Shown here: one piece after another, positions 1 to 64,000 of the stretch
How the letters are laid out: each line of letters starts with the position of its first letter
Numbering within the stretch: the first letter of the stretch is position 1
Source of the DNA: Hwangdonia lutea
GTDB taxonomy: Bacteria > Bacteroidota > Bacteroidia > Flavobacteriales > Flavobacteriaceae
Assembly: GCF_032814565.1 (NCBI RefSeq)
Contig: NZ_CP136521.1
Location: forward strand, 1,894,501-1,958,500
Reading direction: 5' to 3'
Length of the DNA: 64,000 nt
Translations under genes and position numbers: made by a program
The notes under the pieces: generated by a model
Databases searched by the model: none
Told to the model about the DNA's origin: nothing
The model's input: the letters and a program-made list of their open reading frames with translations, nothing else

Positions 1-1255
1 CCATTTCATCCTCAAAAGCATCAATGTCTATAGCTTCGTGCTTAGCTTTTGATAATATGTTTATCTGTTCGTCTTCGCTTAAATCATTATAATTTTTTGG
101 GAACGAATCACTTTCTTTTTCAATTAAATGATTGATAACGGTAGAGAAAACATTGTCATGAATGCGGCTGTCTTGCCTAATATCCAAAGTGGCAAAATGG
201 TATCCAAACAAATGGATTCTGTTTATTAAATTATGAATTTCACTAATGTATAACGATTGGTGTTCTTTTACAATGTGATTTCTTATGCTTAACAATTCCT
301 TGATAAGCTCTTTTGAAGAAATGGTTTTTTTAGTGTTTAAATTGATGCTATAGTTATATAAAATAGTCTCTAATTTAATAATCCGTTCTTCTACATCTCT
401 AAAGGTGAGCTTGCGCCTTAAAGCTTTTAGGTCTTGATAGTATTTTTTTAGAATGGCTTTTTTAAGTTTTTTAGCCACCTTTATGGTTGTTTTTGGTTTT
501 ACAAACGGATTTCCGTCGCGGTCTCCCCCTGGCCAAAAACCAATATTTATTATCTCGTTATGCTTTTTGCCGTCGTCGTAAATATTTTGTTGAATGTAAT
601 TGTAAATTTCTCCAAACGAAGTGTAAAACACATTTTCCAAATACCAAATAAGGCTTTTTGCTTCCCGATACGGCGTTGGTTTTTGGCGTTTAAAAAAGGG
701 TGTTTTCCCCAATTGGGCAAATAAGTTATTAATTTCTGATAGGTTATTGTCTTTTATGGCTTCGGTTAAATCGGTAATAATGCCCAAAACCGAACCTGGG
801 TAAAACTGTGTTGGGTGGGCCGTTAATACAATACGAACCTTAAATTCTTCAAGATAGGCTTTCAAATCTTCCAACCTGTTTTCGGCTGTGGCCGACTCTT
901 TAAGATTTCTTAAGGTACCAAGCCCTTCCATATTATTTATAATTGGGAATGCGGCATCTTCAATAGCATCAAATAAAACAACCTGCCGTTCAATGTATTG
1001 AATAAAACGAAATAGCAAATTTATTTGGCTCTGTTTATTGCGGCGCGCTTGGTATTTTTTAAAAAATGTATCTACAATGGTTGTGGGATCTTCTTCGTGT
1101 GCAAATCCTTTTTTACAGGTTTCATGAAACAAGGGTAATAATGCCCCTGTTTTTGTAACGGTATCAAATGGTAATGTCATAAATACACTATTGTAAATTT
1201 GGTATTTAGACAGTACGTTTTGCTTAAATCTAACTAATTTTGGTTCTACAGACAT
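1..1255 (-). CDS. ppc: Phosphoenolpyruvate carboxylase, N-terminal part (cut by window edge)
   Basis: The reverse strand is open from an ATG at 1253-1255 to the window edge, about 418 codons. The translation starts MSVEPKLVRFKQN and contains the two family signatures: LTAHPTQ, around the catalytic His, and GFWPGGDRDGNPFV, the phosphate/bicarbonate-binding loop. Phosphoenolpyruvate carboxylase makes oxaloacetate from PEP and bicarbonate to refill the TCA cycle in the cytoplasm. Family members are usually about 850-900 residues, so roughly the second half lies to the left of the window. It is divergent from the 603-aa gene at 1538. Identification rests on the motifs seen; the product is very likely. 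Confidence 0.95.
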   Translation of the reverse strand, partial: MSVEPKLVRFKQNVLSKYQIYNSVFMTLPFDTVTKTGALLPLFHETCKKGFAHEEDPTTIVDTFFKKYQARRNKQSQINLLFRFIQYIERQVVLFDAIEDAAFPIINNMEGLGTLRNLKESATAENRLEDLKAYLEEFKVRIVLTAHPTQFYPGSVLGIITDLTEAIKDNNLSEINNLFAQLGKTPFFKRQKPTPYREAKSLIWYLENVFYTSFGEIYNYIQQNIYDDGKKHNEIINIGFWPGGDRDGNPFVKPKTTIKVAKKLKKAILKKYYQDLKALRRKLTFRDVEERIIKLETILYNYSINLNTKKTISSKELIKELLSIRNHIVKEHQSLYISEIHNLINRIHLFGYHFATLDIRQDSRIHDNVFSTVINHLIEKESDSFPKNYNDLSEDEQINILSKAKHEAIDIDAFEDEM

Positions 1256-1474
1256 AATAGCAATCTAATTGAGATTAACCGTAAAAATACTAAAGGAAAA
1301 ACGAAATGGCATAGGTACAATTAAGTTTTATCAATTTTTATTGTTGTGCCGATTCTTATTAAGAATAATTAAATAAAACGGGAGCTATCCTTACATCTTT
1401 ATAATTGGTAATGCTAATTTTTTGGGAAGTAAAATCTGCAGCATTCTTTTTATAAACAATGCAATTCAAAAAAG

Positions 1475-1490
1475 TATGATAATTATCATA
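1475..1490. promoter_or_regulatory. 16-bp perfect palindrome, candidate operator
   Basis: TATGATAATTATCATA is its own reverse complement. It lies about 21 bp upstream of a good -7 element (1512-1519), where a dimeric activator or repressor could act. The sequence resembles the ATGATAATNATCAT-like sites of Fur-family regulators, but AT-rich palindromes are common in this genome. Its role is inferred. Confidence 0.4.
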
Positions 1491-1511
1491 TTCGGTGGAT
1501 TATCAACTCAA

Positions 1512-1519
1512 TACCTTTG
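1512..1519 (+). promoter_or_regulatory. Bacteroidota -7 promoter element before the 1538 gene
   Basis: TACCTTTG matches the TAnnTTTG consensus exactly. Transcription would start a few bases downstream, just ahead of the ATG at 1538. This argues against the longer reading frame that opens with a TTG at 1517, inside the promoter. No clear TTTG is visible at -33. Confidence 0.5.
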
Positions 1520-1537
1520 CCGATTAATGCAAGATGT

Positions 1538-3346
1538 ATGAAAAAAGCACACTCGTTTCACATTCCGGTAATGGGAATTGGATTCACAATAGATACGCCT
1601 TTAAAGGTGGCCCAATACGGTATGGACTCTGTAATTTCTTTAGTTGATGATATTTTACTTGAGAAATTAAGAAAAATGTACAGCGAAAAATTCAAGATGC
1701 CCTACAGCGAAATCACCGATAAGATAGATGATTTTAGAGCTAAAAGAATTACCTCATATTTGAATTTGATAAGCGATTTAGCCGATAAAAAGTTTGAATC
1801 GTTAAAACAGTTAACCACCGAAAAAAGCGACGATTTATTGGCCTACATCAATATGCTTCCGGATGGTTCGAAACTAAAGTCTGAGTTTAAGAAAATAACG
1901 TCTAAAGAATTTCATTTTCCGGATATTAAAAAATGGGCAAACAGCAATTTGTCAATGGGCAGTATTGATGTTAATATCATGACCAAAGTTGATAAAGACA
2001 ATTATAAAAAGAACGATAAACTACCAACCGAATATAACGATGCTCACGCTGCATTACGAGGTTTTGCCAATAGCAAGCTCAATTCGTCGGTGGTGCTTTC
2101 TGCAGGAATGAACCCAAGGCTGTATAGCTATATGGCGCAGTTTAACGGTTTTTTTCCAGATAGAAACGGCGCGTTTAAAAAGAAAATTATTTTAAAAGTG
2201 AGCGATTTTAGGTCGGCACTTATTCAAGGGAAATTTTTAGCCAAAAAAGGCTTGTGGGTTTCAGAATATAGAATTGAATCTGGGTTAAATTGTGGCGGAC
2301 ATGCCTTTGCCACAGACGGGTATCTTTTAGGGCCTGTTTTAGCCGAATTTAAAGAAAAAAGAGAAGCCTTAAAAACTGATATTCAAACCCTATTAACCCA
2401 AGAGCTTAAAAATCAAAATAGAGTTGTGCCAAACCAAGCATTACCTATTCAAATAACAGCTCAAGGTGGTGTTGGCACCAAAGAAGAACACGAGTTTTTA
2501 ATAGACCATTATAATTTAGACTCCGTAGGTTGGGGGTCTCCTTTTTTACTCGTGCCAGAGGCTACAACGGTTGATGATAATACCTTGCAGCAATTAGCAA
2601 AAGCTAAAGAAAAAGACTTGTATTTAAGCGATATTTCGCCTTTGGGTGTACCGTTTAACAATCTTAAAAACAATACCAAAGATGCTGAAAAACAAGCATT
2701 AATTAATAAAGGAAGACCGGGAAGTTCCTGCCCAAAAAAGTTTGTTGCGCTTAACAAAGAATTTAAAGAAACGGGTATTTGTACGGCATCAAGAGAATAT
2801 CAATATTTAAAAATAAAGGCTTTAAACGAACAGCATCTCGATAAAGAAGCGCATGACAAACAATACCATAAAATTATCGAGAAATCGTGTACTTGTGTAG
2901 GTTTAGGCACATCGGCCTTATTAAAATACAATTTAGACACCAAGGTTGAAGGCAAAGGTGTTTCCATTTGCCCCGGGCCAAATATGGCATACTATTCCAA
3001 AGTTATGAGCTTAAAAAACATAACCGATCATATTTACGGAAGAGCCAATATGGTAACCCGAAACGACCGCCCCAACTTGTTTATTAAAGAGCTTCAAATT
3101 TACATCGATTTCCTAAAAAATAAATTGGAAGACGCTAAAGTATCGTTTAATAAAAAAGAAGAAAAATACCTGTTAACATTTACGAATAATATGAAAGAAG
3201 GTGTTTCGTATTATAAAAATTTGTTTCAAAACACAAAACATGTATTTCAAGATTTTAAATCAACGGTTTTAAATGAATTAAATACAAGTGAATTAACTCT
3301 AAATACGATTCATTCAGAAATTAAAACTTTAGCTGTTAAGGCATAG
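1538..3346 (+). CDS. Conserved FMN-barrel-like protein with cysteine-rich C-terminal part, unknown function
   Basis: This 602-603-residue protein is not one I can name. The start at 1538 (MKKAHSFHIPVMG) is preferred over a TTG seven codons earlier because a promoter element overlaps the earlier codon. The N-terminus (IPVMGIGFTIDTPLKVAQYG) and the segments NCGGHAF (about residue 252) and ITAQGGVGT (about 306-314) followed by a GWGSPFLLVPEA stretch recall nitronate monooxygenase or glutamate-synthase-type FMN TIM barrels. After the barrel come conserved-looking cysteines: SSCPKKF, GICTAS, KSCTCVG and SICPGP. These could hold a metal or an iron-sulfur cluster; that is inference. It ends 37 bp before nadA on the same strand, so it may be co-transcribed with the NAD genes. 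Confidence 0.6.
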   Translation: MKKAHSFHIPVMGIGFTIDTPLKVAQYGMDSVISLVDDILLEKLRKMYSEKFKMPYSEITDKIDDFRAKRITSYLNLISDLADKKFESLKQLTTEKSDDLLAYINMLPDGSKLKSEFKKITSKEFHFPDIKKWANSNLSMGSIDVNIMTKVDKDNYKKNDKLPTEYNDAHAALRGFANSKLNSSVVLSAGMNPRLYSYMAQFNGFFPDRNGAFKKKIILKVSDFRSALIQGKFLAKKGLWVSEYRIESGLNCGGHAFATDGYLLGPVLAEFKEKREALKTDIQTLLTQELKNQNRVVPNQALPIQITAQGGVGTKEEHEFLIDHYNLDSVGWGSPFLLVPEATTVDDNTLQQLAKAKEKDLYLSDISPLGVPFNNLKNNTKDAEKQALINKGRPGSSCPKKFVALNKEFKETGICTASREYQYLKIKALNEQHLDKEAHDKQYHKIIEKSCTCVGLGTSALLKYNLDTKVEGKGVSICPGPNMAYYSKVMSLKNITDHIYGRANMVTRNDRPNLFIKELQIYIDFLKNKLEDAKVSFNKKEEKYLLTFTNNMKEGVSYYKNLFQNTKHVFQDFKSTVLNELNTSELTLNTIHSEIKTLAVKA

Positions 3347-3383
3347 TTTGATTTTTTTTGAATGCTAACCGAATGCTGATACA

Positions 3384-4310
3384 ATGGATTTAGTTAAAAA
3401 AATACACCGTTTAAAAAAAGAGAAAAACGCCGTAATTCTTGCGCATTATTATCAAGTGCCAGAAATACAGGATATAGCGGATTATGTTGGCGATAGTTTG
3501 GGGCTATCACAAAAAGCCGCTGAAACCAAGGCCGATATTATTGTGTTCGCCGGTGTGCATTTTATGGCAGAAACCGCTAAAATATTAAGTCCAAAAAAAA
3601 CGGTGGTGTTGCCCGATTTAAATGCAGGTTGCTCGTTGGCAGATTCTTGTCCGCCAGAGGCTTTTAAAGCATTTACAGAAGCGCACCCCAATCATGTGGT
3701 GATTACTTATGTAAATTGTTCGGCAGAAATAAAAGCCTTGAGCGATATTGTTTGCACCTCGTCCAACGCCTTAAAAATTGTAGAATCTATCCCTAAAGAA
3801 ACCCCAATTATTTTTGCTCCCGATAAAAATTTAGGAGCTTACATCATCAAGGAAACGGGACGCGATATGTTGCTTTGGGACGGCAGTTGTGTGGTGCACG
3901 AAGCGTTTTCAATGGATAAATTAATCGAGCTTCATAAAAAATACCCCGATTATAAAATTATAGCACATCCAGAATCTGAGGAGCATATTTTAAATACGGC
4001 GACATATATCGGCTCAACCGCAGGTATGATAAATTATGTAAAACAGCACCAAAACCAAAAATTTATTGTGGCAACCGAGGCTGGTATTTTGCATAAAATG
4101 AAAGAGGCTATGCCCTATACCGAATTAATACCTGCACCGGCGAAAGAAGATAATACCTGCGCCTGCAGCGAGTGCCATTTTATGAAAATGAATACACTTC
4201 AAAAACTATACGATTGTTTGCTTAACGAATCGCCGCAAATTGAAGTTGACGAAACCATTATTGAGCGTGCTTTATTGCCTATAGAACGCATGTTGGAATT
4301 ATCTAAATAA
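3384..4310 (+). CDS. nadA: Quinolinate synthase NadA
   Basis: NadA condenses iminoaspartate (from NadB) with dihydroxyacetone phosphate to give quinolinate, the precursor of NAD, using an oxygen-sensitive [4Fe-4S] cluster. At 308 residues it is of the short type. The expected features are present: [10 protein letters not shown] at the N-terminus, a repeated-domain architecture, and cluster cysteines Cys83 (NAGCSLAD), Cys169 ([11 protein letters not shown]) and the CACSEC segment near residues 259-264, of which Cys264 aligns best with the third ligand. Two bases separate its stop from nadB. Assignment is firm. Confidence 0.97.
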
Positions 4311-4312
4311 TA

Positions 4313-5884
4313 ATGACAACAGATTATCTGGTAATTGGTTCGGGCATTGCGGGTTTAACTTTTTCGGTTAAAATTGCTGAGGCATTTCCCAATAGAACGG
4401 TAACCATAATCACTAAAACCAACGAAGAAGAGTCCAACACAAAATACGCTCAAGGCGGTGTAGCCGTAGTGTTAAATTCTAAAAAAGATTCTTTCCAAAA
4501 ACACATTCAAGACACTTTAATTGCGGGCGATGGACTTTGTGATGCTGCCATTGTGGAAATGGTTGTTAAAGAAGGCCCTAAACGCTTGGAAGAACTCATG
4601 GCCTGGGGCGCAAATTTTGATTTTGATACGCTTGGAAACTTAGATTTAGGAAAAGAAGGTGGGCACTCCGAATACCGTGTGGCGCACCATAAAGATATTA
4701 CGGGAGCAGAAATTGAACGCGCTTTATTGGCGCAGGCGCATCAACTAAAAAACGTTACTATTTTAACGCATCATTTTGCAATTGATTTAATTACAAATCA
4801 CCATGTGTCGGGAAAAAAACCTAAAAAAAATGCCTGTTATGGAGCTTATGTTTTAAATCAAAAAACAAAAACCATTTTTACCCTAAAAGCCCACCATACA
4901 GTGTTGGCTTCGGGTGGCATTGGTTGGGTTTACGGGCACACCACCAATCCTGTAATTGCAACTGGCGATGGTATTGCTATGGCATATAGGGCTAAAGCAA
5001 AAATTTCGGATATGGAATTTGTGCAATTTCATCCCACGGCATTGTTTGAGGCTAACGGCGAATCGTCATTTTTAATATCCGAAGCGGTTAGAGGTTTTGG
5101 TGCTTATTTACGCAATACATCAGGAGAGCGGTTTATGCCAAATTACGATGAGCGTGCAGAATTAGCATCGCGAGATATTGTATCGCAAAGTATTGATAAC
5201 GAGCTAAAAAAAACAGGAGATACCCATGTGTTTTTAGATTGTACGCATTTGGATATGACGGCTTTTAGAAAACACTTTCCTAATATTTATAAAAAATGTG
5301 AAGCGCATAATATTCATATTGAAACCGATTGGATTCCCGTTGTACCGGCAGCTCATTATTTATGTGGCGGCATTGATGTTGATGTGGACGGAAAAACGTC
5401 GGTTCATAATTTATTTGCCTGCGGCGAATGTACCAAAACCGGTTTGCATGGTGCCAACCGATTGGCCTCAAATTCATTGTTGGAAGCATTGGTTTATGCG
5501 CATAATATTTTTAAATATCTCAGAAATGATAGTTGTAAATCTTTGGATTTGAATATTCCCGATTGGGATGATGAGGGTACAAACACACCAAAAGAACAGG
5601 TTTTAGTACAGCATAATTTACGGCAACTACAAGCTTTAATGCGCAATTATGTTGGGATTGTGCGCGGCCATAACCGATTAAAAAAAGCTATAAAACACCT
5701 CGATTTAATGTACGCTGAAGTTGAAAGTTTTTATAAAGCCTCAAAAATTTCCACACCACTTTGCGAATTAAGAAACATGATTAATGTGGCACATTTAATT
5801 ATTAATCAATCTTTAGAAAGAAAAGAAAACAAAGGCGGGTATTTTAATGTGGATAATGTAAAAAAACAAACAGAACTCTTATAA
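4313..5884 (+). CDS. nadB: L-aspartate oxidase NadB
   Basis: This FAD enzyme oxidises L-aspartate to iminoaspartate for NadA, with oxygen or fumarate as acceptor. The 523-residue protein opens with the dinucleotide-binding motif GSGIAGLTFS, followed by the flavin and substrate motifs GGHSEYRVAHH, EFVQFHPTAL and HYLCGGIDVD. A C-terminal flavin segment is also present (GECTKTGLHGANRLASNS). It belongs to the succinate dehydrogenase/fumarate reductase flavoprotein family. The nadA-nadB spacing of 2 bp implies one transcript. The last codons form the left arm of the terminator at 5864-5906. No nadC is visible in the window. Confidence 0.97.
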   Translation: MTTDYLVIGSGIAGLTFSVKIAEAFPNRTVTIITKTNEEESNTKYAQGGVAVVLNSKKDSFQKHIQDTLIAGDGLCDAAIVEMVVKEGPKRLEELMAWGANFDFDTLGNLDLGKEGGHSEYRVAHHKDITGAEIERALLAQAHQLKNVTILTHHFAIDLITNHHVSGKKPKKNACYGAYVLNQKTKTIFTLKAHHTVLASGGIGWVYGHTTNPVIATGDGIAMAYRAKAKISDMEFVQFHPTALFEANGESSFLISEAVRGFGAYLRNTSGERFMPNYDERAELASRDIVSQSIDNELKKTGDTHVFLDCTHLDMTAFRKHFPNIYKKCEAHNIHIETDWIPVVPAAHYLCGGIDVDVDGKTSVHNLFACGECTKTGLHGANRLASNSLLEALVYAHNIFKYLRNDSCKSLDLNIPDWDDEGTNTPKEQVLVQHNLRQLQALMRNYVGIVRGHNRLKKAIKHLDLMYAEVESFYKASKISTPLCELRNMINVAHLIINQSLERKENKGGYFNVDNVKKQTELL

Positions 5885-5906
5885 AAGAATCCTGTTTGTT
5901 TTTAGA
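5864..5906 (+). terminator. Rho-independent terminator after nadB
   Basis: AAACAAACAG at 5864-5873 pairs with CTGTTTGTTT at 5892-5901, followed by more T residues. The left arm lies inside the last nadB codons. On the opposite strand the same hairpin lies past the end of ssb. Confidence 0.6.
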
Positions 5907-5918
5907 GCAAAAAAAGGT

Positions 5919-6251
5919 TTATTTTCCTAACATAAGTAACTCGCTGCATACCACCTCGGTGATGTAACGTTTGTTGCCGTCTTTATCATCATAGCTTCGC
6001 GAAGTTAGTTTCCCTTCAATGGCAACCTCTTTTCCTTTGGTTACGTACTTTTCAATAATTTGGGCCGTTTTACCCCAAGCCACAATATTATGCCATTGGG
6101 TGTCTGTAATTTTTTCACCTTTATTATTAGTGTAGCTGTCGTTTGTGGCCATATTAAATTTAGCCAATGTTTTTCCTGATTCAAGATTGATGATTTCCGG
6201 ATCGTTTCCTAAGTTACCAATCAACTGTACTTTGTTTCTAAGTGTGTTCAT
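5919..6251 (-). CDS. ssb: Short single-stranded DNA-binding protein
   Basis: The 110-residue protein is an SSB OB-fold: MNTLRNKVQLIGNLGNDPEI at the start, then FNMATNDSYTN, a DTQWHNIVAWGKTAQI core and KGKEVAIEGKLTSRSY. It stops right after the fold (ELLMLGK). The flexible Gly/Pro-rich linker and the acidic tip that recruits partner proteins in housekeeping SSBs are therefore absent. It is probably a secondary SSB beside a full-length copy elsewhere. A CATATTTG element on the reverse strand near 6310-6317 could be its promoter. Confidence 0.92.
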   Translation of the reverse strand: MNTLRNKVQLIGNLGNDPEIINLESGKTLAKFNMATNDSYTNNKGEKITDTQWHNIVAWGKTAQIIEKYVTKGKEVAIEGKLTSRSYDDKDGNKRYITEVVCSELLMLGK

Positions 6252-6359
6252 AATTTTAAATTTACGTGTTAAACAGTTAATACTATCGAGTTCTTATGTT
6301 TCGACACTGCAAATATGCAACGGCATCCAAAAGTTATTCGGTTATTACTTGTTTAAAAT

Positions 6360-6391
6360 CGTTTGTAAATGTTTGTAGTCGTTTGTAAATG
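6360..6391. repeat. Pair of 12-bp direct repeats upstream of ssb and the acetyltransferase
   Basis: CGTTTGTAAATG occurs at 6360-6371 and again at 6380-6391, exactly 20 bp apart, in the divergent region between ssb and the acetyltransferase gene. The spacing is about two helical turns, so one protein could contact both on the same face. No function is known. Confidence 0.45.
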
Positions 6392-6430
6392 GATAAATTT
6401 TACTATATTTAGGGAACTTTTAAGCCATAT

Positions 6431-6961
6431 ATGACATTCCACATAGAAACCGAAAGACTTATTTTAAGAGAACTCAGGCCAACCGATTTAAACGGCATGT
6501 TCGAGCTTGACGCTAACCCCGAAGTACATAAATATTTGGGAAATAAACCCGTTAAAACCATTGAGGAATCCCAGAAAATACTGGATAGTGTTTTCAATCA
6601 ATATAAACAGCGTGGTATTGGCAGATTTGCAGCTATTGAAAAGTTGTCAGGGAATTTTATAGGTTGGTCGGGGATACGTTTAAACACCGAATACAACATG
6701 AATGGCTACACAAGATATTACGATGTGGGCTATAGGTTTATACCTAAATATTGGGGTAAAGGATATGCCACTGAATCTGGTAAAGCTGCGGTAAATTACG
6801 CTTTTAATGAATTAAAACTAACGGAATTGTATGCCACAACACATTTGGAAAATGAAGCATCGCACCGTGCGTTATTAAAAATAGGTTTGACATATATTGA
6901 AGATTTCTATTTTGAAGAAGAGGCAATGGACTTGCGTTGGTATAAAATTAAAAGCCGATAA
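6431..6961 (+). CDS. GNAT-family N-acetyltransferase (RimJ/RimL type)
   Basis: The 176-residue protein has the GNAT pattern of the RimJ/RimL group: TERLILRELRPTDLNGMFEL at the N-terminus, the acetyl-CoA-binding region DVGYRFIPKYWGKGYATE (about residues 97-114), and TTHLENEASHRALLKIG near the C-terminus. Such enzymes move an acetyl group from acetyl-CoA to amino groups of protein N-termini or small molecules; the substrate here cannot be read from sequence. It starts 179 bp from the divergent ssb gene. It is followed by a small zinc-ribbon gene after 36 bp. Confidence 0.88.
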   Translation: MTFHIETERLILRELRPTDLNGMFELDANPEVHKYLGNKPVKTIEESQKILDSVFNQYKQRGIGRFAAIEKLSGNFIGWSGIRLNTEYNMNGYTRYYDVGYRFIPKYWGKGYATESGKAAVNYAFNELKLTELYATTHLENEASHRALLKIGLTYIEDFYFEEEAMDLRWYKIKSR

Positions 6962-6997
6962 CGGGCATTAATTAAGAAATAGCATAAATTTAAATGG

Positions 6998-7348
6998 ATG
7001 GAAAAGAAATGTCTAGAATGTGGCGATAAGATTGTAGGCAGAATTGATAAAAAATTCTGTAGCGATGCTTGTAGAAACGCTTACAACAACAATATTAATA
7101 AAGATCACAAAAACTTAATAAGAAATACCAATAACAGGCTCAGAAAAAATTATAGGATTTTAGAAGCTTTAAACCCAACCGATAAAACCAAAACTTCGCG
7201 CGCCAAACTTATTGAAAAAGGTTTCGATTTTAATTACTTTACCAGTATTTACACCACTAAAAAAGGTACGGTATACTATTTTGTTTACAACCAAGGCTAT
7301 CTGCCTTTAGAGGGCGATTACTATGCTTTGGTAAAAAGAGAGGGGTAA
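6998..7348 (+). CDS. Small zinc-ribbon protein, Bacteroidota-specific
   Basis: The 116-residue protein begins MEKKCLECGDKIVGR and continues KKFCSDACRNAYNN. This gives a CxxC-x12-15-CxxxC treble-clef or zinc-ribbon pattern at residues 5-25. The rest is basic (DHKNLIRNTNNRLRKNYR), with a C-terminal beta-rich segment (GTVYYFVYNQGYLPLEG). Such small proteins are widespread in Flavobacteriia but have no assigned role; nucleic-acid binding is a guess from the basic helix. A second ATG 4 bp upstream is out of frame. Its stop is 6 bp from the stop of the convergent CBS-domain gene. Confidence 0.8.
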   Translation: MEKKCLECGDKIVGRIDKKFCSDACRNAYNNNINKDHKNLIRNTNNRLRKNYRILEALNPTDKTKTSRAKLIEKGFDFNYFTSIYTTKKGTVYYFVYNQGYLPLEGDYYALVKREG

Positions 7349-7354
7349 CAAATC

Positions 7355-7822
7355 CTATTTCCAAGTTTGTCCTTTAAGTTTCATAGCGGCCTTAAGCACA
7401 TCCTTTTGGCTAATTTGCCCCACCAATTTGCCGTTCTCAACTATGGGAAACCTACGGTGCTTGGTTTTTAAAAACTCATTGGCAGCATCAAAAATATTCA
7501 TGTTGCCATCAATGGTATCTACATTTTGGGTGATAAACTTTTCAATGGTTTTATCTTGCATGGGCATATTATAATACCGACTTTCACTAATTTGTTTAAT
7601 ACAATCACCTTCAGAAATTATCCCAACCAGCTCATTTTTTTCATTTACCACAGGGCCGCCGGAAATTCGGTTTTTAATTAACGACTGCATTACACTTTCA
7701 ATGGTTTGCTTGGGTGTAAACGTAATTAAATCCCGTGTCATATAGTCACTAACCTTTAACGGTGTGCTATCTTCAGCATTTGTTTGCTGCCTTCTTGCGC
7801 CTTGGAAACTTTTAATTGCCAT
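7355..7822 (-). CDS. CBS-domain pair protein
   Basis: The 155-residue cytoplasmic protein consists of two CBS domains: residues about 25-80 (VSDYMTRDLITFTPKQTIES ... GGPVVNEKNELVGIISEGD) and about 95-150 (ITQNVDTIDGNMNIFDA ... RFPIVENGKLVGQISQKDV). CBS pairs bind adenine nucleotides and report energy state, usually to a partner. Here there is no attached catalytic domain, so the partner is unknown. It is a single gene, convergent with the zinc-ribbon gene. Confidence 0.92.
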   Translation of the reverse strand: MAIKSFQGARRQQTNAEDSTPLKVSDYMTRDLITFTPKQTIESVMQSLIKNRISGGPVVNEKNELVGIISEGDCIKQISESRYYNMPMQDKTIEKFITQNVDTIDGNMNIFDAANEFLKTKHRRFPIVENGKLVGQISQKDVLKAAMKLKGQTWK

Positions 7823-7991
7823 ATTAAATAATAATTAAAGTAATCTTAAATATAATTATTTTTTTTGAAACTTCCTAAAATAGAGGTGTGATTTTTGGTT
7901 TTCAGAAACTAAAAAATAAAAATAATTAGCAATGTTTTAAGACATTACACGCTATTTTTTTATAGTTTTAGCGAAATTTAAAAAAGTAGAA

Positions 7992-8705
7992 ATGAAACGA
8001 ATTTTAATGTTGGCTTTAGTGGTAGGCTGTTTTCAGTTAAACGCACAAACCAGCCCAGAATTAATTAAGCATTACGAGGCTTATTACAAACAAATGAAAA
8101 AGCAGGGCGATATGCAGGGTATTGTTAATGCCATGACACATTTAAACGTGTTGTCGCCATCTGTGGCAAGACAAGATACTTTGGCCTATATTTATATGAG
8201 CGAAGGTAAGTATGTACAGGCTTTAAATACCATTGGTATTGAAAAAAATGTTGGCGATTCTGATATTGCAGTGGAGGTTAAAGCACTGTCTTTAAAATCG
8301 GTAAAGCGGCCAGAATTGGCAGTTGGGCATTTTGAGGAACTTTTTAAAAGAAACCCGAATGCACTTATCGCATATGAGTTGGCAGAATTAAACTTACAAA
8401 CCCAAAAATTGGATGAGGCTTTAAAGCATATTAACTACGGACTTGCCAACGCTAAAGACGATATGACCAAAGCGTTTTACGAAACGCAGCAACCTTATCA
8501 AGTGCCCTTAAAGGCTGCTTTTATGTATTTGAATGCGTTAGTAGTATATAACCAGGATACAAAAGCAAATATTGATAAAGCGGTTGATATTTTGGATGCC
8601 GCCCAAAAAACGGCGCCTAATTTTAATTTAATACAACTTACAAAATCCGAATTGTTAAGACAAAAGCAAGCTTTATCACAAGCTGCCGGACAGCCTAAAA
8701 ATTAG
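7992..8705 (+). CDS. Secreted TPR-like protein of unknown function
   Basis: The 237-residue protein starts with a Sec signal peptide (MKRILMLALVVGCFQLNAQ, cleavage near residue 19). Alpha-helical repeats follow, with the spacing of tetratricopeptide repeats (LAYIYMSEGKYVQALNTI, AYELAELNLQTQKLDEALKH). It is probably periplasmic and involved in protein contacts. I do not recognise a named family. It ends at the strong palindromic terminator at 8719-8764. Confidence 0.85.
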   Translation: MKRILMLALVVGCFQLNAQTSPELIKHYEAYYKQMKKQGDMQGIVNAMTHLNVLSPSVARQDTLAYIYMSEGKYVQALNTIGIEKNVGDSDIAVEVKALSLKSVKRPELAVGHFEELFKRNPNALIAYELAELNLQTQKLDEALKHINYGLANAKDDMTKAFYETQQPYQVPLKAAFMYLNALVVYNQDTKANIDKAVDILDAAQKTAPNFNLIQLTKSELLRQKQALSQAAGQPKN

Positions 8706-8718
8706 ATTCAAAATAAGA

Positions 8719-8764
8719 AATAAAAAAGCGCCGATTCTCAATTGAGAATCGGCGCTTTTTTATT
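8719..8764. terminator. 46-bp perfect palindrome acting as bidirectional terminator
   Basis: The stretch is identical to its own reverse complement over 46 bp. It has a GC-rich stem (GCGCCGATTCTC) flanked by A and T tracts on both sides and no unpaired loop in DNA form. It separates the convergent genes ending at 8705 and 8782, so it can end transcripts from both strands. Confidence 0.9.
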
Positions 8765-8781
8765 GAAAACACAATTTAAGA

Positions 8782-10872
8782 TTACCAGATTTTTACACGA
8801 TCTTCTGGTTTTAAATACATGGGGTCGCCTTCTTTAATATCAAAGGCTTCATAAAAAGCATCCACATTTTTAAGAGGCATAACGGCACGATACATACCAG
8901 GAGAATGTGTATTGGTTTTTATCTGATTGCGTAAAGCATCATCAGTGTATTTTGTTCTCCAAATGGTTGCCCACGATAAAAACAAACGTTGCTCTGGTGT
9001 AAAACCATCAATATTTTCTGGTCTGCCATGTTCTGCCAAATACAATTGCAAGCCATCGTAAGCAGCATTTATACCACCTAAATCCCCAATGTTTTCTCCT
9101 AAGGTAAATTCACCATTTAAAAACGTGTCTGGTAAAGCTTCTTCGGCACTATATTGCTCAGAAAGCTTTTTTCCTAAAGCGGTAAATTGCTCTAAATCTT
9201 CGTCGGTCCACCAATTGTTTAAGTTTCCATCGGCATCGTAACGCGAGCCAGAATCATCAAAACAATGCGATATTTCATGACCAATTACAGCGCCAATACC
9301 ACCGTAATTTACAGCTTCATCGGCTTGGTAGTTGTAAAAAGGCGGTTGTAAAATAGCTGCGGGAAAAACAATTTCGTTATACGGCGGCATAAAATAGGCG
9401 TTTACAACTTGAGGCGCCATAAGCCATTCGCTTTTATCAACTGGTTTTCCGAGTTTATTTAAGTTGTCTTTGAAATTCCAAGCTCTTACATTTTGCATGT
9501 TGCTAAAGTACGAGCCACCATCTTCAATACTTTTTACTTCAAGTTCCGAATAGTCTTTCCATTGGTCAGGATAGGCTATTTTAACATTCATTTTTTGTAA
9601 CTTCTCCTTTGCTTTTTCTTTGGTTTCAGGCGTCATCCAATCTAAATTATCGATTCTTTTTTCAAAGGCCAGCATAATGTTTTTAATCATTTTTTCAGCT
9701 TTAGCTTTCGCTTCTGGTGGGAATTTTTTATCCACATAAAGTTTCCCTAAAGCTTCACCAATAGTGCCGTTTAATGTTCCTAAAGCGCGTTCTTCTCGGT
9801 CTCTTTGTTTTTTTGAGCCTCTTAGTTCCTTGCTGTAAAACTCCCAATTGGCTTTATCGATTTCTGTGGATAACAACCCGGAATTTCCATCAATTACGGT
9901 CCAACGCAAATAGTTTTTCCAATCGTTGATATTATTCTCTTTTAAAATACCTTCCAAGGCCTTAAAGTATCCTGGATCTGTAACGATAACAGTGTCCAAT
10001 TCCTTAACGCCAATACCTTTAAAATAGGCATTCCAGTTGATTGAAGGTGTCATTTCCGCCAAATCGTCCATCGATTTAGGGTTGTACCTTTTTCTGGCAT
10101 CGCGCCTATCTTCTTTGGTCATTCTTGGTTTCGCCATTCGGGTTTCGAAAGCTAAAATATTATCTGCATTTGTTTTGGCTTCTTCATCGGAATCACCAAT
10201 AAATTTTAACATACGTGCAATGTGTGCACGATATTTTTCGCGTTTTGCTTTGGTGTCATCATCTTCGTCAACATAATAATCGCGACTTAAGCCCAACGCG
10301 CCATTGCCTAAATAACCTGCATTTAGATTGCTGTTTTTAGGATGTGCGCCTACGCCAAAACCAAAAAAAGCACGACCGCCCTTTGGAGCTGTTTCGATTA
10401 AAAAATTTTGCAAATCGCTATTGGTTTTAATGTTGTCAATTTTAGCCAATACGCTTTCAATGGGTTTAATACCTTGGGCATCACGGGTTACGGTATCCAT
10501 TATGGATTGAAACAGAAATACCGCTTTTTCTTGGTCTGAGCCCGGTAAAACTTCAATGGTATTCAAATCTTTATCGGTTGCCATGGCCGATTTTAAAATA
10601 GCCAAAGCATCTTCATCGGTTTTTTTTCTGAGTTCATCAAAACTTCCCCAGCGAGTTCGGTCTGATGGAATGTCGTTATTATCTAACCAAGTGCCATTGA
10701 CGTGTCTGAAAAAATCATCACTTGGTTTTACATTGGTGTCCATGTATTCTAAGTTAATACCTGGTACGGTTTCCATTTGTGCGGTTTCTTTTTTGGCATC
10801 GTTTTTACAGGCAACAAGTCCTAAAAAAGCCAATCCGCTAAATAGAAATAAAGAATTCAATTTGGTTTTCAT
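8782..10872 (-). CDS. M13-family zinc metallopeptidase lipoprotein (neprilysin/PepO type)
   Basis: The 696-residue protein carries a lipoprotein signal (LAFLGLVACKND, modified Cys near residue 22) and the M13 fold. The N-terminal M13 domain begins with YMDTNVKPSDDFFRHVNGTW. The catalytic domain has GHEISHCFDD, with zinc ligands His532 and His536 and catalytic Glu533. The third ligand lies in ENIGDLGG near residue 594. The closing motif is NVDAFYEAFDIKEGDPMY. M13 enzymes cut small peptides. This one should face the periplasm or cell surface and supply peptide nutrients. Full length for the family. It is monocistronic, convergent with the gene at 7992. Confidence 0.96.
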   Translation of the reverse strand: MKTKLNSLFLFSGLAFLGLVACKNDAKKETAQMETVPGINLEYMDTNVKPSDDFFRHVNGTWLDNNDIPSDRTRWGSFDELRKKTDEDALAILKSAMATDKDLNTIEVLPGSDQEKAVFLFQSIMDTVTRDAQGIKPIESVLAKIDNIKTNSDLQNFLIETAPKGGRAFFGFGVGAHPKNSNLNAGYLGNGALGLSRDYYVDEDDDTKAKREKYRAHIARMLKFIGDSDEEAKTNADNILAFETRMAKPRMTKEDRRDARKRYNPKSMDDLAEMTPSINWNAYFKGIGVKELDTVIVTDPGYFKALEGILKENNINDWKNYLRWTVIDGNSGLLSTEIDKANWEFYSKELRGSKKQRDREERALGTLNGTIGEALGKLYVDKKFPPEAKAKAEKMIKNIMLAFEKRIDNLDWMTPETKEKAKEKLQKMNVKIAYPDQWKDYSELEVKSIEDGGSYFSNMQNVRAWNFKDNLNKLGKPVDKSEWLMAPQVVNAYFMPPYNEIVFPAAILQPPFYNYQADEAVNYGGIGAVIGHEISHCFDDSGSRYDADGNLNNWWTDEDLEQFTALGKKLSEQYSAEEALPDTFLNGEFTLGENIGDLGGINAAYDGLQLYLAEHGRPENIDGFTPEQRLFLSWATIWRTKYTDDALRNQIKTNTHSPGMYRAVMPLKNVDAFYEAFDIKEGDPMYLKPEDRVKIW

Positions 10873-10991
10873 GTGTTTGTAATTAGTGATTTAGTTTTAA
10901 AAAATTGTTTTACAAGGTACTATTATTTAGCACTTTCAAAATGCTATTTATAACAACCTTAACAAAAGATTAAGAAAATAAGAGGTGTGTT

Positions 10992-11516
10992 TTATTGGGG
11001 TTTTTGTATGTTCCGGCTGTCTTTTTCCAGCTTTTTATTCATTTGGAAGTTTAAATTTGATACCGCTACCAAAAACTCTTTTACGGTAGCATTAAGCTCT
11101 TTTTTACTTGTAGTCGATAGGTTATATAAGCTTTCTAACTTTAAAACTTTAGTGTCTAAAACCTGTAATCTGGCCAAGGTTGCAGGGGTATTTACAGGTG
11201 CGGGAATATTCTTTTTTAAATCTGTTAAAAGCGTTTTAATGGCCTCTTCATTATTGCTAAAAAAAATTAAGTCGCCTTTTTTTACATTGTTTACAACGTC
11301 TTGAAGTTGGTAGTATTCTTGCCAGTTTTCAATGGCACGCTCTGTTTTTTCGTCCAATCCAAAATCAACAAAATCAAGTTTTGCAATGTCGCTTTCAGTT
11401 AATTCCTGACTTGTGTTTTCCGTCTCATCAACCTCGATGGGATTATTTTCTTCCGTTTTTTTACAGGACAATATGACGATAAAAATACCAATGAGGCTTA
11501 TTAGTTTAAGTTTCAT
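10992..11516 (-). CDS. Small hypothetical lipoprotein
   Basis: The 174-residue protein has a lipoprotein signal peptide with lipobox VILSC (Cys near residue 18). A Glu/Asn/Thr-rich linker follows, then a mostly helical region (IENWQEYYQLQDVVNNV; LARLQVLDTKVLKLESLYNL; TTSKKELNATVKEFLVAVSN) that looks like a helical bundle or coiled coil. I do not recognise a family. It is probably anchored to the outer membrane on the periplasmic side. No operon partner is evident. Confidence 0.82.
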   Translation of the reverse strand: MKLKLISLIGIFIVILSCKKTEENNPIEVDETENTSQELTESDIAKLDFVDFGLDEKTERAIENWQEYYQLQDVVNNVKKGDLIFFSNNEEAIKTLLTDLKKNIPAPVNTPATLARLQVLDTKVLKLESLYNLSTTSKKELNATVKEFLVAVSNLNFQMNKKLEKDSRNIQKPQ

Positions 11517-11671
11517 GCAGCAATATGTTTTTGGATGCTTTACAAAGATATAGCAATAGTTTGTTTTATGTAAAATAATCTATCGTGTTATTAAAACTTT
11601 TCAATTTTAAAATGAAATATTTTCAATATAATCTTGTTATTTTTAATGTATTCTCATTAACTGTGTTTAAA

Positions 11672-12634
11672 ATGAACCCAAAAATATTGATTATTGGTGC
11701 TTGCGGACAAATTGGTTCGGAATTAACATTTAAGCTCAGACATATTTATGGCGATAATAATGTAATTGCAAGCGATATAAGCTACAGTAATTTAGATATT
11801 GTAAACTCTGGGCTTTTCGAAATTGTGGATGCCCAAGACTATGCCAGTATTAATATGTGCGTTGAAAAATATAACATCGACACCGTTTATTTAATGGCTG
11901 CTTTGTTGAGCGCTACGGGCGAGAAATTCCCGATGAAAGCTTGGGATTTGAATGTGAATTCCCTATTCAATGTTTTAAATTTAGCAAAAGCAAAGTTTGT
12001 AAAACAAGTGTTTTGGCCCTCTAGTATTGCTGTTTTTGGGCCTTCAACACCATCTGAAAATACGCCACAATACACGGCCATGGAACCCACAACCGTTTAC
12101 GGCATTACAAAACAAGTTGGCGAACGGTGGTGCGAATATTATCATCAAAAATACGGTGTAGATGTTAGGAGTTTGCGCTACCCGGGCATTGTAAGTTGGA
12201 AAACCCAAACCGGTGGTGGCACCACCGATTATGCCGTAGATATTTATCACAAAGCCATTACCGATAAAAAATTCGATTGTTTTTTGGCCGAAAACACCAA
12301 GCTTCCCATGATGTATATGGATGATGCCATTAAGGCCGCCATCGATATTATGCGTGCCGATGCCAGTACCATAAATATACGGTCGTCTTACAATTTGGCA
12401 GCCATAAGCTTTACGCCTAAGGAAGTGGCGCAATCGATAAAAAAACACATCCCGGAATTCGAAATAAGCTACACACCCGATTTCAGGCAAGCCATTGCCG
12501 ATAGTTGGCCAAAAAGTATAAACGACCATGCGGCACGACAAGATTGGCATTGGAAACACGCCTTTTCGCTAGAAGCTATAACCAAAGAAATGCTTTTTCA
12601 TTTGGATAAAAAATATAATACAACAGTAAAATAA
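11672..12634 (+). CDS. SDR-type L-threonine 3-dehydrogenase
   Basis: An extended short-chain dehydrogenase of 320 residues. It has the NAD-binding motif GACGQIGSEL, the YGITK catalytic Tyr-Lys motif (YxxxK), and the segments LRYPGIVSWKTQTGGGTTDY and LPMMYMDDAIKAAIDI. These mark the threonine dehydrogenase branch of the UDP-galactose-epimerase superfamily. It would oxidise L-threonine to 2-amino-3-ketobutyrate for conversion to glycine and acetyl-CoA. The reading frame stays open upstream to a GTG at 11585. The ATG at 11672 is chosen because the Rossmann fold begins five residues later. A general NAD-dependent epimerase is the alternative. Confidence 0.85.
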   Translation: MNPKILIIGACGQIGSELTFKLRHIYGDNNVIASDISYSNLDIVNSGLFEIVDAQDYASINMCVEKYNIDTVYLMAALLSATGEKFPMKAWDLNVNSLFNVLNLAKAKFVKQVFWPSSIAVFGPSTPSENTPQYTAMEPTTVYGITKQVGERWCEYYHQKYGVDVRSLRYPGIVSWKTQTGGGTTDYAVDIYHKAITDKKFDCFLAENTKLPMMYMDDAIKAAIDIMRADASTINIRSSYNLAAISFTPKEVAQSIKKHIPEFEISYTPDFRQAIADSWPKSINDHAARQDWHWKHAFSLEAITKEMLFHLDKKYNTTVK

Positions 12635-12665
12635 TAGAAAAACAGCCAAAACATGTCTTTATTCG

Positions 12666-12673
12666 TATATTTG
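12666..12673 (+). promoter_or_regulatory. -7 promoter element before the HupE/UreJ gene
   Basis: TATATTTG matches the Bacteroidota consensus TAnnTTTG, 32 bp ahead of the ATG at 12706. No convincing TTTG sits at the -33 distance. Confidence 0.5.
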
Positions 12674-12705
12674 ACGCACCTAATTAACCCTAAATCTCAA
12701 TTAAA

Positions 12706-13296
12706 ATGCTTGACAATTTTTTATTCAATGTAAAATACGGCATGAATCACGTGCTGGATATAAATGCCTACGACCACGTTTTATTTCTAATCGTACTTAC
12801 CATTCCCTATGTTTTTAAAGACTGGAAACGCGTTTTACTACTCGTTACCGTTTTTACTTTGGGGCATACCTTGTCGCTTGTTTTGGCGGCCTACAATGTG
12901 GTAAGTGTTAACGCTCAAATGGTAGAATTCTTAATACCCATAACCATTTTAATTGTGGCGCTGTACAATGTGTTTACCGCTGGTAAAGGCGCACAAAAAG
13001 AAAAAATAGGCGTCCTGTTTTTAACCACCCTATTTTTTGGATTAATACACGGTTTGGGCTTTGCGCGCGAGTTTCACATGCTTTTAGGAGCCACCGACAA
13101 CAAACTGGTTTTACTACTGGAATTTGCTTTAGGCATAGAAGTTGCCCAAGTTATAATCGTGTTTATCGTACTGTTTTTAAGCTATGTGGTGCAAACCATA
13201 TTTAGGTTTACCAAGCGCGATTGGATTATGGTGATATCGGCAATCGTAGTTGGTTTGGTTATCCCCATGTTGCTGAATAACGACTTTTTGGCTTAA
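12706..13296 (+). CDS. HupE/UreJ-family membrane protein
   Basis: The 196-residue integral membrane protein has about six transmembrane helices. It begins NVKYGMNHVLDINAYDHVLF and contains the conserved histidines and charged residues of this family (TLGHTLSLVLAAYN, FFGLIHGLGFAREFHML). HupE and UreJ relatives are nickel or cobalt permeases linked to hydrogenase and urease clusters. The flavobacterial branch occurs without those enzymes, as here, so its metal and role are not known. Ten bases after its stop the structured repeat (copy A) begins in the same orientation. Confidence 0.85.
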   Translation: MLDNFLFNVKYGMNHVLDINAYDHVLFLIVLTIPYVFKDWKRVLLLVTVFTLGHTLSLVLAAYNVVSVNAQMVEFLIPITILIVALYNVFTAGKGAQKEKIGVLFLTTLFFGLIHGLGFAREFHMLLGATDNKLVLLLEFALGIEVAQVIIVFIVLFLSYVVQTIFRFTKRDWIMVISAIVVGLVIPMLLNNDFLA

Positions 13297-13306
13297 ATAA
13301 TTATTT

Positions 13307-13464
13307 GGGCGTTACCCCCAGAAAAAGGGGGTCGGGCTTTCCGCTATATCTTTTTAAACGTCATTGCGAATGAGGAACGACTGTGGCAATCTGTTAAATT
13401 TTAGTTCTTATTAAACTTTATTTTTCTCATTTTTAAAAAGGATGCCGCTGCAATCCCTAACGCG
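13307..13464 (+). repeat. Structured intergenic repeat, copy A
   Basis: Closing stem GCGTTA (13309-13314) with TAACGC (13458-13463). Arm 1 is CCCCC (13315-13319) with GGGGG (13327-13331). The core is CTTTCCGCTATATC. Arm 2 is TTTTTAAA (13351-13358) with TTTAAAAA (13432-13439), holding a CGTCATTGCGAATGAGG-type insert. A small hairpin, GGAT with ATCC, lies at 13440-13456. Three related copies lie at 14319, 35125 and 38801. No coding capacity. Confidence 0.8.
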
Positions 13465-13487
13465 GGCTAATTTGGGGTAAACAGTGC

Positions 13488-14081
13488 TTATTCCCAAAGC
13501 AGGATCAATTGGTTTAACCCACTTTCAATGCCACTGTAATAATGGCCTTTTTTAAATTCAGGAATAATAGTATTGTCAAGTACACTTTTGCAGATTTCAT
13601 CAGTTAGCTTTTGCTCTGTTCCTGTTCCTGTTGCAATTCTAATCTGTCGTAAATTTTTACTGAATAAAATTATAAGTCCGTTGTCCTTTTCTGGTTTTCC
13701 AATTTTCCATTCATTCGCCAAATCTGTTGAATAATCCTTCATGTTCCCGTACGGTTCAATTGAGCTTATCGTAACAATTGCAATTTCTCTAGTCGTTTTT
13801 TGTTCGTAATCAGTAATTATTTTGGTTAGATGCGAAATTTGTCGCTCACTGAATATTTTTTCAAAGTCCGATACATAACCCATTGGCAATGGAAAATTAC
13901 CAATACTGTCTAACACCAAATTAGATGATTTGGATTCCGAATAGTCTTTTTCGTTTTCAGTCCAAACATTTTTTGACTGGTGTGCGGCAAAAGGTGCGGC
14001 AACAAATTTTGGTAAAACAAATGCTAAGAGCATGTATAAAACCCCTATCGAACCAGTTATTATTAATATTTTTTTCTTCAT
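13488..14081 (-). CDS. TPM-domain membrane-anchored protein
   Basis: The 197-residue protein has one N-terminal transmembrane or signal segment (ILIITGSIGVLYMLLAFVLP) and a TPM domain from about residue 70. The domain shows FPLPMGYVSDFEKIFSERQI, TTREIAIVTISSIEPYG, and the loop GKPEKDNGLIILFSKNLRQI with IRIATGTGTEQ. TPM domains occur in YgcG-type bacterial proteins and in plant photosystem-repair phosphatases; the bacterial role is unclear. The gene lies alone between repeat copies A and B, which face each other in opposite orientations. Confidence 0.85.
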   Translation of the reverse strand: MKKKILIITGSIGVLYMLLAFVLPKFVAAPFAAHQSKNVWTENEKDYSESKSSNLVLDSIGNFPLPMGYVSDFEKIFSERQISHLTKIITDYEQKTTREIAIVTISSIEPYGNMKDYSTDLANEWKIGKPEKDNGLIILFSKNLRQIRIATGTGTEQKLTDEICKSVLDNTIIPEFKKGHYYSGIESGLNQLILLWE

Positions 14082-14318
14082 TTAAGTTTTATTCGGGTTG
14101 TGTGCAAGATGTTAAACAATAAGTTTTTTGTTACTGAAACCCCGTAAAGATAAACTTTTTACTACATCATTTATAAGCCTATTTGGTTTATTGTAAGGTT
14201 TGTAGCTATTTTAAAATGTTGCTACACATATTAAATTTTCGCAAAAATTTAACGAACTTGCGTTGCAATTAAAATACGAAGCGAGTATATTCGTTATACC
14301 AAATAAAATATGAGGTTT
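14082..14318. other. AT-rich intergenic stretch upstream of the TPM gene
   Basis: No gene is visible between 14082 and 14480. Before repeat copy B there is an AT-rich region with an inverted pair AACGAA / TTCGTT near 14250-14297 around an AATACGAAGCGAG segment. This segment looks like another small dispersed repeat, but only one copy is present here. No clear promoter for the TPM gene is recognised. Confidence 0.4.
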
Positions 14319-14462
14319 CGCGTTAAGGATTGCAGCGGCATCCTTTTGCTTTTTTTGCAAAAGATATAGCGGAAAGCCTGACCTTTTGCGATCCTGCAAG
14401 GTTTCTTGTGCTGAACTTGTTTCAGTATCCAACCTTGTAGGTATGAGTAAAAGGTAACGCCC
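14319..14462 (-). repeat. Structured intergenic repeat, copy B (inverted relative to A)
   Basis: Reads on the minus strand. Closing stem GCGTTA (14320-14325) with TAACGC (14455-14460). Arm 1 is ACCTTTT (14381-14387) with AAAAGGT (14449-14455), extended by nested hairpins CAAGGTT/AACCTTG and CTGAA/TTCAG. The core AAGATATAGCGGAAAG is conserved. Arm 2 is TTTTGC (14344-14349) with GCAAAA (14357-14362) around a T7 loop. Arm sequences differ from copy A while pairing is kept. Confidence 0.8.
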
Positions 14463-14480
14463 AAATTATAAAATAAATTA

Positions 14481-14912
14481 ATGCCAGAACACAAACAACT
14501 CAAGTACGATAAGGCTTATTTAAGAATTGCCAAAGAGTGGGGGAAATTATCGTACTGCAAACGCCGGCAAGTTGGCGCACTTATTGTAAAGGATAGAATG
14601 ATAATCTCCGATGGGTACAACGGTACACCTTCGGGATTTGAAAATTTTTGTGAAGATGAAGAAGGCTACACCAAATGGTACGTGCTGCATGCCGAGGCCA
14701 ACGCCATTTTAAAAGTAGCGGCATCAACCCAATCGGCAAAAGGCGCCACCTTGTACATTACCATGTCGCCCTGTAAAGAATGTAGTAAATTAATACATCA
14801 GGCAGGTATTGTAAAAGTGGTTTACAACCAAGCCTATAAAGACGATTCCGGATTGCGCTTTTTAGAAAAAGCAGGCGTAGAGCTTAAATTAATTGAAGAA
14901 ATAAACAAATAA
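14481..14912 (+). CDS. Deoxycytidylate (dCMP) deaminase family protein
   Basis: The 143-residue zinc hydrolase carries the deaminase signature HAEANAILKVAAS (about residues 69-81), with the zinc His and catalytic Glu. The second zinc motif is MSPCKECSKLIHQAG (PCxxC, about 95-109). The N-terminal RRQVGALIVKDRMIISDGYN and a GTPSGFENFCED insertion are typical of dCMP deaminases, which make dUMP for thymidylate synthesis. A ComEB-like role is less likely because no competence genes are nearby. Its stop overlaps the start of the next gene (TAATG), so the two are translationally coupled. Confidence 0.93.
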   Translation: MPEHKQLKYDKAYLRIAKEWGKLSYCKRRQVGALIVKDRMIISDGYNGTPSGFENFCEDEEGYTKWYVLHAEANAILKVAASTQSAKGATLYITMSPCKECSKLIHQAGIVKVVYNQAYKDDSGLRFLEKAGVELKLIEEINK

Positions 14913-16501
14913 TGCCCTATCAAAAAAAATATTTACCCTTGGTTTTAGGAGTTGCTATCGCAGCCGGCATTTTTATTGGCGGCAAGTTGAATTTTACCGA
15001 TGCGCCAGACCGCTTATTTTCCACCAATAGTAAAAAAGATAAACTTAACAGACTCATCGATTATATTGATTACGATTATGTTGATGAGGTAAACACCGAT
15101 AGTATTGTTGATGTTACGGTTAATGGCATTTTGGATAATCTGGATCCGCATTCGGTGTATATCCCCAAAGAAGATATGGAACGCGTTGCCGAAAACATGA
15201 AAGGTGATTTTGTGGGCATAGGTATTAGTTTTTACCCTTATAGGGACTCCATTGCGGTGATTAGACCTATTGAAAACGGACCAAGTGCCAAAGCAGGTAT
15301 TAAAGGTGGCGACCGCATTATTATGGCCAACGGAGATTCGCTTTTTGGCAAAAAATTACGAGACGGCGAGATTATTAAAAAACTAAAAGGTCCCATTAAC
15401 AGCAAAGTTGATTTGAAAGTTTACAGAAAAGGAGAACCTAAACTTTTGAATTTTACCGTTAAGCGAGACCACATTCCCATTAAAAGTGTTGATGCGGCGT
15501 ATATGTTAACCGAGAAATTGGGTTATATAAAAATCAATCGTTTTGCTGAATCAACGTATAAAGAGTTTAAAAAAGGATTGGAACAACTTATCGACCTTGG
15601 TGCCACAGAAATTGCCTTGGATTTACGCGACAACCCAGGTGGTTTTTTAGGTATTGCCGAACAGATTGTTGATGAGTTTTTAGAAGATGATAAACTCATA
15701 TTATTCACAAAAAACAAACGTGGTAGCATCGAAAAAAGTTTTGCAACCAGTAAGGGTGATTTCGAAAAAGGCCATGTGTATGTGCTGATTGACGAAAACT
15801 CAGCATCGGCAAGCGAAATTGTTGCCGGCGCATTGCAAGACAACGACAAAGGTACCATTATTGGGCGACGCTCGTATGGCAAAGGCCTCGTGCAGCGCGA
15901 AATGGATTTGGGCGACGGTAGTGCCGTACGATTAACCGTATCGCGCTATTATACGCCAACCGGTCGCTCCATTCAACGGCCGTACAAAAAAGGACATAAA
16001 GATTACTACGACGAGTATTTTGAACGCATGGACAGTGGCGAACTCCTCGATCCAGAAAAAATTAAAGTTGCCGATTCGCTAAAATTCACCACGCCAAAAG
16101 GCAAAATTGTATATGGCGGTGGCGGTATTATCCCCGATGTGTTTGTACCCATAGACAATAGCATGCACAACGAAACCCTTTCTCAATTATTTAGGCGCGG
16201 GTTTATTGGTAATTTTGTGTTTAGGGAATTGGATAAAAACAGAGGCGCATTCAGTAACATGTCTAGACAAGATTTTATTGATAATTTTGAAGTTGAAGAA
16301 GATTGGGTATATGCCATAGAAGATTATATTAATCTGAGACTTAATCATAAAATAACCTTTGTGGCGTACCACGACGAAGTGAAACAATACATTAAAGCCA
16401 CTTTAGCCGACCAACTTTTTGGCAGTGGTGCTTTTGAAGAGGTGTTCAACCAGCGCGATATTATGATTGATGAGGTGATTAAGTTGAGTGATGGGGAGTA
16501 G
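14912..16501 (+). CDS. S41-family C-terminal processing peptidase (CtpA-like)
   Basis: The 529-residue protein has an N-terminal membrane anchor (LVLGVAIAAGIFIGGKL) and a PDZ domain (about 95-180, GIGISFYPYRDSIAVIRPIE). The S41 protease domain has catalytic Ser in ENSASASEIVAGAL (about 297) and Lys in GRRSYGKGLVQ (about 324). The enzyme acts in the periplasm, trimming or degrading proteins from their C-termini. A C-terminal helical region extends past the protease core, as in other Bacteroidota homologues. The start codon overlaps the preceding stop. Pairing with the dCMP deaminase gene is common in Flavobacteriia by my recollection. Confidence 0.94.
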   Translation: MPYQKKYLPLVLGVAIAAGIFIGGKLNFTDAPDRLFSTNSKKDKLNRLIDYIDYDYVDEVNTDSIVDVTVNGILDNLDPHSVYIPKEDMERVAENMKGDFVGIGISFYPYRDSIAVIRPIENGPSAKAGIKGGDRIIMANGDSLFGKKLRDGEIIKKLKGPINSKVDLKVYRKGEPKLLNFTVKRDHIPIKSVDAAYMLTEKLGYIKINRFAESTYKEFKKGLEQLIDLGATEIALDLRDNPGGFLGIAEQIVDEFLEDDKLILFTKNKRGSIEKSFATSKGDFEKGHVYVLIDENSASASEIVAGALQDNDKGTIIGRRSYGKGLVQREMDLGDGSAVRLTVSRYYTPTGRSIQRPYKKGHKDYYDEYFERMDSGELLDPEKIKVADSLKFTTPKGKIVYGGGGIIPDVFVPIDNSMHNETLSQLFRRGFIGNFVFRELDKNRGAFSNMSRQDFIDNFEVEEDWVYAIEDYINLRLNHKITFVAYHDEVKQYIKATLADQLFGSGAFEEVFNQRDIMIDEVIKLSDGE

Positions 16502-16508
16502 AAATAGA

Positions 16509-17045
16509 ATGTTATTGATGATTTTAGTTTCATTCTGCAATAACTTAATTGCTCAAAAACCTTTAGCTGTAAATGAAGCATTATTGTTATGGAATCATAA
16601 TAAAAAAATAGAATGGTCAGATTTTAGAGGAAAAGTTCCGAATGATAAAGGGCTGAAATTAGCTGTAACTTCTTCCGAGATATCAATTAAAGCTAGTTTT
16701 TATAAAGGCGAGATTCCTGTATATATTGTTAAAAGTTATTTTAATAAAAATGAATCTTGGACCTCTACTAAAAGTATAAAACATTTAATCCACGAAAGAT
16801 TACATTTTGATATAACTGAGTTGTTTTCAAGAAGAATAAGGCATAAACTTGATCTTCTTATGAAAGAAGGAGTAAAAGATGTTAATGTTTATAAAAAAGC
16901 TTACAGAAAACTTCTTGATGATTATAGCAATGAGCAAAACAAGTATGATAGTGAAGTTTATTTTAATAATGAGAAACAGCATGAATGGATAAAAAATGTT
17001 CATAAAGAGTTAGAAGAACTTAAAGAGTATAAGTATTCCAGCTAA
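16509..17045 (+). CDS. Secreted DUF922-like putative zinc protease
   Basis: The product is 178 residues from the ATG at 16509, or 185 if translation begins at 16488, inside the end of the upstream protease gene. The ATG at 16509 gives a cleaner signal peptide (MLLMILVSFCNNLIAQ). The mature part shows IEWSDFRGKVPN, TSSEISIKASFYKG and KHLIHERLHFDITELFSRRI. This contains the zinc-protease motif HExxH (HERLH) in the pattern of DUF922 proteins, whose activity is not established. The coding sequence is more AT-rich than its neighbours, which may indicate relaxed selection or later arrival. It overlaps or abuts the upstream gene and may be co-transcribed with it. Confidence 0.75.
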   Translation: MLLMILVSFCNNLIAQKPLAVNEALLLWNHNKKIEWSDFRGKVPNDKGLKLAVTSSEISIKASFYKGEIPVYIVKSYFNKNESWTSTKSIKHLIHERLHFDITELFSRRIRHKLDLLMKEGVKDVNVYKKAYRKLLDDYSNEQNKYDSEVYFNNEKQHEWIKNVHKELEELKEYKYSS

Positions 17046-17057
17046 ATTACTGAAAGA

Positions 17058-17666
17058 CTATTCAATCTTATCATGCACCTTAGTATGCTTACCACCGTTC
17101 CAAAGCGTTAAAATATCGGTCGCCACATGTGCGCCACTACCCGAAGCTATGGCAAACTGACTGCGCCAACCAGCCAATGTGCCGGCAACATAAAGGTTTT
17201 CTTCTATTAAATGATTGGTGTTTTTTAACCAAATTCGGTCTTTTTCAATGGCTGCTTTTGGATGTGGTTCTATATAATCCCGTAAACCTTTTATACGCAT
17301 TAAATTGGTGTATCCCACCGCGATAACCACGAGTTTAGCTTCGTATGTATTTTTATTGGTTTCAACTTTAAAGCCGTGAACGGATTTAGAAATCGCAGAA
17401 ACCTTTTCGGTTTCAATTTGGGCAACATGCGGATATAAATCGCTTAATTGCTTTTTGCCTTTCTCTAAAATGGAAGCCCCGGTAGTTCCAGGTTCTAAAC
17501 CTAAAACATTATTAAATAAAGCATTTTGTAAATGCGATGTTTTTTGATGTGTTATTACAGCAATTTTTTTGTTGACTGCAAATGGTTTGTTTTTTGCAGA
17601 CCCTAAAACCAAGGCGCAAGATAAGCCTGCAGCGCCACCACCAATAATTAAAGCATCGTACATCAA
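17058..17666 (-). CDS. Small FAD/NAD(P)-dependent oxidoreductase
   Basis: The 202-residue protein starts MMYDALIIGGGAAGLSCALV (FAD-binding GxGxxG-like fingerprint) and ends with the flavin motif ENLYVAGTLAGWRSQFAIAS. This is the thioredoxin-reductase-like layout, but at about two thirds of the normal length. The central NAD(P)H-binding domain and the CxxC redox pair are missing. Such short forms exist as a family. The electron donor and substrate are unknown, and direct flavin chemistry or a structural role is possible. It is a single gene, convergent with the DUF922-like gene. Confidence 0.85.
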   Translation of the reverse strand: MMYDALIIGGGAAGLSCALVLGSAKNKPFAVNKKIAVITHQKTSHLQNALFNNVLGLEPGTTGASILEKGKKQLSDLYPHVAQIETEKVSAISKSVHGFKVETNKNTYEAKLVVIAVGYTNLMRIKGLRDYIEPHPKAAIEKDRIWLKNTNHLIEENLYVAGTLAGWRSQFAIASGSGAHVATDILTLWNGGKHTKVHDKIE

Positions 17667-17820
17667 AGTTATTGAGTTTAAAATTAAAAAAATCGAATTG
17701 TTTTTCTTGATTCGAATAAATCAAAAAAATAAAACATAGCCTAAGCAGCGCTTAGAATGTTTTGGGTCAAACAGGTGCAGGAAACAGCCTTAAAGTGTCC
17801 TTTTGAAGTTAAACAAGTTA

Positions 17821-18024
17821 CTAACTATGTTTTTTTACCTTTTGCTCTATACGTTTTGAGATTCGTAAAATTCCCATCATTATGATAACGCAAATCGAGG
17901 CCACTATCGCAATTAATGCGATGATGCTTTCACCTTGAAAAGGGGCATTGAAATCTACCTTTGTAAAGTTAAAAATAATAAGTCCTAAAGCTGCAATACT
18001 GAGTATTATGGTTAAAAGTTTCAT
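17821..18024 (-). CDS. Small membrane protein
   Basis: The 67-residue protein has two predicted transmembrane helices (LLTIILSIAALGLIIFNF at 3-20 and IIALIAIVASICVIIMMGIL at about 34-53) and a basic tail (RISKRIEQKVKKHS). No family is recognised. It lies downstream of marC on the same strand with a 60-bp gap. An identical gene order in related species would support it as real. Confidence 0.72.
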   Translation of the reverse strand: MKLLTIILSIAALGLIIFNFTKVDFNAPFQGESIIALIAIVASICVIIMMGILRISKRIEQKVKKHS

Positions 18025-18084
18025 GTATTTATAATTTTATCGTTTTGTAATCATCTTTATTTGCCAAACGCCAAATGGGGGTTC

Positions 18085-18672
18085 TTATACAAGGTCAAAC
18101 AACGCTTTAATGTTATGGGCAAATAATTTTACGGCAATGGCCAACAATACAACACCAAACACCTTGCGGACAATGTTAATACCATTTTGCCCTAAGAAAC
18201 GCTCTATTTTCGATGAGGTTTTAAGCACAATATAAATAATAATTACGTTTAATAAAACCGCAACAATAATATTTTCAATTCTAAACTCGGCGCGTAACGA
18301 AAGCAAAGTGGTTAAACTACCGGGGCCAGCAATTAAAGGGAATGCCAACGGAAAAACGGCGGTAGTCAGGGCATCGTGTTCTTCCTGTTTGTAAAGTGTA
18401 ATGCCCAAAATCATTTCTAATGCAATAAAAAATAAAATAAAGGCACCGGCAACCGCAAACGAGTTCACATCAATGCCAATAAGGTTTAAAATGCTTTTTC
18501 CTAAAAACAGAAATAAAATTAAAATAATACCAGCAATTAGCGATGCTTTTTCACTTTGTATATGTCCTGCTTTTTTACGCAAATCTATAACAATGGGAAT
18601 GTTTCCAATAATATCAATTACGGCGAATAACACCATAAAAGCAGTGAATATTTCTTTAAAATCGAGTTGCAT
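18085..18672 (-). CDS. MarC-family integral membrane protein
   Basis: The 195-residue protein has six transmembrane segments and the MarC (UPF0056) pattern: FKEIFTAFMVLFAVIDIIGN near the N-terminus, FPLAFPLIAGPGSLTTLLSL in the middle, and RVFGVVLLAIAVKLFAHNIK at the end. The family was once linked to multiple antibiotic resistance in E. coli, but that link was later withdrawn. A transport function is assumed only from topology. Full length. Confidence 0.92.
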   Translation of the reverse strand: MQLDFKEIFTAFMVLFAVIDIIGNIPIVIDLRKKAGHIQSEKASLIAGIILILFLFLGKSILNLIGIDVNSFAVAGAFILFFIALEMILGITLYKQEEHDALTTAVFPLAFPLIAGPGSLTTLLSLRAEFRIENIIVAVLLNVIIIYIVLKTSSKIERFLGQNGINIVRKVFGVVLLAIAVKLFAHNIKALFDLV

Positions 18673-18749
18673 GTGTTTTAGGTTTAATTTTTCGGCAAAA
18701 GTAGATGATTATAACCGATTTATAGCATTATTTTAATCTAAAGTTTACA

Positions 18750-18757
18750 TACTTTTG
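18750..18757 (+). promoter_or_regulatory. -7 promoter element before small ORF and DUF3109 gene
   Basis: TACTTTTG matches TAnnTTTG exactly. An ATG follows only 3 bp after the element (18761), so a transcript from here would be leaderless or nearly so for the small ORF. The DUF3109 gene starts 84 bp downstream. Confidence 0.5.
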
Positions 18758-18760
18758 CCT

Positions 18761-18835
18761 ATGCAAATACAGTTGATAAAAATAGGTGTTTTTCAACAAA
18801 GTGTAAAAGCAATATTTTTTAATGAGCTTAAATAG
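18761..18835 (+). CDS. 24-codon small ORF ahead of the DUF3109 gene
   Basis: ATG at 18761 to TAG at 18833-18835 encodes 24 residues (MQIQLIKIGVFQQSVKAIFF, then NELK). It begins directly after a consensus -7 element and stops 6 bp before the ATG of the DUF3109 gene. Its position suggests a leader peptide or a translational coupler. Chance is a real possibility at this length, and no homology is recognised. Confidence 0.3.
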   Translation: MQIQLIKIGVFQQSVKAIFFNELK

Positions 18836-18841
18836 TAGGGT

Positions 18842-19405
18842 ATGTTTCAATTAGGTAAAACCATAGTTTCAGAAGATATTATAGAAAAGGATTTTGTGTG
18901 TAATCTATCAGCCTGTAAAGGTGCCTGCTGTATTGATGGCGATGCCGGTGCGCCACTTGACGAAGAGGAAGTTCAAATACTCAAAGACATCTATCCTAAA
19001 GTAAAGCCTTTTTTACGAAAAGAAGGTATTGAGGCTATTGAAAATCAAGGTACACACATTACTACAGAATTTGGTGACCTTGAAACTCCTTTAATCAACA
19101 ATGCTGATTGCGCTTATGTGATTTTTGATGATAAAAACACTGCACTTTGCGGCATTGAAGAGGCTTATAATCAAGGTGAAATTTCTTGGAAAAAGCCAGT
19201 GTCTTGTCATTTATATCCCATTCGGGTTAAAGCATATTCTGAATTTTTAGCGGTAAATTATGATAAATGGGACATTTGTGATGATGCCTGCACACTTGGT
19301 AAAGAATTACAAGTTCCGGTTTACAAATTTGTAAAAGAAGCCTTGATTAGAAAGTTTGGTGAAGATTGGTATACGGAGCTGGAAAAAGTCGCTAAAATTT
19401 TGTAG
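18842..19405 (+). CDS. DUF3109 family cysteine-rich protein
   Basis: The 187-residue protein matches the DUF3109 layout: FVCNLSACKGACCIDGDAGA near residues 18-37 with three clustered cysteines, then PLDEEEVQILKDIYP, GIEEAYNQGEISWKKPVSCH with YPIRVKAYSEF, and a WDICDDACTLGKEL motif. The CxxxCxxxCC arrangement resembles the YkgJ/Fli zinc or iron-sulfur cluster family, so metal binding is likely, but its job is not known. It is preceded by a 24-codon ORF behind the same promoter. Confidence 0.88.
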   Translation: MFQLGKTIVSEDIIEKDFVCNLSACKGACCIDGDAGAPLDEEEVQILKDIYPKVKPFLRKEGIEAIENQGTHITTEFGDLETPLINNADCAYVIFDDKNTALCGIEEAYNQGEISWKKPVSCHLYPIRVKAYSEFLAVNYDKWDICDDACTLGKELQVPVYKFVKEALIRKFGEDWYTELEKVAKIL

Positions 19406-19800
19406 AATAACCGTCTTAAACACCAGCAAAACATAGGTTTTTTAAGTTAAAAATCTTTAATTTTTATGTTCACTTTTTAAAAACATGAAAAAATTAAAAC
19501 GTTGATTTTCAGTTAATTGCTGATTTTTTATGTAAACTTCTTGTTTTCAACGGTATTCTTTGTTTGTTAAAAACTTGTTGATAAGGTTTACAAAACACCC
19601 TTTCTTTTTTCAGAACAATTGCCAACCTTTGTTAAGAGCAAATAAGTTAGATTTTCTGTTTCATTTTGGTTAAAATAAAACGATAGGGAATCTGATTTTT
19701 TTTGGAAAACACGCGCTATATTCTTTCTTAAAAAAAGAAATAATTTAGATTTTTTTGTTTTACACGGGTCTTGCAACCAACTAGCTATTAATTATAACAT
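19406..19800. other. AT-rich leader region upstream of nrdB
   Basis: This 395-bp stretch has no gene. It holds several A/T tracts and a weak hairpin (TTCTT... AAGAA) near 19722-19742. A GAAAACACGCGCTATATT segment near 19705 has some likeness to an NrdR box, but only one degenerate copy is seen. A long 5' region before the ribonucleotide reductase operon fits regulated expression. I cannot name a riboswitch or other RNA here. Confidence 0.4.
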
Positions 19801-21075
19801 ATGGAGATTACACAAATTATTAAAAGAGATTACGAAACAAGTCCTTTTGTTTTAAACAAGATTTCTAATGCCATTGAAAAAGCCATGCTTTCTGTTGGAA
19901 ACGGCACCAAGGAAGATGCAAACGGCATTGCCGTAAATGTTTTACAAGCCTTATTGGATAGAAAGGCAAAAGATTACAAGTACGTGCCAACCGTGGAGCA
20001 GGTACAAGACCTTGTTGAGGAAAAGTTAATGGAAAGCGCCTTTCACGATGTGGCGAAAGCCTATATTTTATACCGAGACGAGCAGGCTAGAAACAGAAAA
20101 ACCAATATTTTTGAAAAGCGTATAAACTTAAAACCTTACGAGTATCCTGCGCTTAACGATTATGTTGATGCCATTAGGCACTCTTATTGGATTCATTCAG
20201 AATTTAACTTTACTAGCGACATACAAGATTTTAAAACAAAACTTACCATTGTAGAGCAAAATGCAATAAAAAACACCATGCTTGCGATTTCGCAAATAGA
20301 GGTGGCGGTTAAAAGTTTTTGGGGCGATCTTTATAACAAAATGCCGAAGCCGGAAATTGGATCGGTGGGAGCTACATTTGCAGAAAGCGAGGTAAGACAC
20401 CAAGACGCTTATTCGCATTTACTGGAAATTTTAGGTTTAAATAACGAGTTTAAACACCTAAAAAAGAAACCCGTAATTATGCGTCGTGTGCATTACTTGG
20501 AAACCGCATTAAAAAATGCAAAAAGCGAAGATAACAAAGAGTTTGCCGAGTCTATATTATTGTTCTCGCTGTTTATAGAGCATGTTTCTTTATTCTCTCA
20601 GTTTTTAATAATCATGGCTTTTAATAAGCATAAAAACATGCTTAAAGGGGTTTCAAATGTTGTTGAAGCAACTTCTAAAGAAGAGCAAATTCATGGCGAT
20701 TTCGGGATAGATGTAATTAAAATAATTAAAGAAGAAAACCCAACGTGGTTTGATGACGAGCACACAAAATTAGTACAGGATTTATGTAAAGAAGCCTTTG
20801 AGTCTGAAAGTAAAATAATAGACTGGATTTTTGAAGCTGGAGAATTAGAGTTTTTACCAAAAGATGTGATTAACGAATTTATTAAACATCGTTTTAACAA
20901 TTCCTTAGAGAGCATAGGTATTGAAAAAGTATTTGAAATAGACCAAAAATTAGTTGAAAAAACAGAATGGTTTGACGATGAAATTATTGGCACAAAACAC
21001 GGGGATTTCTTCGTAAAACGATCTATAAACTACAGTAAAAGAACAAAAAGTATAACCAGCGACGACCTATTTTAA
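19801..21075 (+). CDS. nrdB: Ribonucleotide reductase small subunit NrdB with N-terminal ATP-cone
   Basis: The 424-residue protein is a fusion. Residues 1 to about 95 form an ATP-cone (IIKRDYETSPFVLNKISNAI ... VPTVEQVQDLVEEKLMESAF). The rest is the ferritin-like radical subunit, with metal ligands in EVRHQDAYSH (Glu197, His200) and KEEQIHG. Tyr204 sits in register with the radical tyrosine of E. coli. ATP-cones normally sit on NrdA. In Leeuwenhoekiella blandensis a NrdB-borne cone switches the enzyme off with dATP by driving NrdB oligomers, and related flavobacterial subunits use a dimanganese centre. The same is inferred here. NrdA follows after 2 bp. Confidence 0.96.
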   Translation: MEITQIIKRDYETSPFVLNKISNAIEKAMLSVGNGTKEDANGIAVNVLQALLDRKAKDYKYVPTVEQVQDLVEEKLMESAFHDVAKAYILYRDEQARNRKTNIFEKRINLKPYEYPALNDYVDAIRHSYWIHSEFNFTSDIQDFKTKLTIVEQNAIKNTMLAISQIEVAVKSFWGDLYNKMPKPEIGSVGATFAESEVRHQDAYSHLLEILGLNNEFKHLKKKPVIMRRVHYLETALKNAKSEDNKEFAESILLFSLFIEHVSLFSQFLIIMAFNKHKNMLKGVSNVVEATSKEEQIHGDFGIDVIKIIKEENPTWFDDEHTKLVQDLCKEAFESESKIIDWIFEAGELEFLPKDVINEFIKHRFNNSLESIGIEKVFEIDQKLVEKTEWFDDEIIGTKHGDFFVKRSINYSKRTKSITSDDLF

Positions 21076-21077
21076 AA

Positions 21078-22874
21078 ATGAGCGACTACACCAACAAAAC
21101 CACAGCAGAAAATTTACAACAACAAGAAGCAGGAACTTCAAAATTCGACGAATTAATTAATGCCAGAACCGAGGCTATAAAAGAGGCTACTAAAAAACCA
21201 GAAATTAAATGGTTAACAGAGAACAGTCGTAAGTTTTTATCATCAGGTTACTTAACAGACAATACAACACCCGAAGAGAGAATTAAGGAAATTGCGCTAA
21301 ATGCAGAAAAAATATTAAAAATAGACGGTTTTGCAGATAAGTTTTATGGCTATATGGCCGAAGGCTATTATTCGTTGGCATCACCGGTTTGGTCTAACTT
21401 TGGTAAAAAAAGAGGTTTGCCCATTAGTTGTTTTGGTTCGCATATTTCCGATGATATGGGCGATATTCTTTACACTCAGTCCGAGGTAGGCATGATGTCT
21501 AAACTTGGAGGTGGAACTTCGGGGTATTTTGGCAAACTGAGACACCGAGGCGCGCCTGTAAAAAACAATGGTGAATCGTCGGGTGCGGTTCATATCATGC
21601 AACTTTTTGAAAAAATGGTGGATGTTGTAAGTCAGGGTTCTGTACGACGCGGTCGTTTTTCGCCATACCTTCCTATTGAGCATCAAGATATTCATGAGTT
21701 TTTAGAAATAGGAACAGAAGGAAACCCCATTCAAGAATTAACACACGGTGTTACCGTTGGAAACCAATGGATGGAAGAAATGATTGAAGGCGATACAGAT
21801 AAAAGAGCTATTTGGGCTAAAGTGCTGCAACGCCGCGGTGAAATAGGTTATCCTTATATTTTCTTTAGAGACAATGCCAATAATGCTGCGCCGGAAGTAT
21901 ATCAGGAAAAAAAGCATGAAATCTACGCCAGTAATTTATGCTCGGAAATCATGTTGCCAACAAACGACAGATGGTCTTTTGTGTGCGTGCTATCTTCAAT
22001 AAATTTATTGCATTACGATAAATGGAAAGATACCGATGCCGTTGAAACTATGGTGTACTTTTTAGATGCCGTTTTAGAAGAGTTTATTACCAAATTAGAA
22101 GTATACAGAGATTCTACAAATCGAGACGACCAGCAAACCTTTCTGTTTATGGAAAAGGCCTATAATTTTGCCAAAGAAAACAGAGCCTTAGGTATGGGCG
22201 CTTTGGGGTGGCACTCGTTATTGCAGTCTAAAATGTTGTCTTTTGATAGTCAAGAAGCTTTCAATTTAAATAGTGAAATATTCAAGACCATTGGCGAAAA
22301 ATCGAAAAAAGCATCCCAGGAATTAGCTAAATTATATGGAGAGCCAGAGGTGTTAAAAGGCTACGGAAGACGAAATACCACATTAAATGCCGTGGCGCCA
22401 ACAACGTCTTCAGCCTTTATTTTAGGGCAAGTATCGCAGGGTATTGAACCCATTTGGTCTAATAGTTATGTAAAGGATATTGCGAAAATTAAAACCACAA
22501 TTAAAAACCCGTTTTTAGTCGAGCTTTTAGAAGAAAAGGGATTAAATACAAGCGAAATTTGGAAAAGCATTCGCGATTACGATGGTTCCGTGCAGCATTT
22601 AGAAGAACTTACAGACCATGAAAAAGAGGTGTTTAAAACCTATTCCGAAATCGATCAAATGACTATTATTTACCAAGCGGCAAATAGACAAAACCATATC
22701 GACCAAGGGCAATCTTTAAACATTATGGTGCACCCAGACATGCCAGTTAAAGATATTAATAAGCTTTACGTAACGGCTTGGAAATTGGGCGTAAAATCGC
22801 TGTATTACCAACACAGTATGAATGCGGCACAGAAGTTTAAGCAAAAGAAAGAATGCACGAGTTGCGAAGGATAA
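21078..22874 (+). CDS. nrdA: Ribonucleotide reductase large subunit NrdA lacking an ATP-cone
   Basis: The 598-residue catalytic subunit reduces ribonucleoside diphosphates with NrdB. Seen motifs: LPISCFGSHISDD (first active-site Cys), KLGGGTSGYFGKLRHRG, ASNLCSEIMLP with the VCVLSSINL segment (thiyl-radical Cys and second redox Cys region), and a C-terminal ECTSCEG (CxxC shuttle for thioredoxin). The protein is short because the N-terminal ATP-cone is missing. That matches the cone's presence on NrdB, so overall activity control moves to the small subunit. A terminator follows at 22904. Confidence 0.96.
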   Translation: MSDYTNKTTAENLQQQEAGTSKFDELINARTEAIKEATKKPEIKWLTENSRKFLSSGYLTDNTTPEERIKEIALNAEKILKIDGFADKFYGYMAEGYYSLASPVWSNFGKKRGLPISCFGSHISDDMGDILYTQSEVGMMSKLGGGTSGYFGKLRHRGAPVKNNGESSGAVHIMQLFEKMVDVVSQGSVRRGRFSPYLPIEHQDIHEFLEIGTEGNPIQELTHGVTVGNQWMEEMIEGDTDKRAIWAKVLQRRGEIGYPYIFFRDNANNAAPEVYQEKKHEIYASNLCSEIMLPTNDRWSFVCVLSSINLLHYDKWKDTDAVETMVYFLDAVLEEFITKLEVYRDSTNRDDQQTFLFMEKAYNFAKENRALGMGALGWHSLLQSKMLSFDSQEAFNLNSEIFKTIGEKSKKASQELAKLYGEPEVLKGYGRRNTTLNAVAPTTSSAFILGQVSQGIEPIWSNSYVKDIAKIKTTIKNPFLVELLEEKGLNTSEIWKSIRDYDGSVQHLEELTDHEKEVFKTYSEIDQMTIIYQAANRQNHIDQGQSLNIMVHPDMPVKDINKLYVTAWKLGVKSLYYQHSMNAAQKFKQKKECTSCEG

Positions 22875-22903
22875 TTAACAATAAGTTTTAAGTGTAAACA
22901 AAG

Positions 22904-22927
22904 CCACCTCAATTGGGGTGGTTTTTT
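22904..22927 (+). terminator. Rho-independent terminator after nrdA
   Basis: CCACC at 22904-22908 pairs with GGTGG at 22917-22921 (extendable by a C-G pair around an AATT loop), followed by six T residues. Confidence 0.85.
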
Positions 22928-23110
22928 GTTTGCTGACCATTCATAAAAAAATGTTATTTTTAGTTTTTTAACTTAACCTTAGGCTGCTCTCTAAACTATG
23001 AAACACCAAATGTATACAACTTTACATGCTTCACGTCCGTGGCAGTTAATTGATTTACAGTTCGTTTTAAGGTGTTTTTTGCCGATTAAAAACTAAAATA
23101 AGTTAGCGCT

Positions 23111-24874
23111 ATGATTAGAAAAGCAACGTTTTTTGTCCTTTTAATTGTAATAGCGATTCTTCTTTTTTTTAACCCGAATTTTAAAACGATTTCGGCGGGT
23201 GTTGCCATTTTACTATTTGGCATGATTATGTTGGAAGAAGGATTTAGGGTTTTTACCAAAGGTCCACTTCAAAGAATATTAAAAAAGGCAACAAACAAGC
23301 TTTATAAAAGCATTACTACTGGTGCTTTGGTTACGGGGTTAATTCAGTCTAGCTCGTTGGTTTCGGTAATAACCATTTCGTTTGTCAGTGCAGAGTTAAT
23401 CACTTTAGCTGGCGGTATAGGATTAATTTTTGGCTCAAATATCGGCACGACAGCCACGGCGTGGTTAGTAGCAGGTTTTGGCCTAAAAATAAAGGTGTCT
23501 ACTTTGGCAATGCCCATGCTGGTTTTCGGAATTATTTTTGCATTTCAAAAAAACACAACTCTAAAAGGTGTTGGTAATGTTTTAGCGGGCTTGGGCTTTT
23601 TCTTTTTGGGAATTCATTATATGAAAGAGGGTTTTGATGTTTTTAAAACCTACTTCGATTTGTCCCAATATGCCGTTTCTGGATTTTTGGGTGTTTTTAT
23701 TTATACAGGCTTGGGAATTATTATCACTACCATTCTGCAATCAAGTAGCGCCACTTTGGCTTTAATTTTAACGGCGCTTGCCGCTGGACAAATAGAATAC
23801 GAAAATGCCCTTGCTTTGGCCATTGGAGCCAATGTGGGTACCACCATTACGGCTATTATTGGGGCGTTGGGCTCAAATATTGCTGGCCGAAGATTGGCGG
23901 GGGCTCATTTTGTTTTTAATATGACCACAGGGTTAATAGCCATTGCGTTTATCTTTCCGTTGGCTCGATTGGTGAATAATTTGTCCGAGGTTTTACAGAT
24001 AGCAGACACCAATTACACCTTAAAATTAGCCTTGTTTCATACCATTTTTAATGTTGTGGGCGTGGTGGTCATGATTCCCTTTATTAAAAAACTTGAAGTT
24101 TTATTGCAAAGGGTGATAAAAGAAAAATCGGATAAAGATATTGATGAACCAAAATATTTAAACGCCGCCGTATTGAAATTTCCAGGAACCGCTATTTCAG
24201 CATTAATTAACGAGTCGAGATATCTTTATAAAAACAGCATTTTCGAAATTGTGGCGCATGCATTAAATATTCATAGGGAAGACATTAAATCCAGTGAAAA
24301 AATAAAGAAGATTGTAAAAAAATCCGATATCGATTTTAAAACCGATGTCGAAGGTTTGTACTATACCAAAGTAAAAACCATTTATAGCGAAATTATTAGG
24401 TATGCCACCACAGCACAAAGTGATTTAAAACTTAATAAAAAGCAAATAAAGGTGGTTTCTGAAATAAAAATGGCGAACAGAAAAATGGTTGAAATTATAA
24501 AAAGCGTAAAAGAGCTGAACAAAAACATTACCATGGCATCGGCATCAAGCAATAAACATTTGCAAAATGAATACGATAGTTTTAGAAAAAAACTAACCAA
24601 GGTATTGCGGGTTATCTATTTGTTTAGAACGGAAACAGATCACGCAGACTACGCCCGAAAACTCAAGCAATTAAGAAAAGAAGCAAAAGCAAATATTAGG
24701 CAAAGTAACACCTCTATTGATCGATTGATTAGAGAGGATTTAATTACGGCTAAAATGGCGTCGTCGCTTTTTAACGATTATGCCAATGTAAACGATATAA
24801 TAGACAAGCTCATTGAAATTGCCGAACTGTTATACGGTAAAAAGGACACACTTTTGGAGAATAAAACGGAATAA
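23111..24874 (+). CDS. Na/Pi cotransporter (NptA/PNaS family) with PhoU-like tail
   Basis: The 587-residue protein has the duplicated Na/Pi-cotransporter core. QSSSLVSVITISF (about 75-90) and TILQSSSATLALILTALAAG (about 205-225) are the two QSSS signature repeats, each with a following GSNIGTTAT or GANVGTTIT motif. From about residue 350 on it is a helical PhoU-like cytoplasmic domain. It imports phosphate with sodium, or exports it. A weak pair of PHO-box-like heptamers (TTTACAG 23054-23060 and TTTTAAG 23065-23071, 11 bp apart) lies 40 bp upstream. It opens the phosphate island. Confidence 0.93.
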   Translation: MIRKATFFVLLIVIAILLFFNPNFKTISAGVAILLFGMIMLEEGFRVFTKGPLQRILKKATNKLYKSITTGALVTGLIQSSSLVSVITISFVSAELITLAGGIGLIFGSNIGTTATAWLVAGFGLKIKVSTLAMPMLVFGIIFAFQKNTTLKGVGNVLAGLGFFFLGIHYMKEGFDVFKTYFDLSQYAVSGFLGVFIYTGLGIIITTILQSSSATLALILTALAAGQIEYENALALAIGANVGTTITAIIGALGSNIAGRRLAGAHFVFNMTTGLIAIAFIFPLARLVNNLSEVLQIADTNYTLKLALFHTIFNVVGVVVMIPFIKKLEVLLQRVIKEKSDKDIDEPKYLNAAVLKFPGTAISALINESRYLYKNSIFEIVAHALNIHREDIKSSEKIKKIVKKSDIDFKTDVEGLYYTKVKTIYSEIIRYATTAQSDLKLNKKQIKVVSEIKMANRKMVEIIKSVKELNKNITMASASSNKHLQNEYDSFRKKLTKVLRVIYLFRTETDHADYARKLKQLRKEAKANIRQSNTSIDRLIREDLITAKMASSLFNDYANVNDIIDKLIEIAELLYGKKDTLLENKTE

Positions 24875-24961
24875 AACCTGTATAACAGAAGACGTTTTTG
24901 TTCTTCTGAACGCCATTAGTAATCCTAAATGTTCATAACCTAAGATGCTTCACTGAACTAT

Positions 24962-25008
24962 ATTAAAATTCCCAAAACCAAAATTTATTTGGCTTTAGGA
25001 ATTTTAAT
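24962..25008. terminator. Hairpin between convergent phosphate-transporter genes
   Basis: ATTAAAATTCC (24962-24972) pairs with GGAATTTTAAT (24998-25008), with inner pairing of CCAAA with TTTGG. It lies between the stops of the genes at 23111 (+) and 25057 (-) and can serve as a bidirectional terminator, although the T tract is weak. Confidence 0.55.
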
Positions 25009-25056
25009 GCGACATGCTTTATTCAATGATTTTTTTCAGACAAGCTATTTTAAGGT

Positions 25057-27420
25057 TTAGTTGTCCTTTTTCTTTTTGTCTTTATCAGATTTGCTGCCAA
25101 CTTCCAAAACGTCATCTACCACACTAATAGTGGCTGGTTTTACAGAGGCATCATGCGAATTGTAATATTCGTCTAAAAGATTCATGGTGGCCGTTAATAA
25201 ATCTTTGGTTTCCAATAATAAACTAAAGTATAGCGTTGTGTTTTTTGGACTAGATTCTTCTGTTCTTGTTCTAGAAACTTGCTTTGCGATTTTATCGGTT
25301 ACCAAGTCGTACACCTCTTTTTTGCGTTTAATAATCTCTCCTATTTGCTCAAAAGAGTGCGAATCGAAAGCTGCTTTGGTATCGTTAAACAGGGCTTCAA
25401 GGGTGTTATCAACATCTTTAAGTTCTTTTATTTGACTAAATTTAAGTTTCTTATGGTTGTTGTTAATGTGTTTGTGGCTCACTTTAGATATGTATTCCAA
25501 CGATTGTGTCATATCCTGTAAGTAGCCTAAAATATTAATATAAAAACTACTTGCGCGTAAACTGGTTTCATCTAAATTTTTAATAAAATAGAATATATTA
25601 TCCCTTAATTCATCAACTTCTGCCATGAGTTTAGCCACCTGCTTTTTATTCTTTTTAAGAAGTGTTAAATCTTGTTTGGCCAACCCTTTTACAGCATTGG
25701 TGTAAATCCTGTTTCCGCGTTTTACAACATTCGCAATATTGCCGGCACTTTCGTGGATAACACCTTGCACTGATCGACTTCCTGTTTTTTTCAGGCTGTC
25801 CTCGGCACCTGTTTCCTTAGACTTATTATTGTGGGCTATGGTGCTTCTTATAAGCAAAGCTATGGCTAACAACAATAAAATAGGGAACATCACTTTGATG
25901 TTTAAATTTAATAAGTAAGCTACTAAAGCGGCTGCGGTAAAGGCACTAAAAGCAGTAAAAAACCATCCGCCAATAACGTTAATTACACCAGCAACACGAT
26001 ATACGGCACTTTCTGCACCCCAGGCGCGATCTGCTAAAGAGGTACCCATAGCCACCATAAAAGTTACATAAGTTGTAGATAGAGGCAGTTTGTAAGATGT
26101 GGCGATAGAGATTAATACCGCGGCTACCATTAAGTTAACGGCGGCTCTCACTAAATCGAAAGCTGGGAGCTCCTTGGCTTTGTCTTTTGATGCCTTTACT
26201 ACGGGAACTTCAAATTGTTTTTCTATTTTATCTTGCCAAGATTTAGGCAACATGTATTCTGACATTTGAGACATTAACATAGCCGATCGTACAAATCCGC
26301 GCGATAAAAAATTAGGCTGAAAACGCTCTTTTGTCTCACCTTGGCTCGCTAAATCCAAAGAGGTTTTTACAACATCTTTCGCTTTGCTTGAAAACCAGAG
26401 TGTTAATACCATAATCATACCTGCTCCAAATAATAGCCAGTTGTTTGTTGGTACTTTTTCAGCTAGGATCTCCATAGAAAACTCTGTGGCCAAAGTACCT
26501 GAACTTAAAAAGGAAGCGGTCCAAGCTTCGTAAGCATTAAAAGCCGCAATGGGTACACCAATAAAGTTTACCAAATCGTTACCGGCAAAGGCTAAAGCCA
26601 ATGCAAAGGTGCCCACGATGATAATGAGTTTGTAAATGTTGGTCTTAAAAAAGCTTATTAATGCATAAGCCAATAAAGACCAGATAGCGAGACTTATTAA
26701 AATGATTAATAATACCTGGTGTTCTAAAAAGTCATTCATTGTTTCACCACCAAGAATATCATATGATTCTTTGGCATAAGAGGTGCCTTTTAATCCTTTT
26801 ATAAAAATAAAATAAGTAATGGCAGTTAAGGCTAAACCACCAAATAAGGCGCCAACCCAAGCTGCTTTCTTTTCAAAATTATAAGACAATAATAACCTTG
26901 CAACCCATTGCACCATGGCCCCAATGGTAAAGGCGACGACGACCGAGAGCAAGATTCCGAAAATAATCTGAGATGCTTTTGATGTGTTTATATAACCAAC
27001 AACATCGCTAAAATTACCTCCATCGGCACCAATTTTAATTAGAGCCATGGCTACCGCAGCGCCCAATAATTCAAATACAATAGAAACAGTAGTTGATGTG
27101 GGCATCCCAACAGAATTGAAAAAATCCAATAACAGAATATCCGTTAACATAACGGCCATGAAAATAATCATGATTTCGTTAAACATAAATTCCCCGGGGT
27201 TAAATATGCCTTTTCGTGCCACTTCCATCATACCGCTTGAAAACACCGCGCCAACGGCAACGCCAACACTGGCAACAATCATAATAGTTCTAAAAGAAAT
27301 GGCTTTAGAGCCAATAGCAGAATTTAAGAAGTTTACCGCATCATTACTTACGCCAACAACCAAATCAGCAATGGCTAAAAGGGCTAAGGCAATAATCATG
27401 TATAAGTATAAGTTTTCCAT
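25057..27420 (-). CDS. Pit-family inorganic phosphate transporter with PhoU-like C-terminal domain
   Basis: The 787-residue protein starts with the PHO4/Pit permease: LLAIADLVVGVSNDAVNFLN, VGMPTSTTVSIVFELLGAAV, a second repeat AFAGNDLVNFIGVPIAAFNA, and KLPLSTTYVTFMVAMGTSLA. The GANDxxN-type signatures appear as GVSNDAVNFLNS and AGNDLVNF. After about residue 560 there is a soluble helical domain (KGLAKQDLTLLKKNKKQVAK ...) resembling PhoU/DUF47, fused rather than encoded separately as in many bacteria. It takes up phosphate by cation symport and may sense it through the tail. Twin PHO-box-like repeats lie just upstream. Confidence 0.94.
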   Translation of the reverse strand: MENLYLYMIIALALLAIADLVVGVSNDAVNFLNSAIGSKAISFRTIMIVASVGVAVGAVFSSGMMEVARKGIFNPGEFMFNEIMIIFMAVMLTDILLLDFFNSVGMPTSTTVSIVFELLGAAVAMALIKIGADGGNFSDVVGYINTSKASQIIFGILLSVVVAFTIGAMVQWVARLLLSYNFEKKAAWVGALFGGLALTAITYFIFIKGLKGTSYAKESYDILGGETMNDFLEHQVLLIILISLAIWSLLAYALISFFKTNIYKLIIIVGTFALALAFAGNDLVNFIGVPIAAFNAYEAWTASFLSSGTLATEFSMEILAEKVPTNNWLLFGAGMIMVLTLWFSSKAKDVVKTSLDLASQGETKERFQPNFLSRGFVRSAMLMSQMSEYMLPKSWQDKIEKQFEVPVVKASKDKAKELPAFDLVRAAVNLMVAAVLISIATSYKLPLSTTYVTFMVAMGTSLADRAWGAESAVYRVAGVINVIGGWFFTAFSAFTAAALVAYLLNLNIKVMFPILLLLAIALLIRSTIAHNNKSKETGAEDSLKKTGSRSVQGVIHESAGNIANVVKRGNRIYTNAVKGLAKQDLTLLKKNKKQVAKLMAEVDELRDNIFYFIKNLDETSLRASSFYINILGYLQDMTQSLEYISKVSHKHINNNHKKLKFSQIKELKDVDNTLEALFNDTKAAFDSHSFEQIGEIIKRKKEVYDLVTDKIAKQVSRTRTEESSPKNTTLYFSLLLETKDLLTATMNLLDEYYNSHDASVKPATISVVDDVLEVGSKSDKDKKKKDN

Positions 27421-27467
27421 AATTTAGTTTAAAATAGTTTGTAAATATCTTTAGACTTTTTTGTTGT

Positions 27468-27485
27468 AATGTTACCTAAATGTTA
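27468..27485 (-). promoter_or_regulatory. PHO-box-like direct repeat upstream of the Pit gene
   Basis: On the coding strand TAACATT occurs at 27485-27479 and again at 27474-27468, exactly 11 bp apart. The 11-bp period of heptamers is the pattern of PhoB and PhoP binding sites. It lies in the 69-bp gap between the porin and Pit genes, so Pit likely has its own starvation-induced promoter. Confidence 0.55.
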
Positions 27486-27489
27486 TGTT

Positions 27490-28686
27490 TTAAAAATGAA
27501 TATCGAATTGCAAGCGCCACATCAATTCGTTGTTACCGCCATTAATTTCCAAATAACTGATATCGGTTTGCACTTTTAATTTATGCCCCACAATATATTT
27601 TGAAACGCCCAATGTATATTGACTTTCTGGGTTTTTTTCTGTAATATTTTGGTCTAATTTTATGTGGGTGTAACGTCCAGAGATTTCCCAATCGTTTTTG
27701 CATAAAATACCCGTTTGAAGGTTTAAGCCTTTGCCAACCTGAACTTCATCGTCTGTTAAGCTGCCATCAGAATTTTTGGCCCATGGGTCTTGGGCATCTC
27801 TATCGGCATATTCTGCCATAAATGAAAATCCTTTGTATTTAAACATCGCATCAATAAAAAGTGTGTTGATATTGGTTTCAAAAAAACCGGTATCGCCATC
27901 AATAGCCATGTACGACCCTTGATTACTTCGGGTTTTAACCGCATTGTTGTTATGGTCGTAACTTACACCCAAAGCCAGTTTTGGCGTTTGTTCCCTTATT
28001 AAATCGGCGCCTACATAATCGCCTTTACTTGTAAAATTCCCAAAGGGCAATAATTCTATACGGCCCGTGTATTGATGGCCGCCTAAGTTTCCGGTAGTAA
28101 TATTTCTGCCTTCGCCTTGCGCTACAGAAAATATTTCTTTTACAACAAATACATCGGAAATATTAAATTGATGTCTCAATTGCACACCTAAATCTCTGTC
28201 AATATTAAATCGGCTATTTAAAAGCGAGCGATCCACCTGTTGCAAATTTCCAGAAGATATAATACGATCCCGATTCCCCGGAAGTTTTGTTTGTCCGAAC
28301 CAAAGATCGAAACCCGGAGCAAAATTCCATTTTATCACCGCGTCTAAAATATATCGAGGCGCATTACTTGTAAATGGCGAAGCACCAGAAATATCGCGAT
28401 TGGATAAGCCCAACTCCAACTTATATTTAAGTTTGGGCGTAAATGCGTAACCGTCAAATTTTAAACGGGCACGACGGACTAAGAAGTTCGACTCGTTACT
28501 TTGTCCATCTTCCCAATTAGAAATGGCTAGAAATTGCATTCGTGCACCAATTTTCATGGTCCAACTACTATCTTGTCCAACAAGGTTAAAAAGACCTTTG
28601 CCAAACTTTGGAGATTTAACCTCTTGCGTATGAGATGATAAAATGGCAAAAAGGCCTAGTGCAAAACAGGTAAACTTAAGCTTCAT
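27490..28686 (-). CDS. Phosphate-selective porin (OprO/OprP family)
   Basis: The 398-residue protein has a signal peptide (LKFTCFALGLFAILSSHTQ) and the beta-barrel pattern of the phosphate/pyrophosphate porins. Seen are TMKIGARMQFLAISNWEDGQ, FLVRRARLKFDGYAFTPKLK (characteristic arginine-rich strand) and a C-terminal aromatic strand ending MWRLQFDIHF. It would let phosphate or polyphosphate cross the outer membrane. It is upstream of, and codirectional with, the Pit gene. The promoter at 28711-28744 has PHO-box-like repeats. Substrate preference is inferred from family and context. Confidence 0.92.
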   Translation of the reverse strand: MKLKFTCFALGLFAILSSHTQEVKSPKFGKGLFNLVGQDSSWTMKIGARMQFLAISNWEDGQSNESNFLVRRARLKFDGYAFTPKLKYKLELGLSNRDISGASPFTSNAPRYILDAVIKWNFAPGFDLWFGQTKLPGNRDRIISSGNLQQVDRSLLNSRFNIDRDLGVQLRHQFNISDVFVVKEIFSVAQGEGRNITTGNLGGHQYTGRIELLPFGNFTSKGDYVGADLIREQTPKLALGVSYDHNNNAVKTRSNQGSYMAIDGDTGFFETNINTLFIDAMFKYKGFSFMAEYADRDAQDPWAKNSDGSLTDDEVQVGKGLNLQTGILCKNDWEISGRYTHIKLDQNITEKNPESQYTLGVSKYIVGHKLKVQTDISYLEINGGNNELMWRLQFDIHF

Positions 28687-28710
28687 TATAATGTTTTAGT
28701 TTTTGTCGCT

Positions 28711-28744
28711 GCAAAGAACTAAAAACAATGTTAACTTAATGTTT
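28711..28744 (-). promoter_or_regulatory. Promoter and PHO-box-like repeats of the porin gene
   Basis: On the minus strand AAACATT (28744-28738) and TAACATT (28733-28727) lie 11 bp apart, followed after 7 bp by GTTCTTTGC (28719-28711), a degenerate -7 element. The same layout (two boxes, 7-8 bp, a TTTGC element) recurs at the TonB gene and at the small-RNA candidate. The -7 lies 25 bp before the ATG. Confidence 0.6.
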
Positions 28745-28767
28745 CCTAATGATTAAATTTTTATAAT

Positions 28768-28798
28768 AAAAAAAGACTGCCCTGGCCTAAGGCAGCCT
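28768..28798 (-). terminator. Orphan Rho-independent terminator on the minus strand
   Basis: On the minus strand AGGCTGCC (28798-28791) pairs with GGCAGTCT (28781-28774), one G-U included, around a nine-base loop, followed by TTTTTTT. It is upstream of the porin promoter and downstream of no known minus-strand gene, so it most simply ends a small RNA. Confidence 0.7.
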
Positions 28799-28872
28799 CA
28801 TTAGAAATCATAATAATGTAGTCGACAAAAACTAATAGATTATATGAAATACTAATTGTTTTGTCTTAAGAC
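28768..28872 (-). ncRNA. Candidate small RNA in the divergent phosphate region
   Basis: A transcript of about 105 nt is proposed on the minus strand. It has its own PHO-box-like promoter (28877-28909), a 5' palindromic hairpin TTGTCTTAAGACAA (28861-28874, partly upstream of the estimated start), an AU-rich middle, and a strong Rho-independent terminator at 28798-28768. No protein gene lies upstream of this terminator on the minus strand, so the terminator needs another explanation. The only ORF inside is 16 codons and runs through the terminator. Existence and function are inferred. Confidence 0.45.
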
Positions 28873-28876
28873 AAGG

Positions 28877-28909
28877 CAAATATTATGTTTTAAATTGATG
28901 TGAATGTAA
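28877..28909 (-). promoter_or_regulatory. PHO-box-like promoter of the candidate small RNA
   Basis: Minus strand: TTACATT (28909-28903) and TCAATTT (28898-28892), 11 bp apart, then 7 bp, then AATATTTGC (28884-28876) as a degenerate -7 element. The spacing equals that of the porin promoter. Individual boxes are imperfect. Confidence 0.4.
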
Positions 28910-29005
28910 CCTGAATATTAAGTAATTATTAAACTTTCCAATGTTAAATCTTCATGCGAAATAAAGAAATAACATTCTGGTATTTAGGTTTTTAAAACGA
29001 CAATG

Positions 29006-29059
29006 TTAACTTAAGGTTAATTTAAGGTTGTTTTAATGTTACGCAATTTGTATATTTAG
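29006..29059 (+). promoter_or_regulatory. Four phased PHO-box-like repeats and promoter of the 29083 gene
   Basis: TTAACTTAAGG (29006), TTAATTTAAGG (29017), TTGTTTTAATG (29028) and TTACGCAATTT (29039) follow one another with an exact 11-bp step. TATATTTAG at 29051-29059 is a -7-like element, 24 bp before the ATG. Phased 11-bp TTAAC-type repeats are the hallmark of PhoB/PhoP sites. Confidence 0.55.
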
Positions 29060-29082
29060 ATTATAATGTTAAACCCATAATT

Positions 29083-29406
29083 ATGAAGAAATCAATTTTA
29101 TTTGTTTTTGCTTTTTTAATTACTGTGGTATCTTTTGCCCAAGACCAGCAAAAGAGAGATTTAAAACTTAATAAAGACACAAACTTAATTGATGTTGTTT
29201 ATTATCATGACAATGGTGTTGTAAGCCAAACAGGATCTTACACAGTAGATGGTAAATTACAAGGCGCGTGGCTAAGTTTTAACACAGAAGGCAAAAAAAT
29301 CGTTTCTGCGAATTATGATAATGGTAAAAAAGTCGGCAAATGGATTTATTGGATTGACGGAATTAAAAAAGAAGTCAATTATAAAAACAACGTCGCTTCG
29401 TTATAG
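29083..29406 (+). CDS. Small secreted MORN-like protein
   Basis: The 107-residue protein has a signal peptide (MKKSILFVFAFLITVVSFAQ, cleavage near 20). Beta-hairpin repeats with the MORN-like rhythm follow (YYHDNGVVSQTGSYTVDGKL, QGAWLSFNTEGKKIVSANYD, GKKVGKWIYWIDG). Such short repeat proteins are common in flavobacteria and their role is unknown. The phased PHO-box-like array directly upstream and its place between porin and TonB genes suggest phosphate-starvation control. A bidirectional terminator follows. Confidence 0.85.
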   Translation: MKKSILFVFAFLITVVSFAQDQQKRDLKLNKDTNLIDVVYYHDNGVVSQTGSYTVDGKLQGAWLSFNTEGKKIVSANYDNGKKVGKWIYWIDGIKKEVNYKNNVASL

Positions 29407-29428
29407 TTTATATGGCAAAGTGAAAAAT

Positions 29429-29462
29429 AAAAAAGCATCCTAAGTTTTAGGATGCTTTTTTT
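29429..29462. terminator. Bidirectional terminator between 29083 and 29481 genes
   Basis: AAAAGCATCCTAA (29431-29443) pairs with TTAGGATGCTTTT (29447-29459) around a three-base loop, flanked by A and T tracts. It serves the plus-strand gene at 29083 and the minus-strand gene ending at 29481. Confidence 0.9.
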
Positions 29463-29480
29463 GCGAATTATATATTTTAT

Positions 29481-30692
29481 TTAGTTGCCTGTGGTCCAGT
29501 TTGCGCCCCATGTTGCATAGTCTGTTCCTGTTCCCTGACCCTCACCTGAGATGAAATCTGTTTCAGAAAAAGTATCGCCAGTATCATTTTTGGTTTTTGT
29601 TGTTACATCGATAAAGGTAATGTTTGTAACATGTAAATCACCGTTAATAACTCCGGTGCCAGTGGGGTTGTCGCTATTGGCACCCGCATCTCCATCAAGG
29701 TCGAACCCCTCGGCAAAGCCTTCAATTAAAATATTGTTAAAAATCCCTTGGGTACCAGCTCTTAACCTAATGGCTTCGTTTCCTTTTGACGAGCCCAAAC
29801 CAATAATTGTGGCATTGTTTACGGTGGGTTTAGACCAAAATTTTGGATTAGAAAGATTCCCAATATCCGTGTTGTAGCCATCGCATTCAAACCCTTTATC
29901 ATGGTCTGCTCCGTGTTTAATGTAAGCATTTGTAATAGACCCCGTAAACCCTTCGGTCCAATCAATAGAATCATCTTGACAATTAATTACAACGGCATAA
30001 GACACTTTTGCTGTACCTCCAAAAAATTCAATGCCGTCATCTGCTCCTTCGTAAGCTTGAATATATTCAATCGTTGTTCCAGAACCAACACCATAAAAAG
30101 AGAACCCGTTGTTTTCTGAGGAACCATCAGCAGCACCGCCTGAATATTCAACGCGTACGTAACGTAAAACGCCTGAATTATCGGCCGAATCTGTTCCGCC
30201 GTAAGGCAAACTACCAATTTCTGACGTTGATGTTGCACTACCGGTAACCGAGTTAATGGGGGCTTTCCCCAAAAGTATTAACCCACCCCATTGTCCTGCG
30301 GTGGGATTCGGATCTCCAGAGGTCATTACAATGGGTTTTTCGGCTGAACCATTAGCTATAATTTTGGCGCCTTGGGAAATAGCAATGTAAACATCGGCAC
30401 CCGTTGCAATGGCTTTAATTGTTACACCTTCGTTTATAGTCAGTGTAGTGCCTTCAGCCATTATTACTGGACCACTAATGGTATAGGTTCTATTGGCTTC
30501 CAATGTTAAGTCTGAAGAATATTCCGAGGCACCAATGGCGATTTCTTCATCATTGCCACCAGTGTTTCCGCCACTATTGTTATGAATAACGCTGTTATCT
30601 GTGATATAAATATCGGCTGTGTCGTCTGTGGCACACGAGTTAAAAAGCAATGCTGTAGTTAATAATCCTAATACTAAATTGTTTTTCATCAT
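29481..30692 (-). CDS. Surface lipoprotein with right-handed beta-helix-like repeats, TonB-receptor partner
   Basis: The 403-residue lipoprotein has lipobox LLFNSC (Cys20) and a Gly/Asn-rich linker (residues about 38-50). An all-beta region follows whose repeats suggest a parallel beta-helix (ANRTYTISGPVIMAEGTTLT, INEGVTIKAIATGADVYIAI, AQWGGLILLGKA-like turns). Acidic loops YEGADDGIEFFGG, CQDDSIDWTEGF, GADHDKGFECDG and DLDGDAGANSDN look able to bind calcium or a charged ligand. No catalytic signature is recognised. It follows the TonB receptor gene by 39 bp with no promoter between, so it is likely the receptor's surface partner, as SusD is to SusC. Phosphate linkage is inferred from context. 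Confidence 0.8.
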   Translation of the reverse strand: MMKNNLVLGLLTTALLFNSCATDDTADIYITDNSVIHNNSGGNTGGNDEEIAIGASEYSSDLTLEANRTYTISGPVIMAEGTTLTINEGVTIKAIATGADVYIAISQGAKIIANGSAEKPIVMTSGDPNPTAGQWGGLILLGKAPINSVTGSATSTSEIGSLPYGGTDSADNSGVLRYVRVEYSGGAADGSSENNGFSFYGVGSGTTIEYIQAYEGADDGIEFFGGTAKVSYAVVINCQDDSIDWTEGFTGSITNAYIKHGADHDKGFECDGYNTDIGNLSNPKFWSKPTVNNATIIGLGSSKGNEAIRLRAGTQGIFNNILIEGFAEGFDLDGDAGANSDNPTGTGVINGDLHVTNITFIDVTTKTKNDTGDTFSETDFISGEGQGTGTDYATWGANWTTGN

Positions 30693-30731
30693 TTCTAAGT
30701 TTAATTTTTATTCGTTCTTTAGTTAATGGTT

Positions 30732-33575
30732 TTAAAATTTATATTTTAATTGGAGTCCAATGTTCATTCCTTTTTTATAGTTTGAAACATCTTTTCCGTT
30801 AGGGGATGTTACCATTATAGCGCCTTGGGTTGTTTCTCTAATATATTTTATGCTTGGATTTAAAAGGTTTTTTGCGGCGACATTGATTTCAAACGATTTG
30901 CCTATTTTATTTTTTAGAATAAAATCTAAAGTTGGAATCCCTTTTTCAATAACATTTCCTAAATGACCAGATCCTAAAGCATCAATTCTATCTGAAAAAT
31001 AAGAGAATGATAGGGTTGCGTTGGGTTTGTAGTGTTCAAAAGATGTTGGTGAGTAGTTAATATCGGCATTGATAATTAATGGCGAAGCGCCTTGTAATGC
31101 CTCTTTGTCATTTACAAAACTTACATTAAAATTGCTGCCAACGATGTCTTGATACAAATCTTGTTCAGTATACATATACGTGGCATTTAGCCCCATAGAT
31201 AATTCTGCTTTGTCATCTCCGTTAGTAATGATATTTTTTCTAATCTCTGCTTCGATACCATAGATTTGAGCTTTTTCGCCCGTTCTGAAAAAACGTTGTG
31301 TTCCTGTAGCGTCAAACGCTACAACTTGATTAATTGGATCTTCAATTTGTTTGTAGAATGCACCGAGTGAGATTAATTCTGATGTTGTTACAAACCATTC
31401 ATATTTTAAATCGACATTTAAAATTGTTGAGTACGATACATCTTTTACATTAGTATATGTTCCTACTTCTTTTTGTCCCAACAAATCTGGATTTCCACCG
31501 ATACGCTGCGATACACTTTCATAAACAAAAGGAGCAACTTCTTTAAATTCTGGAAGAGAAATAGTTTGGCTTGCCGAGAAACGTAGATTTTGGTTTTCGT
31601 TTAATGCATATTTTAAACTTAAACTTGGTAGATACAAGTCGTTTGATACCTCCATATTATCATTCCCATTAACCCCTAAGTTAATCACGTTGTATTCAAT
31701 ATATTGTTTAAAAGATTCGACTCTAACACCAGGCACAATAAGCCATTTTTTGCCTAAATTAATTTCAGCATTCAAGTAGCCTGCGTAAACATCTAATTTG
31801 CCTTTATAAGTGTTTTCTGGTAACCCTGGTCTGTTGGTGTTACTTAAATTAGGGAATGGTTTAATAACTTTAATTTCGTGAGTCCCTTCATGACTTGTTA
31901 GATTTAAGTTGTTTAAAGAGAAAAAACTGTTTAAGTGATTGACATCTGCTATACCGCTATTGTCAATAATATCATAACCATATCTAATATTATCAAAACG
32001 ACGTTCTTTAGTTCGAGCATTGTAACCAACATTAATTTTAATGTTTTCAGAAGGTTTGTAAACTAAGTTTAAACGACCGTTTAACTCTTCATCTTTGATG
32101 TTTTGGAAATAACGCTGATTATCAAAATCTACATTACTATAAAAAATAGGTAGAGTATTAGGGTCATTGTCCAAAGCATATTGATAGTTTTCAAAATTTA
32201 AACGTTTTCTATCTGGTTCATGCGCAGCGACATAGTTGTGGCCAAAGCCCCAATCCAAATCAATCTTATCAAATTTATGAGTTCCTAAAAGTTGATTAAC
32301 ATAAATAAGATTTTCATTAAATTGAATATTCTGCTGATAAAACCCTTCGTCTGTATTGGCTATAGCATCTCGATTTCTACCTTTACCATCAATACCAAAG
32401 TAGCCTATTTTGTCTGACGAACTGTTTACAAATAAAGCGTTAAATTTAAGGGTGCTGCTCGTGTCCATTCTATAAATGATAGATGCCATGGCTGTAGTGG
32501 TGGTGCCGTATTCAAACTCTTCAGATTGCTCAAAGGCTTTCTTCTCAACAATGGTGTAATCTATTGAAGAACCTTTTCTGTACTGGTAATTGTTTTCAAA
32601 CGAACCAGTAGCGTAAAAACTAAGTTTCGATCCGTTTTCAAAATTGAATGATTTTCCAAAGGTACTATTAACACTTGTGTTTATTGGCATGCCAGCATCA
32701 ACAGGGTCGAATCCGTGAGATAAAATAATAGCAAAAGGGTTATGCGCATATCTGTTGTAAAACCCAAAATGACCTGTCCCTTCGCTTCTTACAAAATCTT
32801 TACCAATTGCATTGGTGTTAATTTCGGAGCCGATTCCAAAATCAAAGAAACCTGAGCCTTTATAATCTTTTGAGGAAATATCTACATTTCCTGCAGCAAA
32901 ATCGCTATAGAATTTTGATGAATACGCTTTGCTAATCGATACTTTCTCAATGATATCAGAAGAGAATAAATTTAAATCAATATTCTTTTTGCTAACATCG
33001 TTGGATGGTAAAGACAACCCATTCATTGTGGTATTCAAATATCTATCTCCTAAACCACGTACATACACATTGCTTGAGCCTTCTGGCTTTGATACTCCAG
33101 AGATTTTAGAAATAGCTCCAGCAGCATGACTAACACCTTTTCTCGACAACTCTTCAAAACCAATACTTTGTTTAATTTCAACGGCTTTTTTTTGCTCTAA
33201 AAATAGTGCTGTTTCGCTTTCTCGTTTTGTAGTTGTGGTAATAATGACTTCGTCTAAAGAAGCTGCACTTGCAGCCATGATTACATTTAAGTCTGTCTTT
33301 TTACCAGCTACAATGTCAACACTAATCTCTTGTGTTTTGTAACCCACAAAACTAAAAACCAGTGTATAACTTCCAATTTTTAAATTTTCAAAAGCATATA
33401 AGCCATCAAAGTCTGATGTTGTTCCCGTAGTTGTTCCTTTAATTAAAACATTGGCAAAAGCTAAAGGCTCATTGTTAAACTCCTTATCGGTTATTTTTCC
33501 GGCTACTGATCCGGTGTTTTGGGTGTGTGAAAATGTTGCAGTAAGTAGTGTAAATAATAGTACTATATGTTTCAT
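30732..33575 (-). CDS. TonB-dependent outer-membrane receptor
   Basis: The 947-residue protein has a signal peptide (to about residue 18), a CarboxypepD-reg-like N-terminal domain (about 22-110: GSVAGKITDKEFNNEPLAFA, GTTSDFDGLYAFENLKIGSY), then the plug (SIGFEELSRKGVSHAAGAIS, KPEGSSNVYVRGLGDRYLNT). The large beta-barrel ends in the aromatic strand GLQLKYKF. It imports a substrate across the outer membrane with TonB energy. Its promoter carries PHO-box-like repeats, and it lies with a beta-helix lipoprotein in the phosphate island, so a phosphorus-containing ligand is likely but unproven. It is not a SusC-type receptor by its neighbour. Confidence 0.94.
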   Translation of the reverse strand: MKHIVLLFTLLTATFSHTQNTGSVAGKITDKEFNNEPLAFANVLIKGTTTGTTSDFDGLYAFENLKIGSYTLVFSFVGYKTQEISVDIVAGKKTDLNVIMAASAASLDEVIITTTTKRESETALFLEQKKAVEIKQSIGFEELSRKGVSHAAGAISKISGVSKPEGSSNVYVRGLGDRYLNTTMNGLSLPSNDVSKKNIDLNLFSSDIIEKVSISKAYSSKFYSDFAAGNVDISSKDYKGSGFFDFGIGSEINTNAIGKDFVRSEGTGHFGFYNRYAHNPFAIILSHGFDPVDAGMPINTSVNSTFGKSFNFENGSKLSFYATGSFENNYQYRKGSSIDYTIVEKKAFEQSEEFEYGTTTTAMASIIYRMDTSSTLKFNALFVNSSSDKIGYFGIDGKGRNRDAIANTDEGFYQQNIQFNENLIYVNQLLGTHKFDKIDLDWGFGHNYVAAHEPDRKRLNFENYQYALDNDPNTLPIFYSNVDFDNQRYFQNIKDEELNGRLNLVYKPSENIKINVGYNARTKERRFDNIRYGYDIIDNSGIADVNHLNSFFSLNNLNLTSHEGTHEIKVIKPFPNLSNTNRPGLPENTYKGKLDVYAGYLNAEINLGKKWLIVPGVRVESFKQYIEYNVINLGVNGNDNMEVSNDLYLPSLSLKYALNENQNLRFSASQTISLPEFKEVAPFVYESVSQRIGGNPDLLGQKEVGTYTNVKDVSYSTILNVDLKYEWFVTTSELISLGAFYKQIEDPINQVVAFDATGTQRFFRTGEKAQIYGIEAEIRKNIITNGDDKAELSMGLNATYMYTEQDLYQDIVGSNFNVSFVNDKEALQGASPLIINADINYSPTSFEHYKPNATLSFSYFSDRIDALGSGHLGNVIEKGIPTLDFILKNKIGKSFEINVAAKNLLNPSIKYIRETTQGAIMVTSPNGKDVSNYKKGMNIGLQLKYKF

Positions 33576-33594
33576 TATTTTTTAGTTTGATGCT

Positions 33595-33672
33595 GCAAAG
33601 AAAGGTTGTCAATGTAAAGGCGGTGTTAAATAAGAATTAAACAACCGTGATGAAAATGTTATGCTAATGTTA
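33595..33672 (-). promoter_or_regulatory. PHO-box-like promoter of the TonB-receptor gene
   Basis: Minus strand: a distal pair TAACATT (33672-33666) and TAACATT (33661-33655), and a proximal pair TTAACAC (33629-33623) and TTTACAT (33618-33612). Both pairs have an 11-bp step. Eight bases later lies TTTCTTTGC (33603-33595), the -7-like element. The same TTCTTTGCAGC string occurs at the porin promoter. Confidence 0.6.
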
Positions 33673-33680
33673 CCAGATTT

Positions 33681-33688
33681 TAGGTTTG
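33681..33688 (+). promoter_or_regulatory. -7 promoter element of dgt
   Basis: TAGGTTTG matches TAnnTTTG, 44 bp before the ATG at 33733. The distal PHO-like pair of the divergent TonB gene ends 8 bp upstream of it. Confidence 0.5.
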
Positions 33689-33732
33689 CTTTTATCGAAT
33701 TTACTTATCTTGCCTGCTCTTAAAAATGTAAC

Positions 33733-35073
33733 ATGAACTGGGAGCAACTACTATCGTTAAAACGTGCTGGCGATACCAACAAACGCATTAGAAAAGAGCA
33801 AGATGAAACTCGATTGGGCTTCGAAGTCGATTACGATCGCATTATTTTTTCTTCTGAATTTAGAAGCCTGCAAGACAAAACCCAAGTCATTCCGTTATCT
33901 AAAACCGATTTTGTGCACACCCGATTAACCCACAGTTTAGAGGTTAGCGTGGTGGGACGTTCTTTGGGTAGGCGTGTGGGGCAAAAACTGTTGGAAAAGC
34001 ATCCGCATTTACAAAGCGTTCACGGGTATCAAGCCAACGATTTTGGAGCTATTGTTGCCGCAGCAGCTTTGGCCCACGACATTGGAAATCCGCCTTTTGG
34101 GCACTCCGGCGAAAAAGCTATTGGCGAATTTTTTAAAACAGGCGAAGGCCAAAAATATAAAGACCAATTAACCGAAAAAGAATATCAAGATTTATGTGAT
34201 TTTGAAGGTAATGCCAACGGCTTTAAAATTTTAACCGAAGACCGGGCAGGACGCAACGGCGGCTTGCGTTTAAGCTACGCCACATTGGGCGCATTTATAA
34301 AATATCCAAAAGAGTCGATGCCCAAAAAACCAACGAAACATATTGCCGATAAAAAATACGGCTTTTTTCAAAGTGAAAAAGAAGCGTTTAATGATGTTGC
34401 CAAAGAACTCGGATTATTAAAAAGAAGCGACAAGCACATGAGCTATTCGCGACATCCATTGGCATTTTTAGTTGAGGCTGCCGACGATATTTGCTATACC
34501 ATAATCGATTTTGAAGACGGTATAAACCTCGGGCTCATTCAAGAAGAATTCGCGCTGGAATACCTTTCAAAAATCATTAGGGACAATATAAAACCAGAAA
34601 ACTATTATGCGCTTTCAACCAAGGAAGACCGCATCGGATATCTGCGTGCCCTGGCCATAGGAAGCCTTATAAACGAAGCCGTCGATATTTTTATGGCGCA
34701 CGAAGAAGCTATTTTGAGTGGCGATTTTAACAGTGGTTTGTTGGATAAAAGTAAATACGATGCGCAAATAAAGGATATCATAAAAATCAGTATAGAAAAC
34801 ATATACCAATCCACCGAAGTGGTCGATAAGGAAATTGCGGGTTACGGGGTTATAAACACCTTGTTAAGCACCTACACAAAGGCCGTGAACAACACATTCC
34901 ATAACACCGCCTCAAATTACGATGCCCTCATTTTAAAAGGCCTGCAAAAAACCATAAAAACCAACACATCCAGTTTGTACCAACGCTTAATGGGCGTTTG
35001 TTATCATGTGTCGCTGCTCTCAGACAGCAAAGCCATTCTCGATTATAAAAAAATAAAAGGCATAGAGTTTTAG
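33733..35073 (+). CDS. dgt: Deoxyguanosinetriphosphate triphosphohydrolase-like HD protein
   Basis: The 446-residue cytoplasmic enzyme removes triphosphate from dGTP or other dNTPs. Seen: FRSLQDKTQVIPLSKTDFVH and RLTHSLEVSVVGRSLG (first His of the HD domain), AAAALAHDIGNPPFGHSGEK (the HD pair), FEGNANGFKILT, and VEAADDICYTIIDFEDGINL with the closing Asp. Length fits the dGTPase family. It is divergent from the TonB receptor gene. The structured repeat copy C begins 6 bp after its stop. Confidence 0.95.
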   Translation: MNWEQLLSLKRAGDTNKRIRKEQDETRLGFEVDYDRIIFSSEFRSLQDKTQVIPLSKTDFVHTRLTHSLEVSVVGRSLGRRVGQKLLEKHPHLQSVHGYQANDFGAIVAAAALAHDIGNPPFGHSGEKAIGEFFKTGEGQKYKDQLTEKEYQDLCDFEGNANGFKILTEDRAGRNGGLRLSYATLGAFIKYPKESMPKKPTKHIADKKYGFFQSEKEAFNDVAKELGLLKRSDKHMSYSRHPLAFLVEAADDICYTIIDFEDGINLGLIQEEFALEYLSKIIRDNIKPENYYALSTKEDRIGYLRALAIGSLINEAVDIFMAHEEAILSGDFNSGLLDKSKYDAQIKDIIKISIENIYQSTEVVDKEIAGYGVINTLLSTYTKAVNNTFHNTASNYDALILKGLQKTIKTNTSSLYQRLMGVCYHVSLLSDSKAILDYKKIKGIEF

Positions 35074-35079
35074 GTTATA

Positions 35080-35234
35080 TCACTTCGAGTGTCCCGAATT
35101 TACTTCGGGATGTATCGAGAAGTAGGGCGTTACCCCAAGCCTTCGACTCCGCTCAGGGCAAGAGGGGTCGGGCTTTCACTACTCAATCCCTCCTGCGTCG
35201 GGGATTTCAAACATGCCGTTCAATCCCTAACGCA
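35080..35234 (+). repeat. Structured intergenic repeat, copy C with 5' hairpin module
   Basis: The 5' module (35080-35123) contains CACTTCGAGTG, a TCCCGAA (35092-35098) / TTCGGGA (35104-35110) hairpin and CGAGAAGT. Then comes the closing stem GCGTTA (35127-35132) / TAACGC (35228-35233), with arm 1 ACCCC (35132-35136) / GGGGT (35164-35168) around a CCTTCGACTCCGCTCAGG insert. The core is shortened (CTTTC only) and arm 2 is decayed, so this is a degenerate copy. Confidence 0.7.
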
Positions 35235-35292
35235 CTTGTTTGCCAACTTAAGTCTTTAAATTGAAAGTAATTTTGTTTTTGTAGAGGTTTGT

Positions 35293-36228
35293 TTACTTTT
35301 TCATCCAAACTGGTGTTGTGTCCGATTCGTGATTTCTGCCAATTATGTCTTTGTATAGTTCTGGTCTTCTAGCGTTCTTATATCTCCAACCTCCTGACAG
35401 TTTGATTTTGTCTTTTGTGATTTTTGAAATTGTTATATCGTTTTCAAAGGACTTTATTTCGGATAAGATTTCTCCATATGGGTCGATTATCATCGAATTA
35501 CCATTCTTTAGATGCTCTCCGTCATAGCCAATCGGGTTTGTAAATGCATAGTAAACCCCGTTGTCGTAAGCTCGTGCGGGCAACCAACGCATTAGCCATC
35601 GCCTCCCTTTAGGCCCATCAAATTCCATGCGTAATGATACTGGGTCGTTTTCACGGTTTTGCCAATATTTGTTGGCTACGTAATCTCGATGTGGCATTGC
35701 CGATGGCGTACAACCTGTAACGTGAGGTGCGAAAATTAAATCTGCCCCTAGATTACTTGTCGCTCGAACATTTTCTATTATGTTGTTATCGTAGCAAATC
35801 AAAATCCCACATTTCCAACCAAGTAGGTCGAATACACAATATTCGTTACCTGCAGACATATACTTGCTTATAAATGGGTGTATTTTTCGATACTTCGTTA
35901 CAAGTCCATCTCCTGTAACGCAGATATATGTATTGTAAATTTTTCCATCGGATTTTTCTACTAGACCTGCTAAAATCGGAATGTCCAATTCTTTGGAAAT
36001 AGTAATCAGTTCCTGTGTACTTTTTCCGTTTGGCACTTCCTCTGCCAATTCCGTTATCTGTTCTAAGCTTAAGTCTTTGGTAAAAGTGTAGGCGGTAATC
36101 GACATTTCGTGAAAACTTATTAAGTCGGCTCCTTCAGATTTTGCTTTTTTCGCAAGTTTTCGGATGATTGATAAGTTGTATTTTTTATCTCCGTCTTTTG
36201 GCTGAAATTGGGCTACTGATACATTCAT
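35293..36228 (-). CDS. Carbon-nitrogen hydrolase (nitrilase superfamily)
   Basis: A protein of 311 residues from the ATG at 36226-36228 (MNVSVAQFQPKDGDKKYN). A longer frame reaches 36294, but the fold clearly begins at the chosen start. The catalytic triad of the superfamily is visible: Glu in LISFHEMSIT, Lys in VTKYRKIHPF and Cys in CGILICYDNNIIENVR. It hydrolyses a carbon-nitrogen bond of an amide, carbamoyl compound or nitrile in the cytoplasm. The precise substrate cannot be told. It is a single gene set between repeat copy C and dxs, with no operon partner. Confidence 0.9.
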   Translation of the reverse strand: MNVSVAQFQPKDGDKKYNLSIIRKLAKKAKSEGADLISFHEMSITAYTFTKDLSLEQITELAEEVPNGKSTQELITISKELDIPILAGLVEKSDGKIYNTYICVTGDGLVTKYRKIHPFISKYMSAGNEYCVFDLLGWKCGILICYDNNIIENVRATSNLGADLIFAPHVTGCTPSAMPHRDYVANKYWQNRENDPVSLRMEFDGPKGRRWLMRWLPARAYDNGVYYAFTNPIGYDGEHLKNGNSMIIDPYGEILSEIKSFENDITISKITKDKIKLSGGWRYKNARRPELYKDIIGRNHESDTTPVWMKK

Positions 36229-36432
36229 ATTTTGGTTCAAGTTGAATTTTTTGATGCTTGTGAATAATATTTGACTGACACCAAAACGTTTCAATATTTC
36301 GATAAACGCCGTACATGTTTTTATATCAGCCGTTACTGAAACAATACCAATAGTTTTCGGGACAGCTCAAGTAAACGAAATTATCATTTTTTTCTGATAA
36401 AGTCAAGTAAATCTTTAAACCAAATAAAAGCG

Positions 36433-38199
36433 CTATAATAATAATTTAAGGTCATTTTTTAAACTTTCAGCATCCAAACCAACCGATTTTTGCAATTCAT
36501 AAACACTACCGTGTTCAATAAATGCATCAGGAATTCCTAACACTTTAATCGTGTTATTATAATGGTTTGCAGCAGCGAATTCTAAAATAGCAGACCCAAA
36601 CCCACCAATAATTGATGCGTCTTCAATGGTTAAAATGGTTTTATGCAATTTAAAAATGCGGTGTAGTAGATCCTCATCCAAAGGTTTTACAAAACGCATA
36701 TCGTAATGCGCAATAGCTTCTTTGGCCTCGCATAAATCTATAGCATTGGTTACATTTTGTGCCATGTTTCCAATACTTAAAATAGCGAGTTTATGGCCTT
36801 TTTTAAGTTGCTTGCCTTTTCCTATTTCAATTTTAGAAAAAGGTTGTTTCCAATCCATTGTCACCCCTCGACCACGCGGGTAGCGAATGGCAATGGGTTG
36901 CTCTAAACCTAATTGCGCTGTGTACATCATGTTGCGTAACTCAACTTCGTTTCTGGGCGCAAAAACAATGAGGTTTGGGATGCATCTTAAATACGATAAA
37001 TCGAAAACCCCGTGGTGTGTTGCCCCATCTTCACCAACCAAACCGGCGCGATCCAAACAAAAAATTACGGGCAGCTTTTGTAAGGCCACATCGTGGATGA
37101 TTTGGTCGTAAGCACGCTGTAAAAACGTGGAGTAAATATTACAAAACGGGATTAAACCCTGCGTTGCCATGCCTGCTGCGAGTGTAACCGCATGTTGTTC
37201 GGCAATACCAACATCAAAAGCACGATTGGGCATTTTGTCCATCATATATTTCAACGAACTTCCCGTTGGCATCGCGGGTGTTATGCCCACAATGTTTTTA
37301 TTGTTTTCGGCAAGCTTCACAATGGTGTGCCCAAAAACGTCTTGGTATTTTGGTGGCTGTTGGCCGCTACAGGATTTAGCAATGAGTTCGCCCGTTGTCG
37401 CATCAAACTTTCCCGGTGCATGGTATTTAACTTGGTCTTCTTCGGCCTGCTTTAAGCCTTTGCCTTTGGTGGTGATAACATGTAAAAACTTGGGGCCTTT
37501 TATGGTTTTTAATCGTTTTAATTCCGTGATAACAGCATCGATATCATGACCGTCAATGGGGCCGGAATAGTCAAAATTTAAGGCTTCAAAAATATTGTCT
37601 TGCTTTTGGGTGCCCTTTTTTACATTGGTTAAATACATTTTTAAAGCGCCAACGCTGGGGTCAATACCAATGGCGTTATCGTTTAAAATAACCAGTAGGT
37701 TTGCATCGGTAACACCGGCGTGGTTTAAGCCTTCAAAAGCCATTCCGCTAGCAATACTGGCGTCGCCAATAACGGCAATATGGTGTTTGTTTTCACCTTT
37801 TAACTGCGATGCAATGGCCATTCCCAATGCGGCTGAAATAGAGGTGGAGGCATGCCCAACACCAAAGGTGTCGTATGCGCTTTCACTGCGTTTTGGGAAA
37901 CCGCTAATGCCTCCTAATTGGCGATTGGAATCGAATATATCTTTTCTGCCCGTTAAAATTTTATGTCCGTAAGCTTGATGGCCCACATCCCAAATCAATT
38001 GATCGATGGGTGTGTTAAAAACGTAATGCAAGGCAATGGTAAGCTCTACAACGCCCAAGCTTGCGCCTAAATGCCCCTGTTTGGTAGCGACAATATTGAT
38101 AATAAACGCGCGCAATTCCTTGGCAAGCTGAGGTAGTTCGTCTTGTTTTAAAAGACGGAGTTCTTTGGGGGTGTTTATAGAATTTAAGAAGCTTTTCAT
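36433..38199 (-). CDS. dxs: 1-deoxy-D-xylulose-5-phosphate synthase
   Basis: The 588-residue thiamine-diphosphate enzyme joins pyruvate and glyceraldehyde-3-phosphate in the first step of the MEP isoprenoid pathway. Seen: DQLIWDVGHQAYGHKILTGR (His for substrate), GDASIASGMAFEGLNHAG with LLVILNDN (ThDP/Mg site GDG-like, here GDA), the transketolase central domain EQHAVTLAAGMATQGLIPFC, and the C-terminal IRYPRGRG. It is slightly shorter than the usual 620-640 residues. The promoter TACATTTG lies 8 bp from the ATG. Confidence 0.97.
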   Translation of the reverse strand: MKSFLNSINTPKELRLLKQDELPQLAKELRAFIINIVATKQGHLGASLGVVELTIALHYVFNTPIDQLIWDVGHQAYGHKILTGRKDIFDSNRQLGGISGFPKRSESAYDTFGVGHASTSISAALGMAIASQLKGENKHHIAVIGDASIASGMAFEGLNHAGVTDANLLVILNDNAIGIDPSVGALKMYLTNVKKGTQKQDNIFEALNFDYSGPIDGHDIDAVITELKRLKTIKGPKFLHVITTKGKGLKQAEEDQVKYHAPGKFDATTGELIAKSCSGQQPPKYQDVFGHTIVKLAENNKNIVGITPAMPTGSSLKYMMDKMPNRAFDVGIAEQHAVTLAAGMATQGLIPFCNIYSTFLQRAYDQIIHDVALQKLPVIFCLDRAGLVGEDGATHHGVFDLSYLRCIPNLIVFAPRNEVELRNMMYTAQLGLEQPIAIRYPRGRGVTMDWKQPFSKIEIGKGKQLKKGHKLAILSIGNMAQNVTNAIDLCEAKEAIAHYDMRFVKPLDEDLLHRIFKLHKTILTIEDASIIGGFGSAILEFAAANHYNNTIKVLGIPDAFIEHGSVYELQKSVGLDAESLKNDLKLLL

Positions 38200-38206
38200 G
38201 GTGATA

Positions 38207-38214
38207 CAAATGTA
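38207..38214 (-). promoter_or_regulatory. -7 promoter element of dxs
   Basis: On the minus strand TACATTTG matches the consensus, ending 7 bp before the dxs ATG. The 5' leader would be only a few bases. Confidence 0.45.
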
Positions 38215-38249
38215 GTATTTGAAAATGATACCATTATCATTTGAAATCG

Positions 38250-38257
38250 TATTTTTG
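38250..38257 (+). promoter_or_regulatory. -7 promoter element of tadA
   Basis: TATTTTTG matches TAnnTTTG and ends 5 bp before the tadA ATG at 38263, implying a leaderless or nearly leaderless mRNA. It is divergent from, and 36 bp away from, the dxs element. Confidence 0.5.
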
Positions 38258-38262
38258 CTTTT

Positions 38263-38712
38263 ATGCTACAACCATTTGACGATACTTATTTTATGAAAAA
38301 AGCCCTCCAAGAAGCTGAGGTTGCTTTTGATAAAGGCGAAATTCCTGTGGGTGCTATTATTGTAATTGACAATAAAATTATTGCCCGCGGACACAACTTA
38401 ACCGAAACCTTAACCGATGTAACTGCGCATGCCGAAATGCAAGCCATAACGGCTGCGGCTAATTTTTTAGGTGGTAAATATTTACAAAATTGTACTTTGT
38501 ACGTAACCTTAGAACCTTGCCAAATGTGTGCAGGCGCTTTATATTGGAGTCAGATTTCCAACATTGTTTACGGCGCTCGGGATAAGGAACGGGGCTGTAT
38601 TAATTTAAAAACCAAATTGCACCCCAAAACAACAATTAAAGGTGGTGTTTTAGCCGATGAAGCTTCGGAGTTTTTGAAGCGTTTTTTTATTGAAAAACGG
38701 AATTTGAACTAA
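38263..38712 (+). CDS. tadA: tRNA-specific adenosine deaminase TadA
   Basis: The 149-residue zinc enzyme converts the wobble adenosine of tRNA-Arg(ACG) to inosine. The deaminase motifs are present: TAHAEMQAITAAA (zinc His and catalytic Glu) and LEPCQMCAGALYWSQI (PCxxC). The N-terminal YFMKKALQEAEVAFDKGEIP and C-terminal GCINLKTKLHPKTTIKGGVL segments are typical of TadA rather than of cytidine or dCMP deaminases. It is divergent from dxs. A copy of the structured repeat lies about 90 bp downstream, in opposite orientation. Confidence 0.94.
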   Translation: MLQPFDDTYFMKKALQEAEVAFDKGEIPVGAIIVIDNKIIARGHNLTETLTDVTAHAEMQAITAAANFLGGKYLQNCTLYVTLEPCQMCAGALYWSQISNIVYGARDKERGCINLKTKLHPKTTIKGGVLADEASEFLKRFFIEKRNLN

Positions 38713-38800
38713 TTACTTTAGCTATTCTTTTCTGTTTTCTGTTGGTTTTTGCGGACAATAAACGATTGCTAACTGAAGACGGGCTACTGCGGACTGACTT

Positions 38801-39013
38801 CGCGTTAGGGATTGATGCGGCATCCTTTTTAAAGGAAAAAAAGAATTGATTTTGGATAAGAATTGAAGTTTAACAGATTGCCACGTCCTTCGTCCTCGCA
38901 ATGACGCTTTAAAAAGATATAGCGGAAAGCCCGACCCTCCCGATAGTTATCGGTAGGGTAACGCCCAACTTCTCGATATAATTCCGATAAAAAATCGGAA
39001 TCACTCGAAGTGA
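38801..39013 (-). repeat. Structured intergenic repeat, copy D with 5' hairpin module
   Basis: Minus strand. The 5' module (39013-38968) has TTCCGAT / ATCGGAA (38982-38988, 38994-39000) where copy C has a different but paired stem. The closing stem is GCGTTA / TAACGC (38802-38807, 38959-38964). Arm 1 is ACCCT / AGGGT plus CCGATA / TATCGG (38934-38959). The core AAGATATAGCGGAAAG is intact. Arm 2 is TTTTTAAAG (38826-38834) / CTTTAAAAA (38907-38915) with the same CGTCATTGCGAGG-type insert as copy A. Confidence 0.8.
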
Positions 39014-39027
39014 CATAATTTTAAAAA

Positions 39028-39264
39028 CTAATGCTTTTTATCGCGTTGGTTTTCGCGCATTTTGTCAAGATTTTCTTTGGTGAGCATGTAATCTTGAATT
39101 TTTTTGTCTTTCCAACGGTAGTATGAAAACAACGGGAACACGATTAAAAACAGGGCGAGAACACCGAAGCCAATTAGCTGTTGCGAATAGGCGGTTTCTA
39201 AAAGGAAACCACTTGTTATTAATGCGATTGATACGACTAAAAAGAAAATGATGATATATTTCAT
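39028..39264 (-). CDS. Small two-helix membrane protein
   Basis: The 78-residue protein has two transmembrane helices (YIIIFFLVVSIALITSGFLL and QLIGFGVLALFLIVFPLFSY) and a charged cytoplasmic tail (KENLDKMRENQRDKKH). Its ATG shares a base with the stop of the ClC gene (TAATG), so the two are translationally coupled. It may be an accessory subunit of the ClC protein; no family is recognised. The 3' end runs directly into repeat copy D in sense orientation. Confidence 0.8.
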   Translation of the reverse strand: MKYIIIFFLVVSIALITSGFLLETAYSQQLIGFGVLALFLIVFPLFSYYRWKDKKIQDYMLTKENLDKMRENQRDKKH

Positions 39265-41066
39265 TAGGTTGTGCTGTTAATTAGTTCGCGCCTGTATGCG
39301 GTTAATAATTTGGATTTTGATACAAAACCATAGTAACATCCGTTTTTGATGACCGGTAAATTCCATGCGCCAGAATCTTGGAATTTTTTCATTACGGTTT
39401 GCATGTTGTCTTTTTCGTATACAATATAATCGGGCGGATAGTGCATAAAGGTTTCAACGGTGGTTGTGGTATACAAACTTTGGTCGAACATAATGTCCCT
39501 AATATTATCCAAAAGGATAATGCCCACCAATCGTTTTTGTTCGTCTACAACAGGAAACAGGTTTCTGCTGGATTTTGCAACGCCTTTGTGTAGCATAACG
39601 CCCAAGGTCATATTTGGGTTTAGTTCCACAAAGTTTTGTTCAATTACATGGTCTAACTTCATTAGAGTTAACACGTTTTTATCTTTGTCGTGCGTTAGTA
39701 AATCGCCTCGTTCTGCCAATTCTCTGGTGTAAATGGTGTGCTCCATGTAATTTTTGGTAATCATATACGAAATGGCGACCGTAATCATTAATGGAATAAA
39801 CAGCTCGTACCCATCTGTAATTTCAGCGATTAAAAAAATGGCCGTTAAAGGCGCGTGAATGACACCGGCAATGAGTCCTGCCATTCCCACTAAGGTGAAG
39901 TTGGATTCGGATACTTGATAGCCCATTCCAATATTATTGATAACTTTTGCCACAACATTACCCAAAGCGCTTCCCATAACCATGGTTGGTACAATAACAC
40001 CGCCAACGCCACCTGCAGCGAATGTGGTGGTCATGGCAACAGCTTTAAACAGGGTGAAGCCAATTAATAAAACGATAACCACCCATATATTGTCTAGATA
40101 ATCATCAAAAAAAGTGGAACCCAGGGCATGCAAATGGTTGCCATCAAAAAGATCTTTGATAAAACTTAAACCCTCACCGTAAAGAGGCGGAATAAAATAC
40201 AGCATGACACCTATAATGATTCCTCCAACAACCATTTTTACTAATCGGGATTTAAATTGATCGAAAAAGGTGTAAATAGCAAAGTATATTTTAGTAAAAT
40301 ATAAGGAGGCTATTCCTGTGCCTACGCCCAATGCAATATAGAACAGGGTGTCGTTAATGGTAAATTTATCAGTTAAATCGAAATTGAAAAGCACTTCGTC
40401 GCCTAAAAAGAAATAAGACGTGAGTACAGACGATATGGATGCAATTAATAATGGTAATAATGATGTGAACGTTAAATTGAGACTAAACACCTCAACAGCA
40501 AAAACGATGGCGGCAATAGGCGATTTAAACATGGAAGCCATAGCTCCAGATGTAGCGCAAGCAATAAGTAATGTGCGTGTTTTTCGGTCTATATGCAGTA
40601 GTCTACTTAGGTTGGAGCTTATTGCAGAGCCTGATGTTATGGCGGGTCCCAACAGTCCTACCGAACCACCAAAACCAACCGTTAAAGGCGCCATAATTAA
40701 GGGGTGGTATATTAATTTGTACGACAGTAATCCTTTTTGCCTTAAAAGCGAATATAGCAACGAGGGAATAGCTCTTTTAATAAAAGCAGGTGTTGCGGGT
40801 TTCATTGCTTTTTTAAAAAAATACTGTTTAAAAAGGAAGACTAAAAACAGGCCTACAATGGGCAAAATAAAATAGAGCTGATTTTTTGAGAAAACGATAC
40901 CTTTTTCTAAAAGTGCTTGAATGGCATACGTTATATTTTTAAGTATAACGGCAGCTAAACCAGCCAATAAGCCAACAATAACACTAAGAATAAAAACGAA
41001 ATTTTTTGGAGATATATATTTATACCTCCAAATATGTATACGCTTTAATAAATAGGGTATTGGCAT
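39264..41066 (-). CDS. ClC-family chloride transporter with C-terminal CBS pair, gate glutamate replaced
   Basis: The 600-residue protein has the ClC membrane core (residues to about 430: FGGSVGLLGPAITSGSAISS, KSPIAAIVFAVEVF, AGGVGGVIVPTMVMGSALGN, AGLIAGVIHAPLTAIFLIAE). Two CBS domains follow at the C-terminus (VVDEQKRLVGIILLDNIRDI; LPVIKNGCYYGFVSKSKLL). In proton-coupled ClCs the external gating glutamate lies in GxEGP or GLEAP. Here the motif reads GLLGP, with Leu139 in its place. By ClC biochemistry this should uncouple or abolish proton exchange, giving a passive anion pathway. CBS domains suggest nucleotide control. It is coupled to the small downstream membrane gene. Confidence 0.92.
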   Translation of the reverse strand: MPIPYLLKRIHIWRYKYISPKNFVFILSVIVGLLAGLAAVILKNITYAIQALLEKGIVFSKNQLYFILPIVGLFLVFLFKQYFFKKAMKPATPAFIKRAIPSLLYSLLRQKGLLSYKLIYHPLIMAPLTVGFGGSVGLLGPAITSGSAISSNLSRLLHIDRKTRTLLIACATSGAMASMFKSPIAAIVFAVEVFSLNLTFTSLLPLLIASISSVLTSYFFLGDEVLFNFDLTDKFTINDTLFYIALGVGTGIASLYFTKIYFAIYTFFDQFKSRLVKMVVGGIIIGVMLYFIPPLYGEGLSFIKDLFDGNHLHALGSTFFDDYLDNIWVVIVLLIGFTLFKAVAMTTTFAAGGVGGVIVPTMVMGSALGNVVAKVINNIGMGYQVSESNFTLVGMAGLIAGVIHAPLTAIFLIAEITDGYELFIPLMITVAISYMITKNYMEHTIYTRELAERGDLLTHDKDKNVLTLMKLDHVIEQNFVELNPNMTLGVMLHKGVAKSSRNLFPVVDEQKRLVGIILLDNIRDIMFDQSLYTTTTVETFMHYPPDYIVYEKDNMQTVMKKFQDSGAWNLPVIKNGCYYGFVSKSKLLTAYRRELINSTT

Positions 41067-41080
41067 GTTATAAAACTACT

Positions 41081-41107
41081 AAAAAATCCTGCAATGAGCA
41101 GGATTTT
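41081..41107 (-). terminator. Terminator of aspS
   Basis: AAAATCCTGC (41083-41092) and GCAGGATTTT (41098-41107) form a ten-base-pair stem around a five-base loop. On the minus strand a T tract follows. It separates aspS from the downstream ClC gene. Confidence 0.85.
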
Positions 41108-41112
41108 AATTC

Positions 41113-42867
41113 TTATGATTTTATATTAAGTTTTAAACTTAATTCTTTTAGTTGTTCATCGTCAATTGGTGCGGGTGCATCAATCATAACATCGCGACCT
41201 GCGTTGTTTTTCGGGAAAGCGATAAAATCCCGAATGGTTTCTTGTCCGCCCAATATAGCAACCAACCGGTCCAAGCCAAAGGCTAGTCCGCCGTGTGGTG
41301 GTGCACCGTATTCAAAAGCATCCATTAAAAACCCAAATTGCGCTTTGGCCTCTTCTTCGGTAAAACCTAAATGTTTTAACATAATGGCTTGGGTTTCTTT
41401 ATCGTGAATACGAATAGAGCCGCCGCCAATTTCATTGCCGTTTAAAACCAAATCGTATGCATTGGCTTTAACTTCGCCAGGTTTAGAATCCAATAATTCT
41501 ATCTGCCCAGGTTTTGGCGATGTAAACGGATGGTGCATCGCATGATAATGCCCTGTTTCTTCGTCTAATTCCAACAGTGGAAAATCGATTACCCAAAGCG
41601 GTGCAAAAACTTTAGGGTCTCTTAAGCCCAAACGTTCTGCCAATTCCATGCGTAGCGCACTTAATTGGGCACGCACCTTGTTTGTTTCACCGGAAAGCAC
41701 ACATATTAAATCGCCCGCTTTTGCTCCGGTTACTTCAGCCCATTTTGCTAAATCGTCTTGATTGTAAAATTTATCGACTGATGATTTATAAGAGCCATCA
41801 TCGTTACAACGGCAATACACCATACCAAAAGCACCAACTTGCGGACGCCTTACCCAATCAATTAATTTATCGATTTCTTTTCTGGTGTAACTGTTTCCTC
41901 CGGGAACGGCGATACCAACAACCAGTTCGGCCGTATTGAAAACTTTAAAATCTTTATGTTGTGCCACAGCGTTTAACTCGCCAAATTCCATCCCGAAACG
42001 GATATCGGGTTTGTCGTTTCCGTATAAACGCATCGCATCATCGTACAGTAATCGTGGAAACTTATCAACCTCAACACCGTTTAATTCTTTGAGCAAATGA
42101 CGTGTTAATCCTTCAAAAGCATTTAAAATATCCTCCTGATCAATAAATGCCATTTCACAATCTATTTGTGTAAATTCTGGCTGTCTGTCGGCGCGTAAAT
42201 CTTCATCCCTAAAACATTTTACAATCTGAAAATACTTGTCCATGCCACCAACCATAAGCAGTTGCTTAAAGGTTTGAGGCGATTGCGGTAAAGCGTAAAA
42301 TTCACCTTCGTTCATTCGGCTAGGCACCACAAAATCGCGCGCGCCTTCGGGAGTTGACTTTATTAAATAAGGTGTTTCAACCTCTATAAAACCTTCTTTT
42401 GATAGATAGTTGCGAACTTCCTGAGTTACTTTGGCTCTAAAAATTAAATTGTCTTTTACTGGGTTACGTCGAATATCTAAATAACGATATTTCATGCGTA
42501 AATCTTCGCCGCCATCGGTTTTATCTTCAATAGTAAACGGCGGTAATTTAGATTCGTTTAAAACACGCAATTCGGATACTAAAACCTCCACATCACCCGT
42601 AGGCATTTTTGGGTTTTTCGAGGCGCGCTCTATCACGGTTCCTTTAACTTGAATAACAAACTCGCGGCCTAAATTTTGAGCTTGCTCTAAAAGGTCTTTC
42701 GAGGTACGTTCCTCATCAAAAACCAACTGCGTAATGCCGTAACGGTCGCGTAAATCGACCCAAACTATAAATCCTTTGTCTCGAGATTTTTGTACCCAAC
42801 CGGCAAGGGTTACTTCTGTATTTATGTGCGAGGCGTTTAATTCGCCACAATTATGACTTCTGTACAT
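41113..42867 (-). CDS. aspS: Aspartyl-tRNA synthetase
   Basis: A 584-residue class II synthetase. It begins [20 protein letters not shown] with the anticodon-binding OB domain (to about 110). The catalytic core has motif 2 ([20 protein letters not shown]), the bacterial GAD insertion, and motif 3 ([14 protein letters not shown]). The frame is open 15 codons further upstream. The start at 42867 is chosen because a promoter element (42886-42893) lies within that extension and the family starts with MYRxH. It charges tRNA-Asp. Confidence 0.97.
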
Positions 42868-42885
42868 GCTAGTGAAATTGATGTG

Positions 42886-42893
42886 CAAATTTA
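42886..42893 (-). promoter_or_regulatory. -7 promoter element of aspS
   Basis: On the minus strand TAAATTTG matches TAnnTTTG, 18 bp before the chosen ATG. A GTTG lies at roughly the -33 region. Confidence 0.5.
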
Positions 42894-43134
42894 AAGAAAT
42901 AACCATGTACACAACCTATTTTATTCGTCTTTTTTAACGGATTAAAAAGTTCTTTATTGGAGACTTATTGTTGTTGGTCGAAAAATGTTTTTAGATGGAA
43001 TGAATTGCGTAATTTTACTCGATAATTGAGATTGAATACCCAGAAGTTATTTCGAAAATATCCATCTGGTTTCGTATAGAATCCCTTTTGAGCCCGCTCG
43101 GAGGTAGTTAGCTAAAAATAAAAATCGATTTGTA

Positions 43135-45714
43135 ATGCATTTAACCAAGATTAAATTTAGAGTCGTGCTATTGTTTTTGATGATTGGATCATCAGCCTTA
43201 ATAGCCCAACAACGAACAGGAAATATTGTTGAATACTTTGGAAAAGAAAAAGTAAACGACATTAAAGAAGGCAAACTTTTGCATGTTTTTACAACAGGAT
43301 TAGCTTTAAAATTTCAGAATTTTAGGTTTAATTCGTCGTCATTTCCCAAGGATCAGGTTTTTAGTCGGTTTTTGATGCAACCCAATTACGAACCAGAAAC
43401 CGATGATGTTTTTGATATTGATTTTACGGGCAAACAGTTACTTTGGAAATCTATTGCGACCGATACCACAAATAGTTTTAACGATAGGAGTTTACGCTCT
43501 AGCTATGTGTATTTAAGCTATCAGTCGGACTCGGAAAAAACCGTGCTTTTTGAAGCCTCCGGACATTCGCTGGTTTTAATAAATGGATTACCGCACGAGG
43601 GTGACCATTACGATTTTGGTTGGAATTTAATTCCGTTAAAATTAAAAAAAGGATTAAATAAATTCGTGTTGAAAGTAGGGCGCTTCCCTAGAATTAGAGC
43701 CCGATTAATTGACCCTCAAACCTCAGTTCAATTCACAACCCGAGATTTGACCTTGCCCGATCTTTTGGTTGAAGAAGACAAAACCTATTTGGGCGCTATC
43801 AGAATCATAAATACTTCTGAAAACTGGGTTGAAAACCATACGGTTACTTCCAAAATCAATGGTGTTTCGTTATCACATCAAATTCCAAATATTCCGCCTT
43901 TAAGCGTTCAAAAAGTACCTTTTAAAATAGCTTCTGTAGCCGATAGTAAACAACTTGGAAAGGCCGATTTAAAATTAAGTTTGCATGCAAAAAACGGCAC
44001 CTTAATAAACACAAATACCATTCAAATTGAAATAAAATCGAAGCACAACCATCATAAACGCACTCTTAAAAGTAATGTGGATGGCAGTGTTCAATATTAC
44101 AGTGTGGCGCCATCAAGCGATAAAAATTTAAAAGACGGCGCCTTGTTTTTATCGGTGCACGGGGCTTCGGTCGAGGCTGTAAATCAAGCCAATGCTTACA
44201 AGAAAAAAGATTGGGGTAATTTAATTGCGCCAACCAATCGTCGTCCAATTGGTTTTGCGTGGGAAGATTGGGGACGTTTGGATGCGCTCGAAGTTTTAGC
44301 AGATGCAAAAAATATTTACAAACCGAACAGCAAAAAAATATATTTAACGGGGCACTCCATGGGCGGTCATGGTACCTGGTATTTAGGCGCCACTTACCCA
44401 GATAAGTTTGCAGCTATCGCGCCTTGTGCGGGTTATCCGGATTTGCTTTTGTACCGCAACGGATTTACCAACAGAATGTTAAATATGACCGAAGAGCAAC
44501 TAAAACGCTTCGGTATTAGTCCAAAAATATTGGAACGGCTCACCGCAGAACGTGTGCCAACGGCTATGGAAAACATAATCCACCGAGCCGGAACACCCAG
44601 CAGAACCTTAAAGCTTATTCGTAACTATTTGCACCACGGTGTTTATGTGCTTCACGGCGAAATTGATAATGTGGTGCCCACGGCTATTGCCCGAGATATG
44701 CGTGAGCGCTTGGGTAAATTCCATCCGGATTTTACGTATTACGAATATCCAGACGGAACACATTGGTATGGCAACCATAGTGTGGATTGGGAGCCTATTT
44801 TCAGTTTTTTTAAGCAACGTACCATTAAGGAAGCTTCCGATATAAAAAAATATGAATTCTTCACGGGTTCGCCGGGGGTTTCTGCTACCTCACATTTTAT
44901 AACCATTCATCAGCAGGACACACCTTTTGAGACGAGTTCTTTTAAGTTTTCAAAAGAGGATGGCTATAAATTACATACCGATAATGTGGCGGTGATTGAA
45001 GTTGATTTTTCAGCATTAAAAGACGATAATTCAAGTATTGAAATTGATGGGACCTCCATAAAAATTCAAAATGATAAAAGCGTATTTTTTAAAAAAGTGA
45101 ATGATGCGTGGCAAATAACAAAAGCACCCAGTTTAAAAGAAAAAGGTCCGCATAGAAACGGTGGTTTTAAAGATGCGTTTAGAAATAATGTGGTTTTTGT
45201 TTACGCTACCAATGGCACACCTAAAGAAAATGAATGGTATTACAACAGGGCGCGTTTTGATGCAGAAACGTTTTGGTATCGTGCCAACGGGCATATTGAA
45301 ATGGTTAAGGATGTCGATTTTTCCCTAAAGAAATATGCCGACAGAAATGTGGTGATTTACGGTAATGCTGATAATAATTTGGCGTGGAACAAACTTTTAA
45401 AAGACAGCCCGATACAGGTAAAGGATTACGGTGTAAATTTCAACGGCAAGCTGTTATTTGGAAACCAATGGGGCATGTATTTTATTGTACCTAGAAAAGA
45501 TAGCGATACAGCCAGTGTTGGTGTAGTTACTGCAACGGGTAGCAAAGGCATGAAAGCCGCTTATATGAACCATTATTTGGTTAACGGTACTACATTTCCT
45601 GATGTTTTGCTTTTTGATGACGAAGTACTTTTAAACGGTATGCCAGCTGTAAAGAGCGCAGGATTTTTTGGGAACGATTGGTCGGTTGAAAATGGCGATT
45701 TCGAATGGCGGTAG
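43135..45714 (+). CDS. Large secreted alpha/beta hydrolase (prolyl-oligopeptidase-like or esterase)
   Basis: The 859-residue protein has a signal peptide (LLFLMIGSSALIAQ) and a beta-rich N-terminal region. The alpha/beta-hydrolase core has the nucleophile elbow GHSMGGHGTWYLG (Ser408), a probable acid in GEIDNVVPT (Asp511) and His543 in PDGTHWYGNHSV. After the core a long beta-rich tail of about 270 residues follows, with no sorting signal I recognise. The family includes S9-type peptidases and sugar-ester esterases, and the substrate is not decided by the sequence. It should act in the periplasm or at the surface. It is a single gene, divergent from aspS. Confidence 0.87.
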   Translation: MHLTKIKFRVVLLFLMIGSSALIAQQRTGNIVEYFGKEKVNDIKEGKLLHVFTTGLALKFQNFRFNSSSFPKDQVFSRFLMQPNYEPETDDVFDIDFTGKQLLWKSIATDTTNSFNDRSLRSSYVYLSYQSDSEKTVLFEASGHSLVLINGLPHEGDHYDFGWNLIPLKLKKGLNKFVLKVGRFPRIRARLIDPQTSVQFTTRDLTLPDLLVEEDKTYLGAIRIINTSENWVENHTVTSKINGVSLSHQIPNIPPLSVQKVPFKIASVADSKQLGKADLKLSLHAKNGTLINTNTIQIEIKSKHNHHKRTLKSNVDGSVQYYSVAPSSDKNLKDGALFLSVHGASVEAVNQANAYKKKDWGNLIAPTNRRPIGFAWEDWGRLDALEVLADAKNIYKPNSKKIYLTGHSMGGHGTWYLGATYPDKFAAIAPCAGYPDLLLYRNGFTNRMLNMTEEQLKRFGISPKILERLTAERVPTAMENIIHRAGTPSRTLKLIRNYLHHGVYVLHGEIDNVVPTAIARDMRERLGKFHPDFTYYEYPDGTHWYGNHSVDWEPIFSFFKQRTIKEASDIKKYEFFTGSPGVSATSHFITIHQQDTPFETSSFKFSKEDGYKLHTDNVAVIEVDFSALKDDNSSIEIDGTSIKIQNDKSVFFKKVNDAWQITKAPSLKEKGPHRNGGFKDAFRNNVVFVYATNGTPKENEWYYNRARFDAETFWYRANGHIEMVKDVDFSLKKYADRNVVIYGNADNNLAWNKLLKDSPIQVKDYGVNFNGKLLFGNQWGMYFIVPRKDSDTASVGVVTATGSKGMKAAYMNHYLVNGTTFPDVLLFDDEVLLNGMPAVKSAGFFGNDWSVENGDFEWR

Positions 45715-45730
45715 TAATAAAGATGATTTT

Positions 45731-45807
45731 TTGTCATTCCGCACTTGATGCGGAATCCATCATCATTAGCACCAAAAAGTGGATTACTGCCTTCGCAGGA
45801 ATGACAA
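45731..45807. repeat. Hairpin-type repeat with 10-bp terminal inverted repeats
   Basis: TTGTCATTCC (45731-45740) is the exact inverse of GGAATGACAA (45798-45807). Inside are GCACTTGATGCGGAATCC and a CCTTCGCAGG segment. TCATTCC...GGAATGA elements with this internal wording are known as dispersed palindromic repeats in many Bacteroidota. Only one copy is in this window and no gene lies in it. Confidence 0.6.
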
Positions 45808-45934
45808 CCTATTTATTCAAAAATTTTTAGAAATAACAAACCAGATTCGGAATAGCAATACATTGTCTCTAAAGATTAAATATGGTTTTTTTTAAATAAT
45901 CTGACTTTAGTTAAAACATCTAGGTAATAAAAAT

Positions 45935-45966
45935 ACTCCAAAGTTTCCATTAAGAAACTCTGGAGT
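45935..45966. terminator. Terminator of the RND efflux operon
   Basis: ACTCCA (45935-45940) pairs with TGGAGT (45961-45966), and GTTTC with GAAAC inside. T-rich flanks occur on both sides. It lies between the convergent genes ending at 45714 (+) and 46000 (-). Confidence 0.7.
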
Positions 45967-45999
45967 TTTGTTGTTTATTATATTAGCCGTCAATTAAAA

Positions 46000-48900
46000 T
46001 TATTCTTTTATATGGTTTTCTTCGTTAAAAGCCTCTTGAAGTATAAGGTTTTCATTGGTGTAAACCCTATCTTTAAAAAGCCACATTTTAAACGTAGTGA
46101 CTAAATAGAATAAAATAGGAACAACAATTAATGTTAAAAACGTAGCGATCAACAAACCGTAAATAACGGTTTTAGCCAACGGTCCCCAGAAAATAACATT
46201 ATCTCCACCCATATAAAAATTAGCATCAAACTCGTTAACTAAGGTAAAGAAATTAATATTCCATCCCCAAGCTAGTGGAACTAATCCTAAAATGGTTGTA
46301 ATGGCCGTAAGTAAAACGGGGCGTAAACGTGCCTTACCACCCTTTACAATAACTTCGATTAGTTGGTTTTTAGCAAGGTATTGATTGTCTTCTAAACCTT
46401 GTTCAAATTTCTTTCTGTCTATTAAAAGTTGGGTGTAATCGAGCAGAACAACACCATTGTTTACCACAATACCAGCAAGCGAAATAATACCCATCATGGT
46501 CATCATTATTACAAACGAAGCGCCCGTAATAACAATACCTCCAAAAACACCAATAAGGCTTAAAAATATGGCAAGCATTATTATTCCCGGTTTTGAAACC
46601 GAATTAAATTGGAATATTAAAAGGAAAAATATTAATCCCAATCCAGTAAGAAACGCGCCGTTTAAAAAGTCTTGTTGCTTTTTCTGTTCTTCAATTTGTC
46701 CGGTATAATCAATTTTTACGTCATCTGGTTTTTCGGTAAAACTTTTCATTTCGTTTTGAATTTGAGCTACAATAGCTCCGGCATCAACATAACCTGGTGC
46801 CAAGGCAGAGTAAAGCGTTACCACACGATTAATATCTCTATGTTTTATGGCGCTATAACCAGAACTGTTGCTGTGATTGGCGATAGCCGAAACGGGTATT
46901 TCCTTTATTTGGCCAGATGCCATATCCCTAAAGGTTATTTTTTGATTAAATATGGCACTCGTATTGTATCTGTTTTCTTCATTAAAACGCACATAAATAT
47001 CGTAATCTTCACCATCTTTTTTATAGATACCTGCTTTGGAACCAAATATAGAATTACGTAATTGCTGCCCCACTTGTCCGGCATTAACGCCCAATTCACC
47101 AGCTTTTTTTCTGTCGACAATAACTTGCATGGTGGGTTTGGATTTATTGACATCAATTTTTAATTCATCAATACCTTGAATATTTTTTGTGTTGATAAAA
47201 TCGCGCATTTTTTCGGCAGTGGCGATAAGCTTGGAATAATCGTCACCTTTAAGTTCTAAATTTATAGGATATCCGGCAGGAGGCCCTGCAACATCCTTTT
47301 CTACCGAAATGGCAACACCGGGATAAATGCCTTTTAAATCTTCTTGCACTTTTTTAAGCAGCTCGTTACTATCTGCGCCTCTTCTAAATTTATATTCGCG
47401 CATAGTGGCTGTTATTTTACCACGATGGGGCATTTCTGCTGCAGAACCTCCATCAGTCATAGGGTTTCCGGCGCCTTCACCAACTTGAGATACGGCACTT
47501 TCGGTTAAAAAATTGTAACCGTTATCCATGTAAGCTTCATCGTTTATAATTTTATAAACACGCTCTTCAATATCTTTGGTGATGGCATTCGTTTTTTTTA
47601 TGTCGGTGCCTTCGGGATATTCAATGTAAACAATAATTTGATTGGGCGTATTGTCTGGAAAAAATTCGACTTTTGTACGCTTGCTTCCAACAGATGCGCC
47701 AAAGCCTATAAACGCTATAAAGAGCAATACTACCGTGGCAACGGTTATTAAAACGGGTTTTTTGTCGCTTAAAGCATAGCGCAGTGATTTTTCGTAAATA
47801 CGCTCCCATTTTGGTAAGGTGTTATTTTGAAATTTGTTAGCCCATCTTCTTAAAAACAACCTATAAATCCAAAGCATTAAAACAGTAATCAACATTAAGG
47901 TGCCCAAGCCTCTGTAGCTACCACCAACCAAAACAATTAACAGTCCGACAACACCAAATACGATTGAAATTTTAATGATTTGTTTTAAGGGCATATTTTT
48001 GTCTTCGGTAGACATAAATTGCGAAACCATTACCGAGTTAAAGAAAATGGCAACAAATAGCGATGAGCCTAGTACCACCGATAGTGTAACCGGGAAATAA
48101 ATCATAAATTCACCCATTACCCCGGGCCATAAGCCTAAAGGAATAAACGCTGCAACGGTTGTTGCGGTTGAGATGATAATAGGAAAAGCGATTTCGCCAA
48201 TACCTTTTTTTGCGGCTTCAATTCGTGGCATGCCTTCAGACATGAGTCGGTACACGTTTTCTACCACCACAATGCCGTTATCAACCAACATACCGAGCCC
48301 CATGATGAGTCCGAAAAGAATCATGGTGTTCATGGTGTAGCCCAACATATTTAAAATCATGAGCGACATAAACATGGACATAGGAATGGCAAACCCAACA
48401 AACAGGGCGTTTTTAAATCCTAAAAAGAACATTAAAACGGTAACAACGAGGATGATACCAAATATGATATTATTAACCAAATCGTCTACTTGACCAATGG
48501 TTTTTGATGATTGATCGTTGGAAATAGATACTTTTAAATCTGGCGGAAAAACATTTTCTATGGCCTCTTTCACCATAACGTCTATTTGTTCTGCGGCAGC
48601 CACCATGTTTTTACCGGCACGTTTTTTAACATCGAGCATCACAACGGGGTTGCCAAACTCTCGGGCATAGGTGGTTTTATCTTCGTCTTTAAAGGTAATG
48701 GTTGCCACGTCTTTTAAGTAAATGGCATTGTTGTTTTCAGACTTAACAACAAAATCTTCCAATTGGCTTGGGTTGCTTATTTCGCCTATAATCCTTATGG
48801 TACGGCGTTGCCCGCTTGTGATTAAATTACCGGCCGACATGGTCATGTTTTCTCTGCTAATGGTATTGATAATGTCGTCAAAACTGACTTGTGCAGCCAT

Positions 48901-49530
48901 CATTTTATAAATATCAACAGCCACTTCAACTTCTTTGTCTTGGGCGCCACGAATATCGACTTGCTTTATTTCCTGTAGGCTTTCAATTTCATCTTCAAGA
49001 TATTCGCCGTATTCTTTTAATTTGTCTACCGGATAATCTCCCGAAATGTTGATGTTTAAAATGGGTATTTCTTCAGACATGCTCAAATCGAACACATTGG
49101 GTTCTACTTTGGCGTTATTGAATGTTGGCCAATCTTCACCAGATTTTTCAGAGTCTACCTCGTCTTTTACTTTCTGTTTTGCAGCTTCAACCGAAATATT
49201 TTCATCAAATTCAACAATTACAATTGAGTAGTCTTCTTGCGATGTTGAGGTAATTTCAACCACATTACTTACTGTTTTGAGGCGGTCTTCAATGGGATCG
49301 GTGATAAGTTTTTCGATATCTTCAGCCGTATTTCCGGGGTAAATAGAACTGATGTAGATTTTAGTTTCTTTAACTTCAGGAAAACTTTCCCTGGGCATTT
49401 TAAAATAGGCTCCGGCGCCTAAAATTAAAATAAGCAAAATTAAAACATACATGGTGGTTTTGTTGTTAATAGCCCATGATGACAACCCGAACTCCTTATC
49501 TATTTTATTGTTTTTTTTGTCTGTAGTCAT
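46000..49530 (-). CDS. RND-family efflux permease (AcrB/HAE1-like)
   Basis: The 1176-residue inner-membrane pump has the RND layout: a first helix at about 30-48, periplasmic porter domain (YPGNTAEDIEKLITDPIEDR), a helix bundle with GLIMGLGMLVDNGIVVVENV (the D-N proton-relay region) and the second half with the matching MMTMMGIISLAGIVVNNGVV segment. It exports amphiphilic compounds or solvents by proton antiport with the MFP and TolC partners encoded upstream. It is the last gene of the TetR-led operon, 74 bp after the adaptor gene. The substrate cannot be told. Confidence 0.95.
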   Translation of the reverse strand: MTTDKKNNKIDKEFGLSSWAINNKTTMYVLILLILILGAGAYFKMPRESFPEVKETKIYISSIYPGNTAEDIEKLITDPIEDRLKTVSNVVEITSTSQEDYSIVIVEFDENISVEAAKQKVKDEVDSEKSGEDWPTFNNAKVEPNVFDLSMSEEIPILNINISGDYPVDKLKEYGEYLEDEIESLQEIKQVDIRGAQDKEVEVAVDIYKMMAAQVSFDDIINTISRENMTMSAGNLITSGQRRTIRIIGEISNPSQLEDFVVKSENNNAIYLKDVATITFKDEDKTTYAREFGNPVVMLDVKKRAGKNMVAAAEQIDVMVKEAIENVFPPDLKVSISNDQSSKTIGQVDDLVNNIIFGIILVVTVLMFFLGFKNALFVGFAIPMSMFMSLMILNMLGYTMNTMILFGLIMGLGMLVDNGIVVVENVYRLMSEGMPRIEAAKKGIGEIAFPIIISTATTVAAFIPLGLWPGVMGEFMIYFPVTLSVVLGSSLFVAIFFNSVMVSQFMSTEDKNMPLKQIIKISIVFGVVGLLIVLVGGSYRGLGTLMLITVLMLWIYRLFLRRWANKFQNNTLPKWERIYEKSLRYALSDKKPVLITVATVVLLFIAFIGFGASVGSKRTKVEFFPDNTPNQIIVYIEYPEGTDIKKTNAITKDIEERVYKIINDEAYMDNGYNFLTESAVSQVGEGAGNPMTDGGSAAEMPHRGKITATMREYKFRRGADSNELLKKVQEDLKGIYPGVAISVEKDVAGPPAGYPINLELKGDDYSKLIATAEKMRDFINTKNIQGIDELKIDVNKSKPTMQVIVDRKKAGELGVNAGQVGQQLRNSIFGSKAGIYKKDGEDYDIYVRFNEENRYNTSAIFNQKITFRDMASGQIKEIPVSAIANHSNSSGYSAIKHRDINRVVTLYSALAPGYVDAGAIVAQIQNEMKSFTEKPDDVKIDYTGQIEEQKKQQDFLNGAFLTGLGLIFFLLIFQFNSVSKPGIIMLAIFLSLIGVFGGIVITGASFVIMMTMMGIISLAGIVVNNGVVLLDYTQLLIDRKKFEQGLEDNQYLAKNQLIEVIVKGGKARLRPVLLTAITTILGLVPLAWGWNINFFTLVNEFDANFYMGGDNVIFWGPLAKTVIYGLLIATFLTLIVVPILFYLVTTFKMWLFKDRVYTNENLILQEAFNEENHIKE

Positions 49531-49604
49531 TGGTTTTTAGTCTTTAGACGTTAGTGTTTTTGTCTCCTTTGAAGCAATCAAAAGGTATTATAAGAAAGTA
49601 AAGA

Positions 49605-50777
49605 TTATTTAATGTCTATAATTTTAACTTCCTGTCCGTCTTTTACGCTTCGTGCACCTTCGTCAACAATTTCACTACCATCGTTTATACCTGATAGAAT
49701 TTCAATAACATCGCCTTGGGTTTTGCCAGTTTCAATAATTACACGTTCGGCAACACCTTCATTTTTTTCATTTTTATTATTTACCACATAAATGTATTGG
49801 TCGCCATTGGCGTTTTCTGAAATAATACTTAACGGAATTAATAAAGCATTCTCGTTGGTATAATCGTTAATTTTAAGTTTGGCAGTTAAATTGGGTTTTA
49901 TGCTTTTATCCTTATTGGGCACTGCCACTTCTATTTTAAATGTGCGGTTTGCAGGATTTATAAAGTTTCCTGCTTGTCTTATTTTGGTATCAATAACTTT
50001 ACCTAAAACTGGGAATTCTACTTTTACATTTTTGTTTACCGTAACATTGGTTATGTAACTTTCGGGTACATCGGTTTCAATATACATATCGTCGAGATTT
50101 ACAATGCGCATCAATGGTGTTTGGCCTGCGCCAACTACACTTCCTTGTTCGGTCATAACATCGTCTATAGTTCCAGAAAATGGTGCTCGCACCACGGTTT
50201 TAGCTAATTGTTGTTTAATTTGCTTTACGGCTTTCGCCTGCGCTTCGTAATTAGATTTTGCTTGTAGATATTGAATTTCGCTACCAATTTTTTGCTTCCA
50301 TAAACGCTCTTGACGCTCGAAAGTTGTTTTGGATAAAGCGGTTTGAATTTCGGCTTGGGCCAATTGTTGGTTCAATCCGCCATCATCAATTTTAGCTAAT
50401 GTTTGACCTTTGTTAACCCATTGGCCTTCTTTTACAAAAACGTTGGTAAGAATACCGCTGTATTCGGGATATAGTAATAAAAGTTTTTTGGTGTTTACGC
50501 TACCTTGTAACTCTAAATAATGCGTAAATACACGGTGTTTGGCTTTAAAAGTTGTAATTAGAGGGATTTTTTTTGTGGTGTCCAATACCGCAATTTTATC
50601 GTCTAATTGTTTTAATTGCGTAGCCATTTTTTGTTGTTGGGCAACAATTTCGGCACGTTTTAAGCGCATGGTCTCTAAGTCTCCGGATTCGATGGCTTTT
50701 TCAACAGATTGCTTTTTACCTTCTCCACAAGAAGTTATAAGCAGCGTAACGATGAGAAATGAATAGATATATTTCAT
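49605..50777 (-). CDS. Periplasmic adaptor (membrane fusion protein) of RND pump
   Basis: The 390-residue lipoprotein has lipobox LLITSC (Cys17). A coiled-coil hairpin follows (residues about 33-60 and 130-180: AQQQKMATQLKQLDDKIAVL; TTFERQERLWKQKIGSEIQY), with a split lipoyl domain (VFVKEGQWVNKGQTLAKIDD ... VRAPFSGTIDDVMTEQGSVV) and a beta-barrel domain (ETDVPESYITNVTVNKNVKV). It bridges the RND permease and the TolC channel. It lies between these two genes in the operon. Confidence 0.95.
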   Translation of the reverse strand: MKYIYSFLIVTLLITSCGEGKKQSVEKAIESGDLETMRLKRAEIVAQQQKMATQLKQLDDKIAVLDTTKKIPLITTFKAKHRVFTHYLELQGSVNTKKLLLLYPEYSGILTNVFVKEGQWVNKGQTLAKIDDGGLNQQLAQAEIQTALSKTTFERQERLWKQKIGSEIQYLQAKSNYEAQAKAVKQIKQQLAKTVVRAPFSGTIDDVMTEQGSVVGAGQTPLMRIVNLDDMYIETDVPESYITNVTVNKNVKVEFPVLGKVIDTKIRQAGNFINPANRTFKIEVAVPNKDKSIKPNLTAKLKINDYTNENALLIPLSIISENANGDQYIYVVNNKNEKNEGVAERVIIETGKTQGDVIEILSGINDGSEIVDEGARSVKDGQEVKIIDIK

Positions 50778-50808
50778 GGTTTAGTGTTTTTTTTTTTTTG
50801 ATTGATTG

Positions 50809-52146
50809 TTATATTTGATTTAATGCTGTTTCAAGTGCTGCTTTTTTATTGATGACATCAAGCATGGCTTGTAAAAATTCTTGTTGTGCCGTGTATAGTT
50901 GGGTTTGCGCTTGCCTTAATTCGAAACTGGTGGCAATACCTTCAAAAAACTTGGTTTGGTTTTTTTGTTCGATACGTTCGGCGAGGTTTAAATTTTGTTT
51001 TTTATTGTCGTAATCTTCAATCGCAAATTGGTAATCGCTTTTTGCCGATGCTATTTGAAGCTTTATTTTTTGCTCGGTTTCGGTGAGTGTTTCTTTGGCT
51101 ATTTCAAGATTTATTTTGGCACGTTGCGTTGCGGCACTTCTTCGGCCTGAACTAAAAACAGGAATGTTCATGCTTACACCTAATAACGATGAACCAAACC
51201 ACTTTTGGTCACGTTTTAAAAAATCGAAATCCTGATTATTACCGGCATAGCCCGCGTTAACAAAACCTCTTAAAGTGGGTAAGGCTTTACTTTGCTCTAA
51301 TTTAACAAGCAGTTCTTTTGCTTTTTCATCGTTTTTAGAAATTTTAAAATCAACTGTGTTTTCAATATTTTCTTCAGCGTTAAGCAATTCCAAAACAATG
51401 TTTTGAGCCGTTAGGGTTTGTAAATTATCAGTTAATATGGTGTTGGTATTTAATCCGGTACCCAAGGTTGTGTTCAGCATTTGATACGCTAGGGTTTTTA
51501 AACGCGAGGTGTTGTTTAATTGGCTTTCTATACTAGAAAGTGTGATTTGCAATTGCTCAACACTTTCTTCGTCTCCCAATCCGTTTTCGTAAATTTTTGT
51601 GGTTTCATTCAAGTTTTTCTTTAAAACGGCAATATTCCGTTCTAAAATGGTTACACTTTCTTCGGCAAGAAGTACATTTCCGTAGGCATTAATAACGGCT
51701 TTTCTAACTTCTAAATCGGTTTTTTCTTTAGCGTTTTTCGAAATTTCTAAAAACACTTTCGCCGATTGGAGTCCAACTAAATAAGAGCCATCAAAAATTA
51801 ACTGTTCTAAAATCACGGTACCGTTCATGGTTTGTTTTGTGCCAAAAGCAACCTCGGCAAACTCACCTACATTACCGCCAAAAAACTCCGCTGGAATTAA
51901 AGATACTTGCTGTTTAAGCCAATTGTTGTAATCTATATTGGCACTTATTTGCGGCAACCCAATTGTGGTGGTTTCCCATTTTTGTTTTTTAGCGGCTTCA
52001 ATATCCAGTGTTGCGATTTTAGAGGTTCTGTTGTTTTCAAGGGCATAATCTATTGCTTCTTGCAACGAAAAACTAAGTGTATTTTCTTGTGAAAACAGGG
52101 TGATAGAACAGCATAAACTAAAAATAATTATAAGTTTGCTTTTCAT
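50809..52146 (-). CDS. TolC-family outer-membrane efflux channel
   Basis: A 445-residue protein from the ATG at 52144-52146 (MKSKLIIIFSLCCSITLFSQ, a signal peptide). A longer frame opens earlier but lacks a signal at its start. The ATG overlaps the TGA of the upstream TetR gene (ATGA), which fixes the start. Two TolC repeats of long helices are visible (SLQEAIDYALENNRTSKIA; KINLEIAKETLTETEQKIKL), with a C-terminal repeat LAERIEQKNQTKFFEGIATS. It forms the outer-membrane exit duct of the pump. Confidence 0.93.
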   Translation of the reverse strand: MKSKLIIIFSLCCSITLFSQENTLSFSLQEAIDYALENNRTSKIATLDIEAAKKQKWETTTIGLPQISANIDYNNWLKQQVSLIPAEFFGGNVGEFAEVAFGTKQTMNGTVILEQLIFDGSYLVGLQSAKVFLEISKNAKEKTDLEVRKAVINAYGNVLLAEESVTILERNIAVLKKNLNETTKIYENGLGDEESVEQLQITLSSIESQLNNTSRLKTLAYQMLNTTLGTGLNTNTILTDNLQTLTAQNIVLELLNAEENIENTVDFKISKNDEKAKELLVKLEQSKALPTLRGFVNAGYAGNNQDFDFLKRDQKWFGSSLLGVSMNIPVFSSGRRSAATQRAKINLEIAKETLTETEQKIKLQIASAKSDYQFAIEDYDNKKQNLNLAERIEQKNQTKFFEGIATSFELRQAQTQLYTAQQEFLQAMLDVINKKAALETALNQI

Positions 52147-52754
52147 TTTGATGATTGATTTGATGTTATAAATTGGTTTAATATATCGAGCCCTTTTGTT
52201 GTGCAAATGCCCCGTAAATGGTATTCTAAATAATTGTCCATAAGCATATCCATTGAAAAGGTTTTAAGCGGAAATAAATCCTTGTCTTTAATGGCTACCA
52301 TGGTGTTAAAATACAATCGTGCTATAAAATCTACATGAATAGTGTCTCTGTATAAGCCTTGATTTATGCCCTTGTTTAGGTTGCTAACAACACAAGTTTG
52401 CATTAATTCAAACTGTTGATCTTTTAGCGCATTAAATATTTTGGGGTAGTATTTTTGTAACTGGTATTGGGGAGACGATTTTTCATCCTTTAAATGCTCC
52501 ATTACAAACTTTTTAATGCTATAAATTTCTTCTATTGGGTTTTTATCTAACGAGCAAATATGATCAATACCGCAAGAGATAGAATGAAATAAGTTGAGGG
52601 TAGTGGCCTCAACCAGTTTTGTTTTATTGTCAAAATGTTGATAAATGGTTTTTTTAGATACGCCTAAAGCATTGGCGATATCGTCCATGGTTACGCTTTT
52701 AAACCCGTAGTTTAAAAACAAATCCGTTGCGCCTAATAATATTTTTTCTCTCAT
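52143..52754 (-). CDS. TetR/AcrR-family repressor of the efflux operon
   Basis: A protein of 203 residues from the ATG at 52752-52754 (MREKILLGATDLFLNYGFKS). A TTG start four codons earlier falls inside the -7 element and is rejected. The N-terminal helix-turn-helix is clear: VTMDDIANALGVSKKTIYQH with FDNKTKLVEAT. The C-terminal ligand-binding part is divergent, as usual. It heads the operon with tolC, whose start overlaps its stop. The promoter has an inverted repeat that would serve as its own operator, so induction follows binding of an unknown ligand. Confidence 0.93.
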   Translation of the reverse strand: MREKILLGATDLFLNYGFKSVTMDDIANALGVSKKTIYQHFDNKTKLVEATTLNLFHSISCGIDHICSLDKNPIEEIYSIKKFVMEHLKDEKSSPQYQLQKYYPKIFNALKDQQFELMQTCVVSNLNKGINQGLYRDTIHVDFIARLYFNTMVAIKDKDLFPLKTFSMDMLMDNYLEYHLRGICTTKGLDILNQFITSNQSSK

Positions 52755-52763
52755 AATAGGAGG

Positions 52764-52804
52764 CAAAACTACAATAGGAAACTTTAAAAACCAAAAAAGT
52801 TTCC
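52764..52804 (-). promoter_or_regulatory. Promoter and TetR operator of the efflux operon
   Basis: Minus strand: TTTG (52795-52792) as -33, 20 bp, then TAGTTTTG (52771-52764) as -7: a full consensus promoter. The arms GGAAACTTT (52777-52785) and AAAGTTTCC (52796-52804) form a 9-bp inverted repeat with a 10-bp spacer that covers the -33 element and the spacer. The ATG follows after 9 bp, so the mRNA is almost leaderless. Confidence 0.7.
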
Positions 52805-52867
52805 AAAGTTTTAGTGTTTTTTAACACATCCTTAGGCATGCAAATTTTTAATTATGATGAATTACGC

Positions 52868-52875
52868 TATTTTTG
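52868..52875 (+). promoter_or_regulatory. -7 promoter element of the polyprenyl synthetase gene
   Basis: TATTTTTG matches TAnnTTTG and lies 4 bp before the ATG at 52880. This supports the chosen start and a leaderless or nearly leaderless mRNA. Confidence 0.5.
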
Positions 52876-52879
52876 CGCG

Positions 52880-53854
52880 ATGCATCTTATAGAAAAATAC
52901 AGAACAGAGTTTGTTGGGTTTTTAGATAATTACTCAACGGAAAAAGAACCCCAAACATTATACAATCCCATTAAGTATATTCTAAATTTAGGGGGCAAAA
53001 GATTGCGTCCGGTTTTAACCTTGATGACAGCCGATATTTTTAGCAACGATTTTAAAAAAGCATTGCCCGCAGCTTTAAGCATTGAAGTGTTTCATAATTT
53101 TTCTTTGGTACACGACGATATTATGGACGATGCGCCCTTGCGACGCGGACAAAAAACAGTACACGAAAAGTGGGATATAAACACAGGCATTCTCTCGGGC
53201 GATGCCATGTTGATTATGGCGTACCAACTTTTTGAAAACTACGAAGCCAACATTTTTCAAGCTTTGGCACAATTGTTCAGTAAAACGGCTTTAGAGGTTT
53301 GTGAGGGTCAACAATACGATATTGATTTTGAAACCAGAGACGATGTAACGGTTGCAGCCTATTTAAAAATGATTGAATACAAAACCGCTGTTTTGGTTGG
53401 CGCCGCCATGAAAATGGGCGCTATTGTTGCAAACGCTTCCGCGGAAGATCAGGATAACATTTACGAGTTTGGTAAAAATTTAGGTATCGCTTTTCAATTG
53501 CAAGACGACTATTTAGATGCTTTTGGCAACCCTGAAACTTTTGGTAAACAAGTGGGTGGCGATATTATTGTTAACAAAAAAACCTATTTGTATATTAAAG
53601 CGCTTGAGTTTTCAAATGAAACGGAAAGGGCAGCATTACAACAATTATTTGCAACGAATACCGATGCAGCTGAAAATAAAGTAGCGCTTGTAAAAGAAAT
53701 TTTTAATTCGACAGGTTCTGCCCAAGCCACAAAAATAGCCATTGAAGATTACACGAAAAAAGCTTTTTTGGTTTTGGAATCACTACATATTTCTGATGAT
53801 AAAAAAGAACTTTTAAAAAACTTTGGAATGAGTTTAATGAACAGGAATGTTTAA
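52880..53854 (+). CDS. Polyprenyl (octaprenyl-type) diphosphate synthase
   Basis: The 324-residue protein carries the two aspartate-rich motifs of trans-prenyltransferases: LVHDDIMDDAPLRRG (DDxxD, about residue 83) and FQLQDDYLDAFGN (second DDxxD, about 211). It also has GGKRLRPVLTLM at the substrate pocket and VGGDIIVNKKTYL. It elongates isopentenyl diphosphate to the side chain of menaquinone, a quinone in flavobacterial respiration. The frame opens 22 codons earlier, but a promoter element overlaps that stretch. Confidence 0.93.
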   Translation: MHLIEKYRTEFVGFLDNYSTEKEPQTLYNPIKYILNLGGKRLRPVLTLMTADIFSNDFKKALPAALSIEVFHNFSLVHDDIMDDAPLRRGQKTVHEKWDINTGILSGDAMLIMAYQLFENYEANIFQALAQLFSKTALEVCEGQQYDIDFETRDDVTVAAYLKMIEYKTAVLVGAAMKMGAIVANASAEDQDNIYEFGKNLGIAFQLQDDYLDAFGNPETFGKQVGGDIIVNKKTYLYIKALEFSNETERAALQQLFATNTDAAENKVALVKEIFNSTGSAQATKIAIEDYTKKAFLVLESLHISDDKKELLKNFGMSLMNRNV

Positions 53855-53875
53855 ATAATAATTTTTTTCATTTCC

Positions 53876-54259
53876 GTGAATCCCAATAAACAGTGGGAGA
53901 AAACCTGCCTTATGCAATTACCAACAACGTTTGATGCATTAATTGAAGAAGCTAATCAATCCGATTTGTATCATAAATTGATAAAACAGCTTAACAAAGA
54001 TTTTTTACTGGCCAATATCGATTTAGATTTTCACGAAGATATTTTGCCTTCAAGCTTAAAACTATTACTTCACGAAACCGTTTATAAGCTTATTCAAGAA
54101 AAATTTACGGCGTATTTAAACCTACTTTACATTATTGATGTTTCAGAAAAACAAGTAAAAGCCTTGGATGGTGAAGATATTCTAAAACTATCTGAAGCCG
54201 TGTCGTTTTTAATCTTAAAACGCGAATGGCAAAAAGTGTGGTATAAAAATAAATTTTAA
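53876..54259 (+). CDS. Conserved hypothetical helical protein
   Basis: The 127-residue frame starts at a GTG. An ATG at 53912 (MQLPTTFDALIEEANQSDLY) gives 115 residues and is equally possible. The protein is mostly helical (NKDFLLANIDLDFHEDILPS, LHETVYKLIQEKFTAYLNLL) with no signal peptide or recognised domain. It follows the polyprenyl synthase gene by 21 bp on the same strand and is probably co-transcribed. I do not recognise the family. Confidence 0.7.
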   Translation: MNPNKQWEKTCLMQLPTTFDALIEEANQSDLYHKLIKQLNKDFLLANIDLDFHEDILPSSLKLLLHETVYKLIQEKFTAYLNLLYIIDVSEKQVKALDGEDILKLSEAVSFLILKREWQKVWYKNKF

Positions 54260-54262
54260 TTA

Positions 54263-54301
54263 AGATAAATTTGTCCTAATTAAAATAATGCTATATATTT
54301 G
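54263..54301 (+). promoter_or_regulatory. Promoter and NsrR-like operator of the Rrf2 gene
   Basis: TTTG at 54270-54273 (-33), 20 bp, and TATATTTG at 54294-54301 (-7) form a full consensus promoter. The inverted repeat AGATAAATTTGTCC (54263-54276) contains the -33 element. It matches, on the opposite strand, the GGATAAAATTATCC site before the ric gene, so the regulator would repress itself by covering -33. Confidence 0.6.
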
Positions 54302-54321
54302 CATCAAATAAAAAGAGTAAT

Positions 54322-54756
54322 ATGTTTTCTAAAGCTTGCGAATATGGTATAAAAGCATCCATTTTTATTGCAACCAATTCTTTTGAAGGTAAACGCGTTA
54401 GCCCTAAAGAAATTGCAATGGAAATAGATTCGCCACAAGCATTTACAGCTAAAATTTTACAAGCTTTGGTAAAGCACGATATAATAAACTCTATAAAAGG
54501 AGCTTATGGGGGTTTCGAGATTAGCAGAGATAAAATTGCAACCATTAAACTTAACCAAATTGTAAAAGCCATTGATGGCGACTCCATTTATAATGGTTGT
54601 GGCTTGGGTTTGCATAAGTGCGACGAAGCACATCCGTGTCCGGTTCACGATAAGTTTAAAGCCATTAGGGACAGTTTAAAGCACATGTTGGAAAACACAA
54701 GTTTAGAGGAATTGGCACTTAATATAAAATCGGGTGCTTCATTTTTAAAGATTTAA
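54322..54756 (+). CDS. Rrf2-family iron-sulfur regulator, NsrR-like
   Basis: The 144-residue regulator has the Rrf2 winged helix (ACEYGIKASIFIATNSFEGK; VSPKEIAMEIDSPQAFTAKI; KGAYGGFEISRDK). The three cluster cysteines are Cys93, Cys100 and Cys106 (NGCGLGLHKCDEAHPCP). That spacing is the NsrR type, in which a [4Fe-4S] or [2Fe-2S] cluster reacts with nitric oxide and releases the repressor from DNA. IscR is the alternative, but the neighbours (ric, hemerythrin, nos) favour NO sensing. Matching operator-like repeats lie before this gene and before ric. Confidence 0.88.
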   Translation: MFSKACEYGIKASIFIATNSFEGKRVSPKEIAMEIDSPQAFTAKILQALVKHDIINSIKGAYGGFEISRDKIATIKLNQIVKAIDGDSIYNGCGLGLHKCDEAHPCPVHDKFKAIRDSLKHMLENTSLEELALNIKSGASFLKI

Positions 54757-54775
54757 AAAAATTTGAATATAAATA

Positions 54776-54789
54776 GGATAAAATTATCC
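54776..54789 (+). promoter_or_regulatory. NsrR-like operator upstream of ric
   Basis: GGATAAAATTATCC is an inverted repeat of GGATAA and TTATCC around AA. It lies 17 bp before the ATG of ric, and is closely like the site at 54263-54276 in front of the Rrf2 gene read on the other strand. A TTTG at 54762-54765 may be the -33 element. Confidence 0.55.
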
Positions 54790-54806
54790 GAAATAAACAA
54801 TTAATC

Positions 54807-55538
54807 ATGGTAACATTACAAAAAGATTCAGAAAAACAAATAGGGCAATTTGTAGCCGAAGATTATAGAACAGCAGCTGTTTTTTCGAAATACAAAATAG
54901 ATTTTTGCTGCAACGGCAACAGAAGTATTCAAGAGGCGTGCGAAAAAAAGGGAATTGATAGCAACGTTTTATTAGATGAGTTACACAGCGTTTTAAACAA
55001 TAAAGGAGGCGAATCAATTGATTACAAATCGTGGCCTTTAGATTTATTGATTGATTATATCGAAAAAAGACACCACCGTTATGTTGAAGAAAAAATTCCA
55101 GTATTACGTCAGTTTTTAGATAAATTATGTCGCGTTCATGGCGAGCGTCATCCGGAATTATTTAAGATAAACGAGCTGTTTACAGCATCGGCAGGCGAGT
55201 TGGCCGCCCACATGAAAAAAGAGGAGCTTATATTGTTTCCTTTTGTTAAGAAGATGGTGTCGGCAACATTAAACCAAGGCGCTGTACAATCGCCACAATT
55301 TGGAACGGTTGAAAACCCTATTGCAATGATGATGCAAGAACACGATAACGAAGGCGAGCGTTTTAGAGAAATTGCAGCATTAACAAATGATTATAACCCA
55401 CCTGCAGATGCGTGCAATACTTATCGGGTAACTTATGCGATGCTTCAGGAATTTGAACAAGATTTACACCTACACATCCATTTAGAAAACAATATTCTAT
55501 TCCCTAAGGCGATAAAGCTAGAACAACAATTTAATTAA
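54807..55538 (+). CDS. ric: Iron-sulfur cluster repair di-iron protein (Ric/ScdA/YtfE)
   Basis: The 243-residue protein has an N-terminal ScdA domain (QIGQFVAEDYRTAAVFSKYK, then IDFCCNGNRSIQEACEKKGI) and a hemerythrin-like domain with the di-iron ligands in KRHHRYVEEKIPVLR, VHGERHPELF, HMKKEELILFPFV, MMQEHDNEGERF and LHIHLENNILFPKA. Ric mends iron-sulfur clusters damaged by nitric oxide or peroxide. It follows the NsrR-like gene by 50 bp, with an operator between them. A terminator ends it at 55573-55612. Confidence 0.96.
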   Translation: MVTLQKDSEKQIGQFVAEDYRTAAVFSKYKIDFCCNGNRSIQEACEKKGIDSNVLLDELHSVLNNKGGESIDYKSWPLDLLIDYIEKRHHRYVEEKIPVLRQFLDKLCRVHGERHPELFKINELFTASAGELAAHMKKEELILFPFVKKMVSATLNQGAVQSPQFGTVENPIAMMMQEHDNEGERFREIAALTNDYNPPADACNTYRVTYAMLQEFEQDLHLHIHLENNILFPKAIKLEQQFN

Positions 55539-55572
55539 TAGCAAGCTTTAAAAGTGACTTAGGTCTATTTGA

Positions 55573-55612
55573 AAATCCTGGAGCGTTTTCCCTAAAACAT
55601 TCCAGGATTTTT
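55573..55612 (+). terminator. Rho-independent terminator after ric
   Basis: AAATCCTGGA (55573-55582) pairs with TCCAGGATTT (55601-55610), with an inner GTTTT/AAAAC pair, followed by TTT. Confidence 0.85.
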
Positions 55613-55685
55613 GTTTAAAATTATTTTAGAAGTAGAAAAGCATTTTATTTTGGTAATTTTAAATCGCAAAAACAAAACGCCAAAA

Positions 55686-56897
55686 ATGGTTAAAAAACTT
55701 ACTGTGGTATGTTTGGTTAATTTTTTAATTGCTGCCTTATTGGGTTTGGCTTTACGCTACGCTTTTGTGGGAGATATTGGCTTAAACTATCGTTTTTTAA
55801 CACACGCACATTCGCATGTGGCTATGTTAGGTTGGGTATATTTAATGCTGTTTGTGTTAATTGTTCATTATTTTATTCCTGATAAAAAAACCGTTTTTAC
55901 ACGCTTGTTTTGGGTTACCGAAATTGCGGTTATTGGTATGCTTTTAAGTTTTCCGTTTCAAGGCTATGCCGCGGTTTCCATTACCTTTTCAACCTTACAC
56001 ATTTTGTGCAGTTATTATTTTGTGTACTTGGTTTGGAAACATCAAAAAACCGCATCCGTAGTAACGCAGTACTTACTTAAAACGGCGTTGGTTTTTATGG
56101 TACTATCCACCATTGGCGTATGGTGTTTAGGGCCTGCAGTTTCCATGCTTGGGCAAGCCTCTGCATTCTATCAAATTGCCATCCAATTCTTTTTGCATTT
56201 TCAGTTTAACGGCTGGTTTTTAATAGCCGTAATTGCTGTGTTTTTTCATTTTTTTCGGGTTGAAAACTCAAAACTGTTTAGGCGATTTTTCAAGCTATTG
56301 GTGGCATCAACGGTACTTACTTTAGCCTTGCCAATCCAATGGTTTGCGCCTCATAATTTGCTGCTTTATTGTAACGGATTAGGCACTATAATGCAGCTAG
56401 TAATGGGGTACTACTTTTTAAAATTGATACAACCAAAATTTTCAACGGTATTAAAACAGCGGCCAAAACTCGTTACTCATTTATATTGGTTTTCAATATG
56501 TTGCTTTGTTTTAAAGATTAGTCTACAATTATTAGCGTTGTTTCCCGAGTTTTCGCAAATTGTTTATACGCACCGCAACTTGGTTGTTGGGTTTATTCAT
56601 CTTTTAATGCTTGGTGTTATTACGGGGTTTTTGTTTTTATTTATTTTACAAAGCCCATTGGTAAGGCAGAGCAAAAGCCTGTATATAGGCATTTATACTT
56701 TTATTTCTGGATTTGTTTTAACAGAATTATTACTTACAATTCAGGGTGTTATGTTTTACTTCGGAAACGGATTAGTACCAAATTACTACCTATTGCTTTT
56801 TCTTTTTAGTATATTATTACCCTTAGGAATTGGTTTTATATTATTTAATATTATAACTCAAAAAAATTATGCAACACAAACCGCAAAAACGACATAA
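55686..56897 (+). CDS. Heme-copper-oxidase subunit I-like membrane protein
   Basis: The 403-residue integral membrane protein has about a dozen helices. The ATG at 55686 is preferred because the preceding 25-codon extension begins with a TTG in the terminator. Seen: LTHAHSHVAMLGWVYL (His40, His42, His44) and FFLHFQFNGWFLIAVIAVFF with VNG-like His and Trp. These recall helix II and later heme-ligand helices of cytochrome-oxidase or NorB subunit I proteins. But it is too short for a full NorB or cbb3 oxidase and no catalytic partner is nearby. A heme or NO-binding role is inferred from the neighbours (ric, hemerythrin). It overlaps the next gene by 29 bp. Confidence 0.72.
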   Translation: MVKKLTVVCLVNFLIAALLGLALRYAFVGDIGLNYRFLTHAHSHVAMLGWVYLMLFVLIVHYFIPDKKTVFTRLFWVTEIAVIGMLLSFPFQGYAAVSITFSTLHILCSYYFVYLVWKHQKTASVVTQYLLKTALVFMVLSTIGVWCLGPAVSMLGQASAFYQIAIQFFLHFQFNGWFLIAVIAVFFHFFRVENSKLFRRFFKLLVASTVLTLALPIQWFAPHNLLLYCNGLGTIMQLVMGYYFLKLIQPKFSTVLKQRPKLVTHLYWFSICCFVLKISLQLLALFPEFSQIVYTHRNLVVGFIHLLMLGVITGFLFLFILQSPLVRQSKSLYIGIYTFISGFVLTELLLTIQGVMFYFGNGLVPNYYLLLFLFSILLPLGIGFILFNIITQKNYATQTAKTT

Positions 56898-57330
56898 AGC
56901 ATTGCAACCCTTAAGCAGAGAGCATCATCACGGGTTGCTTTTATCTTGGAAAATACGCTCTGGGTTTAGTAAAAATATTGAGCCAAAGCGCATTAGGGCA
57001 TATGCCGATTGGTTTTTTAAACAACATTTAATTCCGCATTTTGATATGGAAGAAGCTCATATTTTCCCCCTATTGGAGCAGGATAATGAATTGATAAAAA
57101 CAGCATTGGCAGATCACAGGCGCATAAAACGATTATTTGCTGAAACTGAAAATGATGCTAAAACGTTAAGTAATATAGAAGAAGAATTGGAAAAACACAT
57201 ACGCTTTGAAGAACGTGTTCTGTTTCCTGAAATTCAGAAAATAGCGACCGAAGCACAAATGCGTCATATTGAAAAAATTCATCAACCGGAAAAATTCGAG
57301 GATAATCTGGTTGATGAATTTTGGCGATAA
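56869..57330 (+). CDS. Hemerythrin-domain protein
   Basis: The 153-residue cytoplasmic protein is a single hemerythrin-like four-helix bundle. Ligands are visible in SREHHHGLLLSWKI, HFDMEEAHIFPLL, ALADHRRIKRLFA and HIRFEERVLFPEIQ. These would form a di-iron site binding oxygen or nitric oxide. The ATG lies inside the preceding gene (29-bp overlap), so expression is linked. It lies between the NO-response genes and the nos cluster; the role is inferred as NO or oxygen handling. Confidence 0.92.
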   Translation: MQHKPQKRHKALQPLSREHHHGLLLSWKIRSGFSKNIEPKRIRAYADWFFKQHLIPHFDMEEAHIFPLLEQDNELIKTALADHRRIKRLFAETENDAKTLSNIEEELEKHIRFEERVLFPEIQKIATEAQMRHIEKIHQPEKFEDNLVDEFWR

Positions 57331-57336
57331 ATTAAA

Positions 57337-57765
57337 TTATAGTTTAAAATGGCTAAAATAAGCATCGATGAGTTGCTCTAAATTCACTAAAGATGCTTCG
57401 GGGTTTGCCGTATTATTTGATTCTTTTAAGGCTGAAATTTCATCGAGCATTGGCACCAAAACCACATGCAATTGGTCGTGTGATTCGCCTTCCATGGTGC
57501 AGTTTTTAATAATATAACTGGTTTGTTTCGAGAGGTTTTCACCTAAAGTATTATAGTCCTTGTCTTTTTCTTTTTTAAAAACCGCGATTATAGAATCCAT
57601 GCTTTTAACGCCTTTATCGGTTTCTACGTTTGCAATCCACTTTTCACCGTTATTTAAAGTTAGCTCTAAATTGTCGACTCCGGACATAGCTTCAGTTTTC
57701 GTTTCATTTTTACAACTTATTGTGGTAATTAAAATGAGTACTATGGTTAAGGCTTTTGTTTTCAT
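57337..57765 (-). CDS. Lipoprotein of the nos locus with a conserved Cys/Met/His segment
   Basis: The 142-residue lipoprotein has lipobox TTISC (Cys18). It carries KNCTMEGESHDQLHVVLVPM with Cys89, Met91, His96 and His100, a set of possible copper ligands. The remainder is helical. It follows nosY by 21 bp on the same strand, and it ends 6 bp from the convergent hemerythrin gene. A copper-handling role for NosZ is inferred from context and the motif. I do not know a characterised homologue. Confidence 0.7.
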   Translation of the reverse strand: MKTKALTIVLILITTISCKNETKTEAMSGVDNLELTLNNGEKWIANVETDKGVKSMDSIIAVFKKEKDKDYNTLGENLSKQTSYIIKNCTMEGESHDQLHVVLVPMLDEISALKESNNTANPEASLVNLEQLIDAYFSHFKL

Positions 57766-57786
57766 AAGTATAAATTTTATTTTGCT

Positions 57787-58569
57787 TTAAAAATCTTTCT
57801 TTTTCGATTTGAATATAATTCTCAGCACCGGAAAAACCACCCAAGCCGTTAGCATTATTGTCGATATAATCAATCCGAAATTAGTGCCAAAGAATTGCTT
57901 AAAAACAGCACCCGTATAACCTAATAATGCCGAAATATCTAGTTTTAAAAGAATGAGTGTTCTTGATAAATCGATGGGATTGAGCATGGTGCCCACCAAC
58001 GATAATTTGTCTAACGGATAATCTTCAAACATAATTAAAGTCATTAAAAACAGCCCATCGTAAATCACCGCTAAAAACAACCATAATAAAATGGCGTAAC
58101 CAAAACCTTTAATTTTATTTTCGTTTGATAGGGCGATGTTAAAAGCCAATGCCGTAAATATTAAAGTTAAAAAAGCGCCTGTGATGAGTAGTAGTGAAAA
58201 ATCCCAAATGGCACTACTTTCAAACAAACCGTAAAACACAAACGGGATGCCCAATCCTAAAATTAAGCTCATAGAAAGTGATAGGGCCACACCTAAATAT
58301 TGCCCTAAAAATATCGATGAACGTTTTAAGGGTTGTGCCAATAAAAGTTCGGTAAATTCTTTGGAATTGTAGTAGTACATCACGCCAAAAATTGTGCCGA
58401 TTAATGGTACTAAAACAATAATAACATTCATTAAAGTAATGACAGCTTTTGAAAGATCGTTGTTTAAAAACAGGAGTACAATACCCAGCATTAAATAGAA
58501 TGCAAAATAAACGTAACTCCAGCGGCTGCGCATGAGATCGTAAAAACTATATTTTAATATTTTAAGCAT
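57787..58569 (-). CDS. nosY: ABC transporter permease NosY
   Basis: The 260-residue membrane protein has six transmembrane helices (SYVYFAFYLMLGIVLLFL; VIIVLVPLIGTIFGVMYYYN; GVALSLSMSLILGLGIPFVF). The NosY-type opening is present: LKILKYSFYDLMRSRWSYVY. With NosF and NosD it makes the ABC assembly that supplies a sulfur species or copper for the Cu4S centre (CuZ) of NosZ. It overlaps nosF by 8 bp, implying translational coupling. A generic ABC-2 permease would look similar; the neighbours decide. Confidence 0.9.
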   Translation of the reverse strand: MLKILKYSFYDLMRSRWSYVYFAFYLMLGIVLLFLNNDLSKAVITLMNVIIVLVPLIGTIFGVMYYYNSKEFTELLLAQPLKRSSIFLGQYLGVALSLSMSLILGLGIPFVFYGLFESSAIWDFSLLLITGAFLTLIFTALAFNIALSNENKIKGFGYAILLWLFLAVIYDGLFLMTLIMFEDYPLDKLSLVGTMLNPIDLSRTLILLKLDISALLGYTGAVFKQFFGTNFGLIISTIMLTAWVVFPVLRIIFKSKKKDF

Positions 58570-59269
58570 GATTTTCTGAAAGTATTGATGCGATTGCGTG
58601 TTCGAAATCGGGTTGATTGGTCTTGTTTTTTAATTCTGAAATACTGCCTTTAAAGTAAATTTTACCTTCTAATAAAAACACGATTTCATCGGAGACTTCT
58701 TCAACAAAACTCATAATGTGCGAGGTTATTAAAATGGTTTTTCCCTTGGCTTTTTCTACTTGAATTAAATTTTTTAATCGGATAAGAGAAATGGGGTCTA
58801 AGCCCGTTGTGGGTTCGTCTAAAATAATCAACGGACTATCAAACATAAAGGTTAACACGAGGTTTACTTTTTGTTTTGTGCCTCCGGAAAGGGTGCCCAG
58901 TTTTTTATCTAAAAACGGTTCTAATTTGAAGAGTTTAATTAAACGCGCATCTTCATCGGTGTGTTTGCGCAAATCTTTAATCATTTTAATTAATTCCTTT
59001 ACTTTTAAATTACTCGGAAAATTGGCAATTTGCGGTAAATAATCAATTTTATGTCTGTAATCTGAATGTCGACTCACGTTTTCTCCAAGTACAGATATGT
59101 TGCCTTTATTGGGTATAACCATGCCCAAAATAGATTTTATCAATGTGGTTTTACCAGAGCCATTAGGACCCAGAACAGCAAAAATACCGCCTTCGCTAAT
59201 CTCTAAATCAAGCGCGCTTAAAACTTGGTTTTTGCCGAATTTTTTATGTAAATTTTGAATGCTTACCAT
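58562..59269 (-). CDS. nosF: ABC transporter ATP-binding protein NosF
   Basis: The 235-residue ATPase has Walker A (GPNGSGKTTLIK, about residues 34-45), the signature LSGGTKQKVNLVL, Walker B LIILDEPTTGLDP, and the switch His (TILITSHIMSFVEE). It powers NosY. The reading frame overlaps nosD by 7 bp and nosY by 8 bp, an unbroken coupled block nosD-nosF-nosY. It is cytoplasmic. Confidence 0.94.
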   Translation of the reverse strand: MVSIQNLHKKFGKNQVLSALDLEISEGGIFAVLGPNGSGKTTLIKSILGMVIPNKGNISVLGENVSRHSDYRHKIDYLPQIANFPSNLKVKELIKMIKDLRKHTDEDARLIKLFKLEPFLDKKLGTLSGGTKQKVNLVLTFMFDSPLIILDEPTTGLDPISLIRLKNLIQVEKAKGKTILITSHIMSFVEEVSDEIVFLLEGKIYFKGSISELKNKTNQPDFEHAIASILSENHA

Positions 59270-60498
59270 GTTATTTTTTTCATTTTAGGTTTGTTGTCCA
59301 GTAAATTATCTGGTGTAAAAACAGGGGATACTTTTTCGGAAAAATCAATAATATCTATAAACAAACTACGCAGTAAAATAATGGTTTCTGGTGTTCTGTT
59401 TACAATATATGAAAACAGTTTTACGGGTCTGTAGGGTACATCTCCAATACCGTCTTTATCTAAATCGTAGCCCGTGTAATTGCTCCAAAAATTTGATTCA
59501 AAACGGTTATCGTTAATTTTGCTATTATAAGAAACATCAAAAGAATTATACAAGAAATTGTTACTTTTAAAGTGATTGGTGTAGCAAGCGCCACGAACTT
59601 TTAACGCCCAACCATTGCTTATAAAGTTATTGTTTATATAATCGATTCTGTTCGAGCCTTCAACATTAATGCCTATGGTGTTATCTTTAAAGGTGTTGCC
59701 CTGTATTTCGGCATCGTTTATCTCTTTTAGAAGTAAGCCATACGATGCGGTACCCCAATTTTCTTTAAAAATGTTATTGTACATTTTTATTCTTTTTGAA
59801 AACATAACGGCCACTCCGGCACCGTTGTTTTCAAAAATATTGTCTTGATACATATCGTCATTAGAAAACATAAAATGCAAACCATAGCGTACATTTAACG
59901 AGCTGACGTTGTTTTTGATGGTGCAAAAATCTGAAAATTCTAAATAGATGCCGTCTCTTACGTGTTGCACAAAATTGTGTTCGATGGCCACATTTTTGCT
60001 GTACCACAACTGTATGCCATTGCCCGAGTTATATTCTTCAACAGCATCGCCAACTATTTTGTTATGGAACACTTTACCATCTCTTGATCTTTCAATATAA
60101 ATACCAAAGAAAAGTTTTTCTAAAACTAAATTTTGAATGGTAAAGTTTTTGCTGTTTTTTACACGGATCGCAGCATAATCTTCAGTATAACTTGTGCCAA
60201 CGTTTATAATAAACAAGCCATCAACCGTAACATTATCGGCCGTAATGGTGATGATTTCACCTTTGGCTTCGCCATCAATTACTGGGTAATTTTCGCCAAT
60301 AATGGTTAACGGTTTGTCTACTTTAATGTTGTGCTCTTTGTAAGTACCTTTTTTAACTATAATGGTATCAAAATCTTTGGCCTGTGCAATACCTTCTTTT
60401 AAAGTAGAAATACTGCAACTGCCGCAAACCTCGATAGTTTTTGCCATAGTTAGGTTAGCCATGAACATGGCGGATAAAAAAACGATGAAATGTTTCAT
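59263..60498 (-). CDS. nosD: Periplasmic copper-processing protein NosD
   Basis: The 411-residue protein has a signal peptide (MKHFIVFLSAMFMANLTMAK). A right-handed beta-helix of the NosD/CASH type runs through most of the length (QNLVLEKLFFGIYIERSRDG, GNGIQLWYSKNVAIEHNFVQ, SSLNVRYGLHFMFSNDDMYQ, NTIGINVEGSNRIDYINN). NosD works with NosF and NosY in building the CuZ centre of NosZ in the periplasm. It starts 4 bp after nosL. Confidence 0.95.
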   Translation of the reverse strand: MKHFIVFLSAMFMANLTMAKTIEVCGSCSISTLKEGIAQAKDFDTIIVKKGTYKEHNIKVDKPLTIIGENYPVIDGEAKGEIITITADNVTVDGLFIINVGTSYTEDYAAIRVKNSKNFTIQNLVLEKLFFGIYIERSRDGKVFHNKIVGDAVEEYNSGNGIQLWYSKNVAIEHNFVQHVRDGIYLEFSDFCTIKNNVSSLNVRYGLHFMFSNDDMYQDNIFENNGAGVAVMFSKRIKMYNNIFKENWGTASYGLLLKEINDAEIQGNTFKDNTIGINVEGSNRIDYINNNFISNGWALKVRGACYTNHFKSNNFLYNSFDVSYNSKINDNRFESNFWSNYTGYDLDKDGIGDVPYRPVKLFSYIVNRTPETIILLRSLFIDIIDFSEKVSPVFTPDNLLDNKPKMKKITW

Positions 60499-60502
60499 GG
60501 TA

Positions 60503-60940
60503 CTAGTCTTTAAATTTTGCTAGTAATTCGGCCCAGGTATACAAATCGCCTCCTTTTTCGGCCTGTGTTTTTTCAGCGTCAGCTTTATTTTTAAAAGCCG
60601 ATAAAAAAGCACCCATTGGACTTGGGATGTTTTCGCTAATTAAAAAAGTGGCTTTTGTAGCATCAATTAAAGCTTCGGGTTCTGTGTAGTTGTTTGATAG
60701 GTATAGCTTAATTTCAGACGTGTCGAATTCATCCATAAAATTAATCATGCATTCTGTGGCATCAAACATATATACCTTGCCTTTTTTGGTTACAATTTCT
60801 GCGGCGTGTACTTTATCAACAATAGTCATTTTACAAAAATGGCAACCATCGCTTCCGTAGTTTATTTTTTTTGGTTTTACATCGCAACTGAAGCATATCA
60901 GTATTAATGCAAGAATTGAATAGTGTTTTAGTGTTTGCAT
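60503..60940 (-). CDS. nosL: Copper chaperone lipoprotein NosL
   Basis: The 145-residue lipoprotein has lipobox LICFSC (Cys19). The NosL copper site is DGCHFCKMTIVDKVHAAEIV (Cys33, His34, Cys36, Met38). The FDATECMINFM motif follows. It is an outer-leaflet lipoprotein that delivers Cu(I) to NosZ. At the end, FLSAFKNKADAEKTQAEKGG resembles a NosL tail. It lies between the 206-aa membrane gene and nosD, 26 and 4 bp apart. Confidence 0.95.
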   Translation of the reverse strand: MQTLKHYSILALILICFSCDVKPKKINYGSDGCHFCKMTIVDKVHAAEIVTKKGKVYMFDATECMINFMDEFDTSEIKLYLSNNYTEPEALIDATKATFLISENIPSPMGAFLSAFKNKADAEKTQAEKGGDLYTWAELLAKFKD

Positions 60941-60966
60941 AATTTTAGTGTTTTAAAAATGCTGTG

Positions 60967-61587
60967 TTATTGCGTTGCTTTTTTTAAGCTTGTTTTTCGG
61001 CCTAACCAGAACGCAACAAGTGTTAATGTCATTCCCACAAACATAAGATAACCGCCCGTATGTGGCAACGAGGTAACATCAAAATTTAATAGTTTTTGAA
61101 ATCCAAATAGTGGTGGTTTGTAAGTCATGGGCGTGCCATCTGGATTATTTAATTTTAAAATGGCATTTGGGTCTAGGTTGCTACCGTAATCGATTAGCCA
61201 GTTGTTAAAATCGTACATGCCCAAAATTCCTAATACAGACATCAGTACAAACCAGCCCAAGAAAAATTTGTAGCTTATTTTTTTGAAGAAACCTAATAAA
61301 CCAATAACAACACCCAATATGGCCATGCCTAAAATAACTTTAGGAAATACGGCGAACTCCCACATTTCGTCTGCTTTAGGAATCGTTTTCATGCCAATAT
61401 AGTGGTTTAATCCATCAATGTTTTGCAAATCGAACTCTTCGACACCTTGAATGCCATCAATATAAATATTCATACCAAGTGGATCTGGATATTGTGGGGC
61501 ACCAAGCATGATATTCCATAAAGGAAATTTAAAAAGTCCTAATAACAGTAATGATCCTATAATCATTATTATGCCAGCCTTTTTCAT
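60967..61587 (-). CDS. Membrane protein of the nos cluster, unknown function
   Basis: The 206-residue protein has four transmembrane helices (AGIIMIIGSLLLLGLFKFPL; VILGMAILGVVIGLLGFF; FFLGWFVLMSVLGILGMYDF; LMFVGMTLTLVAFWLGRK). A periplasmic loop contains LGAPQYPDPLGMNIYIDG and INGLNHYIGM-like residues (DGLNHYIGMKTIPKAD). It lies between nosZ and nosL on the same strand. Such a protein is repeatedly found in clade II nos clusters without NosR. The electron-donating or assembly role is inferred. His-Tyr in HYIGM may ligate copper or heme. Confidence 0.8.
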   Translation of the reverse strand: MKKAGIIMIIGSLLLLGLFKFPLWNIMLGAPQYPDPLGMNIYIDGIQGVEEFDLQNIDGLNHYIGMKTIPKADEMWEFAVFPKVILGMAILGVVIGLLGFFKKISYKFFLGWFVLMSVLGILGMYDFNNWLIDYGSNLDPNAILKLNNPDGTPMTYKPPLFGFQKLLNFDVTSLPHTGGYLMFVGMTLTLVAFWLGRKTSLKKATQ

Positions 61588-61651
61588 AATATTATAAATT
61601 GATAGTTATTGGGTTGAGTGAGGTTTCTGTGTTAACAGATTATAGTGTTTT

Positions 61652-61690
61652 TAAAAAGAAAGGCGAGAGCGAAAAATCAACCCTCGCCTT
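61652..61690 (-). terminator. Terminator after nosZ
   Basis: Minus strand: AAGGCGAG (61690-61683) pairs with CTCGCCTT (61667-61660), then a TCTTTTT tract. It would reduce transcription from nosZ into the accessory genes, giving more NosZ than accessory protein, or separate the two units. Confidence 0.8.
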
Positions 61691-61730
61691 ATTTAGAGAA
61701 ATAAACACTAAAACAAAATTTCTCTAATTT

Positions 61731-63701
61731 TTATTCAATATCTTCTCCTAACGACCATTTTAAAGGTACATTGCTATTAGCTGGAGACACGCGAACATAT
61801 CCTTGCATTTCTTGGTGCAGTGCCGAACAGAAATCGGTACAATAGAATGGCCAAACACCAACTTGTTTTGGTTCCCATGTTAAAGTTCTGGTTTGCCCAG
61901 GAGCAATTAACAATTCAGCATTATTAGCACCAATCATGGCGAAACCGTGCGGTACATCAAAATCCTGCTCTAAGTTGGTAACATGGAAAAATACCTTGTC
62001 GCCCACTTTGATGCCTTCAATATTATCCGGTGTAAAGTGGCTACGGATTAATGTCATGTAAACATGCACGTTTTTACCGTCTCTAACCACTTTGGTTTCA
62101 CTTTCGTTAGTAGCTTTACGCGGATGTTTATTATCGGCAAGCTTATAGAATTTTAGTGAGTTTTCTTTAATAATTTCAGCTGGAATAGCGGCAGCATAAT
62201 GTGGCTCACCATGTGTTGGGAAATCTAAAAGCAGCTCCATTTTTTCCCCCGAAATATCATACAATTGTGCTGAGTGCTCCATTTCTGGGCCAACTGGTAA
62301 ATAACGGTCTTTGGTGATTTTGTTCATCGCGAACATGTATTTACCAAAAGGTTCTCTTGAGTTTCCACCTGGAATAGTTAAGTGACCAACAGAGTAGTAG
62401 GTTGGTTTTCTGTCGATAACTTCCCATGTGCCTAATTTCCATTTTACAACTTCCGAAGAAATAAAGAACGTGGTATAAGCATTTCCTTTGCCATCAAATT
62501 CTGTATGTAATGGGCCTAATCCTGGTTGTTCTACCGAACCAGCTAAAACATCTTCGAAATTTAAAACTGGAATGCCATAAGCATCACCTGCAAATTTTTC
62601 GTTCTCAATAGCATCTAGCATTTTTGTAAATGAATGCACGGTTAAGTTAGCCGATAATTTACCGTTACCTACAATGTACTCTCCAGAAGGATCTACGTCA
62701 CAACCATGTGGTGATTTTGGTGTTGGTAATAAATAGATTGCTCCAGGAACTTCAGAAGGGTTAATAACACGCACTTCCTTTTTAAGGGTAGACGTGGTTA
62801 CATGTGTGTTTTCATCAAGTACGTTGTGTGCATAGTTTGCTGGCATCATGGTACCACCACCGTTATTTACATACTCTTCAATTTTTTTCCAGTTTATGGC
62901 TGCAATAAAATCTTTGTCATTTTGAGAAGCGTTAACTTCTAATAAAGTACTTGCCTCTTCGGTGTTGTAGGTTGTAAAGAAGAACCATCCATGGGATTTT
63001 CCACGTCCGGGGTGTGATAAATCGTAGTTAAATCCGGGCATTAAAACTTGGAATTTAATATCCATGTGTCCGTGCTCTGGATCAACAGAAATAAAAGTTA
63101 AAGCCCCTTTAAAGTTTCCTTTATAGTCTTTAATAGGCATGTCTCTTTGCGGAACGGGTACTGAAAAACGTGTTCCTGCAACCACATATTCCGTGTTTTC
63201 TGTGATAAAAGATGAACTGTGATTACCGGCACTATTTGGAATTTCAATAATTTCTTCTGTTTCAAACGATCTCAATCCAACTCTAGCAATACGAGGTGTG
63301 TTGTTTCCGTTGATAAATACCCAACGACCATCCAAAACACCATTGGTTTGAGAAATGTCTGGGTGATGCGAATCGTCCCATGGAATAAAACCATAAGAGG
63401 TTTCTAACATAGGCTTCGATTCTTCAGAATATCCGTAACCGTTTGTTGGAAATTGTGAAAACACCGGAATTTCCTTAAATAGTCGTCCAGAAGGTAGTCC
63501 GTAAACCGTAAGGTTACCACTGTAACCTCCAGATATAAAGGCGTAGTGCGAATCGTGCTCACCAGGTGCAACATATACTTTTTCAGCAATATTACTTGCT
63601 AAGGCACCAGATTTTCCACCTGATTTTCCCGAGTTATTACAGCTTGTAAATGCTACTAAAACACATAAAGCTGCAACGCTTATTTTTAATATTTTTTTCA
63701 T
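61731..63701 (-). CDS. nosZ: Nitrous oxide reductase NosZ, clade II, Sec-type lipoprotein
   Basis: The 656-residue periplasmic enzyme reduces N2O to N2. It lacks a twin-arginine signal and has a lipoprotein signal ending LVAFTSC (Cys21), the mark of clade II. The CuZ ligands are visible in PWDDSHHPDISQ (His112, His113), GRGKSHGWFFF, PHGCDVDP and LGPLHTEFD. The CuA domain has His585 (VPHGFAM) and CTDFCSALHQEM (Cys621, Cys625, His629, Met632). The seven-bladed propeller and cupredoxin fold are at usual length. Clade II enzymes pair with accessory sets without NosR. It is 32 bp downstream of the fasciclin-domain gene. Confidence 0.97.
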   Translation of the reverse strand: MKKILKISVAALCVLVAFTSCNNSGKSGGKSGALASNIAEKVYVAPGEHDSHYAFISGGYSGNLTVYGLPSGRLFKEIPVFSQFPTNGYGYSEESKPMLETSYGFIPWDDSHHPDISQTNGVLDGRWVFINGNNTPRIARVGLRSFETEEIIEIPNSAGNHSSSFITENTEYVVAGTRFSVPVPQRDMPIKDYKGNFKGALTFISVDPEHGHMDIKFQVLMPGFNYDLSHPGRGKSHGWFFFTTYNTEEASTLLEVNASQNDKDFIAAINWKKIEEYVNNGGGTMMPANYAHNVLDENTHVTTSTLKKEVRVINPSEVPGAIYLLPTPKSPHGCDVDPSGEYIVGNGKLSANLTVHSFTKMLDAIENEKFAGDAYGIPVLNFEDVLAGSVEQPGLGPLHTEFDGKGNAYTTFFISSEVVKWKLGTWEVIDRKPTYYSVGHLTIPGGNSREPFGKYMFAMNKITKDRYLPVGPEMEHSAQLYDISGEKMELLLDFPTHGEPHYAAAIPAEIIKENSLKFYKLADNKHPRKATNESETKVVRDGKNVHVYMTLIRSHFTPDNIEGIKVGDKVFFHVTNLEQDFDVPHGFAMIGANNAELLIAPGQTRTLTWEPKQVGVWPFYCTDFCSALHQEMQGYVRVSPANSNVPLKWSLGEDIE

Positions 63702-63733
63702 TGTTATTTAGTATTTGATTAGTGATTTTTTTA

Positions 63734-64000
63734 TTATTCTGTTGGTGGTAATAATACCTTGTCAACGACATGTATTATTCCGTTTCCTGCTGGCACACTA
63801 GCTATTATTTTTGCGCCACCAATAAGAGGTTCTCCGTCTACAACTTCAACTTTTACATAGCCGTTGTTGGCTTGTCCTAGTTTTTTAAACTTCTTCAAAA
63901 AGTCCTTAGAGTAATTTCCTGGTGTAACATGGAACTTTAAAATATTAGCTAAAGCATCTTTGTTTTCAGGTTTTAACAAGTTTTCAACGGTGCCTTCAGG
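63734..64000 (-). CDS. Fasciclin-domain protein, C-terminal part (cut by window end)
   Basis: The minus-strand frame is open to the window edge (89 codons seen). It reads PEGTVENLLKPENKDALANI and continues KFHVTPGNYSKDFL, then GGAKIIASVPAGNGIIHVVD. This is the second half of a fasciclin (FAS1) domain, including the H2-like LKFHVTPG and the final IHVVDKVLLPP. FAS1 proteins are secreted adhesion-like proteins. In nos clusters of Bacteroidota such a gene sits directly before nosZ; its role there is not known. The N-terminus is outside the window. Confidence 0.9.
   Translation of the reverse strand, partial: PEGTVENLLKPENKDALANILKFHVTPGNYSKDFLKKFKKLGQANNGYVKVEVVDGEPLIGGAKIIASVPAGNGIIHVVDKVLLPPTE

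Follow-up and report, generated by a model that had tools for sequence, protein, structure and literature searches.

Genes and features of the locus

The DNA analysed here is a stretch of 64,000 nucleotides of the Hwangdonia lutea contig NZ_CP136521.1, referred to below as the window, and the features of interest are collected in Table 1. A gene for a phosphate-selective porin lies on the minus strand and is followed after 69 nt by the gene of a PHO4-type phosphate transporter, with which it probably forms one operon; a Na/Pi cotransporter (Pfam assignment) is a further neighbour. At 29481-33575, also on the minus strand, a 403-aa protein without a Pfam match adjoins a TonB receptor, and by description this pair recalls the FII lipoprotein and TonB gene of the phoBR cluster of F. 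johnsoniae, as far as that cluster is described in the part of the source used (PMC8115612).

Table 1. Features of the porin locus and of the predicted small RNA gene (window positions)
Feature	Position	Strand	Basis
PHO4-type phosphate transporter, 787 aa	25057..27420	-	PF01384, E 4.1e-30
Phosphate-selective porin (Porin_O_P), 398 aa, predicted target gene	27490..28686	-	PF07396, E 5e-12
Porin mRNA leader, predicted target of the RNA	28687..28709	-	inverted repeat, leader motif, co-evolution
Leader motif GACAAAAAC	28707-28699	-	
Porin promoter	28711..28744	-	printed sequence and 141-locus consensus
Porin promoter element AAACATTAA	28744-28736	-	
Porin promoter element TTAACATT	28734-28727	-	
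Porin promoter element TTCTTTGC	28718-28711	-	
Predicted small RNA, about 105 nt, both ends predicted	28768..28874	-	covariance model match, no ORF
Intrinsic terminator	~28768..28799	-	terminator scan and helix 5
Central hairpin	28800..28856	-	helices 2-4
Tip of central hairpin, UAGUU-UUUGUC-GACUA			seed presented in hexaloop
Antisense stretch	28823..28849	-	inverted repeat with porin leader and co-evolution
Seed GUUUUUGUC	28832-28824	-	
Anti-start UUUCAU	28849-28844	-	
5' hairpin, palindrome TTGTCTTAAGACAA	~28861..28874	-	helix 1 of consensus
Small RNA promoter region	28877..28932	-	printed sequence, alignment and consensus of 141 loci
TATTTG box	28882-28877	-	
TCAATTT, degenerate repeat	~28898-28892	-	
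TTACATT, 11-bp-phased repeat	28909-28903	-	
TTAAT, 11-bp-phased repeats	near 28932 and 28921	-	

The next minus-strand gene upstream of the porin is 29481-30692, which has a terminator-like site of its own at 29461-29429. In the space between, a sequence-only reading had placed a phosphate-starvation small RNA of about 105 nt, pointing to a strong terminator without a gene in front of it, a promoter-like set of elements, a palindrome and the lack of a credible ORF, and all these marks are indeed present. The terminator (28799-28773, minus strand, 11 pairs and then a T run) ranks first of 10 terminator-like sites in 5 kb, as compared with 3.6 (sd 2.1) in shuffles; the promoter-like set and the palindrome are those given in Table 1, and 28760-28900 is free of overlapping ORFs of at least 20 aa. 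The region thus has the appearance of a separate transcription unit with an intrinsic terminator and no ORF. The fold of the RNA has a z of -3.1 against dinucleotide shuffles, 1 of 200 shuffles being as good. A covariance model made of the window locus and 34 related loci, so that the window itself was among the 35 training rows, matches 28879-28766 of the minus strand at 126.9 bits and E 3.6e-26, the second-best match in this genome having an E of 0.156. The RNA signal at 28768-28909 is far beyond chance. The small RNA gene is the part of the earlier proposal that stands, with strong support from conservation, covarying helices, the terminator and the persistence of the gene at a distance from the porin in Lutibacter, and phosphate control is the part that stays at plausible; the 22-nt inverted repeat, the porin target and a mode of action did not form part of that reading.

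A small RNA family of the Flavobacteriaceae

Conservation in relatives, which had been named as a check, is broad: at E ≤0.01 the covariance model finds the RNA in at least 174 of 397 sampled genomes of the family and in at least 124 of 237 genera, with one RNA match in 169 of the 174 listed genomes. In a sample at the level of the order 11 of 296 genomes have a match, nine of them in Flavobacteriaceae and the other two being incomplete genomes. Rfam gave no match at gathering score for the locus of the window or for 12 related loci, and a relaxed Rfam search of the RNA returned three unrelated matches only (E 0.59-4.3). This is a real small RNA family across Flavobacteriaceae, absent from Rfam. 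Elsewhere in the window Flavo-1 RNAs (RF01705) occur three times above gathering score, at 13326-13472 (minus), 14315-14387 (plus) and 38797-38940 (plus).

The five-helix structure, which was drawn from the window's own fold before covariation was counted, pairs 96.1% of the cells in a core alignment of 35 rows, 12 pairs being changed on both sides; none of 500 shuffles reaches any of five structure measures, and slid registers score far lower. Covariation comes from the 5' hairpin (helix 1: 95% of cells paired, both partners changed in three of four pairs), from helix 2 and from the terminator (helix 5: both partners changed in six of eight pairs). Helices 3 and 4, which frame the seed, prove little because they hardly vary. 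A larger alignment of 71 rows yielded only the terminator in RNAalifold, because its 5' arm was misaligned, hence the use of the 35-row core. Both sets were picked by the exact seed 9-mer, so that the invariance of the seed in them is there by construction; the model searches are independent of this 9-mer. Six of the nine seed bases are unpaired in 55 of 71 single folds, and the hexaloop is exposed (about 0.8 unpaired).

Porin loci run through the model carried the RNA upstream, on the strand of the porin and at E ≤0.02, in 81 of 100 cases (L100, L101 and L111 were omitted from one or other set and doubly fetched loci were counted once). These loci go back to relatives of the porin taken from 60 genomes including its own, 34 of them with a match, and to the best 80 of 204 relatives from named genomes. 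At most porin loci TTnTTTGC is followed, after a few bases, by GACAAAAACTAAT ahead of the ATG, and because of its position this leader motif is taken as the putative start of the porin mRNA. Its complement GTTTTTGTC stands on the same strand, usually about 120 nt upstream, in a conserved block with promoter-like repeats of its own, an TGTCTTAAGACA hairpin and a GC-rich terminator. The leader motif is present in all 81 loci with the RNA versus 1 of the 19 without it. In that exception, L062, the leader is kept and the RNA was not found in the locus; eight of the 19 RNA-less loci are those of distant porins, and six have AACATT repeats but no leader motif.

Pairing and co-evolution of the RNA with the porin leader

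An inverted repeat of 22 nt, 91% complementary, joins the RNA (28823-28844) to the sequence directly before the porin ATG (28687-28708). Its behaviour in relatives was followed in 168 loci, namely the 81 mentioned and 87 of 96 from further sources (nine were repeats), from which 13 duplicates and seven loci without a pattern match were dropped; among the 148 tested, four leaders that are wrong pattern picks (L050, L154, L234, L237) were retained. As for the seven dropped, the leaders of L157 and L216 still pair using G-U, those of L047 and L053 lie beyond the 420 nt read, and L181, L217 and L249 are lone RNA copies without a leader in 420 nt. Of the 148 loci, 136 have 12 or more of leader positions 1-14 paired, a level reached by 0.27% of shuffled leaders, and Watson-Crick agreement is above all 2000 shuffles, which ignore kinship, at positions 4, 10, 11, 12 and 13. 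No pairing excess in fixed register is seen at leader positions -2 to 0 and 16-22. The mean duplex energy of true partners is -20.5 against -17.7 (sd 0.16) when partners are permuted, none of 5000 permutations being as low (137 loci, kinship likewise ignored).

Kinship enters with a tree of 131 porins, on which 18 independent leader changes were found at positions 4 and 10-12: the RNA changed the same way in 9.3 of them and the other way in 0.2, and 8.5 were unmatched in the RNA (median p 0.004, with a range of 0.001-0.07, single positions falling short of significance). This was a repeat with longer porin pieces for 40 loci selected among the divergent ones; the earlier tree from short pieces had given 4.3 the same way and 0.1 the other way, with a median p of 0.125. 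The compensated cases include GACTAAAAC with GTTTTAGTC (L184, L246), GACTAAAAT with GTTTTAGTC (L182, L191), CTTAA with TTAAG (L183, L218, L226, L239, L242, L244) and CTTT with AAAG (L240). Judged by this co-evolution, the porin leader is the predicted target of the RNA, although the roughly half of independent leader changes without an RNA counterpart count against the explanation favoured below.

The complementarity extends to the start codon and beyond. CAT is found in the 5' arm of the RNA in 122 of 139 loci versus 49% of shuffled arms, pairing reaches 2.66 nt into codon 2 versus 2.26 nt in between-species shuffles (0 of 2000 as far), and arm plus seed bind at -20.8 as compared with -18.6 for swapped arms. 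In the sister loci L191 and L182 codon 2 and the RNA differ alike. The best duplex touches the start codon in 141 of 144 loci, a figure for which the comparisons with shuffled arms and between species just given serve as the control. For the window the computed gain of binding is about -13 kcal/mol, in an energy model of E. coli type that may not suit the RNA of this host and its chaperones.

Co-change could also arise without any RNA pairing, if the inverted repeat consisted of two sites in the DNA, both bound by a single protein: as inverted copies of each other they would change in concert, and with this the covariation alone is compatible. We regard such an origin as extremely improbable. 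Exact complementarity past the 9-mer runs at most 2 nt toward the promoter in 142 of 148 loci and at least 3 nt toward the ATG in 115 of 148, and since it respects the transcript start in this manner, DNA sites and gene conversion are both disfavoured, with L075 as the great exception. Codon 2 moreover takes part, the distances have no clear 10.5-bp phase, and the hairpins and the terminator covary. In L075 (and in contig 107 of genome G145, L258) the 3' side of the RNA repeats the porin promoter exactly but inverted for 20 nt past the seed, which looks like gene conversion between inverted copies, and for this reason some of the co-change may not be due to selection. Genome G145 also holds one of the lone RNA copies, L217, as a second copy.

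Proposed mode of action

It is quite probable that the locus encodes a dedicated base-pairing small RNA that binds the porin leader, blocks translation and lowers porin output. From its own promoter a terminated RNA of about 105 nt would be made. First contact may be between its hexaloop UUUGUC, at the tip of the central hairpin, and the 5'-terminal GACAAA of the porin mRNA; opening of the hairpin would then let the 5' arm pair along the leader as far as codon 2, start codon included. The sequences themselves show the complementarity and the co-evolution, and the order of pairing events is our proposal. As the pairing spans the first mRNA bases to the start codon, the duplex should hide the start region and keep ribosomes off, with less porin as the expected outcome. 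Repression of porin translation is thus likely, with the FopS RNAs described below as the analogy.

The main rival to repression is protection of the 5' end, in which the same pairing activates: the RNA would shield the porin mRNA from decay, as FasX does with streptokinase mRNA, or it would prevent an inhibitory fold. Activation would be in keeping with two observations: the duplex starts where the porin mRNA is predicted to start, and the promoters of RNA and porin seem to be of a shared type. The leader, however, is already open (mean unpaired 0.82 versus 0.70 tail-shuffled), so there is little fold to relieve, and a duplex that includes the start codon and codon 2 should block ribosomes; activation is accordingly held to be unlikely.

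As RNA gene and porin stand on the same strand, usually with about 120 nt from seed to leader, they might also be two parts of a cis-acting leader attenuator, in which upstream transcripts read through the terminator and the two halves pair within one RNA. Such an arrangement is very improbable. A conserved porin promoter lies between the terminator and the leader, and in Lutibacter a distance of about 3.4 kb separates RNA gene and porin (L047, L050, L053), which excludes a shared leader there and speaks for action in trans; one transcript holding both halves would hardly be expected at these three loci. In L050 and L053, for which ORFs were listed, three genes of the opposite strand stand between the two. 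Compensated seeds are found at a distance, in L053 and in L059 (about 300 nt between); the seed of L050 has one mismatch.

Link to phosphate

Phosphate control of the RNA is plausible. The RNA gene is adjoined by the Porin_O_P porin, the PHO4 transporter and the Na/Pi cotransporter, and both the porin and the RNA promoter have 11-bp-phased repeats of the AACATT/TTAAT type before a TTTG box. In 141 loci the porin promoter has ACATT at -31 in 106 and at -20 in 112; ahead of TTTG, the RNA promoter consensus of as many loci shows two TTAAT (-56, -45) and one ACATT (-31), the latter present in 57. Phased repeats ahead of the promoter are what a member of a Pho regulon would be expected to have, and they may be likened to PhoB boxes. 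The similarity of the phased repeats makes it probable that phosphate starvation turns on RNA and porin alike; a further, speculative step is that the RNA then caps or times porin synthesis in an incoherent feed-forward loop. Related porin genes respond differently in the parts of the literature considered: among the porin O genes of B. fragilis, one goes up on starvation and down in a phoB mutant, and another goes down in the wild type (PMC3547664); the OprP gene of the phoBR operon of F. johnsoniae is described as not induced (PMC8115612).

Comparison with known small RNAs

Antitoxin RNAs such as IstR-1 (target tisB), OhsC (shoB) and OrzO (zorO) are encoded beside their targets, in divergent orientation, and silence small toxins by a long stretch of pairing. 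The RNA described here is likewise encoded beside its target, not over it, and pairs at length; unlike them, its gene precedes that of the target in the same orientation, and what it would act on is a porin of 398 aa. The enterobacterial MicF and MicC pair with the start regions of porin mRNAs, depend on Hfq and have their targets elsewhere in the genome. Complementarity to the start region of a porin mRNA is shared with them, but here the target is adjacent, and the Hfq that the MicF/MicC type would need in the genome appears to be lacking: PF17209 had no match in this genome, the control matching in 5 of 14 genomes. RRM_1 (PF00076) had no match in this genome either, and its controls matched.

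Within the phylum, the FopS RNAs of Bacteroides thetaiotaomicron pair beside the start codons of susC (SusC) mRNAs and block translation in vitro, as confirmed with compensatory mutants; according to the parts of the source considered there are 14 paralogues with the seed in a single-stranded 5' end, many trans targets and the RRM protein RbpB (PMC11697453). Both have a terminator and pair near the start of an outer-membrane mRNA, whereas the RNA here is mostly in one copy, has its seed in a hairpin loop and has one neighbouring target. This comparison is by description; the RNA has no Rfam match, and FopS may lie outside the Rfam release used. In the same bacterial family, Rfp RNAs are known from Flavobacterium psychrophilum, where deletion of Rfp18 lowers two protease mRNAs (PMC9723704); they too are compared by description, and the RNA here may be identical with one of them. 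The word porin is absent from the main text on Rfp RNAs, as far as it was available, and the literature search (supplements aside) found no small RNA at this porin.

Target specificity and unusual loci

The lone RNA copies (L181, L217, L249) would fit with other mRNAs as the main targets, the porin leader being one of many or a decoy, which is nonetheless very improbable. The target 14-mer CGACAAAAACTAAT (up to two mismatches) has 95 sites genome-wide against 141 for the reversed control, thus no excess. Contexts were inspected at 30 of the 95 sites, the porin leader among them; of the other 29, one belongs to the RNA gene itself, and only L125 (two mismatches) lies directly before an ATG. The pattern TTTG-N2-7-GACWAAAA has 28 sites (96 for the reversed control), all of which were inspected; the porin is the only one that fits, since there alone a leader position and a pair of AACATT repeats coincide with the strongest duplex (-19.2, as against -18.3 for the runner-up).

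In genome G014 neither a porin nor a leader follows the lone copy L181. This genome has three other exact 12-mer sites for it, one of them before a gene that presumably encodes a putative CotH-like lipoprotein; no claim is made for other targets in this genome because the control was equally frequent. In three further genomes, G174, G355 and G654 (L182, L191 and L279), the gene that follows the RNA encodes a different protein, predicted to be secreted or in the outer membrane, and has a matching leader; seed and leader form a pair of their own (GACTAAAA/TTTTAGTC). The secreted protein has no Pfam match in L182 and no tblastn match to the porin in L182 and L191.

To our knowledge, targets are known for few small RNAs of Bacteroidota, and the genome studied here shows neither Hfq nor RRM proteins of the kind used in Bacteroides. 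With a little less than an even chance of being right in full, we propose a new small RNA family, with members in about one of every two Flavobacteriaceae genera sampled, in which the 5' half of the RNA is antisense to the whole translation start of its neighbour, from the first mRNA base to codon 2. It would act free of Hfq, would place phosphate uptake under an incoherent feed-forward loop driven by starvation, and would be matched to whichever outer-membrane gene adjoins, as the differing genes of G174, G355 and G654 suggest. If true, a post-transcriptional layer would be added to phosphate uptake in common marine bacteria. Because sequence comparison, with compensated changes supplied by nature, points out both the target and the site of pairing, the mechanism and the question of the chaperone are directly testable.

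A few loci depart from the common arrangement. Genome G164 has a second RNA copy before a porin remnant (L177), and at L249 the RNA precedes a transporter, with no porin in the stretch read. In two Gelidibacter loci, L107 and L110, the RNA was not found upstream, and the promoter and leader of the porin form an inverted repeat of their own, which in L110 consists of CAGTTCTTTGC with GCAAAGAACTG.
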